Shown piece by piece: positions 1 to 64,000 of a stretch of 64,000 bases of DNA. A program made the translations under genes and the position numbers. The DNA comes from an uncultured Parvularculaceae bacterium (lineage in GTDB: Bacteria > Pseudomonadota > Alphaproteobacteria > Caulobacterales > Parvularculaceae): contig CAMYLZ010000008.1 in assembly GCA_947259375.1 (NCBI GenBank), positions 62,001 to 126,000 on the forward strand, written 5' to 3'. Numbering within the stretch: the stretch's first letter is position 1; each line of letters starts with the position of its first letter. A model generated the notes under the pieces. That model did not search any database and was not told the DNA's origin. It worked only from the letters and a program-made list of their open reading frames with translations.

Positions 1-2
1 AG

Positions 3-932
3 ATCAGCCAGGTTTTCGGTGAATTGATCGGCCTCTGGCTGGTGGAAGCCTGGCAAGCCATGGGCGCCCCGGAAAGCTTCAACCTGGTCGAACTCGGTCC
101 GGGCCGCGGCGTCCTGATGGAAGATATTTTGCGCGCCGCGCGTCTGCGTCCCGGCTTCGCCAAGGCGGCGCAGGTCTGGCTGGTCGAAACATCAGGCCGC
201 TTGCGCCTACAACAGCAAAAACGGTTGCGTTCAACCGAAGCAAAGCCCCTTTGGGCCGATGACTATGCCGATATCTCGCCCGGCCCGTCCCTGATTGTCG
301 CCAATGAGTTTTTTGACTGCCTGCCGATCCGGCAGTTTGAGCGGGTCAGCAACGGTTGGCGCGAGCGGCTGGTCGGGCTTGACGAGCGTAGCGCCGGGCT
401 CGTTTTCACCCTCGACGAAACGCCGCCCCCGCCGGCATTCGACCTGCCTCCAATTGCCGAGAGCGAGATCGGCGATATTTTCGAGATTGCACCAGCCGCG
501 CAGGAGGTGACGCAGGAAATCTGTCAAACGCTCGCCGATCATGGCGGTCATGCGCTGGTGATCGATTACGGCCATATGGAGCGCGGTTGCGGCGATACTT
601 TTCAGGCGGTGCGCGATCATAAATATTGGCCGCCACTCTCCTCCCCCGGCCGTGCGGACATCACCGCACATGTGGACTTCGAAACGCTCGCTTCTATCGC
701 CATTGAGGCCGGCGCCAACGTTTATGGCCCGGTGACGCAGGGCCGCTTCTTGGAAAGGCTAGGGCTGCCGCTGCGCGTCGAAGCGCTTTGCCGGGGGCTT
801 GAGGAAGCAAAAGCAACGGAAATCCGCACCGGCGCGACGCGCATCGCCGCGCCCCAGGCCATGGGCGAGATTTTCAAGGTGCTGTGCCTTTCATCGCCCG
901 CGCTGCCGACCCCGGCAGGATTCGAGACATGA
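3..932 (+). CDS. MidA/NDUFAF7-type SAM-dependent methyltransferase (5' truncated)
   Basis: The reading frame is open to the left edge of the window, so the N-terminus is missing. The first visible residues read ISQVFGELIGLW, which fits a conserved helix of the MidA/NDUFAF7 (DUF185) family. A glycine-rich SAM-binding segment (VELGPGRGVLMEDIL) follows near the start, then an acidic segment (VANEFFDCLPIRQF) and a late VIDYGH motif. The family methylates arginine on protein partners (NDUFAF7 acts on a complex I subunit); the bacterial substrate is not settled. The stop overlaps the pgeF start by 4 bp (ATGA), so the two genes are translationally coupled. A methyltransferase of this family before pgeF is a common alphaproteobacterial order. 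Identification is firm; the substrate is unknown. Confidence 0.9.
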   Translation: MSQVFGELIGLWLVEAWQAMGAPESFNLVELGPGRGVLMEDILRAARLRPGFAKAAQVWLVETSGRLRLQQQKRLRSTEAKPLWADDYADISPGPSLIVANEFFDCLPIRQFERVSNGWRERLVGLDERSAGLVFTLDETPPPPAFDLPPIAESEIGDIFEIAPAAQEVTQEICQTLADHGGHALVIDYGHMERGCGDTFQAVRDHKYWPPLSSPGRADITAHVDFETLASIAIEAGANVYGPVTQGRFLERLGLPLRVEALCRGLEEAKATEIRTGATRIAAPQAMGEIFKVLCLSSPALPTPAGFET

Positions 933-1705
933 CCAACACGCCGCCATTTCTCGTCTCCCCCCTGCTTGACGAAAATTCCATCGCACACGGATTTTTCACC
1001 CGCCTTGGCGGCGTATCCGCTGCGCCTTATGACTCGCTAAATACCGGTCCTGGGTCCGCAGATGACGCAGCCAGCGTCGCAGAGAATCGGGCGCGATGCA
1101 CCCACGCACTGGGAGCTGAGGCGTTGCTCACCGGTTACCAAACGCACTCGGCGGATGTTCTCTTCGTAGAAAAACCCTGGGACGGCGCGCCACCGAAAGT
1201 CGATGGCCTTGTCTCAAAGACGCCGGGACTTGCGCTCGGCGTTCTCGCGGCGGATTGCATGCCGTTTCTTTTTATGGATGCGCGCGCCGGCGTTATTGGC
1301 GCGGCGCATGCGGGCTGGCGCGGCGCGCTCGCCGGCGTTCTTGAAAACACTGTCGCCGCGATGACGCGTCTCGGTTCGAAACCGGATAATATGCGGGTCG
1401 CGGTAGGCCCTTGCCTGCGCCAGTCAAATTTCGAGGTCGGACTGGAGCTTGTGGAGGCATTCACGGCAAAGCACCGCGGCGCCGATCAATTCTTCGCCGC
1501 CGGGAAAAACGAGATGAAACGCCAGCTCGACCTTGTCGGTTTCGGGTGCTGGCGCCTGGCGGAATGCGGCGTCCGCCAAATCGATGATATTGGTCTGTGC
1601 ACGCTTGATGCGCCGGAGCGTTTCTTCAGTTATCGGGCGGCGAAGCGTGACGGTCTTGCCGGTTTTGGCCGAAATCTTTCGGCGATCGCCCTGAAACACA
1701 AATGA
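929..1705 (+). CDS. pgeF: Peptidoglycan editing factor / polyphenol oxidase family (PgeF, YfiH)
   Basis: This 258-residue protein belongs to the YfiH/LACC1 family, which in bacteria acts on purine nucleosides or keeps non-canonical L-Ser out of peptidoglycan stems. Motifs visible are GYQTHSADV, LAADCMPFLF and AAHAGWRGALAGV. Their His and Cys residues form the metal-binding centre known from the family, and AVGPCLRQSNFEVG follows. The ATG at 929 was chosen because it overlaps the preceding stop and gives the normal family length; an upstream in-frame ATG at 884 would add 15 residues inside the previous gene. It forms a coupled pair with the upstream methyltransferase. Confidence 0.93.
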   Translation: MTNTPPFLVSPLLDENSIAHGFFTRLGGVSAAPYDSLNTGPGSADDAASVAENRARCTHALGAEALLTGYQTHSADVLFVEKPWDGAPPKVDGLVSKTPGLALGVLAADCMPFLFMDARAGVIGAAHAGWRGALAGVLENTVAAMTRLGSKPDNMRVAVGPCLRQSNFEVGLELVEAFTAKHRGADQFFAAGKNEMKRQLDLVGFGCWRLAECGVRQIDDIGLCTLDAPERFFSYRAAKRDGLAGFGRNLSAIALKHK

Positions 1706-1895
1706 TCGCGCCGACCCGAATTTTGCGGTTGCACAATCGTCAAGAAACCGTCATGAAGCAATTGCTGTTCGGGGGGACCGCGCAAGGTTCCGCGCTGCAT
1801 GCGGCGGGCTGTATTAGTATTACGAGAGGCATGCACGGATGGCGTTCGCGCAAGCCTCGAATGGGTCGGCAAATACCCAATAGGGGACGGATATC

Positions 1896-2840
1896 ATGAA
1901 ACTGATCGCCGGAAACTCCAACCGCCGCTTAAGCGACGCGATTTCACGAAAGCTTGCGACGACGCCCGCCAAGGCGGATATCAAGCGCTTCAAGGACGGC
2001 GAAGTCTTCGTCGAAATCCAGGAAAACGTCCGAGGCGAAGACGTCTTTGTCATTCAGTCGACTTCTTATCCTGCGAATGACAATTTGATGGAATTGCTCA
2101 TCACCATGGACGCGCTGAGCCGCGCTTCCGCCAGCCGCATCACCGCAGTGGTCCCTTATTTCGGTTATGCAAGGCAGGACCGCAAGGCGGGCCCAAGGAC
2201 GCCGATCTCGGCAAAGCTAGTCGCCAATCTCATCACCAGCGCCGGCGCAGATCGCGTTTTGACGGTGGACCTGCATGCCGGCCAGATCCAGGGCTTTTTC
2301 GATATCCCCACCGACAATCTTTACGCGGTGAAAGAATTCGAACGGCGTATCCGCACGATCCACAATGGCGATCTCGACGACATCACCGTAGTATCGCCCG
2401 ATGTCGGCGGCGTGGTGCGCGCGCGCGCCCTTGCGAAACGCTTGAAAGATCGCCCGCTCGCGATTGTCGACAAGCGGCGCGAAGGCCCCGGCCTTTCGGA
2501 AGTGATGAACATCATCGGCGAGGTCAACGGCCGCCATTGCGTGATCTTTGATGACATTGTCGATTCCGGCGGCACGCTTTGCAACGCGGCCGAAGCGATC
2601 ATGAACAAGGGCGCCAAAAGCGTATCAGCCTGTGTCACGCACGGCGTTCTTTCCGACCATGCCGAACGGCGCGTCATGAAATCCGACGCCCTCACCCGCC
2701 TTTTCGTCAGCGATTCAATCGAATCGCGCCCGGAAATTGCTGAGTGTCCGAAAATTGAGGAAGTGTCGATCGCGACGCTGCTCGCAGAAGCGATCCGCCG
2801 TATCGCCAACGAAGAATCCGTTTCCAGCCTCTTTGACTAG
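1896..2840 (+). CDS. prs: Ribose-phosphate pyrophosphokinase
   Basis: The enzyme makes PRPP from ribose 5-phosphate and ATP, feeding purine (purF) and pyrimidine (pyrE) synthesis; both of those genes also lie in this window. The 314-residue length is typical. Family signatures are seen in order: [12 protein letters not shown] near the N-terminus, the flexible ATP loop region [19 protein letters not shown], and the PRPP-binding loop [13 protein letters not shown] in the C-terminal half. An AGGGG stretch about 10 bases upstream can serve as ribosome binding site. The 190 bases before it hold no other gene that I can see and probably carry its promoter. Confidence 0.97.
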
Positions 2841-2848
2841 CGCTCCGG

Positions 2849-3226
2849 CTAAGACGGGTCACACCCGCCGGGTTGCCAAAGCTGGATGGGGTTTCCTTCC
2901 GGATCGTTGAATTGTGCGAAACGGCCATTCGGATATGTCTCCGGGTCGACTTCAACTTTGACGCCCGCCGCTTCCAGCTGCGCCGCCATCGCATCGAGGT
3001 CCCTAACGCGGAAATTAATCATCCATTGCTGGCTCATATCGCCGAAAAAGCCGGTGTCTTTTGCAAATGGCGCGAAAACGGTCGTCCCCGCTTCCGTCCG
3101 CCATGCGGGCGTGTCGTAGTCGCTCGGCACGACATCAATCCCTAAATGGTCCGCGTACCACTTTGCGAGTTTTTCGGGGTTCCCGGACCTGAAAAAGAAC
3201 CCGCCTATGCCATCGACTTTTTCCAT
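2849..3226 (-). CDS. VOC (glyoxalase/bleomycin-resistance) superfamily protein
   Basis: A 125-residue single-domain VOC-fold protein. It shows the usual pattern: GIGGFFFRSGNPEKLAKWYADHLGI at the N-terminus (first beta-alpha-beta unit), then RVRDLDAMAAQLEAAGVKV, and a C-terminal FNDPEGNPIQLWQP, where the Glu-Gly-Asn segment resembles the metal-ligand strand of the fold. The substrate cannot be read from sequence. A GAGGG ribosome binding site lies 8 bases before the ATG. It converges on prs with only 8 bases between the stops. Confidence 0.85.
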   Translation of the reverse strand: MEKVDGIGGFFFRSGNPEKLAKWYADHLGIDVVPSDYDTPAWRTEAGTTVFAPFAKDTGFFGDMSQQWMINFRVRDLDAMAAQLEAAGVKVEVDPETYPNGRFAQFNDPEGNPIQLWQPGGCDPS

Positions 3227-3471
3227 ATCCGTTCCCTCATGTTTTCAAAGATGATCAATATCTGGGTTTTAGCACATTTGCGAGCACCAGCGATGGCTGT
3301 ACGGGCCCTGTCAAGCTTCGGCTGGCGGAATTTGCGGCAGGTTTGGCGACCATCGAGGAACTTGTTGGAATACAGGGAATGCTTAACCTGCGTTGCGCGC
3401 CAACGCACCGCCACCGAAGAAGCCGGCTCAGCGATTCAAACCGGCCATAAAGAGAAAGGTCAGCGCCCAAA

Positions 3472-4188
3472 ATGGTTAATGTCGACGCTAAAACCCTCTT
3501 GCAAAGCCTGTTTCTGATGATTTGCGCGCAAGCGCTTGCGGGCGTCAGCGCGGCCAGTAATGCGCCCGCGAAATCTCCGGAGGCCGCGGCAACCCGCAAA
3601 CACCTGAATTCGGAATTCGACGCCGGCGTTGAGGCATCGCTTGCCGTGTCCGGCGCCCCCGCCCATCTGCGCGCGGCCGCTACAGTTTATGTGTACAAGA
3701 AGGACGCGGGTTTTGAACTTCACCGTCAGGGTTCGAATGAATTCACCTGCCTGCTGAACAGAGACGCCTTTTTATATGGCGGCCGCGCATTCAAGCCGAC
3801 CTGTTGGGACAAAGCGGGCGCCGACAGTTACATTCCCGTGATGCTGGCGACTGGAAAATGGCTCGCGGAAGGAAAGTCCGCGGCGGAGGTTAAACGGTTA
3901 ATCGAGAAAGGCTTTAATACGGGATTTTTCCACTCGCCCGCGACAACGGGTATTGCCTATATGGTCGCTGGCGACCTCGACCTCGACCCGCAGACCGGAA
4001 ACATTATTCAGACCTTGTTCCCAGGCCACTACATGTTTTACGCACCCCATGTGACGAGCGAGCAACTTGGGGCAAGCCGGGACAACCGCCGCGATAATCC
4101 CAAATTGCCATCCGTATTTTCGGGCGGCGCCGGGGGCGCCAATCTCGCATATATCATTACGATGGTCGGCGCGCTCGACGCTGAATGA
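3472..4188 (+). CDS. Exported protein of unknown function
   Basis: I do not recognise this 238-residue protein. It starts MVNVDAKTLLQSLFLMICAQALAGVSAA, a probable signal peptide with Ala-X-Ala-like cleavage around residues 24-28, so it should reach the periplasm. The rest has no further obvious membrane span. Two Cys are present in the mature part (FTCLLNR and KPTCWDKA), about 20 residues apart, and could form a disulfide. The central region contains a TGIAYMVAGDLDLDPQTG segment and the C-terminal part is Gly/Asn-rich. It stands alone between a leftward VOC gene and a convergent membrane-protein gene. Confidence 0.7.
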   Translation: MVNVDAKTLLQSLFLMICAQALAGVSAASNAPAKSPEAAATRKHLNSEFDAGVEASLAVSGAPAHLRAAATVYVYKKDAGFELHRQGSNEFTCLLNRDAFLYGGRAFKPTCWDKAGADSYIPVMLATGKWLAEGKSAAEVKRLIEKGFNTGFFHSPATTGIAYMVAGDLDLDPQTGNIIQTLFPGHYMFYAPHVTSEQLGASRDNRRDNPKLPSVFSGGAGGANLAYIITMVGALDAE

Positions 4189-4215
4189 TACCGATCTTAC
4201 GCAACGCGCCGCCGG

Positions 4216-4809
4216 TTACCCTGTCGGCGCCGGTTTCTTTCGGAAAGGTTTTGTCGCAGCGGCGATTACAGAGGCGATAATCGCCGCGGCAAGCACAAAA
4301 CTGTTCACCGTATCAGCGATGAATTTTGCGGATGTCGCAAGTTGTTGACCGCCGGCAATCACACCCTCGGGCGCGAGCCATCCCGACGCCATCGCTGCAA
4401 GCAATCCATTCTCAATCAATTCAACGAGAAAATAGAACACAGGCGCAAGCAACAGATAACGGATTGCAGAGCCGTGCAAATTGAAACGTTTCAGGCCCAG
4501 GGCAACACCGGCAATTGTCATCAGCACACTGAGGCTTACAAACGCAAGATCGATAATCTGCAATATGATATAAGCATTTGTCGCCTCATCCAGCGCCGCA
4601 AACGCCGCCGCCGGCTGCCCCTCGGGGAACCCGAACATTAGCTCCGGTATGACGGGCGTTACGCCATCAATTGACGTCGCTGCAACAATTTTCGCCCACG
4701 GCCCCGGCAACATAAATGCGCAAACAGAAAAACCGACGACCAGCGCCAGCAAGACGATAAAACGCCGCCAGCCGGCTTTCGCGATCTGCACATCAATCCA
4801 ATTCCTCAT
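4216..4809 (-). CDS. Putative four-span membrane protein of unknown function
   Basis: A 197-residue protein with four hydrophobic spans: residues about 19-42 (FIVLLALVVGFSVCAFMLPG), 92-112, 123-145 and 165-190, ending in a basic tail (KPFRKKPAPTG). The start at 4809 is supported by a strong GGAGGAAAG ribosome binding site; an upstream in-frame start at 5016 would lie inside the preceding gene. It is 88 bases downstream of the SdpI-like gene on the same strand, so it may be the third gene of that transcript. I cannot assign a family with confidence; topology resembles small DUF2975-type membrane proteins. Confidence 0.65.
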   Translation of the reverse strand: MRNWIDVQIAKAGWRRFIVLLALVVGFSVCAFMLPGPWAKIVAATSIDGVTPVIPELMFGFPEGQPAAAFAALDEATNAYIILQIIDLAFVSLSVLMTIAGVALGLKRFNLHGSAIRYLLLAPVFYFLVELIENGLLAAMASGWLAPEGVIAGGQQLATSAKFIADTVNSFVLAAAIIASVIAAATKPFRKKPAPTG

Positions 4810-4897
4810 TCTTTCCTCCGTATCTTGGTCGCAACCGTCCCGTCGCCGCGTCTGGACGCGCCGATAAATTCCGCCCGAATTGTCGTTGTGGGTCTGC

Positions 4898-5554
4898 CTA
4901 CCCTGTCTGCCGCACGCGCTCTCCCGAGCGCCAGAGCACATAAGAATATGCAAACAACACCGCTTTAAAGACGATAATCGCCCCCACATGAGCGAAGATC
5001 GCAATCTTGGGTTCAAGCAAAAAGAGAGACGCCAGGGCTGACAACGAAATCAAAATTAGTCCGCGCCCAACATATCTATGGATCCTCGCCCAGATTTTGG
5101 GATCTCGCATCGTCCATGGCGTTCGAAAACCGCCTGGCGCGCGATGCGGTAAAGTCGCTGCGTAATTGCCAATCGCCGCGAAAAACAAAAAATCGCCTAT
5201 GGCGAAACCGGTTAGCATCCGCTCTTTTGTCGCGAGGCCGAAATGCTCAAGCCCCACATAGGATTGCAGCAAAAGCGCCAATAGCGGACCGAACAGGATG
5301 CCGAGCGCCGCCCTCATATCGGCTTTGCTGACGCTTTCCGACCGCCAGCATTTGCCGATTGGGTTTCGGTTTTTGATGGCGATCAGAGCAGCAATCATCG
5401 CGCCGAACGCCGGAATGGCGATCGGCCACAATAAAGAACCAAGGCCAACGCGTTGCGCAAATCGCGGCGTCTCAACGCCTGCCGCCTGCAGCCAATAGCC
5501 GATTACGACCGTTGCCAGGAGTAGCAAAGGCGCGGCTGACAGGACGGCCCTCAC
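4898..5554 (-). CDS. SdpI-like immunity-type membrane protein
   Basis: A 218-residue protein with about six hydrophobic spans. The C-terminal half carries the SdpI-family signature GFRTPWTMRDPKIWARIHR, which lies between the fourth and fifth spans. In Bacillus subtilis, SdpI protects against the SdpC toxin and also acts as a signal receptor that sequesters the repressor SdpR at the membrane. Here the GTG start overlaps the stop of an SdpR-like repressor gene by 4 bp (GTGA), the same regulator-receptor order as in Bacillus. No SdpC-like toxin gene is visible in the window, so the ligand is unknown. The family call rests on the signature and the neighbour. Confidence 0.78.
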   Translation of the reverse strand: MRAVLSAAPLLLLATVVIGYWLQAAGVETPRFAQRVGLGSLLWPIAIPAFGAMIAALIAIKNRNPIGKCWRSESVSKADMRAALGILFGPLLALLLQSYVGLEHFGLATKERMLTGFAIGDFLFFAAIGNYAATLPHRAPGGFRTPWTMRDPKIWARIHRYVGRGLILISLSALASLFLLEPKIAIFAHVGAIIVFKAVLFAYSYVLWRSGERVRQTG

Positions 5555-5865
5555 GCCGGCGCCCCCTTGCCCTTGGTCTTCGTGACGCCTCGTTTTTTCT
5601 CGCCGGCGCCGAGAATTCCCATCACCGCGCTAAGCGCCTCTTCGGCAACGGTCACATTCAAATGATAGTAGATGGTGACGCCGTCGCGTTCCGCAGTGAT
5701 GAGGCCAGCCTCCTTCAGCGCCGCAAAATGCGTCGACATCGTCGGCTTCGACACGCCGAAATTCGCCGCCAGCGCGCCGGCCGATTGCGGCCCATCCCTG
5801 AGCTTCGCGATGACTTCGCGGCGGATCGGGTGCGACAGCGCTTTTAGAACCTGGTTTATTTTCAT
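5551..5865 (-). CDS. SdpR-like ArsR-family autorepressor
   Basis: A 104-residue winged-helix protein: NQVLKALSHPIRREVIAKL (helix 1), AGALAANFGVSKPTMSTHFAALKEAGLI (helix-turn-helix) and the wing ERDGVTIYYHLN. This layout matches SdpR closely. There are no Cys residues, so metal sensing by the classical ArsR sites is unlikely. It is the first gene of the module and is coupled to the SdpI-like gene. The start lies directly downstream of a good promoter overlapped by a palindrome, without a Shine-Dalgarno sequence (separate entry), which fits autorepression from a leaderless message. The C-terminus is a basic Lys/Gly tail. Confidence 0.85.
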   Translation of the reverse strand: MKINQVLKALSHPIRREVIAKLRDGPQSAGALAANFGVSKPTMSTHFAALKEAGLITAERDGVTIYYHLNVTVAEEALSAVMGILGAGEKKRGVTKTKGKGAPA

Positions 5866-5869
5866 GACG

Positions 5870-5900
5870 TCTAATTAGAGATTTTTCTAATTATCGTCAA
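5870..5900 (-). promoter_or_regulatory. Promoter and palindromic operator of the SdpRI-like module
   Basis: Read on the minus strand, TTGACG (5900-5895) and TAATTA (5877-5872) are separated by exactly 17 bases, a good sigma-70-type pair. The -10 lies inside a perfect 10-bp palindrome, TCTAATTAGA (5870-5879). A second copy of its half, TCTAATTA, occurs at 5886-5893 between the -35 and -10, 16 bp away. The start codon follows the -10 by 6 bases, so transcription would begin at or next to the ATG. The arrangement is what an autorepressor site looks like; binding is inferred. Confidence 0.65.
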
Positions 5901-5918
5901 GCACGAGACTTGGCCGCC

Positions 5919-6827
5919 CTACCCTTTGCCTTTGGTCCGGGTCTTTCCGTATTTCGCATTTTTTTCGATAAAATCGATCAAGCCGCCCGCAACATCAACA
6001 CCGGTGGCGGTTTCAATCCCTTCCAAGCCCGGCGAAGAATTTACTTCCATCACAACCGGTCCGTGATTGGAGCGCAGCAGGTCAACGCCACAAAAATTCA
6101 GCCCCATGACTTTCGCCGCGCTGACCGCCGTTGAGCGTTCTTGCGGCGTTATCTTCACCTTTTCAGCGGACCCGCCGCGATGAATATTCGAACGGAAGTC
6201 ACCTTCTTTGCCTTTGCGTTTCATCGAGGCGACGACCTTGTCGCCGATTACGATGCAACGGATATCCTCTCCGCCCGCTTCCTTGATAAACTCCTGCACC
6301 AAAATATTCGTATTGACGCCGCCAAATGCCTGGATGATTGACTCCGCGCCTTTCTGCGTCTCGCCGAGCACGACGCCGATCCCCTGCGTGCCCTCCAGCA
6401 ACTTGATCACCACCGGCGCGCCGCCGATCATGTCGAGAATTTCTTCGGCGCGGCTTGTGCGATGCGCAAACACCGTTACCGGCAGGCCAATGCCTTTACG
6501 CGCCAGAAGCTGTAGCGAGCGAAGCTTGTCGCGGGAACGGCTGATGGCTACCGATTCATTGACTGGATAAACGCCCATCATCTCGAATTGGCGCAATACG
6601 GCCGTGCCGTAAAACGTCACCGAAGCGCCGATGCGCGGAATCACGCAATCAAAATACGGCAGGTCTTCGCCTTTGTATCGGACCGTCGGGCGGTGTGACG
6701 TTATATTGATATAACAACGCAAGTGGTCGATTACGTCGATTTCATGACCGCGCTGCTCTGCCGCCTCAACAATACGCTTGTGAGAATAAAGCTCGGCGTT
6801 CCTGCACATCAGGACCATTTTCATCAT
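5919..6827 (-). CDS. rimK: RimK-type ATP-grasp ligase (ribosomal protein S6 glutamate ligase family)
   Basis: A 302-residue ATP-grasp enzyme. RimK adds glutamates to the C-terminus of ribosomal protein S6. The N-terminal domain opens [20 protein letters not shown], as in RimK, and contains [10 protein letters not shown]. The ATP-grasp part shows [57 protein letters not shown] and the metal-ligand segment [14 protein letters not shown]. Two adjacent ATGs (6827 and 6824) are usable behind a GAGGAG site. The gene sits 9 bases after rimB in the same direction. The third usual partner, RimA, is not seen. A basic Lys/Gly tail closes the protein. Confidence 0.93.
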
Positions 6828-6836
6828 TGAGTCTCC

Positions 6837-7304
6837 TCAAACCAATTCATCAAGTAAATAAGACGCACCCGGATCGATCAGAAATTTCCGGCGCAGCGCA
6901 TCCCGGCCAATCAGCATTCGGAACCCCATTGCGTCGCGATTGGTCAGGGTCAGATCGACTTTCCAATTATACGGCCCGAGATGCAGATGCGTGTGAATAA
7001 CGAACCGCTCCTCTTCCTGACCGTTTGAACTGCGAATTATCCGCTTCCCGGCGACCGGCGCGCAGCAATAGATTTCGGGACGCTTGCGCCGCTGCACCGG
7101 GTGCAGGAAGAATTCCACATGCAGTTGGCCTTCAAGCTCGATCTCCCGAATACGAAAGGCGTGAATCGCCGAAGACTTGGCCCCGGTGTCGATCTTCGCG
7201 TTAATCCGCTCAACATTGAGGTCTGGCAAGCCGGCCCATTCGCGCCAGCCGATGCGGGGGCGCTGACGCTTTCTTGTTTTTTTCCGCCCCCCCTCGGGCG
7301 ACAT
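6837..7304 (-). CDS. rimB: RimB-type retropepsin-like protease (RimK-associated zinc protease family)
   Basis: The protein is recognised by IDTGAKSSAIHA, the aspartic-protease DTG motif of the RimB/PF05618 family, and by a C-terminal MLIGRDALRRKFLIDPGASYLL segment. RimB is reported to remove or trim the glutamate tail that RimK builds on S6, so the adjacent rimK strongly supports the call. The start is uncertain: the ATG at 7304 gives 155 residues and a basic N-terminus, but it has no clear ribosome binding site. A GTG lies two codons before it, and the frame stays open to a TTG at 7391 (184 residues). Confidence 0.85.
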   Translation of the reverse strand: MSPEGGRKKTRKRQRPRIGWREWAGLPDLNVERINAKIDTGAKSSAIHAFRIREIELEGQLHVEFFLHPVQRRKRPEIYCCAPVAGKRIIRSSNGQEEERFVIHTHLHLGPYNWKVDLTLTNRDAMGFRMLIGRDALRRKFLIDPGASYLLDELV

Positions 7305-7407
7305 TGTCACATCAATCAATGGGAATGCTCCGCCGGCCGCGCGCCGCTGCGCTAACTTATCGCTATTGCCGCCGGTTTTTCCCGGAAGCAAGCGTCTTCA
7401 GGCAAGA

Positions 7408-8493
7408 TTATTCGGCCGCGTGAATATGGCGGGTCGCGCCGGCCCCTTCGAGCCGCCCGCCGCTGAAGACAAACCCCTCAACCCCTGGCACATAGAGCAT
7501 ATTCGTCAACCGCCCGCCCAGAGCCACATACGCCCCGTCATCGGCGCCGCGCATGCAGACATGAGGAAGCGGTTTCACTTCGCCCAGTTGCGATAACGAC
7601 TTTTCGCCAACGGCCCGGAACAGGGGCATGTCGTCCGGATGGACAAGTTGCTTCGTGGTCCGTCCGAGCAGTCCCCAGGCCGGCACGCCGAGCGCTTTTT
7701 CCACCGACGGGCTCGCATAGATAATCCTGCCTTCCGGTGAAAAGATGATGGTGACGTCAAGCGATGACTCCACCAATGCGCGAAAGCGTTGCTCTGCGAT
7801 ATGCGTCTCGTCAATGCGGCGGCGCAGGACCGAAAGCAGCTTGTCATTCTTGGTATGAAGCAGGATCGAACGGTCGATCATGCGTTGTATGGCAAGCGCC
7901 AGATACGCCGAACCGACGCCATAAAAGACGATCACCGCCGCGATCGCCGCGCCATTGGCGCTCATGGTCAATGCATAGGTAATCGCCAACGGCGTTAGCG
8001 CCGGCACATTGAACGCAAGCACCGCGCGCCATGACGCGCCGGACGAGACAATGGACGTCGCCGTCATGCCGGCGATGACAAAAGCAAGAAACGCATGCCC
8101 AACGACGCCATGCACGGCGAATATCGGCGCAAGCGCCCCCCAGACGGCGCCGTTTAGCGCCATAAAAGTGACATGCCAGCGGGCGAAATTCGAAAGATTG
8201 CGCGCTGACAAGCCACCCAACCGAAACCGCAGCCACAAGCCGCCGCGCACCAGCGCAATCGCCAGCACCGCGCCCGCCCAGACGAACAAGACGTCATGCG
8301 CGATGTTTTTCCAGGCAACCGCCGTAACGATCGCTCCGTTCAGCAGGCTGGCGCCAACTGCGACCGGCGCGCCGCGGAACAGCAAAGCGGCGCGTTCGAC
8401 CTTGATCTTGACGCTTTCGACCTGCGTCAGACCCTTCAGCCTCGCCTTTCTACTCGGAACTCTCGAAATTGCGGTCTGTAATTCCGCAATCAT
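7408..8493 (-). CDS. Membrane protein with C-terminal PAS domain and no output domain
   Basis: A 361-residue protein. The first 200 residues contain six or so hydrophobic spans in a MASE-like arrangement, ending in a short helix (LLHTKNDKLLSVLRRRIDETH) that leads into one PAS domain (FRALVESSLDVTIIFSPEGRIIYASPSVEKALG, then GRTTKQLVHPDDMP). After the PAS domain the protein stops; no histidine kinase, GGDEF, EAL or methyl-accepting part follows. The start at 8493 has an AGGAGC site 6 bases upstream. Homologues with this N-terminus usually carry a catalytic output, so this looks like a sensor acting through a partner or a truncated receptor. Ligand unknown. Confidence 0.72.
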   Translation of the reverse strand: MIAELQTAISRVPSRKARLKGLTQVESVKIKVERAALLFRGAPVAVGASLLNGAIVTAVAWKNIAHDVLFVWAGAVLAIALVRGGLWLRFRLGGLSARNLSNFARWHVTFMALNGAVWGALAPIFAVHGVVGHAFLAFVIAGMTATSIVSSGASWRAVLAFNVPALTPLAITYALTMSANGAAIAAVIVFYGVGSAYLALAIQRMIDRSILLHTKNDKLLSVLRRRIDETHIAEQRFRALVESSLDVTIIFSPEGRIIYASPSVEKALGVPAWGLLGRTTKQLVHPDDMPLFRAVGEKSLSQLGEVKPLPHVCMRGADDGAYVALGGRLTNMLYVPGVEGFVFSGGRLEGAGATRHIHAAE

Positions 8494-10003
<1,510 letters not shown>

Positions 10004-10016
10004 TGGTATCGGTTAA

Positions 10017-10053
10017 TTCGAACAAAAAGATTGATATTATCAATTTGTCCGAA
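10017..10053. promoter_or_regulatory. Imperfect dyad upstream of dps, possible operator
   Basis: A perfect ATTGAT-ATT-ATCAAT dyad at 10030-10044 lies inside a larger imperfect one: TTCGAACAAA at 10017-10026 mirrors TTTGTCCGAA at 10044-10053. It is 55-90 bases before the dps start, where an oxidative-stress or iron regulator would bind. Which protein uses it is not known; it does not match a consensus I can name. Confidence 0.45.
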
Positions 10054-10107
10054 CGATCTCTCCCCTCTATACCAACGTATGAATTCAAAAGAGAGGAGAG
10101 AAAATAC

Positions 10108-10581
10108 ATGTCGACCGTTGATATCGGCCTAGCAGAAAATGCACGCAACGCTGTCGCGGAGGCGCTGAACGCGACTCTCGCCGACACCTATTCCCTCTAT
10201 ATGAAGACCCACGCCTATCACTGGAATGTCACCGGGCCGCAATTCCACACGCTCCACATCATGTTCGAAGAGCAATATCGCGAAATGTGGGCGGCGCTCG
10301 ATGAGATTGCCGAGCGTGTGCGCGCTCTTGGCGTTTTTGCGCCGACGAGCGGCAAACAATTCGCCGAACTATCGGCCATCGATAGTGCGGATTCGAACCC
10401 GCCTTCGGCAAGCACGATGATCGAACGGCTGCTCGCGGACCATGAAACGCTGATCAAGCGCGCCCGCGAAGGCCTCTCCACCGCCGAGGAATCCGGCGAC
10501 GCCGCTAGCGCAGACCTTCTTACCGTGCGCATTCAGATCCATGAAAAGACCGCCTGGATGCTCCGCGCGCTGACGCAGTAA
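10108..10581 (+). CDS. dps: Dps-family ferritin-like DNA-protecting protein
   Basis: A 157-residue Dps protein, which stores iron, consumes peroxide and protects DNA in stress. The inter-subunit ferroxidase residues are seen in KTHAYHWNVTGPQFHTLHIMFEEQYREMWAALDEIAERVR: His at the HWNVTG motif, a second His, and the downstream Glu/Asp positions. The C-terminal helix carries HEKTAWMLRA. The start at 10108 follows a GAGAGGAG site; a longer in-frame start at 10003 overlaps the previous stop and lies upstream of the dyad, so it was rejected. A rho-independent terminator follows, and a dyad precedes the gene (separate entries). Confidence 0.95.
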   Translation: MSTVDIGLAENARNAVAEALNATLADTYSLYMKTHAYHWNVTGPQFHTLHIMFEEQYREMWAALDEIAERVRALGVFAPTSGKQFAELSAIDSADSNPPSASTMIERLLADHETLIKRAREGLSTAEESGDAASADLLTVRIQIHEKTAWMLRALTQ

Positions 10582-10635
10582 GAAGACGGCAAGGCGCGAT
10601 CTGTCGCGCAATCGCCTGAATATTGATGAAGAAAC

Positions 10636-10665
10636 AAAAAGCGGGCAGATGCGGCCCGCTTTTTT
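10636..10665. terminator. Bidirectional rho-independent terminator between dps and tRNA-Thr
   Basis: An AAAAAGCGGGC / GCCCGCTTTTT stem (arms 10636-10646 and 10654-10664) with a 7-base loop. It has a T run on the plus strand for dps, and its A run gives a T run on the minus strand for the tRNA transcript. Confidence 0.9.
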
Positions 10666-10673
10666 GTCGAGAA

Positions 10674-10749
10674 TGGTGCCCCCACACGGACTCGAACCGC
10701 GGACCTACTGATTACAAATCAGTTGCTCTACCAGCTGAGCTATAGGGGC
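10674..10749 (-). tRNA. tRNA-Thr (anticodon TGT)
   Basis: Read on the minus strand, a 76-base cloverleaf starts GCCCCTA and ends TGGGGGC-A-CCA, with CCA encoded. The D arm is AGCTCAGCTGGTAGAGC, the anticodon stem ACTGA/TCAGT encloses TTTGTAA with anticodon TGT, and the T loop is GGTTCGAGTCC. Acceptor pairs close with one G-T wobble. Confidence 0.96.
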
Positions 10750-10835
10750 GCTCAGGCGCGCTCCCATACCGGATTGCGCGGGCGCTGACTAGGGGCTTAT
10801 AAGGCCCTGACGCAGATTTTGGGGATATTTTAAAC

Positions 10836-11294
10836 ATGAAATATATGACGGCGATCGCCGCCCTCGCCTTCCTTGCAGCTTGCAGCCCGGACGCTGCGGA
10901 CGACAGCGCGCCAAAAGCGGACGCGGCTGACGCCGCGGCAGATGCAAGCGCGCAAACCCAAAGCGATCCGGCGTCGACCCTGGCGGATCGCGGGCGCCGG
11001 CTTTTCAATGAATGCGCCGTCTGCCACTCGGCCAAGGAAGGCGACGCGAACAGGATCGGCCCCAATCTTTTTGGCGTCGCCGGCAGCGAAGCCGGCAAGG
11101 TCGACGGGTTTGGTTACTCACAAGCGATGGCGTCATCGGGCGTCATTTGGGATGACGCGTCGCTCGACGCCTTCCTCGCCAACCCGCAGCAATTCATGCG
11201 CGGCACACGCATGGCCTATGCCGGCCAACGCGATGAAGAGAAACGCGCCGCGCTTATCGCCTATTTGAAATCGCTGGCGCCGGCGACCGATTAA
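10836..11294 (+). CDS. Cytochrome c lipoprotein, class I c-type
   Basis: A 152-residue protein with a lipobox LAFLAAC (Cys16), a low-complexity Ala/Asp linker at residues 18-48, and a class I cytochrome c domain. The heme is bound at CAVCH (Cys60, Cys63, His64), and Met126 in MRGTRMAYAG is the likely sixth ligand. IGPNLFGVAGSEAG is the usual loop after the heme. It should be tethered on the periplasmic side of a membrane and shuttle electrons between respiratory complexes. The stop overlaps the convergent aldolase-like gene by 4 bp. Confidence 0.9.
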   Translation: MKYMTAIAALAFLAACSPDAADDSAPKADAADAAADASAQTQSDPASTLADRGRRLFNECAVCHSAKEGDANRIGPNLFGVAGSEAGKVDGFGYSQAMASSGVIWDDASLDAFLANPQQFMRGTRMAYAGQRDEEKRAALIAYLKSLAPATD

Positions 11295-12124
11295 ACGTCA
11301 TAGCCGGGATTTTCCCGGTTCAACTTCCGCAATAGCCCCGGCCAGGCGAGATTATCGCCAAGGCCGGGCGCAAAAGCCGGCGCGCCTTGCTGTAATACTT
11401 TCGCGCCCATGGCCGCCGGTTCTTCATGCGGCGCTTGCGTGTCCGATTGCGCGAGGATTTGCGTTTTGCAAGCCTGCTCTAGGAAATACATCCGCAAGAA
11501 CGCGATCGCGCAATTCGGTCCAACGGTCAGGGTCCCGTGATTGCGCAACATCAGAAAATTATGATTGCCGAGGTCTTTGACGATGCGCTCGCGCTCGTCG
11601 AGATCCGTCGCGATCCCTTCATAGCCATGATAGGCGAGATCGTCATGCACGATCATTGAAAACTGCGTATAGCGCTTCAGTCCGCCCTGCTGCGCCGAGA
11701 CAGCCACGCCATAAGGCGTGTGCAAGTGAAGCACCGCATGGGCGTCATCGCGGGCCATGTGCAATGCCGAGTGAATGGTGAAGCCGGCTGCGTTGGCGAA
11801 ATACGGGCTTTCGGCAACCTTGTTGCCGTCGATATCGATCTTCAGCAGCGACGAGGCGGTCATTTCATCGAAAAACACACCATACGGATTAATCAGGAAG
11901 CGCGCCTTGCCATCCTCATCCGGGCACCGCATTGAAATATGCGTGAAAATCATATCGTCCCAGCCGTAAAGCGCCGCCAAGCGATAGGTCGCGGCCAAAT
12001 CGCAACGCAACCGCCATTCAGCATCGCTTACCTGGCCTTTGACGGATGGCTGCCTCTTTGGGTCCGGAACCGTAAAACCCGGCGCCTGCCCCAAAGCGTC
12101 ATTCCGATTGCCCTCTGCACTCAT
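11291..12124 (-). CDS. Class II aldolase/adducin family protein
   Basis: A 277-residue protein of the class II aldolase/adducin superfamily. RLAALYGWDDMIFTHISMRCP is the N-terminal signature, VLHLHTPYGVAVSAQ supplies two zinc-ligand His, and LMLRNHGTLTVG carries the third. FLINPYGVFFDEMTASSLLKID is also typical. Members include fuculose-phosphate aldolases and ribulose-phosphate epimerases, but this longer branch often lacks sugar-phosphate neighbours and has no assigned substrate. A GGAGG ribosome binding site precedes the ATG. It lies downstream of egtB in the same direction, 93 bases away, where egtD would be in some genomes. Confidence 0.85.
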   Translation of the reverse strand: MSAEGNRNDALGQAPGFTVPDPKRQPSVKGQVSDAEWRLRCDLAATYRLAALYGWDDMIFTHISMRCPDEDGKARFLINPYGVFFDEMTASSLLKIDIDGNKVAESPYFANAAGFTIHSALHMARDDAHAVLHLHTPYGVAVSAQQGGLKRYTQFSMIVHDDLAYHGYEGIATDLDERERIVKDLGNHNFLMLRNHGTLTVGPNCAIAFLRMYFLEQACKTQILAQSDTQAPHEEPAAMGAKVLQQGAPAFAPGLGDNLAWPGLLRKLNRENPGYDV

Positions 12125-12217
12125 CGCGCATTCCTCCGGTCGTTAGTTTCTTTTAGGGCAGTTTAATCGAGGGCCCGCGCAAATGCATGACGCATATGCA
12201 GCCCGCCGTCTGCAATT

Positions 12218-13495
12218 TTATTTGCAGTCGCGCGCCAGACGGAATCCGGAGAATTGCCAACGCGCCTGCGGCGGGAAGAAATTGCGGTAGCTGACGCGCA
12301 TATGCGCCGCCGGCGTCGCACAAGACCCGCCTTTCAAGACCATCTGGCCCGACATGAACTTGCCGTTATATTCGCCGACCGCGCCGCCAGGAGGCGCATA
12401 GCCGGGATAGGCCACATAAGGCGACGCCGTCCATTCCCACACATCTCCGAAGAGTTGCAGCAATCGTTCGTCGCCCGATGCAGGCGCCGGCAAACGCAGC
12501 GCGCCGCTTTCCATGAACCGGCCTTTCAACGGGAACAAAGAAGCCGCCGCCTCCCATTCAAATTCGGTCGGCAGACGCGCACCGGCCCAGCTTGCAAAGG
12601 CATCCGCCTCGTAGAAGCTCACATGGCAAACCGGCGCATGCGGATTAACCGGGCGCTCGCCAAACAACGTATATTGGCGCCAACCATCACCAGCCTTGCG
12701 CCAATAGAGCGGCGCTTTCCAGTCTTCCCGATTGACGACATCCCATGCGTCGGCGAGCCAATGGGTCGGGTCTTCATATCCGCCGTCTTCGATGAAGGCG
12801 ATAAATTCCGCATTGGTGACAGCCCGATTGGCCAGCTCGAACGGATGCAGGTAGACCTTGTGGCGGGGCTCTTCATTATCAAAAGCAAATCCATCGCCAT
12901 TCCAGCCTATGTCGCAGACCCCGCCCTCCATTTGTCGCCAGGCGAGCGCCGGCGCGACATTTTCGCCGGGGTCCTCTAACTCATAAACGACCGGCGCCAG
13001 TGGATTTTGATACAGCCCGTGCTGCAAATCCGTCAGCAGCAATTCCTGGTGCTGTTGTTCATGGGCGCAGCCAAGAACAATCAACGGCGCAATTACCGCC
13101 AGAAGATCATTGTCTGCGGCATCAATCAGCCCAAGGATCGCCCGGTCGACATGGCTGCGATAGGCGATCACCTCATCAAGCGACGGACGCGAAAGCATGC
13201 CGCGCTCGGCGCGCGGATGGCGCTCGCCGATCTGATTGTAATAGGAGTTAAACAAATAGCCGAATTCTTTGTGATAAGGCTGATATGCCTCCGCGTGGGG
13301 CTTGAGAATAAAGGTCTCGAAAAACCAGCTCGTATGAGCGAGATTCCACTTCGCGGGGCTTGCCTCGGTCATGGACTGGATCATGCAGTCTTCAGGACTC
13401 AAGGGAGCAGTAAGGGTTGTGCTGTCCGCCCTGACGCGGGAGAAAGTTTCCCGTATAGTCTGAGCAGCGTGCGCGGCGGGTAAATCCAGGGGCAT
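12218..13495 (-). CDS. egtB: Ergothioneine biosynthesis protein EgtB (iron-dependent sulfoxide synthase)
   Basis: A 425-residue protein with an N-terminal DinB-type helical domain and a C-terminal FGE-sulfatase domain. EgtB joins a thiol donor to hercynine with oxygen. The three iron-binding histidines are visible: His54 in NLAHTSWFFE, and His145 and His149 in HEQQHQE. The C-terminal domain shows NRAVTNAEFIAFIEDGGY, ARLPTEFEWEAAA, GDVWEWTASPY and RVSYRNFFPPQARWQFSGFRLA. The usual partner egtD (histidine methyltransferase) is not in this window. The gene is divergent from nadK. Confidence 0.93.
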   Translation of the reverse strand: MPLDLPAAHAAQTIRETFSRVRADSTTLTAPLSPEDCMIQSMTEASPAKWNLAHTSWFFETFILKPHAEAYQPYHKEFGYLFNSYYNQIGERHPRAERGMLSRPSLDEVIAYRSHVDRAILGLIDAADNDLLAVIAPLIVLGCAHEQQHQELLLTDLQHGLYQNPLAPVVYELEDPGENVAPALAWRQMEGGVCDIGWNGDGFAFDNEEPRHKVYLHPFELANRAVTNAEFIAFIEDGGYEDPTHWLADAWDVVNREDWKAPLYWRKAGDGWRQYTLFGERPVNPHAPVCHVSFYEADAFASWAGARLPTEFEWEAAASLFPLKGRFMESGALRLPAPASGDERLLQLFGDVWEWTASPYVAYPGYAPPGGAVGEYNGKFMSGQMVLKGGSCATPAAHMRVSYRNFFPPQARWQFSGFRLARDCK

Positions 13496-13610
13496 AGCGT
13501 CAATGAGACTTTTTGGTCATCGATTGAAAGAAACGACCACAACCCGAAGCACCGGGCAAGAGGCAACTGCGGTCGAAATTCGCAATCCGGGACCGCGCGA
13601 TGCGAGAAAC

Positions 13611-14369
13611 ATGCGCCTTTGTATCGTTTACAGTGAAAAACCTTCCGCGATAGAAACCGGAAAACAGCTTAAAAAGCGGTATGGCGCCCATTCCGCCGAA
13701 GAGTGCGATGTTATCGTCGCTGTCGGCGGCGATGGCTTCATGCTTGACGTTTTGCGCGCGCATATGACCGCAAACAAACCGATTTACGGTTTCAATCGCG
13801 GCACAGTCGGTTTCATGATGAACGACGCGCCGGTCGAAAACCTGCCCGAACGCATTGCAGATGCCGAGGCGACTGTAATCCACCCGCTCGAAATGAGAGC
13901 CACGACGATTGACGGCCGCGTTGAAACGGCGATGGCGATTAATGAGGTTTCACTTTTCCGCGAGACGCGGCAGTCTGCGCGGGTGCGGATCTCGGTCAAT
14001 GGTCGGGTGCGGATGGAATCGCTCACCTGCGACGGCGTTCTCCTGGCGACGCCGGCCGGGTCCACTGCCTATAATCTCTCCGCACATGGTCCGATCCTAC
14101 CCATCAGCGCACAAATGCTGGCACTAACCCCAATTAGCGCATTTCGCCCCCGACGGTGGCGCGGCGCCCTCCTGCCGCATGACGCGACCGTCGAGTTCGA
14201 AGCGCTTGAAAGCGAGAAGCGCCCGGTCTCCGGCGTTGCTGATAATCTGGAGGTACGCGATGTGGCGCGGGTCGAAGCCCGCGAGAGCCGGGATATCTCC
14301 ATGACGCTCCTTTTCGACCGCGGCCAGTCCCTTGACGAACGCATTTTACGCGAACAATTTGACTATTGA
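13611..14369 (+). CDS. nadK: NAD kinase
   Basis: The enzyme makes NADP from NAD and ATP. The 252-residue product shows the GGDG motif in VAVGGDGFMLDVLR, then YGFNRGTVGFMMND, an AINEVSLFRE motif, and CDGVLLATPAGSTAYNLSAHGPILP, all diagnostic. The start at 13611 (MRLCIVYS) gives the usual alphaproteobacterial length and leaves 115 bases to the divergent egtB for promoters. An in-frame ATG at 13503 would add 36 residues that do not resemble the family and would leave only 7 bases between the genes. The ribosome binding site is weak (GAGA). Confidence 0.93.
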   Translation: MRLCIVYSEKPSAIETGKQLKKRYGAHSAEECDVIVAVGGDGFMLDVLRAHMTANKPIYGFNRGTVGFMMNDAPVENLPERIADAEATVIHPLEMRATTIDGRVETAMAINEVSLFRETRQSARVRISVNGRVRMESLTCDGVLLATPAGSTAYNLSAHGPILPISAQMLALTPISAFRPRRWRGALLPHDATVEFEALESEKRPVSGVADNLEVRDVARVEARESRDISMTLLFDRGQSLDERILREQFDY

Positions 14370-14401
14370 GGCGCTTCGCGACGGCTGTTGGAAAATCACC
14401 G

Positions 14402-14416
14402 TTAATGAACAGTTTA
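14402..14416 (+). promoter_or_regulatory. CtrA-like half-matched site before the EAL gene
   Basis: TTAA-N7-TTTA at 14402-14416, one base off the TTAA-N7-TTAA pattern bound by the alphaproteobacterial cell-cycle regulator CtrA. It lies 140 bases before the EAL-domain gene. Two more TTAA half sites (near 14480 and 14511) lie in the same gap. The match is weak on its own. Confidence 0.25.
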
Positions 14417-14555
14417 CGCCGCCGCGTGAATCGAAGCATGGTGGCCGTTCATGAATGCTCCGGTTCCGTTCAGTGAGAATTAACCTGCGCCAAGGATCAT
14501 GGACAGAATGTTAATGCGGGGGCGTGGCCGGAACGGCTGACGGAAGGACTTTCGA

Positions 14556-16613
14556 ATGGGCGCACAAGCTGTTCGGCTCTCCAACGTCGACATCGACAAT
14601 GCGTTGAAAAACAAGGACTTCGAAGTCCTGTTTCAACCGATATTCGATCTCGGAAACGGCGCCTTGGGCCGCGTTGAAGCCTTTGTTCGCTGGCGTCACC
14701 CGAATCTCGGCCTGCTGCCGCCGGGCGCATTCATTTCGTTTTTCGAAAGCCAAGGGCGCATGAGCGAGCTGACGCGATACGTCCTCGCCAACGCCATTTC
14801 CGCCTACACAAGCTGGCGCGGGCCATTCGCGCCGGGCCTTTCGATCAATCTGGCGCTGAGCGACCTTGGCGACGACGCCTTCGCCTCGCATCTCATCAAG
14901 CTGTTGCGCGACCGCGAATTCCCAGCCGACCTTGTGACGCTCGAATGCCCGATGCCGCCGGTTGATATGCCGCTGGATGTCGCGGCGGAACATTTCAAAC
15001 GGCTTTCCGACACCGGCGCCAGGCTCGCCATCGAAGTGCGCGGCCGGGCCAATGACCTGCTGCGATCGCTAGATCCATTCCCGTTTGACGAGATCAAGAC
15101 CGGCGGGTCGGCGATCTTGCGCTTCGCCCGCACCGTTCGAGGGCCGGGCCTGTCAGCCATCGCCGATCTTCTCGATATCGCCAATGACGCAAATGCAGCC
15201 ATCACGGCGGTCGGCGTCGAAGATCAGGCGTCACTGGCGGCGTTACGCGGCCTCGGTTTTACCGCCGCACAAGGCAATCACCTTGGCAAGGTTGGCGACC
15301 TGAAAGAGTTTCGCCCGCATCGCATCAATGAGGTGCGTGAATTACTTGAGCTCGAGCCTTTAAGCGCCGACGAAATCGCTGCGTTGTTCCGCACCCAGGC
15401 CCCTTCGCCGCAGGCGCCTGAACCGTCCTTGTTTGATGACCAGGACAATGAGGCCGAGACCGAAGACGCCCTTATTGAGCGGCTGAACCAGCGCGTCGCT
15501 CAGTTTGACGCGCCCGAACCGCCGGAAGAAAAAGTCAAGGCCGCGCCGGCGGCGCCAGATTCCGAAAATAAAACGTCCCCAGCCCAGACGGACAACCCCG
15601 CCGGCGAAGACCCCGACGCGGAAAAGAAAGCGAAGGCGCGGGAAAAAGCGAAAGCCCTCGTACTCGCCAAACGCGCCAGAGCGCGCGCGGCGCGAAAGGC
15701 GGCGGCGATCGAAAGAGCCAAAGCAAAAGCGGTCAGTAAAAAAACCGAGCAGAACGAAGAAGCATCCGGCGAGAACAATCCGCCGAGAGCGATGCAGGAA
15801 CGGCTCAATGAAGCTTTTCGCGCGAGCGATGGTGAAATTATCGACGTCGAGCCGCAAGATCTGCAAGAAACAACGCAGGCAGACGAAGCGGTCCGGAAAC
15901 AGCAGGCCGATAAGGCGCCTGATAGCAGTTCTCCCATTATCATCACTCAAGAGGACGTGGCGCAGAGCGGCATAGACGCAGCAGCGACCTCAAGTGAATT
16001 GGCGGCCGGCGATACAGCGCAATCCGAAACAGATTTCGAACGACAAGAGGCGGTCACGGCTTCCGCCGCCGGCCATTCGCGCAGGGTGCGGTTGAATGTC
16101 GGCGCCAGCCATGCCTATTTCCAACCCGGCATTCGTGTCGGCGCGCCTGCGCTGCCGGGCGCTCCCAATGATCCGATCGCACCGGCGCCGTTAAATGTCA
16201 CCGCCACCAAAGACGCACCTGGCGACACACCCGTACGGCAGGAGCAAACGCCGCCCGACGAAGCACATGACGCCAAGCCCGACGAAACGCCATTAAGCAC
16301 GGTTGAACGCGCCATGGCGGCGCTTGAGCCGGACGAATCCCCATTTCAGAAAGCGGCCTCCGAAGAACCATCCCTTGCACCCGTGTCGCCCCTGGAAGAT
16401 GACACGCTCGGGGATTTGCATGGCGAGGAAAACGATGCGATCGCCGCTGCGCCGCGAAGACGCAGAGGCCCCCGCCGGAAGAATTTTCTCACAAGAAAAT
16501 ATCAGGTCTGGCCCACGCATTTCTGGCCGAAGAGCTGGAAACGGGCGATCCGCCGGCGCAGAGCGGGCCAGGCGGCGCGACGAGCAAACACGAATTCGCT
16601 CGCTGCCGAATAG
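14556..16613 (+). CDS. Degenerate EAL-domain protein with long disordered tail (probable C-terminal frameshift)
   Basis: A 685-residue protein. Residues 10-275 form an EAL (c-di-GMP phosphodiesterase) domain: Glu41 in VEAFVRWRHP, Asn98 in GLSINLA, Glu130 in LVTLEC, Lys181 in DEIKTGG, Glu222 in VGVEDQ and QG at 239-240. The DDFGTG metal-binding motif, expected near residue 160, reads IEVRGRA, so both Asp are gone and hydrolysis is unlikely; binding of c-di-GMP remains possible. Residues 285-630 are acidic and Ala/Pro-rich with a Lys/Ala helix at about 350-390. The last 45 residues turn strongly basic and Trp-rich, which fits a lost base in the C5 run at 16469-16473 (see findings). An AAGGAC ribosome binding site precedes the ATG. 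Confidence 0.78.
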   Translation: MGAQAVRLSNVDIDNALKNKDFEVLFQPIFDLGNGALGRVEAFVRWRHPNLGLLPPGAFISFFESQGRMSELTRYVLANAISAYTSWRGPFAPGLSINLALSDLGDDAFASHLIKLLRDREFPADLVTLECPMPPVDMPLDVAAEHFKRLSDTGARLAIEVRGRANDLLRSLDPFPFDEIKTGGSAILRFARTVRGPGLSAIADLLDIANDANAAITAVGVEDQASLAALRGLGFTAAQGNHLGKVGDLKEFRPHRINEVRELLELEPLSADEIAALFRTQAPSPQAPEPSLFDDQDNEAETEDALIERLNQRVAQFDAPEPPEEKVKAAPAAPDSENKTSPAQTDNPAGEDPDAEKKAKAREKAKALVLAKRARARAARKAAAIERAKAKAVSKKTEQNEEASGENNPPRAMQERLNEAFRASDGEIIDVEPQDLQETTQADEAVRKQQADKAPDSSSPIIITQEDVAQSGIDAAATSSELAAGDTAQSETDFERQEAVTASAAGHSRRVRLNVGASHAYFQPGIRVGAPALPGAPNDPIAPAPLNVTATKDAPGDTPVRQEQTPPDEAHDAKPDETPLSTVERAMAALEPDESPFQKAASEEPSLAPVSPLEDDTLGDLHGEENDAIAAAPRRRRGPRRKNFLTRKYQVWPTHFWPKSWKRAIRRRRAGQAARRANTNSLAAE

Positions 16614-16717
16614 GCGGCTTTGCCGCCGATATCGCGCAAATCCGACTTGTTGTGATTAAATCAGCCGTGCATGCTGCGGCGTCAGGCGTCTGACACGAAC
16701 CTCGTTCGCATGCCTTT

Positions 16718-17986
16718 TCAGGCCGCCCGGCGCTTGGATGCATCAATCAACGCGCGCTCTATCGTCTCGAACAGGTCTTCAATGTTGACCGGCTTCGCCA
16801 GCATCGAGTTCATTCCGGCGCGCTTGTAGACTTCTTCATTGTCCATGCCGGCGGCCGCCGTCAGCGCCACGATCGGGATGTTCTTGAATGGCTTATCGGA
16901 GTTTCGAATATGTTTCGTTGCTGTGACGCCGTCCATTTCAGGCATCTGCACATCCATCAAGATGAGATCGCAATGATTGTTTTCTACGACCTTAATCGCT
17001 TCGACGCCATTCACCGCGGTCAAAATCTTTCCGACATGACCTTCTTCCAGGAAGGATCTTACGACAGTCAGGTTCGCCGCATTATCATCAACCGCCAAAA
17101 TCGTTTTGCCGGCTAACAACAGTCGCGCGCGATCGATAACAGGCGAATCCATGACCCTATTCCCCTTACCCGTTGCTGCGCCATATTTCACAGGAATCGT
17201 GAAGCAAAACATAACGCCCTGACCGGTTGCCGCTTGCACAGTCATGTCTCCACGCATTCTGCGGGCCAACATTCTGGCAAGCATCAAAGCAAGCCGCCGC
17301 CCCTCGGCATTGGTCATATATGGATTAATATTGTACTTCTCTGGATTGAAATAAGCCTCGGTCGCAGATTGCTCCATACCGGGACTATTGTCATGAACGA
17401 CGATGACAAGCTTGCCAACGCCAGCCTCCTTCGAACGCTCAAGACTCGATGTTAATCGCACAGCGCCCTTTTCAGTCTGGTTCAGGCATTGTGTCAGCAT
17501 GCTGGAAACGCACTGCATTACCCTGACCTCATCAACCAGAAACCAGTTTCTTTCCAGCGCCTTAATATCAAAAAGAACCTTCACGCCTTTTTTCTCAGCG
17601 CGATTTTTAAAACGCCTTTCGAGCGTCTCGAGGGTTTTTTTCAGGTTTGTACGGCTCTTTTCTATTTTGAGTTTTTTTGAATCGATATCGAGAATGTCGA
17701 GAATATCGATGAGTGCGCCGCTTAAATTCTGCGTCCCCTCATTCAGAATTTCCACAAGCTCCCTTTGCTTGTCTGTCAGCGCGGCTTTCTGCAAATCAAG
17801 AACTTGCAGTACGCCGACTATTTGATGAAGCGGTGTCCGCAACTGATGGGCGGAAAGGGACAAAAACGCTTGGCGCGAGCTGATTTCCTTTTCGACGGTC
17901 TCAGCATATCGTCGGTTCGATTGTTTCCAGCCAATCCCGCAGCCTATGATAAAAGCCAAAATCGCCGCTAAGCTAAGTCCTATCAA
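16718..17986 (-). CDS. Membrane histidine-kinase-like protein fused to a receiver domain, ATPase site degenerate
   Basis: A 422-residue hybrid protein. One N-terminal span (residues 2-20) is followed by a HisKA domain with His47 in SAHQLRTPLHQ, a HATPase-like domain at about 150-267 and a receiver at 294-412 with Asp345 in LILMDVQMPEMDG and Lys398. In the HATPase part both Asn of the N box are replaced (Ser162, Gln166) and the G1 box reads DNSPG instead of DxGxG, so ATP binding is doubtful. It may act as a scaffold or phosphatase. The start is TTG with AAGGA upstream. The coding sequence is clearly more AT-rich than its neighbours. Confidence 0.8.
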   Translation of the reverse strand: MIGLSLAAILAFIIGCGIGWKQSNRRYAETVEKEISSRQAFLSLSAHQLRTPLHQIVGVLQVLDLQKAALTDKQRELVEILNEGTQNLSGALIDILDILDIDSKKLKIEKSRTNLKKTLETLERRFKNRAEKKGVKVLFDIKALERNWFLVDEVRVMQCVSSMLTQCLNQTEKGAVRLTSSLERSKEAGVGKLVIVVHDNSPGMEQSATEAYFNPEKYNINPYMTNAEGRRLALMLARMLARRMRGDMTVQAATGQGVMFCFTIPVKYGAATGKGNRVMDSPVIDRARLLLAGKTILAVDDNAANLTVVRSFLEEGHVGKILTAVNGVEAIKVVENNHCDLILMDVQMPEMDGVTATKHIRNSDKPFKNIPIVALTAAAGMDNEEVYKRAGMNSMLAKPVNIEDLFETIERALIDASKRRAA

Positions 17987-18201
17987 TTTTCGACCGTCCT
18001 TATTATTGGTTTATTCCGGCGTCTCTATTCAGGCTTATTTTCCGCGTCCCTTTTGGTTTCCGCAGTTTGTATTTATTGCAATTTTTACAAAAATTTTCTT
18101 AATTGCAGGACATTCCGACCTTCGGCGAGGTCTTGGCAATTCGCTTGTGTTGCGGCTGAAGCAGTCTATTGGTTATGCCGCTCAGATCGGTTCAATCAAA
18201 A

Positions 18202-19560
18202 ATGGCGCGCAATTCTGAAACTTATGTCTGCCAGTCCTGCGGCGCGGTCTATGGAAAATGGGCGGGGCGTTGTGATGCTTGCGGGGAATGGAACACCGTT
18301 GAGCTCGAAGCCTCAGAGGCGGGACCGCCCGGTTCGCTCAGCGCTGCGCCGTCAAAATCCAAAGGCAAAAAGCTTCAATTCACCTCACTCGCGGGCGCGA
18401 CGGAGGACGTTCCCCGCCTCTTGACGGGCAATGCCGAATTTGACCGGGCCTGCGGCGGCGGCTTGGTGCCGGCGTCGGCGCTTTTGATTGGCGGCGATCC
18501 CGGCGTCGGCAAATCGACGCTGCTATTGCAAATTGCATCGGGTCTGGCGAAGAGCGGCTCTGCGGTCGCATATATTTCCGGCGAGGAAGCCGTTGCTCAG
18601 ATTCGCCTGCGCGCGCGGCGCCTCGGCGTCGAAAAAACGCCCGTGCATTTGGCTTCTGCGACCAGCCTGCGCGATATACTGGCGACCCTGAAAACGGAAC
18701 GCCCCGACGTCGTCATTATCGATTCCATTCAAACCCTGTGGTCGGACACCCTGCCCGCCGCGCCCGGGACGGTGACCCAAGTGCGCGCCTGCGCGCAGGA
18801 GCTCGTCCGCTATGCCAAATCATCCGGCGCCGCGCTTCTATTGGTCGGCCATGTCACCAAGGACGGCCAAATCGCCGGCCCGCGCGTCGTCGAACATATG
18901 GTCGATGCGGTGATGTATTTCGAAAGCGAGCAGGGCCGGGATTTTCGCATCCTGCGCGCCGTCAAAAATCGATTCGGCGCCGCCCATGAAATCGGCGTAT
19001 TCGAAATGTCCGGCGGCGGCCTGAAAGAGGTCGCCAATCCATCGCAGCTTTTCCTGACTGACGGCGATCGCGATGTATCCGGCGCCGCGGTCTTCGCCGG
19101 CATCGAAGGAACGCGCCCTGTTCTGGTAGAGATCCAGGCCCTTGTTTCGCCCTCGTCCCTTGCAGCGCCGCGCCGCGCCGTCGTCGGCTGGGACAGCGCA
19201 AGACTTTCGATGCTGCTTGCCGTTCTCGACGCCCGCGCCGGGCTCGATTTCGGACGGCACGACGTTTTTTTGAATGTGGCTGGCGGCTTGCGCATCGCCG
19301 AGCCTGCGGCTGACCTTGCCGCCGCCGCCGCGCTATGTTCCTCCCTATTCGATTCTCCCTTGCCCCATGATCGGGTAGTTTTCGGCGAAGTCGCGCTTTC
19401 AGGCGCCGTCCGGGCTGTGAACCAGACAGAAGCGCGTCTTAAGGAAGCCAAAAAGCTTGGCTTTGCCGGCGCCCTGGCGCCGGCGGGCGCAGTACGCGAC
19501 GCCCTTAAGGTGACCGAAGCCTCCACCCTCGCCGACCTTGTCGCCTGGGCGCGTCGTTGA
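18202..19560 (+). CDS. radA: DNA repair/recombination protein RadA
   Basis: RadA is a RecA-like ATPase that drives branch migration during recombination and repair. The 452-residue product has the N-terminal C4 zinc finger (Cys10, Cys13, Cys24, Cys27 in CQSCGAVYGKWAGRCDACGEW split over that stretch), a Walker A GGDPGVGKST at 97-106, VVIIDSIQT as Walker B, the RadA-specific KNRFG motif, and a C-terminal Lon-like domain (DVFLNVAGGLRIAEPAADLA). The ATG at 18202 was chosen because the zinc finger begins within ten residues, as in the family; an in-frame start 11 codons upstream is possible. Confidence 0.95.
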   Translation: MARNSETYVCQSCGAVYGKWAGRCDACGEWNTVELEASEAGPPGSLSAAPSKSKGKKLQFTSLAGATEDVPRLLTGNAEFDRACGGGLVPASALLIGGDPGVGKSTLLLQIASGLAKSGSAVAYISGEEAVAQIRLRARRLGVEKTPVHLASATSLRDILATLKTERPDVVIIDSIQTLWSDTLPAAPGTVTQVRACAQELVRYAKSSGAALLLVGHVTKDGQIAGPRVVEHMVDAVMYFESEQGRDFRILRAVKNRFGAAHEIGVFEMSGGGLKEVANPSQLFLTDGDRDVSGAAVFAGIEGTRPVLVEIQALVSPSSLAAPRRAVVGWDSARLSMLLAVLDARAGLDFGRHDVFLNVAGGLRIAEPAADLAAAAALCSSLFDSPLPHDRVVFGEVALSGAVRAVNQTEARLKEAKKLGFAGALAPAGAVRDALKVTEASTLADLVAWARR

Positions 19561-19689
19561 TCGCTCAAAGCTGTTGAGAAATCCCGCCATCAACGTTAGG
19601 AATGATGTGGGGGAGATGGAGACTCGAAGCGGCATTGCAGGTCGCTCCGGATGGCTGTAAGCGGGCGCTCAGTTTAGGCAGGCTTGGTA

Positions 19690-20406
19690 ATGTTTGATCT
19701 CCTGTTTTTTGTGGTTGTCGGCCTTTCAACCGCATTTGCCGTCCTGCGCGGCGGACTTCGCGAAATTTCCACATTGCTCGCATTGGCGATAGCGGGCGGC
19801 GTGACCCTCTTGCTGATCGAACCGGCGCTTGCCCTAACGGGCCAGGCGGGCAGCTTCTTCGCCGCCGCATTCATAACCGGTTTGATGATCGCCGTTTTCT
19901 TCCTGATCGCCCATATCGGCTTGCACCTCGTGCTCAAGCGCTTTTCCCTGAACGGGCGGGCCGCCCTTGCCGACCGCATTGGCGGCGGCGCCTTTGGCTT
20001 GTTCCGCGGGCTGGTTCTCGTCGGCCTTGGGTATCTGGGGTATACATACTACCTCGATGAAGCCAAGCAGCCCGAAGAGGTCAAAACGGCGATGACACGG
20101 CCCGTGGCCGCCGGAATGGCTCACTGGTTTGAGAGTTTCACCCCGGAAACTGCTGACCTCGACGCCCCGACAGCGCCGGACGCGCCAGACGAAGGTGCAG
20201 ACGCCGCGATCAGCGGATATCAGCGCAGCGACCGAAACGGCCTCAATGAGATCGTGACTACCGTCACCACAACGGATCCGACTATTTCCGCCACGTCGCC
20301 GGATGCGTTAACTGCAACCAACGACCCGAATGACGGTGACGACGAAGAAGAAAACGATATTCTTGATCCGATAGCGGATATACTGGAAGAGGAGTCGCCT
20401 CAGTGA
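19690..20406 (+). CDS. cvpA: CvpA family membrane protein
   Basis: A 238-residue protein whose first 125 residues match CvpA: four membrane spans with the conserved RGGLREISTLLAL segment and DRIGGGAFGLFRGLVLVGLGYL. The remaining residues are an acidic, Thr/Asp/Pro-rich soluble tail. CvpA is linked to colicin V production in E. coli and to envelope-stress resistance elsewhere; its biochemical role is unsettled. The gene overlaps purF by 4 bp (GTGA), the classical cvpA-purF pair. The ATG at 19690 was preferred over a TTG two codons upstream. Confidence 0.9.
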   Translation: MFDLLFFVVVGLSTAFAVLRGGLREISTLLALAIAGGVTLLLIEPALALTGQAGSFFAAAFITGLMIAVFFLIAHIGLHLVLKRFSLNGRAALADRIGGGAFGLFRGLVLVGLGYLGYTYYLDEAKQPEEVKTAMTRPVAAGMAHWFESFTPETADLDAPTAPDAPDEGADAAISGYQRSDRNGLNEIVTTVTTTDPTISATSPDALTATNDPNDGDDEEENDILDPIADILEEESPQ

Positions 20407-21974
20407 CCTTGTTGTTTGAGGGAGAGGACGCCGCAACCGATACGATTAACCAACGCGCCGCCAGGTTCCTCAAATCACAAGGCGCCCGCTGGCGTGCAAG
20501 TAAGGCAGAGCTTGAAGCGCTGGTTGGTCCGCCAAAGCTTATTGAAGAGTGCGGCGTATTTGGCGTCATCGGCACCAAGGACGCGGCGGCGCTTACCGCC
20601 CTTGGACTTCACGCCCTGCAACATCGCGGACAGGAAGCCGCCGGCGTCGCCAGTTTCGACGGCAAACATTTTCACAATGAACGGCATTTGGGGCTTGTGT
20701 CGGACAATTTCTCCGACGCGGCGACCCTTGGAGCGCTGGCTGGCGACGCGGCCATCGGCCATACCCGCTATTCGACGCAAGGCGACACGGTATTGCGTAA
20801 CGTACAGCCGCTCTACGCCGATCTCGACCAGGCCGGCATCGCCATCGCCCATAATGGAAACCTGACCAATTCGAAAACGCTCCGCGCCGATCTTGTACGA
20901 CGCGGCTGCATCTTTCAATCGACATCCGACTCTGAAATTTTCCTTCAGCTTACCGCCCGTTCCCAATATTTATCAGTCACCGACAAGCTCATCGAAGCTT
21001 TGAAGCAGGTTGAAGGCGCTTATGCCTTGGCGGTGCTCACCTCTGAGGGATTGATCGGCGCACGTGATCCGGTGGGCATCCGCCCGCTGGTTCTTGGCGA
21101 TCTTCAGGGCGCGCCGATCCTTGCTTCGGAAACATGCGCCCTTGATATTATCGGTGCTACGTTCGTTCGCGACATCGAGCCGGGCGAAGTCGTTATTTGC
21201 CGCAGCGACGGCGCTATCGAAAGCCGCCAGGTCTTTCCGAAGCAAAAACAGGCTCGCCCCTGTATTTTTGAACTGATCTATTTTGCTAGACCCGATTCAA
21301 ACGTAGACGGACAAAGCGTATACGGCCTGCGGAAGCGTCTCGGCGAACGTCTCGCCGAGGAGGCGCCTTGTAACGCCGATATTGTCTCGCCAATCCCAGA
21401 CTCAGGCGTCCCTGCTGCAATCGGCTATGCACAGGCGACCGGCCTTCCCTATGAAATGGCGCTGATCCGAAGCCATCATATTGGCCGAACCTTTATTGAG
21501 CCGGAGCAAAAAATCCGCGAAGCTGGCGTCAAACGCAAACACTCGCCAAACCGCGGCCTGATCAAGGGAAAACGCGTCGTCCTGATTGACGATTCGATCG
21601 TACGCGGCACCACGTCGCGCAAGATTACCGAGATGCTTCGTCTCTCCGGCGCGAGCGAGGTGCATATGCGCATCGCCTGCCCGCCAATCGTCCATCCGGA
21701 TTTTTACGGCATCAACACCCCCTCTTATGAGGAACTGATCGCCGTTGATCACTCTATCGAAGAAATCCGCGCACTGATTGGCGTCGACAGCCTGTCCTTC
21801 CTGTCGCTTGACGGCCTTTACCAGGCATTCCACAAGGAAAAGCGCGACGAAGCGGCGCCGGCTTTTACCGACCACTGCTTTACCGGCGATTACCCCACCA
21901 AGCTGACCGACCGCGACGCCGAGGGCCGCAACGCCATGGTGACACAGCTTTCGTTCCTCGCCGAAACGAGCTGA
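20403..21974 (+). CDS. purF: Amidophosphoribosyltransferase
   Basis: PurF commits PRPP and glutamine to purine synthesis. The 523-residue product has a roughly 50-residue leader ending at IEECGVFG, where Cys becomes the N-terminal nucleophile after propeptide cleavage. The glutaminase part shows LQHRGQEAAG, GHTRYSTQG and AHNGNLTN. The PRTase part has the PRPP loop VVLIDDSIVRGTTS, and SPIPDSGVPAAIGYA precedes it. The GTG start overlaps the cvpA stop. The leader is longer than in enterobacteria, which is normal for alphaproteobacteria. Confidence 0.96.
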   Translation: MTLLFEGEDAATDTINQRAARFLKSQGARWRASKAELEALVGPPKLIEECGVFGVIGTKDAAALTALGLHALQHRGQEAAGVASFDGKHFHNERHLGLVSDNFSDAATLGALAGDAAIGHTRYSTQGDTVLRNVQPLYADLDQAGIAIAHNGNLTNSKTLRADLVRRGCIFQSTSDSEIFLQLTARSQYLSVTDKLIEALKQVEGAYALAVLTSEGLIGARDPVGIRPLVLGDLQGAPILASETCALDIIGATFVRDIEPGEVVICRSDGAIESRQVFPKQKQARPCIFELIYFARPDSNVDGQSVYGLRKRLGERLAEEAPCNADIVSPIPDSGVPAAIGYAQATGLPYEMALIRSHHIGRTFIEPEQKIREAGVKRKHSPNRGLIKGKRVVLIDDSIVRGTTSRKITEMLRLSGASEVHMRIACPPIVHPDFYGINTPSYEELIAVDHSIEEIRALIGVDSLSFLSLDGLYQAFHKEKRDEAAPAFTDHCFTGDYPTKLTDRDAEGRNAMVTQLSFLAETS

Positions 21975-22046
21975 CCTGACATTGACAGCACTGCCCTGTA
22001 GCGGTCGAATGCAACCCCGCTTTAAAATCGCAGGGAGGCTGCGGCT

Positions 22047-22316
22047 ATGGCGCGTGTCGAGTTCACCGACAATTTGCAAAAGCATTTAGCCTGCCCGCCG
22101 ATGACGGCGCCAGGCGGAACAGTTCGCGCAGTGCTGGACGCTATATTCGAAGAAAACACAACCTTGCGCTCTTATCTCCTCGACGACCAGGGACGGCTGC
22201 GCAAACACGTCAACATCTTCATCAATGGTGAAATGATCCGGGACTGCTCGAACCTGAGCGATCCGGTTGCGGATAACGACCGCGTTTTCGTCTTTCAGGC
22301 TTTATCGGGAGGATAA
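22047..22316 (+). CDS. MoaD/ThiS-like ubiquitin-fold protein
   Basis: An 89-residue beta-grasp protein ending in Gly-Gly (FQALSGG), as in sulfur carriers MoaD and ThiS. The fold pattern is visible: strand VEFTDNL, helix TVRAVLDAIFEE, strands HVNIFINGEMI, and DNDRVFVFQALSGG. These proteins are activated at the C-terminal Gly by an E1-like enzyme and carry sulfur as thiocarboxylate, or in some cases modify proteins. No moaE, thiG, moeB or other E1 partner is nearby. Instead it lies 3 bases before an Asp-box propeller gene, with which it is probably co-translated. Its acceptor is unknown. Confidence 0.82.
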   Translation: MARVEFTDNLQKHLACPPMTAPGGTVRAVLDAIFEENTTLRSYLLDDQGRLRKHVNIFINGEMIRDCSNLSDPVADNDRVFVFQALSGG

Positions 22317-22319
22317 TCC

Positions 22320-23402
22320 ATGAGTGATGTTTTCTACGTTGCAAGCCGCAAAGGGCTCTTCACCTATCGCCGCGATGGCGCGGACTGGGTCTCAGGCGCA
22401 CCGGCGTTTTTGGGCGAGCCGGTCAGCGCAGTCCTGAAGGACAAACGCGACGGCGCGCTCTACGCCGCGCTCAATCTCGGCCATTTTGGCGTAAAGCTGC
22501 ACCGCTCCGATGATGATGGCGCCAGTTGGAAAGAGCTTCCGGCGCCCGCCTTCGCCAAATCTGCGGATGGCGACGAAAACGCGCCATCGGTCGAACTGGT
22601 CTGGACGCTTGCGGCTGGCGGCGCTGACGAGCGAGACGCCATTTGGGCCGGAACCATTCCAGGCGCCCTCTTTCGCAGCGATGACCGAGGCGAAAGCTGG
22701 AAACTGATCGATTCGCTTTGGAACCAGCCTGAACGGCAGGGCTGGTTCGGCGGCGGCTACGACAATCCCGGCATCCATTCTGTCCTTGTAGATCCAAGGG
22801 ACAGCGCCAAGCTGACGCTCGGCGTTTCATGCGGCGGCATCTGGAAAAGCGATGACCGTGGCGTTTCATGGCGGCTTGCCGGCCGAGGACTGCGGGCGGC
22901 GTTCCTGCCGCCTGAACAGACAAACGATCTGAACACTCAAGATCCGCATCGCCTGGCCTTATGCAAAAGCGCCCCCGACACGATCTGGTGCCAGCACCAT
23001 AATGGCGTCTTTCTGTCACGCGATGGCGCAGACACATTCGAGGAAATCCGGGACATACCGCCAGCCGTATTCGGCTTTGCTGTCGCCGCGCATCCGAATG
23101 ATCCTGACACGGCATGGCTTGTGCCCGGCGTCAAGGATGAATGCCGCGTGCCGGTCGATGGAAAACTCATCGTCAACAAGACCATTGATAGCGGCAAAAC
23201 ATTTTTCGCAATGTGTGACGGCCTGCCGCAAACGCCATCATATGACCTTGTCTACCGCCACGCACTGGACGTCGATGAAACGGGCGCCAGGCTCGCCATG
23301 GGATCGACCACCGGCAATCTGTGGGCAAGCGACGATGGCGGGCAAAAATGGCGGGCGCTAAGCAGGCATCTGCCGCCTGTCTCGCAGGTTGCATTCGGCT
23401 AG
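22320..23402 (+). CDS. Asp-box (BNR/sialidase-type) beta-propeller protein
   Basis: A 360-residue protein with six Asp-box motifs of the S/T-x-D-x-G-x-x-W/F type: SDDDGASW, SDDRGESW, SDDRGVSW, SRDGADTF, TIDSGKTF and SDDGGQKW. This points to a six-bladed propeller as in sialidases and sortilin-like VPS10 domains. No signal peptide is present, so it should be cytoplasmic, unlike true exosialidases. I see no FRIP motif and no clear Arg triad, so glycosidase activity is not supported. It directly follows the MoaD/ThiS-like gene, a pairing that suggests joint function. Function unknown. Confidence 0.8.
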   Translation: MSDVFYVASRKGLFTYRRDGADWVSGAPAFLGEPVSAVLKDKRDGALYAALNLGHFGVKLHRSDDDGASWKELPAPAFAKSADGDENAPSVELVWTLAAGGADERDAIWAGTIPGALFRSDDRGESWKLIDSLWNQPERQGWFGGGYDNPGIHSVLVDPRDSAKLTLGVSCGGIWKSDDRGVSWRLAGRGLRAAFLPPEQTNDLNTQDPHRLALCKSAPDTIWCQHHNGVFLSRDGADTFEEIRDIPPAVFGFAVAAHPNDPDTAWLVPGVKDECRVPVDGKLIVNKTIDSGKTFFAMCDGLPQTPSYDLVYRHALDVDETGARLAMGSTTGNLWASDDGGQKWRALSRHLPPVSQVAFG

Positions 23403-23407
23403 TCCGT

Positions 23408-23860
23408 TCACCCGCGATCATTCTTGCTTGTGTCCATAATGATCAGGGAAGTTATCGACTGAACTTTCGGCGTGTTGCCGAGAATTTCCGTATGGAAATG
23501 TTTATAGGCGGCAAGGTCGGCAGCCTCGACCCTTAGGAGATATTCGATCGAGCCCGTCACATTGTAACACTCGCGCACCTGCGGCGCAGTGCTCATGGCC
23601 CGCTCGAAGTCGGCCTGAGCCTTTTTTGTATGTTCGGACAAGCCAACCGTCACATAAGCAATGAAGCCGACGCCCATGGCTTCCCGGTTTAGAATCGCGC
23701 GGTAGCCGACAATTACTCCGGTGCGTTCGAGCTCCTGAACGCGGCGCAAACAAGCGGAAGCCGACAAATTCACACGTTTGGCGAGGTCCGAATTGGAAAT
23801 GCGGCCGTCACGCTCGAGAACGCGCAAGATTCGTGTGTCTGTTTCGTCAATTTCCATCAT
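23408..23860 (-). CDS. Lrp/AsnC family transcriptional regulator
   Basis: A 150-residue Lrp-type regulator: IDETDTRILRVLERDGRISNSDLAKRVNLSASACLRRVQELE is the DNA-binding helix-turn-helix, followed by a RAM/AsnC ligand domain (GFIAYVTVGL, VRECYNVTGSIEYLLRVEA). Such proteins respond to amino acids. The gene is divergent from a LysE/RhtB-type exporter 73 bases away, the usual Lrp-exporter arrangement, so it probably controls amino-acid efflux. Two tandem ATGs form the start; the leader between a TTGTGA/TAATAT-like promoter and the ATG looks very short. Confidence 0.92.
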   Translation of the reverse strand: MMEIDETDTRILRVLERDGRISNSDLAKRVNLSASACLRRVQELERTGVIVGYRAILNREAMGVGFIAYVTVGLSEHTKKAQADFERAMSTAPQVRECYNVTGSIEYLLRVEAADLAAYKHFHTEILGNTPKVQSITSLIIMDTSKNDRG

Positions 23861-23933
23861 TGATTGTCATATTAGGCTATTTATCAAAATTTTCACAATG
23901 AAATTGCGCCGAGCTCCGCATATCTTTGTGCGC

Positions 23934-24554
23934 ATGACACAAGAACTTGTCTTCGCCCTCGCGGCATTCGCATTTGTCTCATCCATCACGCCCGGACCGA
24001 ATAATCTGATGCTGATGGCGTCAGGCGCCAATTTCGGGCTGACGCGCTCAATCCCGCATATGCTTGGGATCGGCGTCGGCTTTACCTTCATGATTATCGT
24101 CGTCGGGCTGGGGATCGTCGGCCTATTTAACGCCTTCCCGCCAAGTTACGCCGTGCTGAAGATCCTCAGCGCCGTCTATCTCGGCTATCTGGCGTGGAAA
24201 ATTGCAACAGCCGCGGCGCCCGGGTCGGATTCCGAGATCTCGGCCACAGGCAAACCATTTACTTTTATACAGGCCGCCGCGTTTCAATGGGTCAATCCGA
24301 AAGCCTGGGCGATGGCCCTGACCGCTGTCAGCGCCTATACGGTGCAGGCCCAGCCATTGATCAGCCTAATGATGGTCGCTTTAGTATTCGGCGCCGTCAA
24401 TTTGCCGTCAGTAAGCTTGTGGACCGTGCTCGGCACGCAGCTCCGGCGCATCCTCACAAACAGGACGCGCCTTCGCATGTTCAACTGGATCTGCGCGGCA
24501 TTGCTGATCGCGACGCTTTGGCCAATTCTTACGACTGGCGTTAAAGGTCTTTAA
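23934..24554 (+). CDS. LysE/RhtB family amino-acid exporter
   Basis: A 206-residue protein with six hydrophobic spans. The family signature SITPGPNNLMLMASGANFG sits in the first span region, and FQWVNPKAWAMALTAV is the conserved NPK motif after the fourth span. LysE/RhtB proteins export amino acids such as homoserine, threonine or lysine. Start choice: the ATG at 23934 gives the normal N-terminus; an in-frame ATG at 23898 would add 12 basic residues, and neither has a clear ribosome binding site. The 3' end overlaps the convergent valS by 14 bp. Confidence 0.9.
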   Translation: MTQELVFALAAFAFVSSITPGPNNLMLMASGANFGLTRSIPHMLGIGVGFTFMIIVVGLGIVGLFNAFPPSYAVLKILSAVYLGYLAWKIATAAAPGSDSEISATGKPFTFIQAAAFQWVNPKAWAMALTAVSAYTVQAQPLISLMMVALVFGAVNLPSVSLWTVLGTQLRRILTNRTRLRMFNWICAALLIATLWPILTTGVKGL

Positions 24555-27294
24555 GCCGCGTTAGCGCCGCGCCAAGCTTTTCAAGTTGCGCTTCATATTC
24601 TGCGCGTCGGCTATGTTGTTCTTCAACAACCTCCTTCGGCGCGCGTTCTATAAATTTCTTGTTTGCCAGCTTCTTGTCGATCCCGGAAATTTCCTTTTCC
24701 GCTTTTGCCTTTTCCTTTTCGAGGCGGGCTTTCTCCGCCGCGATGTCGATGAACTCCGCGACCGACAATGCCGCGACGCCGGCGCCATGCACAATTTGCA
24801 CCGCCCCTTTTGGCGCCGCCGCCACAGAAATCTCCGAGAGCCGCGCGAGGCGCTTTAGGACATCCCCCTGCTCGGCCAGCCGTTTTTGGTCATCGGCGTT
24901 ACCGCCCAAAAAGGCGAACGGGATCTTCGCCGCGACCGGCACGTTCATTTCCTGACGCACGGACCGCACAGCGGTCACAAGGTCGATCACCCAATTGATT
25001 TCCGCGTCAGCTTCGGCATTCGCCATAGCCGCATCATAGACCGGCCATGTCGAGGTTATCAGCGCATCCCGTTGCGCAAATGCTCCCCAGATCTCCTCGG
25101 TGACGAATGGCATGAACGGATGCAATAGCGCCAATATCCGGTCAAGCGCCCAGGCCGCCGTTGCGCGCGTTTCCGCCTTAGCCGCATCGTCGCCGTTCTG
25201 AAAGGTCGGCTTTGAAAGCTCAAGATACCAATCGCAAAAGACATTCCAGGTGAACCTGTAGATAGCGCCAGCCGCATCATTAAAGCGAAACGCCTCGATC
25301 TCGCGCGTGACGCTTGCCGCGCATTCATTCGCCTCGTGAACAATCCATTGATTGATGGTCGACGTCACGCCTTTCGGGTCAAACGCCGCGTCCGGTTTGC
25401 ATTCATTCATCTCGCAAAAGCACGCCGCATTCCAGAGTTTGGTCGCAAAATTGCGGTAGCCTTCAACGCGATTTTCGGAAAGGCGGATATTTCGGCCTTG
25501 CGCGGCCTGCGCCGCAAGGGTGAAACGCAACGCGTCAGCACCATATTTGTCAATCAGCACAAGCGGGTCGATGACGTTGCCTTTCGACTTCGACATCTTC
25601 TGGCCCTTTTCATCAAGGACAAGGGCATGGATGTAAACATCCTTGAACGGAATTTCCTTCATGAAGTGAAGGCCCTGCATCATCATCCGCGCGACCCAGA
25701 AAAAGATGATGTCATGCGCCGTTACCAGCGTTGATGTTGGATAGAATTTTTCAAGTTCCGATGTTTTTTCCGGCCAACCCAATGTCGAAAACGGCCAAAG
25801 CGCGGAAGAAAACCACGTATCGAGAACATCTTCGTCGCGCACCAGCAAGGGCGCGCCGCCATGCTCGTGCCGGCGCATGTCATTGATATCTTCGAGCGTG
25901 TAACCTTCGCTCGTGTATTTCGCGATGGCCTGTTTCGTCGCTTCCTCTTCGGTTTCAGCAACGAACACATGCCCGTCAGGGCCATACCACGCCGGAATGC
26001 GGTGCCCCCACCAGAGCTGGCGCGAAACGCACCACGGCTCGATATTCCGCATCCACTGGTAATAGGTCTTGGTCCAGTTTTCAGGGATAAATTTGGTCTC
26101 ACCCTCCTCGACCGCCTTAATCGCCGGCTTGGCAAGCTCTTCTGCGTTCACATACCACTGGTCGGTCAGCATCGGTTCAATAACGACGCCGGAGCGATCG
26201 CCGAATGGCTGCATGATCTTTTTGTCTTCAATTTTGATCAGCAGCCCGCGTTCCTTGATGTCCCGCACCACCGCCTCACGGGCGTCGCGCCTGTCCATGC
26301 CGCGATATATTTCCGGCACATGTTCTTCATCCACCATGCGCGCTTTGGAATCGAACAACACATACATCGGAATATCGTTGCGGCGCGCCACCTGATAATC
26401 GTTGAAATCATGCGCGCCGGTGATCTTCACGGCGCCGGAGCCGAAATCCGGATCCGGATATTCATCGGTAATGATCGGTATATAACGGTCGGCCAGCGGC
26501 AACAGGCAACGCTTGCCGACGATGGGCGCATAACGCTTGTCGGAGGGATGCACCGCAACGGCGCCGTCGCCGAGCATCGTCTCCGGACGTGTCGTCGCGA
26601 TGGAAATGTAATCGCGCGTTTCCCATTCGGTCGGATTGCCGTCATCGTCATAGGCAATCGGGAATTCATAAGTCTCGCCGTTTTCGAGCGGATATTTGAA
26701 ATGCCAGAAATGGCCGTCGACTTCCGAATTTTCGACTTCGAGATCGGAAATCGCCGTTTCAAATTTCGGATCCCAGTTGACGAGACGCTTGTCGCGATAG
26801 ATCAGCCCTTCGCGATATAGCTGGACGAAAACCTTGGCGACCGCATCGGACAGCCCCTCATCCATGGTAAAGCGCTCCCGCGACCAGTCACAGGTTGCGC
26901 CGAGACGTTTCAACTGATTGAGAATCTGCCCGCCGGACTCGCCCTTCCATTTCCAGACCCGCTCCTCGAACGCCTCGCGCCCCATATCCCTGCGCGACGG
27001 CTCCTGGTTTTCCGCGAGCTGGCGCTCAACCACCATCTGCGTCGCAATACCCGCATGGTCCGTTCCCGGCTGCCAGAGCACCGATTTGCCGCGCATCCGC
27101 TCAAACCGCACGAGAACGTCCTGAAGCGTATTGTTGAGCGCATGGCCCATATGCAGGGAGCCGGTGACATTCGGCGGCGGAATGACGATGGAAAAGGCGT
27201 CCTCGCTTTCCGAGGGCTGGAAAGCGCCGGAACGCTCCCAAGCTTCGTAAATGCGTTTTTCAGCGGCGGTGAAATCGAAATTCTTGTCAAGCAT
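24541..27294 (-). CDS. valS: Valyl-tRNA synthetase
   Basis: A 917-residue class I synthetase. The HIGH-type motif is PPPNVTGSLHMGHA near residue 40, and the KMSKS motif lies in LDEKGQKMSKSKGNVIDPL. The CP1 editing domain (ATTRPETMLGDGAVAVHPSD, SGAVKITGAHDFNDYQVA) and the anticodon-binding domain with FRFNDAAGAIYRF are visible. The last 70 residues form the ValS-specific coiled coil (KARLEKEKAKAEKEISGIDKK, split). It is the last gene of the leftward pcm-tolC-popZ series, with a prolyl oligopeptidase gene inserted before it. Confidence 0.98.
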   Translation of the reverse strand: MLDKNFDFTAAEKRIYEAWERSGAFQPSESEDAFSIVIPPPNVTGSLHMGHALNNTLQDVLVRFERMRGKSVLWQPGTDHAGIATQMVVERQLAENQEPSRRDMGREAFEERVWKWKGESGGQILNQLKRLGATCDWSRERFTMDEGLSDAVAKVFVQLYREGLIYRDKRLVNWDPKFETAISDLEVENSEVDGHFWHFKYPLENGETYEFPIAYDDDGNPTEWETRDYISIATTRPETMLGDGAVAVHPSDKRYAPIVGKRCLLPLADRYIPIITDEYPDPDFGSGAVKITGAHDFNDYQVARRNDIPMYVLFDSKARMVDEEHVPEIYRGMDRRDAREAVVRDIKERGLLIKIEDKKIMQPFGDRSGVVIEPMLTDQWYVNAEELAKPAIKAVEEGETKFIPENWTKTYYQWMRNIEPWCVSRQLWWGHRIPAWYGPDGHVFVAETEEEATKQAIAKYTSEGYTLEDINDMRRHEHGGAPLLVRDEDVLDTWFSSALWPFSTLGWPEKTSELEKFYPTSTLVTAHDIIFFWVARMMMQGLHFMKEIPFKDVYIHALVLDEKGQKMSKSKGNVIDPLVLIDKYGADALRFTLAAQAAQGRNIRLSENRVEGYRNFATKLWNAACFCEMNECKPDAAFDPKGVTSTINQWIVHEANECAASVTREIEAFRFNDAAGAIYRFTWNVFCDWYLELSKPTFQNGDDAAKAETRATAAWALDRILALLHPFMPFVTEEIWGAFAQRDALITSTWPVYDAAMANAEADAEINWVIDLVTAVRSVRQEMNVPVAAKIPFAFLGGNADDQKRLAEQGDVLKRLARLSEISVAAAPKGAVQIVHGAGVAALSVAEFIDIAAEKARLEKEKAKAEKEISGIDKKLANKKFIERAPKEVVEEQHSRRAEYEAQLEKLGAALTRLKDL

Positions 27295-27371
27295 GGCGGT
27301 TCATACATGTTGCGAATGCGAAACTCCGGGTTTATCCGGCGCTGCGCAATTCCTCAACCTGTTTGAGCCGC

Positions 27372-29549
27372 CTATTCGATTTCGGGCGCCATTCCCGTAT
27401 GGCGGGCGAGAAACGCCCACATATCCGCATATTCCTCGATGATCTTGTCGGTTGGTTTGCCTGCCCCGTGGCCCGCACGGGTTTCGATTCGGATCAGATG
27501 CGGCGCATCGCCAATTTCCGCCGCCTGCAACGCGGCCGCATATTTGAAGCTGTGGCCCGGCACGACCCGGTCATCGGTGTCGGCCGTGGTTACGAGGATC
27601 GCCGGATAGTCCTCCCCATCGCGGATATTGTGATAGGGCGAATAGGCAAAAATATTGGCAAAATGCTCTTCTTCGTCCGGATTGCCGTAATCGTCCGTCC
27701 AAAACCGGCCGGCGGTGAATTTGTGAAAGCGCAACATGTCCATGACGCCAACCGCAGGAATTGCCGCGGCGAACAAATCTGGTCGCTGATTAACCACCGC
27801 GCCGACCAGAAGCCCGCCATTTGAGCCGCCGAAAATGGATAGCCGGTCCTCGCTCGTGACGCCTTCGTCGATCAGGTATTCACCTGCAGCGATAAAATCG
27901 TCGAAGACATTCTGCTTGTTCAACAACCGCCCGCCATCGTGCCACGCCTTGCCATATTCGCCGCCGCCGCGCAGATTCGCCACCGCGTAAACACCGCCCA
28001 TTTCCATCCACGCGAGGCGCGTGACTGAAAACGACGGCGTCAATGAAATGTTAAATCCGCCATAACCGTAAAGCAGTGTCGGCGCACTTTTGGACAGGTC
28101 AATATCTTTGCGGTGACTGATGAACATCGGGATCCGGGTTCCATCCTTGGACGGATAAAACACCTGACGCACCACATAATCATCTGGATCGAACGGCGCT
28201 TCCGGCTGCTTAAAAACTTGCTGTTCGCCGCTCGCAATGTCGAGCCTGTATTGCGTGTCGGGCTGGTTGAAGCTCTCGAAGCTGAAAAAGGTCTCATTAT
28301 CGTCCGGTTCGCCGCCAAAGCCGCTTGCAGTTCCAACACCTGGCAATGAAACCTCTCCCAGCTTTCCGCCATTGAGGCTGAACATCCGCACAGACGATTT
28401 CACGTCCTTCATGTAATTGACGAAAAGCCGGCCGCCCACGACATTCGCGCCGGCGACAACATCTTCGGTTTCCGGCACGATTTCAGTCCACACGGCCCCG
28501 TCCGGACCGACATTTGCCGGCGTCGCTACGATTTTGCCGTTGGGCGCATTCGCATCAGTGAAAAAGAAATGCCGACCATCCGCTGTCGCAATGTAGGAAT
28601 AGTCGTTTTCAAAACCCGTCACCAGCTCCACCGGCGCCGCCGCCGTATCGTCAAGATCGATCAGCACCACCTCATAACGGTCATCGGTCCCCACCCATAC
28701 CGTCACGACCAGCGTCGCGCCATCGCTCGACACTTTGGCCGAGAAGCCATGTTCGGGATGATCCGGTCGTGCATAGATTTGCCGGTCGGTCGCCTGCGCA
28801 TCGCCGATGTGATGAAAATAAACCGCCTGATCGTGGTTGAGGCTTTGGAACTCCGCGCCCTCTTCCGGCTCCGGATAGCGCGAATAGAAAAAGCCCGATC
28901 CGTCCTTCGCCCATGAAACGCCCGAGAACTTCACCCATTCGATACTATCGGAAAGCGCCTCGCCGGTGTCGGCATTCACCAGTTTGATCGTCCGCCAGTC
29001 CGAACCGCCATCCTGAACGAGATAAGCCACGAGAGAGCCGTCAGGGCTTGGCGCGAAGTCAGCGAGGGCTGTCGCGCCGTCTTCCGACCAGCCATTAGGA
29101 TCCAGCAACAGACGCGGCGCGCCGGCGCCGTCCTGCACATAGAGCACATACTGGTTTTGCAGCCCGTCATTGCGCCGGAAAAAGTAACGCTCGCCGCGCT
29201 TTGTCGGCAGCGTGAACTTTTCATAATCCCAAAGCGTTTTGAGCCGTTTCTCGATGCCTTCTCGGTAATTAAGCGATTTCAGATAGGAGAAGCTGACCTC
29301 GTTCTGCGCAGCAACCCATGCGGCGACATTTTCATCTTCGCGCACATCGGCCTCTAGCCAACGATATGGATCGGAAACCGTGACGCCGAAAAACTCGTCC
29401 GCTTGCTCCACGGTATCTGTATCAGGATAGGAAATTGTCATTTGCGCTCGATCAGCACTTTCATTCACATTGGATGGCGTGTCGTCGTCAGCACAGGATG
29501 AAACGAGAAAGGGTGCGACAAGACATAAAAACCCGTTACGAAAGATCAC
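27372..29549 (-). CDS. Prolyl oligopeptidase (S9A) family lipoprotein
   Basis: A 725-residue S9A serine peptidase. The first residues (MIFRNGFLCLVAPFLVSSCAD) form a lipoprotein signal with Cys19, so it should be anchored in the periplasm or outer membrane. An N-terminal propeller follows, beginning YRWLEADVREDENVAAWV. The catalytic domain has Ser576 in GGSNGGLL, Asp in TADTDDRVVPGHSF and His in RAGHGAG. These enzymes cleave short peptides after proline. The start is GTG with a strong AGGAGGGA site. The gene separates popZ from valS, which are adjacent in many relatives, and a terminator stands between it and popZ. Confidence 0.93.
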   Translation of the reverse strand: MIFRNGFLCLVAPFLVSSCADDDTPSNVNESADRAQMTISYPDTDTVEQADEFFGVTVSDPYRWLEADVREDENVAAWVAAQNEVSFSYLKSLNYREGIEKRLKTLWDYEKFTLPTKRGERYFFRRNDGLQNQYVLYVQDGAGAPRLLLDPNGWSEDGATALADFAPSPDGSLVAYLVQDGGSDWRTIKLVNADTGEALSDSIEWVKFSGVSWAKDGSGFFYSRYPEPEEGAEFQSLNHDQAVYFHHIGDAQATDRQIYARPDHPEHGFSAKVSSDGATLVVTVWVGTDDRYEVVLIDLDDTAAAPVELVTGFENDYSYIATADGRHFFFTDANAPNGKIVATPANVGPDGAVWTEIVPETEDVVAGANVVGGRLFVNYMKDVKSSVRMFSLNGGKLGEVSLPGVGTASGFGGEPDDNETFFSFESFNQPDTQYRLDIASGEQQVFKQPEAPFDPDDYVVRQVFYPSKDGTRIPMFISHRKDIDLSKSAPTLLYGYGGFNISLTPSFSVTRLAWMEMGGVYAVANLRGGGEYGKAWHDGGRLLNKQNVFDDFIAAGEYLIDEGVTSEDRLSIFGGSNGGLLVGAVVNQRPDLFAAAIPAVGVMDMLRFHKFTAGRFWTDDYGNPDEEEHFANIFAYSPYHNIRDGEDYPAILVTTADTDDRVVPGHSFKYAAALQAAEIGDAPHLIRIETRAGHGAGKPTDKIIEEYADMWAFLARHTGMAPEIE

Positions 29550-29634
29550 TGCATTCCCTCCTGGTGCTCTTTTTTTTTAAGAACGCACAACATAGGCGAA
29601 CGGTGATCGGGACGGCAATGAAAAGTCGCGGCAA

Positions 29635-29662
29635 CAAAAAAAGCCGGCCCAAAGGCCGGCTT
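29635..29662 (-). terminator. Rho-independent terminator after popZ
   Basis: On the minus strand, a 9-bp AAGCCGGCC / GGCCGGCTT stem (arms 29654-29662 and 29641-29649) with a 4-base loop, followed by a T run at 29640-29635. It lies 24 bases past the popZ stop and isolates the prolyl oligopeptidase and valS genes from upstream transcription. Confidence 0.88.
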
Positions 29663-29685
29663 CCACATAAAGTCATGCGATCGCG

Positions 29686-30192
29686 CTAGCGCCGTCGGCG
29701 CGCAACGCGCTGCACCTCGTTTTCAACCTTTTCCTCGACAATCGCCGGCAGGTTGGCGTCAAGCCATTCCTTGATCATAGGGCGCAGCATTTCGGTCACT
29801 ATGTCTTCAAGCGTGACGCCCGGCCCTTCGGACACCCGCACAGACTGAGACAGACTCTTGAATGCCTGCGTGGCGACTTCCGCCGCGGTCTGATCGAGAA
29901 TGTCATCATCCTCTGTCGCGGCGGCCGTGGTTGCTTCAGTAACGCTCATTTCTGTCTCTTCCATGACCAGTTCAGGTTCAGGAGCCGCCTCAGCAGGGGC
30001 CTTCGGTTGGGAATCGGTCGCGAATGGCGGCGCGGCAGTCGCCGTTCGAGGCTCCTGGGCCGCCGGTTCAACCGCGGCCACATCACTTCCTTCAGGCTCA
30101 GGCGAAGCAGCCTCCGTCTCATCGTCGGATATGATTCGCCTGATAGAAGCGAGGATTTCTTCCATACTTGGTTCAGGCTGGGCGTTTTCCAT
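29686..30192 (-). CDS. popZ: PopZ-type polar organising protein (DUF2497)
   Basis: A 168-residue protein. The N-terminal helix EPSMEEILASIRRIISDDE and the C-terminal region LEDIVTEMLRPMIKEWLDANLP plus AIVEEKVENEVQRVARRRR are the two conserved PopZ blocks. The middle (residues 25-110) is acidic and Pro/Ala-rich, as expected for its disordered spacer. PopZ forms a condensate at the cell pole, anchors parS-ParB and recruits cell-cycle kinases. It lies between tolC and valS as in many alphaproteobacteria. Its presence supports asymmetric, polar cell organisation in this organism. Confidence 0.93.
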   Translation of the reverse strand: MENAQPEPSMEEILASIRRIISDDETEAASPEPEGSDVAAVEPAAQEPRTATAAPPFATDSQPKAPAEAAPEPELVMEETEMSVTEATTAAATEDDDILDQTAAEVATQAFKSLSQSVRVSEGPGVTLEDIVTEMLRPMIKEWLDANLPAIVEEKVENEVQRVARRRR

Positions 30193-30305
30193 TGACCTAA
30201 TTCCCTTCAGGGGGCGAACATAGCTTTTCGGAGCGCGGAAATCACCGCCATCACTATGTTTTCAGGCGCTTCGCCTTGATTTTCAAGGCTTAGCTTACCT
30301 GAATC

Positions 30306-31622
30306 TCAACGCTCATAGAGGTCCAGAGCTTCATCGGCGAGCGCCGCGTCGATGCCAATCGCGTGAGGCGTCAGGACCCCGACCGCCGCCAGCAGTGAAA
30401 ACGCCGCCGTCTGTATGTCTCGGCGGGCGCTCACAAGCGACACTTCGGCGTTCAAAAGTTCCTGCTCCGCATTCAGAACGTCAAGGGTCGTGCGGGTGCC
30501 AACCAGCGCTTCTTGCCGAACCCCTTCCAGCGCCAGGCGATTGGCTTCAGCGGAAGCCTCAGCTGATGCAGCGACAGCGCGAGCAGTCACAAGGCGCTCC
30601 CATGCGGAGATTGTCTGGGCTTCGACCAGGCGCTCGGCCTCAGCGAGCTGGGCGCGATCGCTCCGATGCAAAGCCTTCGCCTCCCGAATTCGGGAATAGT
30701 TAGCGCCGCCCTGAAACAGCGGGATGCTGGCGCGCGCGCCGAACTTGAACTCCTCGCTCTGCTCAATGAAGGTGTTCGGCTCCTCGGCATATTGGTAACC
30801 CGCCGTCAGAGAGACTGAAGGCAGAATTGCGCCTCGCGCAATGGAGATTTGGCGGCGCGAAACCTCTGCGCGCTCACGCGCGCCAACAAGCGCAGGGGCG
30901 AATTTGAACCCTACGGTTTGTGCGGCTTCAAGGCTCTCAGGCAGCTCCGGCAGTGTTTCAACCGGCTCAAGACCTCCTGGCGTCTGGCCAACAAGTTGCG
31001 CGTAGGTAGCTCGCACCACCGCAAGCTCGCCTTGCGAAGATGAAAGGCGCGCACGCGCCTCAGAGAGTCGCGCATCAGCCTGAGCGACGTCCGTCCTGGT
31101 GATTTCACCGACTTCAAAACGTGCTGTCGCCATTTCTTTCTGGCGTATCAGAACGGTGACATTCTGCTTGTTCAGTTCGTACACCGCCATATTACGCTGA
31201 ACGTTGAAATAAGCGCTCGCAACATCACTCAACACTCGCTGTTCCGTCGCGACCAGTTGCGCCCCGCCGGCGCGAATGCGCGCACCCGCCTGTTTGATCG
31301 CATTAAAATTGCGAAACCCGGTGAATACCGGCTGCTCGGCGTTGAGCGCACCCGCCAGCGTATCGAGCTTGGCGTCGCGAGCGATGGCCGATGTCTGCGT
31401 ACTGTCCACACGATCATAAGAACCGCTGGCGGTTATCTGTGGGAGCGCGCCGGCCCAGGCTTGCGCCCTCGCCTCTCGCGTTGCTTGCAGGCGCGCGCGT
31501 TCCGCGCGAATGGTCGGATTGGTCTTATATGCTAGCGCCAAGGCATCCTTGAGCGTTTCGGCGCTCACAGGTGCGACCGTCACGAATTGAACGGCGGCGA
31601 TCAGGCCAACAATGACTCGCAC
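30306..31622 (-). CDS. tolC: TolC family outer-membrane efflux protein
   Basis: A 438-residue TolC protein with a signal peptide (residues 1-23 ending APVSA) and two repeats of the TolC hairpin: SAETLKDALALAYKTNPTI, then EQPVFTGFRNFNAIKQA, GEITRTDVAQADARLSEARA, and in the second half SIPLFQGGANYSRIREA with VGTRTTLDVLNAEQELLNAEVSLVSA. It forms the outer-membrane duct for type I secretion and RND pumps. The GTG at 31622 was chosen because AAGGGGG lies just upstream and the signal peptide begins there; a TTG at 31706 would add 28 residues without a ribosome binding site. Confidence 0.93.
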   Translation of the reverse strand: MRVIVGLIAAVQFVTVAPVSAETLKDALALAYKTNPTIRAERARLQATREARAQAWAGALPQITASGSYDRVDSTQTSAIARDAKLDTLAGALNAEQPVFTGFRNFNAIKQAGARIRAGGAQLVATEQRVLSDVASAYFNVQRNMAVYELNKQNVTVLIRQKEMATARFEVGEITRTDVAQADARLSEARARLSSSQGELAVVRATYAQLVGQTPGGLEPVETLPELPESLEAAQTVGFKFAPALVGARERAEVSRRQISIARGAILPSVSLTAGYQYAEEPNTFIEQSEEFKFGARASIPLFQGGANYSRIREAKALHRSDRAQLAEAERLVEAQTISAWERLVTARAVAASAEASAEANRLALEGVRQEALVGTRTTLDVLNAEQELLNAEVSLVSARRDIQTAAFSLLAAVGVLTPHAIGIDAALADEALDLYER

Positions 31623-31748
31623 AAAACCCCCTTGCGCAGGAACAAGCGTCTGCAACGATCGCGGCGCTACCGCCCACCGCCGCACAACGATTGGAGCGCT
31701 GGTCAAAAACTACAAGGCTATTCCACAGCTTGGAGGGTGAAAATCCTG

Positions 31749-32402
31749 TTAAAAAACGAACGCTTTTTCCGCTTCGAAGCCGGGCAATACGGCCTTTGCG
31801 GACGCGTCAAATTTCTTAGAGCAGGAAAAAACATCCCCGCTGCGCTCGAAAAGCACGCCGCTGGAAACGCCATTTTCTCGGAAAATCGCGGCCAGACGCC
31901 CGCCATCCTTCAATTGCGCCAACAACGCATCCGGGCGCTTTTCAATGACCGTATCGACGAAAATCAAGTCATATGGCCCCTGATCCGCCGCGCCGCCCGC
32001 CGGATTGCCGGTGATCACCGCGGCGTTATTGACCTCGATCTGGTTCAGACATTCCTGCGCCAAAGCGCCCAGCGTCTCATCGCTCTCGACCGCCACCACC
32101 ATATCGACGAGTTGCGCCAGTATCGCCGTCGAATAGCCCGAGCCGCAAACAACGTTGAGGGTCAGGTCTTTGGGCTGCGGGCCTGCAATGGCCGCAAGTT
32201 TGGCAAAATCGCGCGGCGTAACCAAGACGCGACCCGGCGCATAAGCCAGCTCCCGCTCTACATATGCCTGGCTGCGAAGCTCAACGGGGAGGAAAATCTC
32301 GCGGGGGGTGGCTTCCATCGCCGCCTGAATGCGCAGGTCAGTAACGTCGTTTGTACGAACTTGGCTATCAACCATGCGCCTGCGGGCTGTCGTGTAATCC
32401 AT
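31749..32402 (-). CDS. Protein-L-isoaspartate O-methyltransferase-like protein
   Basis: A 217-residue methyltransferase of the PIMT family: ARRRMVDSQVRTNDVTDLRIQAAM at the N-terminus, then REIFLPVELRSQAYVERELAY, the SAM-binding NVVCGSGYSTAILAQL, and YDLIFVDTVIEKRPDALLAQL. The canonical motif I (GTGSGYQ) is changed to VCGSGYS, and the C-terminal part is short, so isoaspartate repair activity is not certain. This divergent PIMT standing immediately before tolC is conserved in alphaproteobacteria. The intervening 126 bases to the tolC start carry no other gene I can see. Confidence 0.82.
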   Translation of the reverse strand: MDYTTARRRMVDSQVRTNDVTDLRIQAAMEATPREIFLPVELRSQAYVERELAYAPGRVLVTPRDFAKLAAIAGPQPKDLTLNVVCGSGYSTAILAQLVDMVVAVESDETLGALAQECLNQIEVNNAAVITGNPAGGAADQGPYDLIFVDTVIEKRPDALLAQLKDGGRLAAIFRENGVSSGVLFERSGDVFSCSKKFDASAKAVLPGFEAEKAFVF

Positions 32403-32572
32403 CGGGGGTCTCTCAAAATCCGCTCATTGACTGTGCGGCATACAACCGAGCGTGCTCCGGCGCAACGCGCCAAATCGACAACGAAAAAACTCCTTTGACC
32501 GATTGGAATCGCCGCGCTATGAGAACCGCCCGCTCCTGAGCAATCCCAGACTATTGAGGGTGTTCAATTTCC

Positions 32573-32646
32573 GGCCACGTGGCGGAGTGGTGACGCAGCG
32601 GCCTGCAAAGCCGTGTACGCCGGTTCGATTCCGGCCGTGGCCTCCA
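32573..32646 (+). tRNA. tRNA-Cys (anticodon GCA)
   Basis: A 74-base cloverleaf beginning GGCCACG and ending CGTGGCC-T-CCA with CCA encoded. The anticodon stem encloses CTGCAAA with anticodon GCA, and the T arm is GCCGGTTCGATTCCGGC. The discriminator is T73, the identity element of tRNA-Cys. Confidence 0.96.
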
Positions 32647-32919
32647 TCTTTTTACCGTTTTTCCGAGCTATTTTGCCCGAATAACGCCCCTAAAACACCT
32701 GACGGGGTGGGGTTTTTTCATTAAAATTTCAATTGCGCATGGTTTTGTTAGCTTGGCCCGAATGAGGTGGAATCGCCATTCGCCGCATTCCGGCAACCGC
32801 TTGCCGCGTTGCGGCTTGCGCAATGGGACCGCAAGAGACAAGACATATCAAGAACCAATAATAACGACCGGACGTAAAAGCCTTTGTTGGTTTCGCCGGA
32901 AAAGAAAAGGAGTGATCGG

Positions 32920-34479
32920 ATGCGATTCGGGGGCGTAGCGCTCATCGCTTTAATGACGGCGTCATGCGCGAGCGTGAATCAGGAATTGCTCGACGCGCAG
33001 CTACCGGACACGCCAGAAACGTGGACGGCGGCGGAGAATGCAGGCGCCGCGCCGACAGGCGACTGGGTGGCGGCATTCAACGATTCTACCTTGCGATCCC
33101 TGATCAGCGAGGCGATCCAGCACAACAATGATTATCTCGCGGCCGCAGCCAATCTCGATCGGGCCAGAGCGTCTTCGCGCATCACCCGCGCCGACCTGCT
33201 CCCGTCCTTGAACGTTTCGGGAAACACCAGCCGCAACGCCATCGTCACGGACCCTACCTCCGCCGCGCAAGCGGGCGGCGGCGCAGTCGACTTAAGCGAC
33301 CTGCGCGCCCAGGACATTGAAGACATGTTCGGCGTTGACACGGATGGCGACGGCAGGCTTGACGGCGTCGACGTCAATCAGGACGGCATCCTCGAAGACC
33401 TTCCGAACCGGCGCCTTTATATCAACAACTTCTCCATCGGCGCGCAGATCCGCTGGGAGCTCGATGTCTGGGGCCGGCTTACCGACGAAACGCGCGCCGC
33501 CTACAAGGACGCTTCGGCCGCATTCGCCGACCTCGAAGCCGCACGCCTTTCCATCGCAGCTCGGGTTGCCCAAGCATGGTTTGCACTGATCGAAGCGCGC
33601 CAGCAACGCGAACTCGCTGAGCGGGACACGCTGGCGCGCGAACGCAATCTTCGGGTGACCGAACGCCGGTATGATCGGGGCGTTTCCTCGAGCCTCGATG
33701 TCCGTCTATCGCGCTCCGCGCTTGGATCAAGCCAGGCTAATCTGGCGCTGCGTCAGCGCCTTGAGTATGAGGCTTCGCGCCGGCTTGAAGTCCTGCTTGG
33801 CCGTTATCCCGCCGCGGAACTCGAAGCCGCCGCCGCCCTGCCGAATCTGCCGACGCTCGAGGGCGCCGGCGCGCCCGGCGACCTGCTAGCCCGGCGCCCG
33901 GACCTGATCGCCGCGGAATCGCGAATGGAAGCAGCCGGATTGCGCGCACGCGCGGCCCGCAAACAACTCCTGCCGCAATTCACGCTAACTTCTCAGATCA
34001 ACACCTCCGGACCCGAACTCGCCGACCTGATCGACCCGGAACGCCTTGCCGGCAATATCGCCGGGGGGATCTTTCAGCCGCTGTTCCAGGGCGGGCGCCT
34101 GATCGCCAATTCGAAGCGGGCGCGCGCGGCAGCCGAGGCGTCTCTCTATAATTATGCGCAGACGGTCCTGACCGCATATGAAGAAGCGGAAAACACGCTC
34201 GCGGCCGAAGCCCTTCTGGCGGTGCGCGAAGACGCGCTGCGGCTCGCCTATGAGGAAGCCGCCGCGGCCGAAGAACTAACGGAGCGCCGGTATTCCAGCG
34301 GCGCAGCCACTATATTCAACCTGCTGGACGCCCAGACTCGAAGGATCTCGGCGGAAAGCCAGTACATACAAGCGCAACAGCAGCGCGTATCGAACCGGGT
34401 GCAACTTTACCTGGCGATCGGCGGCGATTTTCTGACGCAAGAAAAACTCGCGATGCTGGCGTTGGAGACGGGAGAGTAA
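32920..34479 (+). CDS. RND efflux outer-membrane lipoprotein (NodT family) with calcium-loop insertion
   Basis: A 519-residue outer-membrane factor. The lipobox ALMTASC gives Cys16. TolC-type repeats follow: NNDYLAAAANLDRARASSRI, RYDRGVSSSLDVRLSRSALGSSQA, ARRPDLIAAESRMEAAGLRARAARKQLLPQF, and a second-half FQPLFQGGRLIANSK. Between the first hairpin strands (about residues 138-165) there is an inserted segment with DTDGDGRLDG and DVNQDGILED, the Asp-rich calcium-binding loop type seen in dockerins and thrombospondin type 3 repeats. The start was set at 32920, behind AAAGGAG and at the signal peptide. It is the first gene of a three-gene efflux operon. Confidence 0.92.
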   Translation: MRFGGVALIALMTASCASVNQELLDAQLPDTPETWTAAENAGAAPTGDWVAAFNDSTLRSLISEAIQHNNDYLAAAANLDRARASSRITRADLLPSLNVSGNTSRNAIVTDPTSAAQAGGGAVDLSDLRAQDIEDMFGVDTDGDGRLDGVDVNQDGILEDLPNRRLYINNFSIGAQIRWELDVWGRLTDETRAAYKDASAAFADLEAARLSIAARVAQAWFALIEARQQRELAERDTLARERNLRVTERRYDRGVSSSLDVRLSRSALGSSQANLALRQRLEYEASRRLEVLLGRYPAAELEAAAALPNLPTLEGAGAPGDLLARRPDLIAAESRMEAAGLRARAARKQLLPQFTLTSQINTSGPELADLIDPERLAGNIAGGIFQPLFQGGRLIANSKRARAAAEASLYNYAQTVLTAYEEAENTLAAEALLAVREDALRLAYEEAAAAEELTERRYSSGAATIFNLLDAQTRRISAESQYIQAQQQRVSNRVQLYLAIGGDFLTQEKLAMLALETGE

Positions 34480-34488
34480 GAAGCACCC

Positions 34489-35688
34489 ATGTTTAGAAAG
34501 ATCTTCACCCTTGTCGGCACGCTCGGCATCTTTGTTATCGGAATTGGCCTGATCATCGTGATGGGCCAGATGCGCCCTGAAATTGAACCGAAAGAACCGG
34601 AGGTCACGCCGCCGACAGTATTCTTTACTGTCGCGCGGGAAGACGCCGTGACACTAGATGTTACGGCACAAGGCGAGGTCCGCCCGCGCACGGATATTTC
34701 CTTGACCGCACAAGTTTCCGGACAGATCGTTTCCACGTCAGACAGATTCGTCAATGGCGGCGCGTTCGAACAAGGCGACACGCTGATCCAGATTGAAGAC
34801 GCGCCCTATCGGGCGTCGGCTGCGGCGGCGCGCTCACGCCTGACGCAAGAAGAGGCCGAAGCTGCGCTTGCGCGCAAGGATTTCGAAGACCTCGGCCTCG
34901 GCGAAGAACCGACGGAACTGACCTTGCGCATCCCTCAACTCGCACAGGCCCGCGCGGAATATGAAGCAGCGCGGCTCAACCTGGAACGCACGACCATTCG
35001 CGCACCATTCAAAGGGCGTGTGCGCGAACGCATTGTCGGCGTCGGTCAATATGTATCGCCGGGCATGCAACTGGGCCGGATTTTCTCGACGGACGTTGCC
35101 GAAATAAGGCTGGCGCTGACGGACAATGACCTTGCCAAGCTTGGCCTGCCGATTGCTTTTAACGCATCATCAGAAGACCCCGGGCCGCACGTCACGATTT
35201 CAGCCTTTATCGCCGGACGCCAGCATCAGTGGACCGGCCAGATCGCACGCACCGACGGCGCCATCGACCCGACAACCCGTCAGGTTTTCGCCATCGCGGT
35301 TGTCGACGATCCATACGGCGCTGGCGCAGATGACGGCACGCCGCTCGCCATGGGACTGTTTGTCAGCGCGACAATCGAAGGCCGGCCATATGAGAACGCA
35401 ATCGTTCTTCCGCGCACAGCGCTATACGGCCGCGACACGGTTTATATCATTGCAGATGACAACACGCTGGTGCAACGCTCGGTAAACGTCGTTTCTGCGG
35501 AGAAAGACACGATTACAATTGCATCGGGCGTCGAACCGGGTGAGCGCGTCGTCACCTCGCCATTGCGCGGCGCAAGCGAAGGCGATGAAGTCACGCCGGC
35601 CGATCCCGCCGCAATCAACCAGGCCGATGAGCGCAGCATCGCCAACAATGCCGCTGCTGAAACGACAACTACTGGAGAAAGCCGATGA
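34489..35688 (+). CDS. RND efflux periplasmic adaptor subunit (MFP/HlyD family)
   Basis: A 399-residue adaptor with an N-terminal membrane anchor (residues 7-25, GTLGIFVIGIGLIIVMGQ), a barrel-sandwich domain (GEVRPRTDISLTAQVSGQIVS, NGGAFEQGDTLIQIEDAPYR), a coiled-coil hairpin with many Glu/Arg, and RTTIRAPFKGRVRERIVGVGQYV returning to the lipoyl half. A beta-barrel and a membrane-proximal domain follow (LPRTALYGRDTVYIIADDNTLVQR). It links the inner-membrane pump encoded next to the outer-membrane factor encoded before it. The end overlaps the pump gene by 4 bp (ATGA). The C-terminus is a Thr/Ala-rich tail. Confidence 0.93.
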   Translation: MFRKIFTLVGTLGIFVIGIGLIIVMGQMRPEIEPKEPEVTPPTVFFTVAREDAVTLDVTAQGEVRPRTDISLTAQVSGQIVSTSDRFVNGGAFEQGDTLIQIEDAPYRASAAAARSRLTQEEAEAALARKDFEDLGLGEEPTELTLRIPQLAQARAEYEAARLNLERTTIRAPFKGRVRERIVGVGQYVSPGMQLGRIFSTDVAEIRLALTDNDLAKLGLPIAFNASSEDPGPHVTISAFIAGRQHQWTGQIARTDGAIDPTTRQVFAIAVVDDPYGAGADDGTPLAMGLFVSATIEGRPYENAIVLPRTALYGRDTVYIIADDNTLVQRSVNVVSAEKDTITIASGVEPGERVVTSPLRGASEGDEVTPADPAAINQADERSIANNAAAETTTTGESR

Positions 35689-38600
35689 ACGGCCTCATCG
35701 CTTGGTGGGCGCGCAACAGCGTTGCCGCAAATCTGTTGATGTTCGCCTGTATCATTGCAGGCATTCTTTCGTTCCTTAGGCTGGAGCGCGAAGTATTTCC
35801 GTCCGCCGATTTCAACGGCGCGACGGTCAGCGTCGCCTGGCCCGGCGCCTCCCCGCTCGAGATCGAAGAGCAGATCATCCTGCGCATCGAAGAGGCGATC
35901 GCCGATATTGACGGCGTCAAACATATCGACTCGACGGCACGCGAAGGCAGCGCGATCCTGAATGTCGAAGGGATCGATACGATCGATGCAACGCGTTTCC
36001 TCAACGACATCAAGAACCGCATCGACGGAATTTCCACCCTGCCCCAGGACGCCTTCCCGCCGGTCGTGTCGCAATGGCGGAATAATAACGGCGCCGTCTA
36101 TATGGCGCTTTACGGAGATTTGTCTGAGCGTGAATTAAACCGGCTGGCGCGTGATCTACGCGATGAAGTCGCACAGATCCCCAATAGCTCGCCGCTGGTG
36201 GGCTTGTGGGGCGAAATGCGCGAGGAAGTCTCGATTGAGGTCTCAGAACAGGCGCTGCGCCGCTATGGGCTGACTTTCGACGATGTCGCACGCGCCATTC
36301 GCGGCTCGTCGCTGAATATCGCCGCCGGACAGGTTCGAACCGAAACCGGCAATATTCAGGTCGCCGCCCGCGCATTGGCGGACACCGAGGAAGAATTCAG
36401 CCGCATTGTCATTCGTCAAAACCCAGACGGGTCCATCCTTCGCGTCAGCGACGTCGCACGCGTCGTCGATGGTTTCGAAGACCGCAAGATGAAACGGCAG
36501 ATGAACGGCCAACCCTCGATCTCCATCGCCGTTGACGCACCGGAAACGCTGAACATCGTCAAGCTATCCGCCGCAGTGAATAAATGGGTCGAGGAGAAAA
36601 ATGAAGAACTGGACGGCAGAGCGAATATATTTGTCTGGTTCGACACCGCCGATCTTTATTTTGCGCGCATGGAGCTGGTCTCCTCCAACGCCGTCATCGG
36701 TCTCGTGCTGGTGCTGATCATCCTGATTTTGTTCTTGCGCCCCACGGTGGCGTTCTGGGTAACGGTTGGCATCGCCGTTTCGTTTGCCGGCGCCTTTATT
36801 TTTATGCCGGCAGCCGGCGTTTCGCTGAACATGCTGTCGCTATTCGCATTTCTTCTGGTGATCGGCGTCGTCGTCGATGACGCTATCATCGTCGGCGAGA
36901 GCATTCACAACCAGACCGAAGAAGGTGAAAGCGGCGTCAATGCAGCGATCATCGGAACGCAGCTTGTCGCCAAACCTGTGTTCTTCGCGGTCCTGACCAC
37001 GATGATTGCGTTTCTTCCCTGGCTGTTCATGTCAGGCGGCACATCGCAATTCACCAAACACATCACTTTGACAATCGTCTTTGCGTTGACGTTCTCGCTT
37101 GTTGAATCGTTTTTCATCCTGCCGTCGCACCTGGCGCATATGAAAAAACAGAACAAGGACGGCGTTTACTACAAAATGCAGCGCGTCTTTGCCGAAGGGC
37201 TGATGGACTTTGCACGCAATGTCTACAGGCCGATCATCAAGGCTGCCTTGCGGTTCCGTTACTTCACGGTCGCTGGTTTCATCGTCGCATTCGCCGTCGC
37301 AACCGCGCTGCTTGCACAAGGTTGGATCTCCTTCAAATTCATGCCGGAAGTCCAGGGCACGTTCATTTCCATGAATGTCCGGCTGCCTGAGGGCGCGTCA
37401 TTCTCGCGCAGCCTGCAGATTTTCGACGAGGTTGAAGCAGCCGCCGACAAGCTCAAAGAGGCGAAAGGAACAGTCAAAGGCGGCGAGGATTTTGTCAAAG
37501 CCGTCTATATTCGGGCTGATGAAGGCAATGTCGTTTCCTATGTGACCATTGTCGGCGCCGACAAACGCAAAGAGTCGACGCAAGCTGTCGCCGAAGAATT
37601 CCGAAGCTATCTGGCGGACATTCCCGACGCAGAGGAAATCAACGTCAACTACACCATCAATGACGGCGGTCCGGATTTCGCTTTCGGCATTGAATCGGAC
37701 AATCTCGAAGAACTGCGAATGGCGACACTGGACGTGCAAAATTACTTGCGCACTTTGCCTGGCGTCTATGACGTCCGCAATAATTTGCAATCGGAAACGC
37801 CCGAGCTGCAAATCAGCCTGAAACCGGGCGCGGAACGCTTCGGTCTCACGCTGGCGGAAGTGTCTCGCCAGGTACGTCAAGCGTTCTACGGTGAAGAAGT
37901 GCAGCGCCTGCCCCGCGAGGGACAGGACGTGCGCGTCATGGTCCGTTACCCGCGCTCCGACCGGGAATCGCTGACAACCATCGAAGCCATGCGCGTTCGC
38001 ACAGCGGACGGGCGCGAGGTTCCCCTCTCCGCTATCGCGGACGCAGAATTCGCACCAAGCTTCAAACGCATTGAGCGGCGCGACCGCACGCGATCGGCTC
38101 GCGTCACCGCAGAACTGGCCGATGATGTCGATCGCGCGGCAGTCATGAAAAAGTTCAATCAGGAATTCGTGCCGGAGTGGAAGCGTCGTCACCCTGAGGT
38201 AAATCTCGCCGTCCGCGGCGACGCAGAAGCGCAGGCTGAATTCATGCTTGAATTCCTGTCGCTTTACGGGATCGCGTTCTTCGCCATGTATATGCTGCTG
38301 GCCATCGCATTCGGTTCCTACTGGCAACCTCTGCTGGTAATGTGCGCCATTCCGTTCGGCTTCATGGGCGCCGCATTCGGGCACTTTATTTTCGGCCTCG
38401 ACTTCGCACTCTTCTCATTCTTCGGGATCGGTGCGGCGGCAGGCGTCGTCGTCAACGACAACCTCGTCTTGATCGACTACGTCAATCGCTTGCGCGCGCA
38501 AGGCGAAGGCGCCTTTGCCGCGCTGGTCAAGGCTGGCGTCGGCCGCTTCCGGCCAATCCTGCTCACCTCCGTGACGACTTTTGTCGGGCTGTTGCCGATC

Positions 38601-38888
38601 ATGTTCGAGCGCTCAACGGACGCGCAATTCCTGATGCCGACGGTCGTCGCCCTCGCCTGGGGCGTATTCTTCGCGATGTTCGTCACGTTGCTATTCGTGC
38701 CGGCCATGTATGCAGTTGGTGCGGATATCGCCCGCTTCTACCGCTGGGCATGGACGGGTGTGAAACAGCCCCAGGTCGGCACCGGACATCCGCTGGAGGA
38801 TGAATTCGGCAACCTGCCGGCGACCGCGCGGGACCAGGCTGATTTGTCCGGAAAACGGCGTAATCCCTTGTGGCGGCCCGCAGAGTGA
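35685..38888 (+). CDS. RND efflux transporter permease
   Basis: A 1067-residue inner-membrane pump of the RND superfamily, with twelve spans, two large periplasmic loops and the expected internal duplication. The proton-relay Asp pair lies in LLVIGVVVDDAIIVGES (TM4), and a matching segment FFGIGAAAGVVVNDNLVLIDYVNR is in TM10. FVGLLPIMFERSTDAQFLMPTVVALAWGV is the conserved TM11-12 block. The sequence is closer to AcrB-like uncharacterised bacterial pumps than to CusA: no metal-binding Met triad is evident. The substrate is unknown. It ends a three-gene operon and is followed by a 25-bp dyad. Confidence 0.94.
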   Translation: MNGLIAWWARNSVAANLLMFACIIAGILSFLRLEREVFPSADFNGATVSVAWPGASPLEIEEQIILRIEEAIADIDGVKHIDSTAREGSAILNVEGIDTIDATRFLNDIKNRIDGISTLPQDAFPPVVSQWRNNNGAVYMALYGDLSERELNRLARDLRDEVAQIPNSSPLVGLWGEMREEVSIEVSEQALRRYGLTFDDVARAIRGSSLNIAAGQVRTETGNIQVAARALADTEEEFSRIVIRQNPDGSILRVSDVARVVDGFEDRKMKRQMNGQPSISIAVDAPETLNIVKLSAAVNKWVEEKNEELDGRANIFVWFDTADLYFARMELVSSNAVIGLVLVLIILILFLRPTVAFWVTVGIAVSFAGAFIFMPAAGVSLNMLSLFAFLLVIGVVVDDAIIVGESIHNQTEEGESGVNAAIIGTQLVAKPVFFAVLTTMIAFLPWLFMSGGTSQFTKHITLTIVFALTFSLVESFFILPSHLAHMKKQNKDGVYYKMQRVFAEGLMDFARNVYRPIIKAALRFRYFTVAGFIVAFAVATALLAQGWISFKFMPEVQGTFISMNVRLPEGASFSRSLQIFDEVEAAADKLKEAKGTVKGGEDFVKAVYIRADEGNVVSYVTIVGADKRKESTQAVAEEFRSYLADIPDAEEINVNYTINDGGPDFAFGIESDNLEELRMATLDVQNYLRTLPGVYDVRNNLQSETPELQISLKPGAERFGLTLAEVSRQVRQAFYGEEVQRLPREGQDVRVMVRYPRSDRESLTTIEAMRVRTADGREVPLSAIADAEFAPSFKRIERRDRTRSARVTAELADDVDRAAVMKKFNQEFVPEWKRRHPEVNLAVRGDAEAQAEFMLEFLSLYGIAFFAMYMLLAIAFGSYWQPLLVMCAIPFGFMGAAFGHFIFGLDFALFSFFGIGAAAGVVVNDNLVLIDYVNRLRAQGEGAFAALVKAGVGRFRPILLTSVTTFVGLLPIMFERSTDAQFLMPTVVALAWGVFFAMFVTLLFVPAMYAVGADIARFYRWAWTGVKQPQVGTGHPLEDEFGNLPATARDQADLSGKRRNPLWRPAE

Positions 38889-38904
38889 GGCCACTGGCGA
38901 AGCC

Positions 38905-38929
38905 AGGTGTTAACTATATGTTAACACCT
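38905..38929. promoter_or_regulatory. Perfect dyad containing a CtrA-type TTAA-N7-TTAA site
   Basis: Perfect 10-bp inverted repeat AGGTGTTAAC / GTTAACACCT (38905-38914 and 38920-38929) with spacer TATAT. Inside it TTAA (38910-38913), seven bases, then TTAAC (38921-38925) fits the CtrA consensus of alphaproteobacteria. It is 17 bases past the RND pump stop and has no T run, so a simple intrinsic terminator is less likely. Confidence 0.5.
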
Positions 38930-39241
38930 TGATGAGACCTTAATGGCGTCTTCTCCCGAGAAGATACCCTACCATACCCCACGACAGTGAGTACCGGCCG
39001 CGTTTCCCCCAAGCGCGGCCGTCTCGCATATTAGGCGGTGTTTTGACGTTTCCCCCGGAGGCTGCGGACGACCGCCTCTGCGGCTGCCCCGACCATTCTG
39101 GCGATTCGGTGACGGTTTCATGTAGCGCAACGCCCGCCGCCCCGACCTCATCGTGAAGTCGAAAAAAAACCGCGCAACAAGGCAAAAAAGCATTGGATTC
39201 AAACCGCAGCCTTTGCTATATCGCCGCACTCCAACGGCGTT
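38930..39241. other. Intergenic region between the RND operon and tRNA-Asn
   Basis: I see no supported gene in these 312 bases. Short minus-strand frames at 38940-39229 lack ribosome binding sites and family features. The stretch next to the tRNA should hold its promoter. Confidence 0.4.
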
Positions 39242-39317
39242 CCCCGATAGCTCAGTTGGTAGAGCAGCTGACTGTTAATCAGCGGGTCACTGGTTCGAGT
39301 CCAGTTCGGGGAGCCAT
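39242..39317 (+). tRNA. tRNA-Asn (anticodon GTT)
   Basis: A 76-base cloverleaf beginning TCCCCGA and ending TCGGGGA-G-CCA, with CCA encoded. The D arm is AGCTCAGTTGGTAGAGC, the anticodon stem CTGA/TCAG encloses CTGTTAA with anticodon GTT, and the T arm is ACTGGTTCGAGTCCAGT. Confidence 0.97.
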
Positions 39318-39586
39318 TTTAAATCAACCGTTTAGAGACACATGAGCGCCCGCTCAAAGCCGGGCGCAACGCCACTTTCTCACCATTTCGCATTAACGCC
39401 GAAGAAACTTCATCGGCGCGCCTGACCTCCGCCCCGTTTGGTCCCTAGCTGAAGAGCGCGCCCGTCAACCGGTGATCCGCTTTCCAACTTGCCCTTGCCC
39501 GAAGACGCGGACACACATGCAAAAGCCGCGTTTCAAAGAAGGGATAAAGGCCAGTTCGATTTCTTCGGGAAACCTCGTTATCGACT

Positions 39587-40819
39587 TCAAAAATCAAACT
39601 GCGCGCGGAATAAGACGCCGGTTGCGTTTTCATCGGTAACGCCTGCGGTCACAAGGTCCGCAAATTTCGGTTTGAGGCCGGATGTCGATGCGCCAAGGTC
39701 AGCATTCGCCTGAAAGAAATTGATTCCCACATGCGCATAGCGGGTCGGCCACCATTCGGCGCCCACGACATAGGTGTCGAGACTCCCGCCGTTGATTCCG
39801 CTATCGTTCAAGTCAATCGTATCCGCGCGCAGAACAAGCGCCAATGCGCCCGGCCCGCCTTTGGTGATCGACTTGTCGATTTTCGGACGCGCAAACTTTC
39901 CGCCCTTATAGCCGCGACGCCCGCCGAAAAAGACCCCGGTCTCAATATATCCGCCGCCAAAAGTCGCGTCGCTGCACGCAGCAGCGGCCCTACATTCCGC
40001 GAAGGTCAAACCATATTCGCCTGCCGCCCAAAAACGGTTGTGAATTGCCGCCGCTTCAAGACCAAGAAATAGGTCGGAATCGGCAAACCGGCCGGTGCTG
40101 ATAATTCGGCCGGCATTATTGATGTAGGGTTTTTGACGATAGCGCAGAGCCGACTGCCCATCGCCGGTCTCGCGGTAACGAAAAGACGCGCCAAGATGTG
40201 TGATGGTGTTTTCGCTCTTGATGGGGTTATACGTTCCGCGTCCGGCGAGCGCAAACCCATCTACAATAGCGTCGCCTTCAATATTTTCTCCGAAAGCGCC
40301 GATCGAGAATGTGTGCCGTTCGCCTTTTGCATTAAGCGCAACACCAAGACGACGATTGAGCTCAAAAGCATCGGTAAAAGCGCCGCGCTCGAAGGTTGAA
40401 ATAAATCTCGATGACGCCTGCTCCTCTAAGGAGTTTTGAGTCTTGAATTGGCCAACTTGTATATTCCAGTCGTCAGCCGTCGGCGACCATTTGACATGGG
40501 CGTCTTCCAGAATAACGTCACCGTCGTCGCCAATATTGATTTCAGCTTTAATCGCCAGCCTGGTTCCAAGTTTTAACCCGGCATTGATGCGAAAGCGCCG
40601 CAATTCATCCTGAGAGAATGTGATATCCGCCGCATCGGTATCAAAACTCGAATAATCATACATCAGCCGGCCGCCGACTTTGAACTCCCAGCCATCGCCT
40701 TCGAAAACAGGCGCCGCATCCCATTTCGAGATGGTTACTGTCGACGCCTCGTCCTTGGCCAATACTGGGCTGATCGCCAAAGTCGCAATCGCCGCCGTCA
40801 TTCCGAGTTTTTTGATCAT
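39587..40819 (-). CDS. OprP/OprO-type phosphate-selective porin
   Basis: A 410-residue outer-membrane protein with a signal peptide (residues 1-21, ending SPVLA). It then shows the porin O/P pattern: GWEFKVGGRLMYDYSSFD, DELRRFRINAGLKLGTRLAIKAEI, VKWSPTADDWNIQVGQFKTQNSLEEQASS, a C-terminal strand ending in Phe (GVLFRAQFDF) and WWPTRYAHVGINFFQANADLG before it. These porins pass phosphate or polyphosphate in starved cells. A triple Pho-box-like repeat stands upstream (separate entry), which supports phosphate control. No OprP Lys/Arg ladder can be verified by eye, so the substrate call rests on family plus promoter. Confidence 0.88.
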   Translation of the reverse strand: MIKKLGMTAAIATLAISPVLAKDEASTVTISKWDAAPVFEGDGWEFKVGGRLMYDYSSFDTDAADITFSQDELRRFRINAGLKLGTRLAIKAEINIGDDGDVILEDAHVKWSPTADDWNIQVGQFKTQNSLEEQASSRFISTFERGAFTDAFELNRRLGVALNAKGERHTFSIGAFGENIEGDAIVDGFALAGRGTYNPIKSENTITHLGASFRYRETGDGQSALRYRQKPYINNAGRIISTGRFADSDLFLGLEAAAIHNRFWAAGEYGLTFAECRAAAACSDATFGGGYIETGVFFGGRRGYKGGKFARPKIDKSITKGGPGALALVLRADTIDLNDSGINGGSLDTYVVGAEWWPTRYAHVGINFFQANADLGASTSGLKPKFADLVTAGVTDENATGVLFRAQFDF

Positions 40820-40884
40820 TTCACGCTCTACACCAGCGCCGCCCTGACGACGGCGCGTAATGAGACGCCATATGATGGCATTTC

Positions 40885-40913
40885 ATGACAGGCGCTTTAC
40901 AGATCGATGACAG
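40885..40913 (-). promoter_or_regulatory. Pho box: three direct repeats upstream of the porin gene
   Basis: On the minus strand CTGTCAT (40913-40907), CGAT, CTGTAAA (40902-40896), GCGC, CTGTCAT (40891-40885). The three 7-bp repeats lie at the 11-bp spacing bound by PhoB, and two are exact matches to the CTGTCAT consensus. The last repeat ends 65 bases before the porin ATG. The 235-base gap to the kinase gene holds no other gene I can support. Confidence 0.8.
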
Positions 40914-41054
40914 AAAAATGAAAGCTCTTTCAACATTTCGTTACATAATGAATTGGCGTGTACGCCGGGCGCAACTATGGCTCCAGCCAACAACGGCCCA
41001 AGCGTATTTGGTAGCATTGGCTTTGCCGAACCGCCAAAGGCTAGCGCAGGCTCA

Positions 41055-41948
41055 TTATTTTACAGCCCGCACCAACTGCAATGCGCCCGCGAGCCCTGCA
41101 TCATCACCGAGCTTCGCCCGCACAATCAGTCTTTCCGGATCGGTTTCGCCATTGATCAAATAGCCGTTGAGGAACTTGGAGAAATGCTGCCTGGTATTGC
41201 GCACCAGCGCCGGTGCATTCATTACGCCTCCACCCAGGACAATCCGCTCCAAGCGGAAACAGAGCGTCAGGGTCAGGCATAATTGCGCGAGATACCACCC
41301 GGCGATTTCCCAACAATAATCGTCTTCGCTGAGGTTTTCCAACGGCCCAAATCGATCGATAAGTGCGGGCGCTGAAAGCAATCCCTCAAGGCAGCTTCCG
41401 TGAATTTTGCATACCCCTGGATAGTCAATGTCTATTTCGTGACGGGTGACGCAAATATGCCCAAGCTCCGGGTGAAATGGCTTCCCCACAAGCGCATCAT
41501 CAATGACTATACCTACTCCAACCCCTGTGCCGATCGTGACATAAGCAGCCTTTGAGGCACCGCAGGCCGCGCCTTGGGCTGTCTCGGCCAACAACGCGGC
41601 ATTCACATCGGTGTCAAGGACAACTGGCGCGCCCAGCCGTTCTTCGAACATCGGCTTCAGCCTCGCGCCGCTCCATCCTTTTTTCGGGGTGTTCAAAATA
41701 CACCCATAATCTTGCGAACCCGGATCGACGTCGACCGGGCCGAAACTGGCGACGCCAAGCGCCTCGATCCGCCCGCCCGCTTCTTCCGCCAGCCTTCGCA
41801 GCGCCGCACAAGCCGAATCGATCGTTTCTGCCGGCGCTGTGGTGGCCACCCGCCGCTTGCCAAGCAGCGCGCCGTCGGGGTTCGCTATTCCAACCTTGAA
41901 AGTCGTGCCGCCGGCGTCAATACCGGCGATTAATGTCGTTTCGGCCAT
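41055..41948 (-). CDS. ROK-family sugar kinase, fructokinase type
   Basis: A 297-residue ROK kinase: GIDAGGTTFKVGIANPDG (phosphate-1), VVLDTDVNAALLAE (catalytic Asp), YVTIGTGVGVGIVIDD (phosphate-2), and a zinc-binding segment running from GHICVTRHEID to CKIHGSCLEGLL. The CxxHGxCxEG form is typical of ROK fructokinases (Mak/GmuE-like). It should phosphorylate the fructose released by the neighbouring GH68/GH32-like enzyme. The ATG at 41948 follows GGAAAGG at 9 bases; a TTG one codon earlier is also open. It is divergent from the MFS gene, with a palindromic operator between them. Confidence 0.88.
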   Translation of the reverse strand: MAETTLIAGIDAGGTTFKVGIANPDGALLGKRRVATTAPAETIDSACAALRRLAEEAGGRIEALGVASFGPVDVDPGSQDYGCILNTPKKGWSGARLKPMFEERLGAPVVLDTDVNAALLAETAQGAACGASKAAYVTIGTGVGVGIVIDDALVGKPFHPELGHICVTRHEIDIDYPGVCKIHGSCLEGLLSAPALIDRFGPLENLSEDDYCWEIAGWYLAQLCLTLTLCFRLERIVLGGGVMNAPALVRNTRQHFSKFLNGYLINGETDPERLIVRAKLGDDAGLAGALQLVRAVK

Positions 41949-41984
41949 CAAGTCGGGCCTTTCCGTAACACCGCAAGAATATTT

Positions 41985-41998
41985 TGCAATCGATTGTA
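41985..41998. promoter_or_regulatory. LacI-type operator between the kinase and MFS genes
   Basis: TGCAATCGATTGTA, with a perfect CAATCGATTG core at 41987-41996, centred on CG as in LacI-family operators. The same core occurs before the TonB receptor gene at 47929-47938. It lies 37 bases before the kinase start and 58 bases before the MFS start, positioned to control both directions. Confidence 0.65.
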
Positions 41999-42055
41999 TT
42001 TTGCATTAGCACAAGGTCTGAGGGAAGAAAACAGCCCCCATAAGGAAACGCCATC

Positions 42056-43297
42056 ATGACGACCGCATCCGCCGAAAGTCGCGCCGGAGGCTACGCCGCA
42101 GTCACCGTCCTGACCTTCACCATGTTTTTCATGTTCGCCATGACGACGGACGCTGTCGGCGAAATTATTCGTCTTGCGAGAGGGGAACTTGGACTGACCA
42201 ACACCCAGGCAAGCGCATTTCATTGGGCGACGATGAGCGCGATCGCCCTGAGCGGTGTTTTCCTTGGATTTCTCGCGGACCGAATGGGGCGAAAATCCGC
42301 AATTATCCTTGGCCTCGCCATATATGGCGTCGCCAGCGCGCTGTTCTTTGCCGGAAATACGTTTTTCGTTTACGTCTCGCTGCTGTTCGTTTCAGGTCTC
42401 GCAATCGGCATTTTCAAGACTGCCGCACTGGCGCTGATCGGCGACATTTCACAGTCCACGGACGATCACACGAAAAAGATGAACACTGTCGAAGGCTTTT
42501 TTGGCGTAGGCGCCATCGTCGGCCCTGCACTCGTTGTCTATCTTGAACAGAATGGGATGAGTTGGCGCTGGCTTTACCTGATCGCCGCTATGCTTTGCGC
42601 CGTCATGATCCTCGCCGCCCTTAGGACAAATTATCCGCCGACCGTAACCACGGAAACTCGTCCGGCGACATTGGGCAACACGCTGAGATTGCTCTTGAGC
42701 CCTTACGCCCTCGGTTTTTCTTTCGCCATCGCGATGTATGTAGCGTGCGAAGTCGCAATCTTCGTTTGGTTGCCTACTTTTCTCGAAGGGTTTGAAGGCC
42801 CCGATCTCGCGATGATATTCGCCGCTTATGCGGTCATGATCTTTTTCGTATTGCGCGCGGCCGGCCGGTTTCTCGGGGTCTGGATTCTTGACCGTTTCGA
42901 TTGGAAGCTCGTCATACTGGTTTTCACCGGCGTTATTTTCGCTTGTTTTATCCTCAGCGCGATTGGCGGCAAGCAAGTCGCTGTTTTCCTCTTGCCGCTA
43001 TCCGGATTGTTCATGTCAATGATCTACCCCACGCTGAACTCCAAGGGCATCAGTTGCTATCCCAAGGGCGATCATGGGGCAGTCGCCGGATTGATCTTGT
43101 TCTTTACAGCCTTATCCGCAGCACTGGCGCCGCTGGCCATGGCGTTTGTCAGCGATCTGTTCGGTGGCGGCGATATGCGCATCGGCTTCGGGCTGGCGAC
43201 CGGCTTCGCCGCGCTGTTATTCGGCGCCGCGATTTTGAACCAGCTATTCGACCCAGCATCGCGCGCCTTGGCCACAGCCAATGAAAACGAATATTAA
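42056..43297 (+). CDS. MFS sugar permease
   Basis: A 413-residue major-facilitator protein with twelve predicted spans. Motif A is GFLADRMGRKSAI after span 2, and the N-terminus FTMFFMFAMTTDAVGEIIRLARGEL resembles the FucP/glucose-galactose branch. The conserved Pro-rich segment LFMSMIYPTLNSKGISCYPKG in span 9-10 is also typical of that branch. It would carry a mono- or disaccharide over the inner membrane, after TonB-dependent uptake over the outer membrane. AAGGAAAC precedes the ATG. It probably forms a transcript with the GH68/GH32-like gene, which begins at its 3' end. Confidence 0.88.
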   Translation: MTTASAESRAGGYAAVTVLTFTMFFMFAMTTDAVGEIIRLARGELGLTNTQASAFHWATMSAIALSGVFLGFLADRMGRKSAIILGLAIYGVASALFFAGNTFFVYVSLLFVSGLAIGIFKTAALALIGDISQSTDDHTKKMNTVEGFFGVGAIVGPALVVYLEQNGMSWRWLYLIAAMLCAVMILAALRTNYPPTVTTETRPATLGNTLRLLLSPYALGFSFAIAMYVACEVAIFVWLPTFLEGFEGPDLAMIFAAYAVMIFFVLRAAGRFLGVWILDRFDWKLVILVFTGVIFACFILSAIGGKQVAVFLLPLSGLFMSMIYPTLNSKGISCYPKGDHGAVAGLILFFTALSAALAPLAMAFVSDLFGGGDMRIGFGLATGFAALLFGAAILNQLFDPASRALATANENEY

Positions 43298-44423
43298 AAG
43301 CCGAGAGATGATGAAGAACGATCCAAGCGTCGCCACCCCTGCGCCCTCGCCGCTCGAGTTCCGCAACGGCATTTCGCATCCGGACCTCTGGCTGTGGGAT
43401 TCATGGACCTGCTGGCTTGAGGGTGAACTGACGCTGTTTTGCCTTGCGCTCGCACGTCAGAATTCGGCCGGCAGACCCATTGCTCCGGGCGAACGGAACG
43501 ACTACCCGTTCCATATCCGCCGCTTCATTTCATGCGACGAGGGGCAAAGCTGGCGCGATTGCGGCGTCTACCTTGCCGCGCCTGCGCGCATATCCGGCGC
43601 CGTAAACCAGAATATCTGGAGCGGCTCGGCGACCGTCGATAACGGCGAACTGCTGTTTGGTTTCACCGGTTTGCAGCATTGTGCTTCCTCAAGACAATTC
43701 CTGCAGACGCTCTGTATTGCGACAGCGCCGCTGGATGGGACGCCCCCAAATCTCGACGACGCGATCGTGCTGAGCGATCCGATGGCGGATTATGAAAACA
43801 TCGTCGCGAAGGGTTACTACATTGCGCCTCGCGACATGCTGGGCGCGAATGCCGGCGAAGAAGGCGGCCCCATCCTCGCTTGGCGGGATCCATTTTTGCT
43901 GCCGCTCGGCAATGGCGTTTTCGAGGTGTTCTGGGCGGCGAAAACCGGGCCCGCCGCGCCGGCGATTGGCCATGGCCGTCTGAGGAAAACGGTCGACGGA
44001 TTTGACCTGGAATATCTCGACCCCATCGTGCCGCCAGACGCCCATGCCTATACGCAGGCCGAAGTGCCGAAGGTCTATTACGACCATAAACGGGGTGATT
44101 ATTATCTCTTGCTGTCAACCTGCGATCGGTTGAGCGAAGAGCAGCCTGACGATGAAGTCTCAAAGGAATTGCGACTGTTCAAAGCGACATCGACGACGGG
44201 CCCATGGCGCCCCTACAGCAATGACGGCAGCGTCTTGCCGGAGCTGGATTGCCTGTTTGGCGGCAGCTTCACCCGACTGGATTTCGATGCAGGCCAAGCA
44301 ATATTAGTCGCGCCGTTTACGGAAATGGCGGTTCCGGAGCTTCAATTGACTTTCGCGTCTGCACGCCAGATCAGCCTTAATCAAGAAAGTCCGGTCAGTG
44401 ACCGCCTTGTCGCAAAATCCTAA
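43281..44423 (+). CDS. Clan GH-J (GH68/GH32-like) fructosidase, cytoplasmic
   Basis: A 380-residue glycosidase. The motifs fit clan GH-J: nucleophile Asp40 in LWLWDSWTCW, IWSGSA at 112-117, the transition-state stabiliser Arg202-Asp203-Pro204 in AWRDPF, and the acid/base Glu261 in QAEVPKVYY. In GH68 the first motif is VWDSW and the second WSGSA, which favours GH68, but the acid/base block differs from the usual ExERP. No signal peptide is present. It probably hydrolyses sucrose or short fructans in the cytoplasm, feeding fructose to the ROK kinase. The start is uncertain: 43281 overlaps the MFS gene by 17 bases; 43308 and 43311 are alternatives with a closer GAGAG. Confidence 0.75.
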   Translation: MKTNIKSREMMKNDPSVATPAPSPLEFRNGISHPDLWLWDSWTCWLEGELTLFCLALARQNSAGRPIAPGERNDYPFHIRRFISCDEGQSWRDCGVYLAAPARISGAVNQNIWSGSATVDNGELLFGFTGLQHCASSRQFLQTLCIATAPLDGTPPNLDDAIVLSDPMADYENIVAKGYYIAPRDMLGANAGEEGGPILAWRDPFLLPLGNGVFEVFWAAKTGPAAPAIGHGRLRKTVDGFDLEYLDPIVPPDAHAYTQAEVPKVYYDHKRGDYYLLLSTCDRLSEEQPDDEVSKELRLFKATSTTGPWRPYSNDGSVLPELDCLFGGSFTRLDFDAGQAILVAPFTEMAVPELQLTFASARQISLNQESPVSDRLVAKS

Positions 44424-45427
44424 AGCGTAGATTTTCGAATAATCAACTCCGTCGGCGTCAAGCGCGAGGTTACTTTCTCCCCGCGAATTTTCCGGACCAG
44501 CAAGTCAACGAGCAATTCACCGCCAAGGCTGATATTCTGATCGACGGTGGTGAGCGGCGGCGCTGTCATTGCGGCCTGTCCGACATTGTCGTAACCGACC
44601 ACAGCAACATCGTCCGGCACGGTAAGGTTTTCCCCTTTGATCGCATGGATGGCGGCGGATGCAAGAACGTCCGACGCCGCGAACACCGCATCGAATTTGG
44701 TTCCCTCGCGCAACAGATTAGCGACATCGCGAATTGCGTTTACGGCGCCGAAACTCAACGGCAGGATCAGGCCCGGATCGTGGCTGAGGCCGCACGTTTC
44801 ATGCGCTTCCTTGAGGCCCTGGTAACGCAGCGCCACTTCAGGCAATTCGGTGTCGCCGATAAACAGGATCCGCTGGCGCCCTAAAGACAACAAGTGTCGG
44901 GCCGCCACCCGCCCGCCATCGACATTATCACTGCCGACGATCGTATATCGCGCATCTTCAAGCTGGCCGCCCCAGACGACAACCTGATCGGTGGCGTTGG
45001 CGAGCGCGTTTAGCCGCTCGGCGCGGCCCGCTTGTCCGATAATGATCAGGCCATCGACTTTGCCAGTGCGCAACAACCTGCTTTCGGCCACTTTCTCATC
45101 GCTTTGCGGAATTGTGAGCAACAAGTCGTAATCGCGTTTTGCCGCGGCGTTGGAAATCGCGCCGACCATTTCAAGGTAGAACGGATCCGAAATGGTCTGC
45201 CCCCGCACAGGATCGATCGGCACAACGATCCCCAGCGTCTGCGTGGACTGGCGTCTGAGATTGCGCGCCGCCACGTTTATTTCATAGCCCATTTGCGCCG
45301 CAATGTTGCGGACGTGGTCTTTTGTACGTTGTTTGACAAGCGGGCTGTCGTTGAGCGCGCGAGAAACCGTCGAGATATCGACATTCGCCGCCCGCGCCAA
45401 TTCAGCCATGGTCACTTTTCGAGGCAC
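44420..45427 (-). CDS. LacI-family transcriptional repressor
   Basis: A 335-residue regulator. The N-terminal helix-turn-helix is VTMAELARAANVDISTVSRALND, followed by a hinge (AARNLRRQSTQTLGIVVPID) and a periplasmic-binding-protein-like ligand domain ending in LGGELLVDLLVRKIRGEKV and RLTPTELIIRKSTL. It should sense a sugar and release the palindromes at 41985 and 47927. The GTG at 45427 (VPRKVTMAEL) is the likely start because a TATAAT box lies at 45468-45473, upstream of it but downstream of the longer in-frame start at 45481. The gene converges on the fructosidase gene with a 4-bp overlap. Confidence 0.92.
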   Translation of the reverse strand: MPRKVTMAELARAANVDISTVSRALNDSPLVKQRTKDHVRNIAAQMGYEINVAARNLRRQSTQTLGIVVPIDPVRGQTISDPFYLEMVGAISNAAAKRDYDLLLTIPQSDEKVAESRLLRTGKVDGLIIIGQAGRAERLNALANATDQVVVWGGQLEDARYTIVGSDNVDGGRVAARHLLSLGRQRILFIGDTELPEVALRYQGLKEAHETCGLSHDPGLILPLSFGAVNAIRDVANLLREGTKFDAVFAASDVLASAAIHAIKGENLTVPDDVAVVGYDNVGQAAMTAPPLTTVDQNISLGGELLVDLLVRKIRGEKVTSRLTPTELIIRKSTL

Positions 45428-45467
45428 AATCTTCCCGTCCGCTTCGCATTCCGAATCGCGCCGCGCA

Positions 45468-45497
45468 ATTATAGCCCACAAAAAAGGGCTGCTCCAA
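45468..45497 (-). promoter_or_regulatory. Promoter of the LacI-family gene
   Basis: Minus strand: TTGGAG (45497-45492), 18 bases, then a perfect TATAAT (45473-45468), giving a leader of about 35 bases. The -35 lies within the left arm of the upstream terminator stem, so the two elements share DNA. Confidence 0.6.
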
Positions 45498-45515
45498 GCC
45501 TTGTTGGAGCAGCCC
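45480..45515 (-). terminator. Rho-independent terminator after the TonB receptor gene
   Basis: On the minus strand, a 12-bp perfect stem GGGCTGCTCCAA / TTGGAGCAGCCC (arms 45515-45504 and 45497-45486) with a 6-base loop, then a T run at 45485-45480. It lies 30 bases past the receptor stop. Confidence 0.93.
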
Positions 45516-45545
45516 GCGCAATCTGTATTTTAACGGTCGGTGAGA

Positions 45546-47825
45546 TCAGAACTGATACGATACCGAAATTGACGCGGTGCGGCCGTTAATCGGCCGTATC
45601 CGGACGAAATCGCCTGGCGCCGCTGAGTCTTCTTGGCCTTCGGTAAAGCCGACATTGTTGAACAGGTTATTTATATCAGCGCTGATGCGCAGGCTGTCCG
45701 TAAGGTCGTAGGAGGCATAAAGGCTCGTCACGGTGTAGGAGTCGAATTCGAGATCGTTCGAGTCCTGAACGAACACAGAATCGGTCCCGAAGATATTCGC
45801 ACCGATCGTGAAGCGCTCGTGATTGTAATATGGCGAGACGTTAAACAGATAGTCCGCCTGACGCCGCGGCGTATTGCCGATATTCGCGCCGCTAGCCGAG
45901 CCGGTGATGTCGGAGTCGGTGAACGTCGCATTTGCGCGAACGCCAAGACCGCTCTCATGCTCATAATGACCTTCAAGTTCAACGCCTTGTGCTTCAAACG
46001 CATTCTGGATGAACGTTTGCGTCGTCACCTCGAACTCGCGTGCTTCGGACGTGTCTGCGTTGAAGTAAGTCGCGAAGAACGACATGTTCCGCCGTGAGAA
46101 CTTGAAACCGATTTCCCACTGTTCAACGCTGTTCCAGCCGGCCGAGTTGGCGATTGCGCCATTGGCGTCGATCGACCCGGTGATCCGGTCAGGCGAGCCC
46201 ACGCTGCCGCCTTCGGCGTAGTTTGCGAATAGTGCGATATCGTCCGTTACCTGGTAGTTCAGGCCCGCGGACCAAGCGTCGAAATTGACGTCATAGTTAG
46301 CGACGCGCGAAGGGCCGAAGTCATTCACGGCCTGTTCGTTCTGGCCGATAACGCCGTCGCCATTAATATCTTGCGGCGCTTGCACGGCGGCTTCCGCAAA
46401 TGTGCCGTCCACATCATATTCGTTGTGGCGGTAGCTGATGTCCCAGGACAGGGCGCCGACAGCGCCCGTGACGGCGACGAATGGCGAGACCAGGTCAACC
46501 TCGAAGTCATAATCGCGCGTACAGCAGTTCTCGAAAGCAGGGTTGCCGTAGAGCACGCCGCCAACGCTGTCGCCCTGGTCAAACGGGGTGCGCGAGGAAT
46601 CCAGCCGGCGATAATACTGGTTGAAATTCCAGTTGGCGTTGATGTTCTGCCGGTCGAAAGAAACGCCCGCCTTCACGGCGAAGAGATCGAATTCGCCGGT
46701 CAACGCCAATTCGGTAAAGCGATTGTCGAAATCACGAAGCTGCGTGTTGAAATTGACGATTTCCACCGACGGTCCGTTTACGCCGTCATCGAAAACATTG
46801 GCCGGGAACGGCGAGGCGAAATTGCCTTCGATAAAGGCCGAACGGTGCCGGACCGAAGCGTTCAGCCAATCGAGAACGTCATACTCGCCAACAAAGCCGA
46901 TTGAGGTCAGCTCCGTTTCAAAACCATCGCCATTGACCGCATCCACGCCGTCGACGCGGTTGGCGAAGTCCGTCGTGTTGAGGAATAGCGTGCCATCGTT
47001 GAAATCAACGCCGACCTCTTCAAAACCATTGCCGTTAAACCGGGCGGGAATTGGCAGGTAAGTCGGGACGGTGTCGTCGAGGCGCTTGAACAGGAATTGT
47101 ACGGAGCCGCGCTCGAATTCGCCGCGAACATTCGCTTTGATCTGGTAGCCTTCCTCGACATTCGCGCCAAAAGTTTCCCGCGGGCCTTCGCCGGTGCGAT
47201 AAAAGCCGCCGACATGCGCCGACCAGGTCTCGTTTATCGGCAGGCCATATTCGAAATCGCCGCGAAAACTTTCATAGTTCAAGCCTGAGGTGAAGGCGAC
47301 CTGGCCGCCTTGTTCTTCGCCAGTTTTCGAAATCAGGTTGATGATGCCGCCCGGCGCGTTATGCGCCGCAGTCGACGCCGAACCGCCGCGGATGGATTGT
47401 ACGCTACCGACCGTGCGGTCGTAGCGGATGAAACTGTCCGCCGTCGCAAACGCCGTATCGCCAATCAGCAGGCTCGCAAAGCCATCTTCCTGGAAGGATA
47501 CATATCGCGAGCCGCCGGAACTGATCGGAAGGCCGCGAACCTTGAGGTTGGTATTCGCGTCGCCTGACGACGGCTCAACCTGGATGCCCGGAAGCGCACG
47601 GAAAAGTTCCGCGGTGGAACGCGGCGCGGCCCGTTCGATCTGTTCGGGTGAAATCGCGGTGACGGAGGACGGCGATTCAAGCTTTGTCGTCGCCCGGCTG
47701 ACGCCGGTGACGATGATCACATCGCCCTCTTCGAGCGGCTCGGACGCATCTTGCGCGAATGATGCGGCGGGGATGGCTGCGGCCAGCGCGCTGGAAACCA
47801 TAAGAGCGCGTCTAAAGAATTTCAT
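45546..47825 (-). CDS. TonB-dependent receptor of the fructoside locus
   Basis: A 759-residue outer-membrane receptor. The signal peptide ends PAASFAQ (residue 24 or so), the plug begins GDVIIVTGVSRATTKLESPSSVTAIS and contains TAELFRALPGIQVEP and the NxKVRGLP segment, and the barrel ends NGRTASISVSYQF with a terminal Phe. There is no N-terminal TonB-type signalling extension. An extracellular-loop segment near residue 486 reads DINGDGVIGQNE, a perfect EF-hand-type calcium loop pattern. It sits in front of a LacI-type operator and behind the other genes of the sugar locus, so a sugar or short oligosaccharide is the probable ligand. GGGAGGA precedes the ATG. Confidence 0.92.
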   Translation of the reverse strand: MKFFRRALMVSSALAAAIPAASFAQDASEPLEEGDVIIVTGVSRATTKLESPSSVTAISPEQIERAAPRSTAELFRALPGIQVEPSSGDANTNLKVRGLPISSGGSRYVSFQEDGFASLLIGDTAFATADSFIRYDRTVGSVQSIRGGSASTAAHNAPGGIINLISKTGEEQGGQVAFTSGLNYESFRGDFEYGLPINETWSAHVGGFYRTGEGPRETFGANVEEGYQIKANVRGEFERGSVQFLFKRLDDTVPTYLPIPARFNGNGFEEVGVDFNDGTLFLNTTDFANRVDGVDAVNGDGFETELTSIGFVGEYDVLDWLNASVRHRSAFIEGNFASPFPANVFDDGVNGPSVEIVNFNTQLRDFDNRFTELALTGEFDLFAVKAGVSFDRQNINANWNFNQYYRRLDSSRTPFDQGDSVGGVLYGNPAFENCCTRDYDFEVDLVSPFVAVTGAVGALSWDISYRHNEYDVDGTFAEAAVQAPQDINGDGVIGQNEQAVNDFGPSRVANYDVNFDAWSAGLNYQVTDDIALFANYAEGGSVGSPDRITGSIDANGAIANSAGWNSVEQWEIGFKFSRRNMSFFATYFNADTSEAREFEVTTQTFIQNAFEAQGVELEGHYEHESGLGVRANATFTDSDITGSASGANIGNTPRRQADYLFNVSPYYNHERFTIGANIFGTDSVFVQDSNDLEFDSYTVTSLYASYDLTDSLRISADINNLFNNVGFTEGQEDSAAPGDFVRIRPINGRTASISVSYQF

Positions 47826-47926
47826 TGGATCCTCCCAAAAGGTCCTGTTTTTACGAATCGAGCGGGCGCCCTCATGGCGGGCCGACATCATGATTAAAAC
47901 CCCCAGCGCCCGGCGCAATACAAAAA

Positions 47927-47940
47927 TCCAATCGATTGCA
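47927..47940. promoter_or_regulatory. LacI-type operator upstream of the TonB receptor
   Basis: TCCAATCGATTGCA, core CAATCGATTG at 47929-47938, the same 10-bp palindrome as at 41987. The flanks also resemble each other (TATTTTGCA versus CATTTTGTG after the core). It is 102 bases before the receptor ATG, in the only large gap of the locus. Confidence 0.65.
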
Positions 47941-48076
47941 TTTTGTGAACCAGCCTGTTGCTCCTATGCCACAGCCATTGAATTTGACTCCGTAATGCGC
48001 ACCGCCGCACGCACTGCGACGAGAACGCCGAGGCGGCGCCAGCCTTGTCGCCGGCGGAATAGCCCCCTTCGCCGCC

Positions 48077-50359
48077 CTATTCCGCGCCAAACTTCCTCGA
48101 AGTCGGGAAGCCTTTCGGCGCGATTCGCCCGGCCTGGGCGCGCTTGCCCACATAGGATTTCCAGTCATCGATGGTCTGCACGCGCCCCGAGCGGTCGACC
48201 CAGGTAAGCCCTTCCCTTTTTGAAAACAGCTTGGCGTCAGACAGTCCGCCATCGTGGAACTTTTGCAGAACGACGCCCTTGCCGCGGCTCATCTCGGGCA
48301 GCTCGGCGGCGGGGAACACCAGGAATTTCTTGTTGTCGCCAACGCTCGCCAGCATGTCGTCCTTGCCAATCGCGGCGGGCGCCGAGCGACAGACCGCCGC
48401 TTCCGCGCCGGCCGGCACGTTCAGCACCTGTTTGCCCTTGCGGGTGGTCGAGAGGCAATCGTCTTCCGACGCGATAAATCCGTGACCGGAGGAAGAGGCA
48501 AGGAGGAATTTGCGCCCGCCCTCGAAAATGAACGCCGCCACCACCGCATCGTCATTGCCCATGTCGACCATCAACCGGATCGGCTCGCCATGACCGCGCC
48601 CGCCAGGCAGGGCCGAAACGTCGAGCGCATAGAACTTTCCGTTTGTGGCGAACAGCATCAGCTTGTCGGTGGTCTGCGCCCACACGAGGAAATGCTCGCG
48701 GTCCCCCTCCTTGTATTTGATCGACTTGGCGTCCTCGACATGGCCTTTCATGGTCCGCACCCATCCCTTTTCGGAGATGACAATGGTCACAGGCTCTTTT
48801 TCAACCAAGATGCCGAGGTCGATGTCTTCGATATCCGGCGCGTCGGCAATATCCGTGCGCCGTCGGCCAAGATCGGATTTCGGATCGAAGGTCTTGCGCA
48901 CCTCCTTCAACTGTTCGCCAATCTTTTTCCACTGCGCCTCGTCGGATTTCAAAAGCGCGTTCAGTGCTTTCTGCTCAGCCCTGAGTTCCTTGTGCTCGGT
49001 CTTGATTTCCATCTCTTCAAGCTTGCGCAAGGAACGCAGGCGCATATTGAGGATCGCCTCGGTCTGCACCTCGGTCAGCTTGAACGCCTTCATCAATTCC
49101 GCTTTCGGATCGTCCTCATAGCGAATGATGCGGATCACCTCGTCGAGATTGAGATAAGCGATGAGGAAGCCGTCAAGCACTTCGAGGCGCCGGGCGATCT
49201 TGTCGAGCCGGAACCGGGTGCGCCGGACCAGCACGTCCTTGCGATGATCGAGATAGGCTTGCAGCACATCGCGCAGGCCCATGACCCGCGGGCTCCCGTC
49301 CGCGCCGAGAACATTCATGTTGAGCGAAAAGCGCGATTCCAGATCGGTGATCTTGAACAGCGATTCCATCAGCGCCGCGGGTTCGATATTGCCGGTTTTC
49401 GGCTCAAGGATGAGGCGAATGTCCTCCGCGCTTTCATCGCGAATATCGGCAAGCGCCGGCAGCTTTTTCGCCTGCATCAGCTCGGCGACCTTTTCGATCA
49501 GCTTTGACTTTTGCACCTGATACGGGATCTCGGTGACGACGATCTGGTAGCGACCGCGCCCCAGATCTTCCGTCTCCCAGCGCGCCCGCACGCGAAAGCC
49601 GCCGCGCCCGGTCGCATAGGCCTCTTCCATCGCGGCGCTGTTCTCAATGCACACGCCGCCGGTCGGAAAGTCCGGGCCCTTCACATATTTCAGCAGCGTT
49701 TCAGTGCGCGCATTCGGCGTTTTGATGAGGTGCAGCGAGGCGTCGATCAACTCGGCCGGATTATGCGGCGGGATCGAGGTCGCCATGCCCACCGCGATGC
49801 CGTTTGCGCCATTGGCGAGAAGGTTCGGAAACGCCGCCGGCAGCACCGCCGGCTCCTTGCCTTCGCCATCATAGGTTTCGCGGAAATCGACCGTGTCCTC
49901 GTCAATGCCGTCAAGCAGCAATTGCGCGGCTGCCGTCAGACGGCTTTCGGTGTAACGCATCGCGGCCGCATTATCGCCGTCAATATTGCCGAAATTGCCT
50001 TGCCCATCGACCAGCGGCACACGCACGGAAAAGTCCTGCACGAGGCGCACCATGGCGTCATAAATCGCCTGGTCGCCATGCGGGTGAAAATTACCCATCA
50101 CCTCGCCGACAACCTTGGCGGATTTCTTGAAGCCGCCGCTCGGCGCCAGCTTCATCTGCCGCATGGCGTAGAGAATACGCCGGTGCACCGGCTTGAGGCC
50201 GTCGCGCACATCCGGCAGCGCCCGCGCCGTGATGGTCGAAAGCGCATAGGCGAGATATCGCTGGGACAGCGCCTCGTCGAACGGCTCGAGAAAGATGTCT
50301 TCGGGCTTGGCCGGCTTTTCGGCCCGGTTTTTGGCGGTTTTGATCTTCGTGCGTTTCAT
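48077..50359 (-). CDS. parC: DNA topoisomerase IV subunit A
   Basis: ParC decatenates daughter chromosomes together with ParE (not in this window). The 760-residue product begins with a basic N-terminus, then [42 protein letters not shown]. The active-site Tyr lies in [13 protein letters not shown], and the quinolone-region [17 protein letters not shown] reads with the alphaproteobacterial ParC rather than GyrA pattern. The C-terminal domain lacks the GyrA box, as expected for ParC. The start at 50359 (MKRTKIK) gives the natural length; a longer frame runs to 50470 but has no family residues. Confidence 0.95.
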
Positions 50360-50494
50360 GGGCGCAGTCTCTAGCAGAATCGCGCCGGGCCGCCAGCCCA
50401 ATAAGCGCCAGCGCGGCCCTTGCCGCCTTGCGGTGCGGACAGTCTCCCCGATAAATGAGAGAGGAAACAATCAGGCGACCGTTCCTTACGCAAC

Positions 50495-51175
50495 ATGATG
50501 CAATTTCTCGCCGACATCCTCGCTTTTCCCTTGTTTGTGCTGGAGCTTTCCGGGGCCGCCATCGGGTTTTCCACAGGTGCGTTCCAGCGCGCCGCCATTT
50601 CCGGCGAGGCCCAGACCGCGGCGCTCGCCATCGCTTTTCTCGCCGGCGTTTCGGAAATGCTCGGCCAATCGGTGATTCTCGTCGTCAACCGCGTGGCGCT
50701 TTACCGGTTTCTGGCGAGCCTCGCCTTTACCGGCCTTTCTTACGTCATCACCGCCATCGCCTGGGGGATTTGCGCGATCGCCGTCGCGCCGCTGACCCGT
50801 CTCGGCGCGCTGGGGCCCGGCGAGATCGCCGGCGTCATCGGCGTCGTCTCCCTCGCCTTCGCGCCGCGCCTTTTCGGCGTGCTGTCGATCGCGCCCTATT
50901 TCGGGCTGGCGCTCGGCCATGTGCTTGAGGTCTGGGCGATGACGCTCGCGGTGTTCGGCTTGCATGTGGGGCTCGCCTTGCCGCTCGCCGCCGCTGTTTT
51001 CTGCGGGCTTGCCGGCTGGGCCGTTTCCTATGCGGTGCGCTCTTGGCTCGGTCATGCGCTCGCCGCCCCGCTTGGGAAACTGCGCCACGCTGTCGCCGGC
51101 TCGCCGCTTGATCGTTCGCCCCAACAGATCATCGACGAACTCGCCCGCCGCATCAGCCGGGAGCGAAAACCTTGA
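50495..51175 (+). CDS. Multi-span membrane protein of unknown function
   Basis: A 226-residue hydrophobic protein with five to six spans (about residues 17-37, 42-62, 68-95, 105-125, 135-160 and 165-185) and a basic C-terminal tail (PQQIIDELARRISRERKP). The spacing resembles Yip1-type membrane proteins, but I cannot confirm the family. The stop overlaps the start of the next gene by 4 bp (TTGA), so the two products are probably made in fixed ratio. Two ATGs in tandem (50495, 50498) form the start; it is divergent from parC. Confidence 0.68.
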   Translation: MMQFLADILAFPLFVLELSGAAIGFSTGAFQRAAISGEAQTAALAIAFLAGVSEMLGQSVILVVNRVALYRFLASLAFTGLSYVITAIAWGICAIAVAPLTRLGALGPGEIAGVIGVVSLAFAPRLFGVLSIAPYFGLALGHVLEVWAMTLAVFGLHVGLALPLAAAVFCGLAGWAVSYAVRSWLGHALAAPLGKLRHAVAGSPLDRSPQQIIDELARRISRERKP

Positions 51176-52101
51176 TTCCGTCTCTTCTTTTTACGGTAGT
51201 CATCATTGGCGCGGCGGCCCTGATCGTCACTGCCGCGCTTTCGCCGCTTGAAACTTTGAGCTGGTGGGCGGGCTGGACCGAAGACGAAATCGAACATGCC
51301 GATGCGCGCGCCTTGCCGCCGGACGGCGCGCCAGCGCGCTTTATCGTCTATCTGTCCGGCGTTGCATCTATCTCCGGCCGGTTTTTGTTGCCGCGCGAAA
51401 AAGCGTTCATCCGCCGGCTGAAAAACCGCCTGCCCGGCGCAACCATCATCTCCGACGTCTTTCCTTACTCGCCGCAAGGACTGCCGCTGCTCGCCGCGCC
51501 GCGCGTCTTCGACCGATTGTGGCGGCGCGTGCAGAAGCTCAAGCTCGATGAACGCCCGACGATCCTTTCCACGCTCATCAATTTGCGCAACATCTTTCAG
51601 GTGATGGTGTCGGCCGATCATCGTTACGGGCCGATATTCAATCAGGGCGCAGCGAATGTGATCGAGGATGCGCTGATCGCCGCCGGCTATGCGCGCGGCT
51701 CCGGCGCGCCGGTCGCCATCATCGGTTATTCGGGCGGCGCGCAGGTTGCGGTCGGCGCAGCGGCCTTCCTGCGGGCGCGATTGGGCGCGCCCATCGACGT
51801 GATCGGCATTGGCGGCGTCGTCGCCTCCGATCCCGGACTCAAATTCCTGCGGCGTTACCATCACGTCGTCGGCGCGCACGACGCTATCGAGCGCGTCGGC
51901 GCGGTGATGTTCCCCGATCGATGGGCGCCCTCCGCCTATTCGGACTGGAACGCCGCGAAACGCGAAGGCCGCCTTGAAGCGCATGTGATGGCGAATATGA
52001 GCCATGCCGGCGTCAAAGGCTATTTCGGCCGCCCGCCGATCGACGGCGTATCGAATGCCGAACGCACCGCCGCGAAAATTGCTTCGCTGTTGTCGGTTTG
52101 A
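51172..52101 (+). CDS. Membrane-anchored alpha/beta-hydrolase-like protein
   Basis: A 309-residue protein with an N-terminal hydrophobic segment (residues 4-25) and a soluble part resembling an alpha/beta hydrolase. The nucleophile elbow is GYSGGA, giving Ser187, and AHVMANMSHAGVKGY near the C-terminus offers a His. The acid residue cannot be placed by eye, so activity is not certain. The start is TTG, overlapping the upstream stop (TTGA), with GGGAG eight bases before it. It is coupled to the preceding membrane protein and likely acts at the membrane with it. Substrate unknown. The frame on the other strand (51052-52155) is a shadow. Confidence 0.7.
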   Translation: MIPSLLFTVVIIGAAALIVTAALSPLETLSWWAGWTEDEIEHADARALPPDGAPARFIVYLSGVASISGRFLLPREKAFIRRLKNRLPGATIISDVFPYSPQGLPLLAAPRVFDRLWRRVQKLKLDERPTILSTLINLRNIFQVMVSADHRYGPIFNQGAANVIEDALIAAGYARGSGAPVAIIGYSGGAQVAVGAAAFLRARLGAPIDVIGIGGVVASDPGLKFLRRYHHVVGAHDAIERVGAVMFPDRWAPSAYSDWNAAKREGRLEAHVMANMSHAGVKGYFGRPPIDGVSNAERTAAKIASLLSV

Positions 52102-52244
52102 ATTCATCATGAGGGGATCATAACCCCGCCTGAGAAGGCGTGGATAACTATCCACCGAAAGCGGGATTCCTTTAAATTTTCATCAGAAAAGTTGTATTTT
52201 TCGCGGCCGGACTCGCCTTATCCGTGTGCGGATTTCGCCGCGCT

Positions 52245-52970
52245 TCAAAGCCGCGCCGTCAGCAACTCCAGAACCCGCAGGCGCGCTTCGGGAAGCGGCT
52301 TGTCGGCGAGATGCAGAATGCGCGTTTCGATGAAAAATCCCGTCGTCTTCAAAGCATCGACCGCCTCGAAAAGGCTCGCTTGCGTCGACGCCCCGCGCAA
52401 GAAAGGCGGCAATGGCAGCAATTTGTCCTTGTAAGGCGCGCCCGCTTCCGCAGACACCGCGCAAGCCGACCGCGGCGAGACATAAATCAGGTTTTCGCGC
52501 GCGCCGGTGGAAGCGCAACGGTCAAGCGTCAAGCCGAAACCGAGCTCGGCAAGGAGCCCAATCTCCCAGCGCGCCATCAGCGCCGGCCAGATGTCGAGAT
52601 CATCGAGCGCGCCAAGCAGCACCGCCATCGCCTTATAGGCGCGCTGGTGGGCCTCGCGCTCGGGCAGCGTCGCCAGCGCAACGGCGCATGCCGCCGAAAG
52701 GCCCGCCAGCGACAACCGCTCGCCCATCGCCTCGGCGGCGCGGGCATGCGCCATTTCAAGCGAAAAATGCCCCAGCGAATCCTCGCCCCGGCCTTTCCAT
52801 TCGACCGCGACCTCGTTGCCCGGTTGCAGGAGCGGGCGCATCCGCCGCCCCTGTCCGCCATAGACAAGCCCGGCCCGGCGCCCGTGATGCTCCGTAAACA
52901 CATCAACCACCGCATGAGTCTCGCCATGGCCGCGCGCATCAAGCACGATCCCGACATCGGTGAAGTTCAT
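52245..52970 (-). CDS. recO: DNA repair protein RecO
   Basis: RecO loads RecA in the RecFOR pathway. The 241-residue product opens DVGIVLDARGHGETHAVVDVFTEHHGRRAGLVYGG, the RecO OB-fold, with PLLQPGNEVAVEWKGR next, and a helical C-terminal domain (ALMARWEIGLLAELGFGLTLDRCASTG). The Cys usual in the zinc site of some RecO proteins is partly present (one Cys in DRCAS, one in SACAVS). The start overlaps the FkbM methyltransferase stop by 4 bp (ATGA). It ends the leftward rpoZ-era gene string. Confidence 0.93.
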   Translation of the reverse strand: MNFTDVGIVLDARGHGETHAVVDVFTEHHGRRAGLVYGGQGRRMRPLLQPGNEVAVEWKGRGEDSLGHFSLEMAHARAAEAMGERLSLAGLSAACAVALATLPEREAHQRAYKAMAVLLGALDDLDIWPALMARWEIGLLAELGFGLTLDRCASTGARENLIYVSPRSACAVSAEAGAPYKDKLLPLPPFLRGASTQASLFEAVDALKTTGFFIETRILHLADKPLPEARLRVLELLTARL

Positions 52971-53764
52971 TGCTTCAGCTTTCGCGCAAACGGTTTTTCA
53001 TCGCGGCTCGCAAGGATGTTCATATAACCGTAAATCGCATCGACGCCGCGATGCGCGCCAATGCGCGAAAGGCCCGACGCCGTCACCCTGAACAGATGAT
53101 AGCCCGGCAGGAGCGCGTTGAAATCGTCAAGCTTATGGCTGCGATGCATGTGATGGGTGTTGAACTCGAATTGGATAAAATCGGGCCGTCGCTCGTCGCG
53201 CAACAAACGCCGCGCACCCTGTAACACTTCCAGCTCAAAGCCTTCCACATCAATCTTGATAAGCGCCGGAAAGAACGACTGCAAATAGCAATATTCGTCA
53301 ATCGTCGTCATCGGCACAGCCATGGCGCGCGTTTCTCGGCGAGCAAAACCGCTCGCCTCCGGATCCCGCGAGGCCAGCCCCGGATTAGCCGGCACGAACA
53401 GCTCAGTCTCGCCAACCGTTTCGCCGACGGCAAGATTGTGCACCTCAACGGCGCGCCCGGCTGTGTTCTCGCGCAGCTTTTCAAAAGTCGCAGGCGCCGG
53501 CTCAAAGGCGACGATTTTCGATGCGCCGGCCGCCAGCGCCGCGCGCGCATAAGAGCCGATATTCGCCCCCACATCGAGGCAGCCAAAGCCCGGCCGCCGG
53601 GTTCCGATCAATTCCAACACACGCTGTTCGCCGCTATCCTCGAGCCGGAACGACAGATTGATGCCAAGCCCGCGCATGCCCGCGCGCGCGACGAACGCAG
53701 CGACCGGCTGCATCGCCTCGCGACCGAGAATGTTGTCTGTCAGTTTTTTAAGCGCGTTGAACAT
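52967..53764 (-). CDS. FkbM family methyltransferase
   Basis: A 265-residue SAM-dependent methyltransferase. Signatures: FGCLDVGANIGSYARAALAAGASKIVAFEPAPATFEKLREN (SAM-binding), VEVHNLAVGETVGETELFV, and the FkbM motif FPALIKIDVEGFELEVLQGARRLL near residue 190. These enzymes methylate sugars or secondary metabolites, or act with glycosyltransferases. No other glycosyl gene is near; instead it is inserted between era and recO and is coupled to recO. That position looks like a lineage-specific addition. Substrate unknown. Confidence 0.9.
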   Translation of the reverse strand: MFNALKKLTDNILGREAMQPVAAFVARAGMRGLGINLSFRLEDSGEQRVLELIGTRRPGFGCLDVGANIGSYARAALAAGASKIVAFEPAPATFEKLRENTAGRAVEVHNLAVGETVGETELFVPANPGLASRDPEASGFARRETRAMAVPMTTIDEYCYLQSFFPALIKIDVEGFELEVLQGARRLLRDERRPDFIQFEFNTHHMHRSHKLDDFNALLPGYHLFRVTASGLSRIGAHRGVDAIYGYMNILASRDEKPFARKLKQ

Positions 53765-53907
53765 CTCGACCCTTCGCCGGCAAGGCGCCGTCTCAAAATC
53801 CGCGCCTTGCGGGCAATGTCAACGGCGCGAAAAACGGCCCGTCGATCCATATGAAATGGACGCCCCACGCGGGCGCCCATTCCGTCACCTGAACCAATAT
53901 TTGCGAA

Positions 53908-54651
53908 TCAGGGATTTTCGATCACTACGTTCCACATATAATCGGCGTGTGAGCCGCAAATGCCGGTGAATTCGTCACCGACTTCGCTGTCATCGAACAA
54001 CTCGCCCAGCACCTCGTCACGCGTCGCCAAGAGCGTTTCGTGATCGGCCGCCGACATAGTGTGCAGACGCCGGTACTTGCCGCCGACCCAATGCGACAGC
54101 CAGCCCCAGGAATTGAGCTTTCCTTCAGAGACGTAACGGTCGAACACCGGTGCGAAAGCGGACTTGACGATTTCGTCCGCGCGCTCTTCCCGGCTTTCAT
54201 CGCAAACATAATAGACCGAGAACACCGCTTCGCCGCGATCACCGCCGTCGCTGCCGGCAACGCCTTTCCAGATGTAATCATCATGGGCTTCGCAAGCCAT
54301 GCCGCGCTCTGCAGCAAGGTCGTCATCGCCCGCCTGCTCATTGATCCACGATTGCGCAGCAAGCAATTCACCGAGACTGCCCGCCGAATGATACTGCACC
54401 CGGCGCCATTTTCCGCCTGTGTGATGGGCGAGCCATCCCCAGCCGTTGATTTTGCCGTCTTTCAGCGCGCGATTGTATATCGGCGTGTCTTCTTTTTTGA
54501 CTATCTCGTCGACACGCTCCTGCTTTGATACGTCGCAATAAAAATACGTCGCATAGGAATAAACTTCTTGCTCATCTTCCTGAGCAAGAGCGTTGGTTAG
54601 AGGATACGCACAAAACAAGGCCGCAAGGGCCGCTTTTTGATAAGGTTTCAT
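53908..54651 (-). CDS. Exported protein of two tandem homologous domains, function unknown
   Basis: A 247-residue protein with a signal peptide (residues 1-23, ending NALAQ). The mature part is one domain twice: residues 32-130 and 144-243, aligned with a period of about 111. Both copies read YFYCD or YYVCD, then ERxDEIVK, a P-[YF] stretch, GK[IL]N[GS]WGWL[AS]H and GGK[WY]RR. Each has two Cys with the same spacing (39/120 and 150/232), so each domain probably has its own disulfide. I do not recognise the family. It lies between era and the FkbM gene in the same direction, 162 bases after era. Confidence 0.75.
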   Translation of the reverse strand: MKPYQKAALAALFCAYPLTNALAQEDEQEVYSYATYFYCDVSKQERVDEIVKKEDTPIYNRALKDGKINGWGWLAHHTGGKWRRVQYHSAGSLGELLAAQSWINEQAGDDDLAAERGMACEAHDDYIWKGVAGSDGGDRGEAVFSVYYVCDESREERADEIVKSAFAPVFDRYVSEGKLNSWGWLSHWVGGKYRRLHTMSAADHETLLATRDEVLGELFDDSEVGDEFTGICGSHADYMWNVVIENP

Positions 54652-54813
54652 GATACTCCCCGTCAGTGAAGGGAATATCCTAACACGGTGAATTATGCGG
54701 CCATAGCGCGCTAACCGGCCCCGCCGCCTTCATGAAGAAAAAGCAATGTTGGAAAAGCGCCAGTCAATGCCGCCACAGCCCTTTTGGGGTTGTGCGCCGC
54801 AGCACAGCGCCGC

Positions 54814-55749
54814 TTACTCCACAGCGTCAAGGCCGAGGCCGCGCAACCGCGCGGCTTCCTCGTCCCAGCCCTCGCGCACTTTGACATGCAAAAAGAGATG
54901 GACCGGCGTTCCGAGAAGCTCGGTCAGTTCCTCGCGGGCGGCCTTTCCGATGACTTTCAGCGTCTGGCCGTTCTTGCCGAGCACGATGGGTTTCTGGCTG
55001 TCGCGCGACACATAAATCGTCTGGTCGATGCGGATGCCGGATTTTGTCTCCTTCCAGCTTTCCGTTTCAACCGTGGAGTCGTAGGGAAGCTCCTGATGCA
55101 GGCGCAGATAGAGTTTCTCGCGCGTCACCTCCGCCGCCATTAGCCGGTCTGAAATGTCCGAGAGCTGATCTTCCGGATAAAGCCACGGACCGGCCGGCGT
55201 TTTTTCGATCAGGAATTTTTTAAGATCCTTCATCCCGTCGCCTTTCTGCGCCGAGATCATGAAAATGTCGGTGAAGACGCCCGCCTCATTCAGCTCCTGC
55301 GCCAGCGCGAGCAATTTCGGCCGGGCGATATCGTCGATTTTGTTGAGGGCGAGCACAGCCTTGCCGCCGGCTTTTTTAAGACCTTCAATGATCCGCTCCG
55401 CATCGGCGCGCGATTTTCCGGCCGCGCCTTTCTCGCTTTCGCCCGCCAGATAGGCTGGCGCGTCGATGAGCAGCAAAACCTGATCCGCCCCGTCGAGCCC
55501 ATCCCAGGCGGCGGCGACCATGGCGCGGTCGAGCCGCCGGCGCGGGGAAAAAATCCCCGGCGTGTCGATGAAGACGAGCTGCACCTCATCTTCCGTCAGT
55601 ATGCCGCGCACCCGCGCGCGCGTCGTTTGCACTTTTTGCGTGACGATGGAAATTTTCGCGCCCACAAGCGCATTGACCAGCGTCGACTTTCCGGCATTGG
55701 GCGCGCCGATAACGGCGATCACCGCGCAGCGCGTTTCATTCTCACTCAT
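54814..55749 (-). CDS. era: GTPase Era
   Basis: Era binds the 3' end of 16S rRNA and assists 30S assembly. The 311-residue product has G1 GAPNAGKST, G2 in QTTRARVRGIL, G3 DTPG, G4 NKID and G5 SAQKGDG, then the KH domain with IVLGKNGQTLKVIGKAAREEL. The start overlaps the rnc stop by 8 bp, a common alphaproteobacterial linkage of rnc and era. It is followed by the duplicated-domain exported protein instead of recO, the more usual neighbour. Confidence 0.97.
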   Translation of the reverse strand: MSENETRCAVIAVIGAPNAGKSTLVNALVGAKISIVTQKVQTTRARVRGILTEDEVQLVFIDTPGIFSPRRRLDRAMVAAAWDGLDGADQVLLLIDAPAYLAGESEKGAAGKSRADAERIIEGLKKAGGKAVLALNKIDDIARPKLLALAQELNEAGVFTDIFMISAQKGDGMKDLKKFLIEKTPAGPWLYPEDQLSDISDRLMAAEVTREKLYLRLHQELPYDSTVETESWKETKSGIRIDQTIYVSRDSQKPIVLGKNGQTLKVIGKAAREELTELLGTPVHLFLHVKVREGWDEEAARLRGLGLDAVE

Positions 55750-56440
55750 CTTCTGTCCATATTTTCTGCCGGATCAGGAAGGCCCGCGCAGCGGCCATCT
55801 GCGCTTCACGCTTGGACCGGCCTTCGCCGCGCGCGGGCTTTTTGCCCTTGATCCGAACTTCAATTGTAAAGGCCGGCGCATGAGCCGGGCCTTCCGCCTC
55901 TACCACGTCATAATCAGGCGTGCCGAGTTTTCTTTGTTGCGACCATTCCTGCAACGCTGTTTTGGGGTCTTTGTGGAGCTTCGACAAATCCTCAAGGTTC
56001 GGCTTCCAGAACCGGTCATAAACGCCGCGCGCGGCCTCAAGCCCGCCATCGATATAGATCGCGCCGAGGAGCGCTTCCATGACGTCGCCGAGGATCGCTT
56101 TTTTGCGGCGCCCGCCAGCGCTTTCTTCCCATTCGGACATCATGATGTGATCATCGACGCCGAAATGGAGCGCCGCCTTGGCGCAAGTTTCCTTACGCAC
56201 CAGCGCATTGAGGCGCGGCGCCATATCGCCTTCGGCATATTCCGGGTAATCGCGCCACAGCACTTCCGCCGTCAACAGGCCGAGCACGCGGTCGCCGAGA
56301 AACTCCAGCCGCTCAAGGTCGCGCACGGTTTCGTCGCCGCCGGAAAGGCTGGAATGGGTGAGCGCGCGCGCCAAAAGCCCTGCATCGCCGAATTCATGTC
56401 CGATGCTTTTTTCCAGCGCCGCAAATTTTCGTTTCGTCAT
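55742..56440 (-). CDS. rnc: Ribonuclease III
   Basis: RNase III cuts double-stranded RNA in rRNA and mRNA processing. The 232-residue product has the signature ERLEFLGDRVLGLLTAEVL, the second active-site segment GDVMEALLGAIYIDGG, and a C-terminal dsRNA-binding domain (PKTALQEWSQQRKLG, EGRSKREAQMAAARAFL). It overlaps lepB by 4 bp upstream and era by 8 bp downstream, so the three are co-translated. Confidence 0.97.
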   Translation of the reverse strand: MTKRKFAALEKSIGHEFGDAGLLARALTHSSLSGGDETVRDLERLEFLGDRVLGLLTAEVLWRDYPEYAEGDMAPRLNALVRKETCAKAALHFGVDDHIMMSEWEESAGGRRKKAILGDVMEALLGAIYIDGGLEAARGVYDRFWKPNLEDLSKLHKDPKTALQEWSQQRKLGTPDYDVVEAEGPAHAPAFTIEVRIKGKKPARGEGRSKREAQMAAARAFLIRQKIWTEDE

Positions 56441-57246
56441 TCGACCGGATCAAGAATGCGGCCATAGCGGATCGCGAATGGCCAGTTCCAAACCGTCCAG
56501 AAGCTTGTTTTCTGTCCGTCTACGGAGAAGAACAATCGCTCCGCACGACCGACCAGCGCGTCTGACGGCACATATCCGACAGCGGAAATCACCCGGCTGT
56601 CCTGCGACTGATCGCGATTATCGCCCATCATGAAATAATGGTTCGCCGGCACCTGGTATGGGCCAACATTGTCGAGCGCGCCCTCATCGCCCGAACATTC
56701 CTGCACGAAGTAGGAAACGCCATTATCGAGCGTCTCACGATAGGTCGGCGCATCGCCGCCATTGCAGACATCGGTTGAAATCTCGATGAATTCCTTTTTC
56801 ACCGGCCCGCCATTGATATGCAGGAGGCCGCCGATCATCTGGATTTGATCGCCAGGCAGGCCGATAACGCGCTTGATGTAATCCTTGTTGCCGTCCTTGC
56901 GGTTCTTGAAGACGATGATGTCGCCGCGCTGCGGCGCGCCGCCTTGCAAGATGCGGCCTTCCACCGGCATGCGCGTCAGCGGATAAACCAGGGAGGCTTT
57001 TGAATAGCCGAAGGTCGGCTTTGAAACCACGAGGAAATCGCCGACCAGCAGGTTCGGCTTCATCGAACCGGACGGGATGTTGAAGGGCTGGAAGATGACA
57101 ATCCTGAGGACCAGCGCGATGGCGACGGCGAAAAACACCGTTTTGGCAAGATCCCAGGCTTCCTCGGCGGCGGTCATTTTGTGACTGGCCGGGCCCAATT
57201 TCGTCTCTGTCGCGCCCGTCTCGCCCGCTTTTTCAGCTTCGCTCAT
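56437..57246 (-). CDS. lepB: Signal peptidase I
   Basis: LepB removes signal peptides from exported proteins. The 269-residue product has one N-terminal span (AWDLAKTVFFAVAIALVLRIVIFQ), the catalytic Ser in NIPSGSMKPNLLVGD, and the Lys in YIKRVIGLPGDQI, plus the MMGDNRDQSQDSR motif near the end. It is coupled to rnc by a 4-bp overlap and lies 44 bases after acpS. The N-terminal 28 residues are a polar Glu/Thr leader, as in several alphaproteobacteria. Confidence 0.97.
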   Translation of the reverse strand: MSEAEKAGETGATETKLGPASHKMTAAEEAWDLAKTVFFAVAIALVLRIVIFQPFNIPSGSMKPNLLVGDFLVVSKPTFGYSKASLVYPLTRMPVEGRILQGGAPQRGDIIVFKNRKDGNKDYIKRVIGLPGDQIQMIGGLLHINGGPVKKEFIEISTDVCNGGDAPTYRETLDNGVSYFVQECSGDEGALDNVGPYQVPANHYFMMGDNRDQSQDSRVISAVGYVPSDALVGRAERLFFSVDGQKTSFWTVWNWPFAIRYGRILDPVE

Positions 57247-57290
57247 AACGCCTGTTACCTTTTGCCCGCCCCAAAAATATACTGAAAGTC

Positions 57291-57689
57291 TTATTTAGCC
57301 TGTGCGTCGATTATGACAATGGCCTGCGCCATAGGAAAATCGTCGGTTATGGTCAGGTGGATCGACGCCGCATGGCCGTCCGGCGTGATTTCCTGCAATC
57401 TCAGGGCCGCGCCGCCAGTGAGCGCCATGGTCGGCTGGCCGCCGGGCAGGTTCACCACCCCCATATCGCGCCAGAACACCCCGCGGGCGAGCCCCGTCCC
57501 CAGCGCTTTGGCGCAAGCTTCCTTGGCGGCGAAGCGCTTGGCGTAGGAGGCCGCCCGCAGCCGCCGTCGGTCGGATTTTACGCGCTCAATCTCGGTAAAG
57601 CAGCGAATGGTGAACCGCTCCCCATGTTTTTCGAGGGTTTTTTCCACCCGCCGAATATCGATGATGTCGTTGCCGATGCCGATGATCAT
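57291..57689 (-). CDS. acpS: Holo-[acyl-carrier-protein] synthase
   Basis: AcpS transfers the 4'-phosphopantetheine arm of CoA to acyl carrier protein. The 132-residue product has [14 protein letters not shown] with the catalytic Asp and [15 protein letters not shown] with the metal-binding Glu. AGGG lies ahead of the ATG. The gene is 8 bases after pdxJ, the conserved pdxJ-acpS pairing. Confidence 0.95.
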
Positions 57690-57697
57690 GTAACGCC

Positions 57698-58459
57698 CTA
57701 ATAAAGCCCGCCGGTGCGTGCGTCTTGCATCAGGCGCCTCATTTCCTTCACCGATCCGGCGAGCCCCATGAACACCGCTTCGCCGACCAGGAAATGCCCG
57801 ATATTGAGTTCAACAATCTCGGGGATCGCAGCGACCGGCTGGACATTGAGGAATGTCAGGCCATGTCCGGCATGGACTTCGAGCCCCAGCTTGTCGGCGA
57901 GCGTCGCCGCAGAGCGAATTTTTTCAAGCTCGGCCTTATAAAGGGCCGGCTCGGTCGCCGCCGTCGCTTCGTAATAAGCGCCCGTGTGAATTTCGATCAC
58001 CGACGCGCCGGCGCCTTTCGCCGCCTCGATCTGTTCGGCTTCCGGATCGACAAACAGCGATACGCGAATATTCGCCTCGCTAAGTTCACGGATGAATGGG
58101 GCAAGGTAATGATGCTGGCCGGCGACATTTAGGCCGCCTTCGGTCGTGCGTTCATTGCGGTTTTCCGGCACGAGGCAACAAGCATGGGGCGCCACATCGA
58201 TGCAAAGTTGCAGCATCTCCGCCGTCGCCGCCATTTCGAAATTGAGCGGCAGGCCGATCTCCGCCTTGAGGCGGCGCATGTCGTCATCGCGAATATGGCG
58301 CCGGTCCTCGCGCAAATGGGCGGTGATCCCGTCCGCCCCCGCTGACGCAACCAGATGCGCCGCGCGCACCGGATCGGGATGCGGGCCGCCGCGCGCATTC
58401 CGTATGGTCGCCACATGGTCGATATTGACGCCGAGGCGGATCGGTTTATTCGCGCTCAC
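57698..58459 (-). CDS. pdxJ: Pyridoxine 5'-phosphate synthase
   Basis: PdxJ makes pyridoxine 5'-phosphate from DXP and aminoacetone phosphate. The 253-residue product is a TIM barrel with [68 protein letters not shown] and [12 protein letters not shown] with the catalytic His/Glu. It overlaps pyrE by 4 bp and is followed 8 bases later by acpS. Confidence 0.97.
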
Positions 58460-59037
58460 TGACTCACTCCGCGGCTGCCCGGCTTGACCGCTGGCGTATC
58501 CTGCAAATGCGGCGGCAAATTGTCAGGCTCCCAGGCCTCAACCTTCATTTCCAGCAAAGGCAAGATCGGCGCGCCGACATCCGCCGCACCCGCCGAGCGG
58601 TCGACGAGACAGCCCAGCGCCAGCACCTCGCCGCCGGCTTTTCTGACCGCTGCAATTGCTTCGCATGCCGATAATCCGGTCGAGACAATATCTTCAACGA
58701 CGATGACCCGCGCGCCCTTTTCGATTGAAAAACCACGGCGAAGCTGGAACTCGCCATCGACCCGCTCGAGAAACATGAACGGCGTCTTGAGATGCCGCGC
58801 AGTCTCATAACCATAGATAATCGCGCCCATGGCCGGTGAAATCACATAATCGATATTCGACACTGTCTCGGCGATCTTTTCCGCCAGCGCGCGGCACAAA
58901 CGCTCGGCCCGCTCCGGATACATGGAGACGATGGACTTGTTGAGATAAGTATCGCTGTGCAGGCCGGAGGACAGGATGAAATGCCCTTTTTGCAGCGCCC
59001 CCGCCTCTTTGAATTCTTTCAGCGCGTCAAAGCTCAT
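58456..59037 (-). CDS. pyrE: Orotate phosphoribosyltransferase
   Basis: PyrE joins PRPP and orotate in pyrimidine synthesis. The 193-residue product shows FILSSGLHSDTYLNKS, GAIIYGYETARHL and the PRPP loop VIVVEDIVSTGLSACEAI. The start overlaps the RSH gene stop by 11 bp, so its translation is linked to the stringent-response enzyme, and its 3' end overlaps pdxJ by 4 bp. Confidence 0.96.
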   Translation of the reverse strand: MSFDALKEFKEAGALQKGHFILSSGLHSDTYLNKSIVSMYPERAERLCRALAEKIAETVSNIDYVISPAMGAIIYGYETARHLKTPFMFLERVDGEFQLRRGFSIEKGARVIVVEDIVSTGLSACEAIAAVRKAGGEVLALGCLVDRSAGAADVGAPILPLLEMKVEAWEPDNLPPHLQDTPAVKPGSRGVSQ

Positions 59038-61306
59038 CGTGGTCTCCGGCTCCTATACGTTCGGCGTCTATGACATTCGGTGATGCGCGCACGCCCGCCA
59101 TCATCTGGGTAAACTGGCGCGCGTCGCGCACTTCGACATCGAGCGTGAAATCGACAAATTCATTCGAACGGTTGTGAATGCGAATATTGGCGATGGAAAC
59201 GCCGTAACGCGCGATGACGCCGGCGATCTCGCTCAACACGCCAAGTCCGTTGCGCACGGTCGTCTGGATACGGGCGAAAGCCGTGCCCTCTTCCTCACGG
59301 TCGCGCCACTTAAGGTCCAGCCAGCGATCTTGCGGCGGGTCTTCTTCGGCCAATACTTCGCAGTGGATCGTGTGCACTTTGATGGAGCCGTCGGCCTGGC
59401 GAATGCCGACGATCCGCTCGCCGGGCAGCGGCGTGCAGCAGCGCGCCATTTTCACCTGCACGCCAGGCGTCAGCCCCTGAATGGCGACGCGCGGGCGAAA
59501 TTCCCGCAATGAGGCGGCGCGAATCTCGCCGGCGCTTTCCAGCGACGCGCCCGGATAAACCGCCTCCACCAGCTCATTCACCGCGAGATCGCCGCGGCCG
59601 ATGCTGACCAGCACGTCCTCAACGGATTTTTTGCCAAGCCGTTTGAGTCCTTCGCGCACGCCCTTGATGGAGAATTGCAAATGCGCGCCGGTAAAGACGC
59701 TTTCCGCGATGGACCGCCCGAGCGTCAAATGCTCATCATACTGCATTTTCTTGATGCGGCGGCGGATGGCGCTGCGCGCTTTCCCCGTAAAGGCGACGCT
59801 CTCCCACTCCGCCGGCACCGGCGCATTTTCCGAACGCAGAACCTCAACGACATCGCCGGTGTTCAATGGCGTCCTTAGCGGGCGCTGCACGCCATTGATC
59901 TTGGCGCCGATGCATTGATCGCCAACATCCGTATGCACCGCATAAGCAAAATCGAGCGGCGTTGCGCCCTTCGGCAAGGCGATCACCCGGCTTTTCGGCG
60001 TGAAACAGAACACCTGGTCCTGAAACAGTTCCAGCTTGGCGTATTGCAGCGCCTCGTCCGGGTCTTCGCCAGACTGAAACATCTCCACCAGCCGGCGCGG
60101 CGTTTCATAAGGGTCGAACTGGCCGCGCGCGACAATCTCGATGCTTGGGCCCGAGCCGTCGCCGGGATCTTTATATTGCCAATGCGCCGCGACGCCGCGT
60201 TCGGCTGTTTCATGCATTTCGAATGTGCGGATCTGGATTTCGATCCGCTGGCGGCGCCCCGCCGCCGAGGGCGGACCGACAACCGCCGTATGGATGGAGC
60301 GGTAATTATTCGGCTTTGGCGCGGAGATATAATCATCAAACTCGCTCGGGATCACCCGCCAATTCGAATGAATGACGCCAAGCGCCGCGTAACAATCTTC
60401 GACCTTATCGACCAGCACCCTGAACGCATAAATATCCGCAAGTTCATCAAACGAAACGTTCTTTTGCGTCATCTTGCGCCAGATTGAATAGGAACGCTTT
60501 TCGCGGCTGGTGATTTGCGCCTTGATGCCTTGCTTGGCGAGCTGTTCCCGCAAAACGTTGGCCAGCTCGACAACGCCGCTGACCGAATGGGTCTGCAAAT
60601 CCTCAAGCCGCTCCGAAATGGTTGCATGCGCTTCAGCGCTCAATTCGCGAAAGGCGATATCTTCGAGCTCTTCGCGAATACGCTGCACGCCGATCCGTCC
60701 GGCGAGCGGCGCATAGATTTCCATGGTCTCGCGGGCGATGCGCAGACGCTTTTCCTGCTTGGGAATGTGATGCAAGGTGCGCATGTTGTGCAGCCGGTCA
60801 GCGAGTTTGACGAGCAGCACGCGCACATCGTCGGCCATGGCGACGACAAGCTTCCTGAAATTCTCCGCCTGCTTGCTGGCTTCGCTTTTCAGCTCGATTT
60901 GCGAAAGCTTGGTGACGCCGTCGACAAGCCGCGCGATTTCCTCGCCGAACATCTTGCGAATGTCGTCAATGGTGGCTTCGGTATCCTCTACGACATCGTG
61001 CAAAAGCGCCGTCGTCACCGTCGCCGGATCGGCGCGCAATTGCGTCAAAATCGCCGCAACAGCAAGCGGATGGGAAAAATAAGGATCGCCTGAGGCGCGG
61101 GTCTGTCCGCCATGAGCCCGCATGGCGTAGACATATGCCCGATTGAGGAGGTCTTCGTCAGCATCAGGATCATAAGCCTTGACGCGGTCGACAAGCTCAA
61201 CCTGGCGAATGAATCCCACGGGCTGGCGCGAACGCCCGGCGCCATTCGCAGGTTCGGTTGTCTGAGAAGCGTCTTGCGCTTCGCCCGCCGACTGTTGTTC
61301 CGACAT
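59027..61306 (-). CDS. rsh: RSH bifunctional (p)ppGpp synthetase/hydrolase
   Basis: A 759-residue RelA/SpoT-type enzyme. The HD hydrolase domain has YFSHPLAVAAIL, ALLHDVVEDTEATIDDI and VKLADRLHNMRTL, with its metal His/Asp intact. The synthetase domain has YSIWRKM and FRVLVDKVEDCYAALGVIHSNW plus NNYRSIHTAVVGP. A TGS domain (FCFTPKSRVIALPKGATPLDFAYAVHTDVG) and a C-terminal ACT domain (GLGVLSEIAGVIARYGVSIANI) follow. This is the usual single long RSH of alphaproteobacteria. It is transcribed after rpoZ, 76 bases away, and overlaps pyrE. Confidence 0.96.
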   Translation of the reverse strand: MSEQQSAGEAQDASQTTEPANGAGRSRQPVGFIRQVELVDRVKAYDPDADEDLLNRAYVYAMRAHGGQTRASGDPYFSHPLAVAAILTQLRADPATVTTALLHDVVEDTEATIDDIRKMFGEEIARLVDGVTKLSQIELKSEASKQAENFRKLVVAMADDVRVLLVKLADRLHNMRTLHHIPKQEKRLRIARETMEIYAPLAGRIGVQRIREELEDIAFRELSAEAHATISERLEDLQTHSVSGVVELANVLREQLAKQGIKAQITSREKRSYSIWRKMTQKNVSFDELADIYAFRVLVDKVEDCYAALGVIHSNWRVIPSEFDDYISAPKPNNYRSIHTAVVGPPSAAGRRQRIEIQIRTFEMHETAERGVAAHWQYKDPGDGSGPSIEIVARGQFDPYETPRRLVEMFQSGEDPDEALQYAKLELFQDQVFCFTPKSRVIALPKGATPLDFAYAVHTDVGDQCIGAKINGVQRPLRTPLNTGDVVEVLRSENAPVPAEWESVAFTGKARSAIRRRIKKMQYDEHLTLGRSIAESVFTGAHLQFSIKGVREGLKRLGKKSVEDVLVSIGRGDLAVNELVEAVYPGASLESAGEIRAASLREFRPRVAIQGLTPGVQVKMARCCTPLPGERIVGIRQADGSIKVHTIHCEVLAEEDPPQDRWLDLKWRDREEEGTAFARIQTTVRNGLGVLSEIAGVIARYGVSIANIRIHNRSNEFVDFTLDVEVRDARQFTQMMAGVRASPNVIDAERIGAGDHDEL

Positions 61307-61382
61307 AAAATCCGCTCGGCATCCGCGTTACGAGGGCCGAGCGGCGTCAATAGCGGCAGCCATGAACCGCCGGCCGTTAATT

Positions 61383-61748
61383 CTAGCCTTTCGGCAGGGT
61401 TTGCGGCGTCGTCATGCCAGCCGCCTGGATCGCCTTGAGGTATTCGTCCTCTGTAAGCGTATCGAATTCCGGCGCGTCGGCCTTTTCCGGGGCGGCCTCG
61501 GCCTCTTCCGATTCGTCGAGCTCCACCTGCTTTTGCAGTGAGGAGACCAGGTCTTCCTCAAGGTTTGCCGGCTCCAACTCGTCATCGGCGATTTCGCGCA
61601 AGGCGACGACCGGGTTCTTGTCATTGTCCCGGTCAACCAGCAGCGGCGCGCCTGACGACAAAACACGCGCGCGATGCGCAGCGAGAAGCACCAGATCAAA
61701 GCGGTTGGTGACTTTATCGACGCAGTCTTCGACAGTGACGCGGGCCAT
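61383..61748 (-). CDS. rpoZ: RNA polymerase omega subunit
   Basis: A 121-residue omega subunit: [28 protein letters not shown] is diagnostic, followed by [11 protein letters not shown]. Omega helps assemble RNA polymerase and carries part of a (p)ppGpp site, so its place before the RSH gene is functionally meaningful. An acidic tail of about 45 residues (Glu/Ala rich) extends the protein past the E. coli length, as in alphaproteobacteria. GGAG lies ahead of the ATG, and a 9-bp hairpin stands in the leader (separate entry). Confidence 0.96.
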
Positions 61749-61781
61749 TTAATTCTCCAGATCGCATGAATCCATCATGCA

Positions 61782-61803
61782 CACGCCCTTAGCCAAGGGC
61801 GTG
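61782..61803. promoter_or_regulatory. Perfect hairpin between folK and rpoZ
   Basis: CACGCCCTT (61782-61790), loop AGCC, AAGGGCGTG (61795-61803). A 9-bp perfect stem with no T run on either strand, 34 bases before the rpoZ start. It could be a leader structure, a factor-dependent pause or a repressor site. Confidence 0.35.
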
Positions 61804-61864
61804 GCAAGCCCCCTGCCATATCGCCGCAATCGCCGTTAGACAAGCGTTGCGCCGCAAAAAACCG

Positions 61865-62353
61865 CTATTTTTGACGAATCCGGCGCACCTCGCCGGGCCC
61901 GATCCGCGAAAGCATGGTTTTGACCGTCTCGCCGGTGGCCGGATGCGCCCAGTCAGGCGCGATTTCCTCAAGCGGCGCAAGCACAAAAGCCCGTTCGGCA
62001 AGGCGCGGATGCGGAAGGACGAGACCCGGATCGATGCTTGTCAGCTCATGATAGGCCAGAAGGTCGAGATCAAGCGTTCGCGGGGCGTTGCGGACCGTGC
62101 GCCGGCGGCCGAACCCCGCCTCAATAGCGTGCAAAGCCGCCAATAGCGCTTCCGGCGCCATGGCCGTGTCGATGACCGCCGCCGCATTGACGAAGGGCGG
62201 ATCAGCCGGGTCTGGCCAGGCCGGGCTTTCATAAAGCGAGGAAACGCGCGGGAGCGACGCAATGCGTCCGAGCGCGCGAAACGCCCGTAAGACGATCTGT
62301 TGCGAATCATGCCCGCAAAACGGCAAACTGGAACCTGCGGCGATTAATATCAT
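61865..62353 (-). CDS. folK: 2-amino-4-hydroxy-6-hydroxymethyldihydropteridine pyrophosphokinase
   Basis: FolK pyrophosphorylates 6-hydroxymethyl-dihydropterin in folate synthesis. The 162-residue product has YESPAWPDPADPPFVNAAAVIDT, RRRTVRNAPRTLDLDLLAYHEL with the active-site Asp pair (LDLDLL), and LPHPRLAERAFVLAPLEEIAP. It is the first leftward gene of the housekeeping string and is divergent from the NYN gene. Confidence 0.95.
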   Translation of the reverse strand: MILIAAGSSLPFCGHDSQQIVLRAFRALGRIASLPRVSSLYESPAWPDPADPPFVNAAAVIDTAMAPEALLAALHAIEAGFGRRRTVRNAPRTLDLDLLAYHELTSIDPGLVLPHPRLAERAFVLAPLEEIAPDWAHPATGETVKTMLSRIGPGEVRRIRQK

Positions 62354-62377
62354 TTTTATCTCAGATGGTTATCGCGC

Positions 62378-62393
62378 AATATGCGAGCATATT
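62378..62393. promoter_or_regulatory. Dyad in the folK/NYN intergenic region
   Basis: AATATGC-GA-GCATATT, a perfect 7-bp dyad with 2-base spacer, in the 67 bases between the divergent starts. It is placed like an operator for both; no binding protein can be named. Confidence 0.35.
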
Positions 62394-62420
62394 AAAAAGC
62401 CATGCTAAATTGAGGAAAAT

Positions 62421-63053
62421 ATGACGAAATTCCTGGGCCTGCGCGAGCAGGAAAAGACCGCATTCTTCATAGATGGCGCCAATCTATACAAGGCGGCGAG
62501 AAATCTGGGCTTTGACATTGATTACAAGAGCCTCCTGAAAAAATCCCAGGACAATTGCCGGCTTATCCGCGCTTCCTACTACACCGCCATTCAGGAAGAC
62601 CGCGATCAGGACTATTCGCCCCTGCGCCCGCTGGTCGATTGGCTCGACTATAATGGCTACACCATGGTCACCAAGTCGACCCGCGAATTTACCGACGCGC
62701 AAGGGCGCAAACGTTTCAAAGGCGCAACGGATGTCGAGCTGGTTGTCGACATGATGCTGCTCGCCGACCGGCTTGATCACATTATCCTGTTTACCGGCAA
62801 TGGCGATTTCCGGCGCGCCGTCGAAGCGGTGCAATCAAAAGGCGTGCGCGTCAGCATCGTCTCGACCGTCAAATCGGCGCCGCCCATGGCGTCGGATGAT
62901 TTGCGCCGCCAGGCCGACGCGTTTATCGACCTTGCCGATCTTGAAGACGTCATTGGCCGCTCTGGCGCGCCAGCGCGCAAGCCAAAACCGGCGTCCGACT
63001 ATGATGATAATTATGAGGACGACTTCGAAGACGATTTCGAAGATATCGACTAA
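62421..63053 (+). CDS. NYN-domain (LabA/DUF88-like) protein, possible RNA nuclease
   Basis: A 210-residue protein. The NYN (PIN-like) fold has its acidic residues in place: KTAFFIDGANLYKAARNLGFD (Asp in FIDGAN), GATDVELVVDMMLLADRLDH with two Asp, and LFTGNGDFRRAVEAVQSKG. Such proteins are Mg-dependent RNases or RNA-binding partners. The last 22 residues are a run of Asp/Glu (DDNYEDDFEDDFEDID), an unusually acidic tail. The substrate is unknown. It is divergent from folK and 20 bases before the uracil-DNA glycosylase gene. Confidence 0.9.
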   Translation: MTKFLGLREQEKTAFFIDGANLYKAARNLGFDIDYKSLLKKSQDNCRLIRASYYTAIQEDRDQDYSPLRPLVDWLDYNGYTMVTKSTREFTDAQGRKRFKGATDVELVVDMMLLADRLDHIILFTGNGDFRRAVEAVQSKGVRVSIVSTVKSAPPMASDDLRRQADAFIDLADLEDVIGRSGAPARKPKPASDYDDNYEDDFEDDFEDID

Positions 63054-63073
63054 TCGCAAAGACCGGGAAGACC

Positions 63074-63733
63074 TTGCCCAACGCCAAACAGATAATAACC
63101 GACCCGCCGGCCGATTGCAGCCTGTGCGAACGCCTCGTCGCTTATCGCCGCGATAATGAGGCCGCCTATCCGGAATATTTCAACGCCCCGGCCCCGTCAT
63201 TCGGACCCGCAAAGGCCGCATTGCTGATTGTCGGACTTGCGCCCGGCGTGCATGGGGCGAACCGCACCGGGCGCCCGTTTACCGGCGATTATGCCGGCGA
63301 TCTTCTTTATGCGACGCTCAACAAATACGGCTTCGCCAATGACCGCTTCCGCGCCGACCCGAAAGACGGGCTGAAGCTTTTCGGCGCCATGGTAACCAAT
63401 GCGGTTCGCTGCGTGCCGCCCCAGAACAAGCCCGTCGGCGCGGAAATTCGCGCCTGCCGGCCGTTTCTCATCAACCAGATTGACGCGCTCAAGCAGCTCA
63501 AGGCGATTGTCTGCCTCGGGCGCATTGCCCATGATTCGACGCTTGCCGCGCTCGGCCTGAAGGCGAAAGACGCCCCGTTCGGCCATGGCGCCGTTCACCC
63601 TGTGCCGTCGCGGAAAATAACCCTGTTCGACAGCTATCACTGCTCGCGTTACAATACGAATACGCGCCGGCTGACGCCGGAAATGTTTGAATCCGTCTTT
63701 GCCTCCGTACGCGACGCGGTCGATAAAGGCTGA
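63074..63733 (+). CDS. Family 5 uracil-DNA glycosylase (UDGb type)
   Basis: A 219-residue DNA glycosylase. GLAPGVHGANRTGRPFTGD is motif A of family 5 (UDGb), which lacks the usual polar catalytic residue of UDGs, and HPVPSRKITLFDSYHCSRYN is the C-terminal intercalation block. Cys residues for a [4Fe-4S] cluster are in DCSLCERL, TNAVRCVPP and EIRACRPF. It removes uracil and hypoxanthine from DNA. The start is TTG with GGGAAG just upstream, 20 bases after the NYN gene; they are likely one transcript. Confidence 0.92.
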   Translation: MPNAKQIITDPPADCSLCERLVAYRRDNEAAYPEYFNAPAPSFGPAKAALLIVGLAPGVHGANRTGRPFTGDYAGDLLYATLNKYGFANDRFRADPKDGLKLFGAMVTNAVRCVPPQNKPVGAEIRACRPFLINQIDALKQLKAIVCLGRIAHDSTLAALGLKAKDAPFGHGAVHPVPSRKITLFDSYHCSRYNTNTRRLTPEMFESVFASVRDAVDKG

Positions 63734-63778
63734 CATTGACTTTTTGCTGACGACACGCTCAGCCCCGGAGACGTCCAC

Positions 63779-64000
63779 ATGAGCAATCGAAACTGGGGGT
63801 TGCCGAGCCGCGACGAACAGCGCGCCATTCGCGACGCAAAATCCATCAAGCCCGCGCTCACCCTTTTTGTCAGCGCGGTCTTCGGCGTCATCGGCGCCGG
63901 CGTCGCGGCGGTGAGTTTCGCCGAAGCGCGGCTTGGCCTTGCCGGGCTTTTTCACGGCCCGAGCCTGATCGGCGCCGTGATCGCCGCCGGCTTTGGCTGC
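63779..64000 (+). CDS. Membrane protein of unknown function (3' truncated by window)
   Basis: The frame is open to the right edge after 74 residues. It begins MSNRNWGLPSRDEQRAIRDAKS, followed by two hydrophobic segments, residues about 26-48 (TLFVSAVFGVIGAGVAAVSF) and 58-74, with an acidic-free link between them. GGAG lies 8 bases before the ATG. I do not recognise it; only the N-terminal part is visible. Confidence 0.6.
   Translation, partial: MSNRNWGLPSRDEQRAIRDAKSIKPALTLFVSAVFGVIGAGVAAVSFAEARLGLAGLFHGPSLIGAVIAAGFGC

Follow-up and report, generated by a model that had tools for sequence, protein, structure and literature searches.

A gene for a small ubiquitin-like protein (Ubl) and a gene for a beta-propeller protein occur together as a conserved two-gene unit in five or more bacterial phyla, a conclusion that is well supported by the distribution of the two genes. 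The unit probably works by passing sulfur, or the Gly-Gly tail of the Ubl, to a conserved pocket of the propeller. The pair lies in a 64,000-nucleotide stretch of DNA from an uncultured Parvularculaceae bacterium with relatives close to Marinicaulis, the whole of which is referred to here as the window (Table 1).

Table 1 Features of the Ubl–propeller pair in the window
Feature	Positions	Strand	Description
Ubl gene	22047-22316	+	89 aa; ThiS/MoaD superfamily beta-grasp protein, CysO/SAMP1-like; ends QALSGG (VFVFQALSGG)
Codons of the conserved Ubl tail QALSGG	22296-22313	+	exact C-terminal GG in 100/107 Ubls
Propeller gene	22320-23402	+	360 aa; Asp-box (BNR) beta-propeller of the 3b7f / YP_299179.1 family; cytoplasmic; seven blades per PMC2716378

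Re-reading of the open reading frames showed that the coordinates, the Gly-Gly end and the 3-base gap between the Ubl stop and the propeller start, as given in an earlier sequence-only reading, are all exact. The gap had been taken as a sign of co-translation. It is present in the window, where both frames are on the plus strand, but it is not conserved: elsewhere the two genes overlap or lie up to tens of bases apart, and other clades have them in the opposite order. Within positions 22308-22322 the terminal Gly-Gly codons, GGA GGA, also resemble a Shine-Dalgarno site ahead of the propeller start. Judging from their translations, the genes flanking the pair are radA, a cvpA-like gene, purF, a gene for an Lrp-type regulator (minus strand), a gene for a LysE-type exporter and valS. 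No E1, MoaE or ThiG gene adjoins the pair among these neighbours, and PADLOC gave no match that would link the locus to anti-phage defence.

The Ubl is a member of the ThiS/MoaD superfamily. It matches the Pfam family ThiS (PF02597) at 36.7 bits (cut-off 22.5, 6.3e-9), the predicted model of a close relative's Ubl has a beta-grasp-type order of strands and helices, and the protein ends in Gly-Gly. The best NCBIfam model is SAMP1 (NF041918, an equivalog), which scores 54 bits, under its curated cut-off of 60, and matches 12 out of 12 Ubls of the alignment. The solved sequences nearest to the Ubl are 4n6e_B (ThiS/MoaD family) and mycobacterial CysO (3dwg), with SAMP1 further down.

The sequence-only reading had let its proposal stand or fall with the conservation of Gly-Gly. 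We found GG at the exact C-terminus of 100 of the 107 Ubls, against 1.8% of the open reading frames in the same loci. The tails diverge before the final SGG or AGG (QALSGG, TAISGG, GAIAGG, PAVSGG), and because 15 different combinations of Gly codons are used, the Gly-Gly is conserved at the protein level. The ending as a by-product of a Shine-Dalgarno sequence was ruled out, since any Gly codons may be used and Ubls encoded downstream of the propeller retain GG just as well. Seven Ubls lack an exact GG end: that of Nonomuraea ends in PALA, one runs on in frame (L198), and the rest go on for 1–18 residues past GG, two of them (L026 and L179) being from the same genome. At L198 the Ubl gene (...LLPAVSGG), which immediately follows the propeller gene on the reverse strand, has no stop and reads on in frame into a TypA/BipA-like GTPase (..VRDDIRNIAIIAHVDHGKTT); the two may be naturally fused, share a start region or have been joined by faulty assembly. 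Two loci from one genus (L110, 5654-6049, and L146, 5729-6049) encode Ubls with 17 residues past SGG (KTWPIALxPEPARDCSS) that overlap the start of the propeller; at L146 there is also a TGA within the propeller frame.

The partner protein scores above the Pfam cut-offs for BNR/BNR_6. All six of the Asp boxes attributed to it can be read directly in the translation (SDDDGASW, SDDRGESW, SDDRGVSW, SRDGADTF, TIDSGKTF and SDDGGQKW), and its N-terminus, MSDVFYVASRKG, is not signal-peptide-like, which agrees with the earlier view that it carries no signal peptide. A model of the propeller from a 74%-identical relative has PDB 3b7f (Reut_B4987) as its top fold match (E 5.4e-33, 30% identity); other structural relatives are Ycf48, DAIP and sortilin. 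The propeller-family profile matches 3b7f at 356 bits over profile positions 5–359. The 3b7f protein, YP_299179.1, was described by Quistgaard and Thirup as a functionally uncharacterised seven-bladed Asp-box propeller (PMC2716378). Based on homology over the full length and on the invariant residues described below, the propeller of the pair belongs to the 3b7f / YP_299179.1 family.

Public records name such gene pairs "MoaD/ThiS family protein" and "exo-alpha-sialidase", the second of which we regard as a misannotation. The sialidase motif [FY]RIP is absent from the propeller sequence, the nearest string being CRVP, and the closest family is seven-bladed and not six-bladed. A GH33 sialidase is thus rejected, and the sequence, on which alone the triad was judged, agrees with the earlier statement that the protein has no sialidase Arg triad. 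A GH74 xyloglucanase was also ruled out, given a single propeller of 360 aa versus two tandem seven-bladed propellers.

The distribution of the pair was drawn from genome and plasmid collections, where the two genes are neighbours in Alpha-, Beta- and Gammaproteobacteria, Acidobacteriota, Verrucomicrobiota, Bacteroidota and Actinomycetota. Among 241 alphaproteobacterial genomes, 43 match the propeller profile and 35 the Ubl profile (E <= 1e-10), and 34 of these 35 Ubls adjoin a propeller directly (Fisher p 6.6e-32, with significance overstated because genomes were taken as independent). The sole exception (G080) looks like a classical sulfur-relay context, since the Ubl is followed by an open reading frame that reads as rhodanese-like and no propeller is nearby. 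The propeller is present in 25 out of 299 genomes of a phylum-wide sample, 51 out of 149 Acidobacteriota genomes, 3 out of 145 genomes of the Verrucomicrobiota sample and 7 out of 247 of the Bacteroidota sample; the Ubl adjoins it in nine of ten further cases from the last two. The propeller occurs in about one-sixth of the sampled Alphaproteobacteria and one-third of the sampled Acidobacteriota. In two distant propellers of halophilic archaea that were checked, there was no annotated Ubl neighbour. Recurrence of both the Gly-Gly ending and the adjacency in different phyla puts the pairing far beyond chance. A pairing confined to close relatives would have refuted the sequence-only reading; instead the two genes keep together as a functional unit well beyond these, across several phyla and in both gene orders.

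A Pseudomonas aeruginosa plasmid bears both genes (L048, 7711-9107) under the labels quoted above. One locus has two propeller paralogues (L019, 3367-4221 and 5001-6116) with a single Ubl between them, and in one Acidobacteriota genome (G633) the propeller is present three times. A few loci that are unrelated to one another (L197, L199, L140, L048 and L155) encode YCII-domain proteins close to the pair, at L197 between the propeller and the Ubl.

An adjacent Ubl accompanies 107 of the 124 propellers, upstream in 58 cases and downstream in 49, and the other 17 have none. In a propeller tree from a quick search, which includes some long branches, the genes with an upstream Ubl form one well-supported clade of 51 rows, one of them without a detected Ubl, and those with a downstream Ubl make up most of the remainder. 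Eight Acidobacteriota have another upstream arrangement, with PAVSGG-type tails. Eleven Rhodobacterales-type rows (L147, L152, L159-L165, L053 and L054) form a single Ubl-less clade next to the downstream-Ubl genes and keep all invariant residues; at L053 the propeller adjoins the ergothioneine genes egtB/egtD. We read the tree as an ancestral coupling of Ubl and propeller with one larger loss and a few sporadic losses. Distances among Ubls correlate with those among propellers for the upstream type (r = 0.59, permutation maximum 0.30) and the downstream type (r = 0.88, maximum 0.19), in a mirror-tree test that still includes shared species history. Within the genus of the window, 7 of 24 genomes match the pair, one with merely a 28%-identical homologue, and in a relative that lacks it (G013) the Lrp gene directly follows purF. 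This patchiness and the purF–Lrp junction point to frequent gain and loss.

No third conserved gene was found by neighbour clustering or by a Pfam tally of 96 flanking open reading frames, picked heuristically and not by a gene finder, in which the commonest families account for 3 of the 96. Nor is there a recurring substrate- or sulfur-metabolism neighbour at the pair loci, and these flanks contain no recurring gene of E2, JAB or ligase type. The propeller is consequently the only candidate acceptor in the unit.

On another contig, the genome of the window encodes its one E1, a MoeB-like protein of 252 aa that has CxxC motifs but lacks a rhodanese domain. The Ubl, previously described as an orphan, is accordingly one at its locus but not genome-wide, and the same holds for all 33 pair-bearing genomes searched, each of which has an E1; two plasmid-only records have none. 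The presence of E1 is weak evidence, as E1 genes are widespread among bacteria and occur in 11 of 14 control genomes. In mycobacteria, one E1, MoeZR, serves MoaD1, MoaD2 and CysO (PMC3227635), and from the CysO/MoeZ precedent an E1 elsewhere in the genome is expected. The genome also has two further ThiS-family genes, one of them a conventional moaD beside moaE.

Five propeller residues, K11, H210, Q225, H227 and R313, are 100% invariant across all groups, the Ubl-less clade included, and two are nearly so (H153, 94%; S170, 98%). From predicted secondary structure (starts of inner strands and B–C turns) and propeller topology, rather than coordinates, we infer that the invariant residues surround the channel on a single face of the propeller, with the Asp-box turns on the opposite one. 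The resulting pocket is basic and His-rich.

These features suggest a scheme in which the Ubl is a sulfur carrier of the CysO/SAMP1 type, charged in trans by MoeB, and the propeller is the acceptor enzyme, a reading that we hold with nearly as much belief as doubt. MoeB, the only E1 of the genome, would adenylate the C-terminal Gly of the Ubl, which would then be converted to a thiocarboxylate. The flexible ALSGG tail may be presented to the seven-bladed propeller at its conserved K/H/S/Q/R face. In the pocket there, a small-molecule or protein substrate would receive the sulfur or the activated carboxyl. In AlphaFold models of fused chains from two relatives, made by reading through the stop between the genes with an 11- or 16-residue linker, the domains are confident and the placement of the Ubl on the propeller is not (pTM 0.76 and 0.75). 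Against the carrier scheme, the Rhodobacterales-type clade keeps the invariant residues without an adjacent Ubl, a few Ubls have residues past GG, and that of Nonomuraea has no GG. The wider proposal of a horizontally dispersed sulfur-transfer system, with a dedicated, MoeB-charged Ubl that feeds a propeller enzyme, which would be the first propeller to accept a Ubl thiocarboxylate, is put forward more cautiously, with somewhat more doubt than belief.

The conserved pocket could also serve binding alone. If the Ubl were a regulatory or structural subunit, its tail would plug or complete the pocket and would never be adenylated. The propeller has Ycf48, DAIP and sortilin as structural relatives, its basic, His-rich pocket would suit a carboxylate, and the exact GG end has been lost in some Ubls. 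D1, including its C-terminal tail, attaches to Ycf48 at an Arg patch and on the outer surface (PMC10403576). This precedent makes binding of the Ubl tail by the propeller plausible but does not show it, and in Ycf48 the tail of D1 runs around the exterior of the propeller and does not enter the channel (PMC10403576). The strict SGG/AGG over divergent tails is, moreover, the signature of E1 substrates, and we consider a purely non-covalent subunit unlikely. Conjugation of the Ubl to proteins in the manner of SAMP1, with the propeller as target, ligase-like adaptor or deconjugase, would be in line with the match of SAMP1 to all aligned Ubls and with a MoeB-type E1 in trans, yet we judge it improbable. 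No E2-, JAB- or ligase-like gene accompanies the pair, the only Prok-JAB match in the genome of the window reads as RadC, which speaks against a reversible modifier, and one dedicated partner gene suits an acceptor enzyme better than broad modification. That the Ubl is a spare carrier for molybdopterin or cysteine synthesis beside an unrelated propeller, as its place in the MoaD/CysO superfamily might suggest, is very improbable and largely refuted by the phyletic and gene-order data, given the genome's own moaD beside moaE, the retention of the pair, and of no third gene with it, across several phyla and in either order, and the mirror-tree correlation.

Ubl/E1 chemistry supplies sulfur for cofactors and thiosugars, cysteine and tRNA thiolation, and also serves protein modification. 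A widespread and compact module of Ubl and propeller, as preferred here, points to a further outlet of this chemistry, and it provides a functional lead for the structural-genomics orphan 3b7f, whose relatives carry sialidase annotation. As the unit consists of two genes and is found in culturable soil bacteria, the question is directly testable. The two-gene unit appears undescribed, whereas its components are known superfamilies. A 2006 survey of prokaryotic Ubls makes no mention of sialidase, BNR or propeller, and we found no published account of such a system in a literature search with most subscription journals outside reach, nor papers on the P. aeruginosa pair under guessed locus tags.

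Compared with known systems, the propeller shares the Asp-box architecture of GH33 sialidases, which, unlike it, are six-bladed with [FY]RIP. Ycf48/HCF136 is likewise a seven-bladed Asp-box propeller in which a conserved basic patch binds a partner protein and a C-terminal tail, but it is only 12–16% identical, photosystem-specific and located in the thylakoid lumen. The likeness to 3b7f comprises a whole-length profile match, the same invariant residues and a single uninterrupted propeller; that protein was described as a structure only (PMC2716378), with no Ubl partner reported in the literature found. With the archaeal ubiquitin-like modifier SAMP1 the Ubl has in common the GG tail and the best, though sub-cut-off, family model (54 versus 60). 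The mycobacterial CysO–CysM–Mec+ pathway differs in that neither CysM nor the Mec+/JAB protease recurs beside the pair, whose partner is a beta-propeller; it resembles the unit in having a beta-grasp carrier that ends in GG and a shared MoeB/MoeZ-type E1 in trans.
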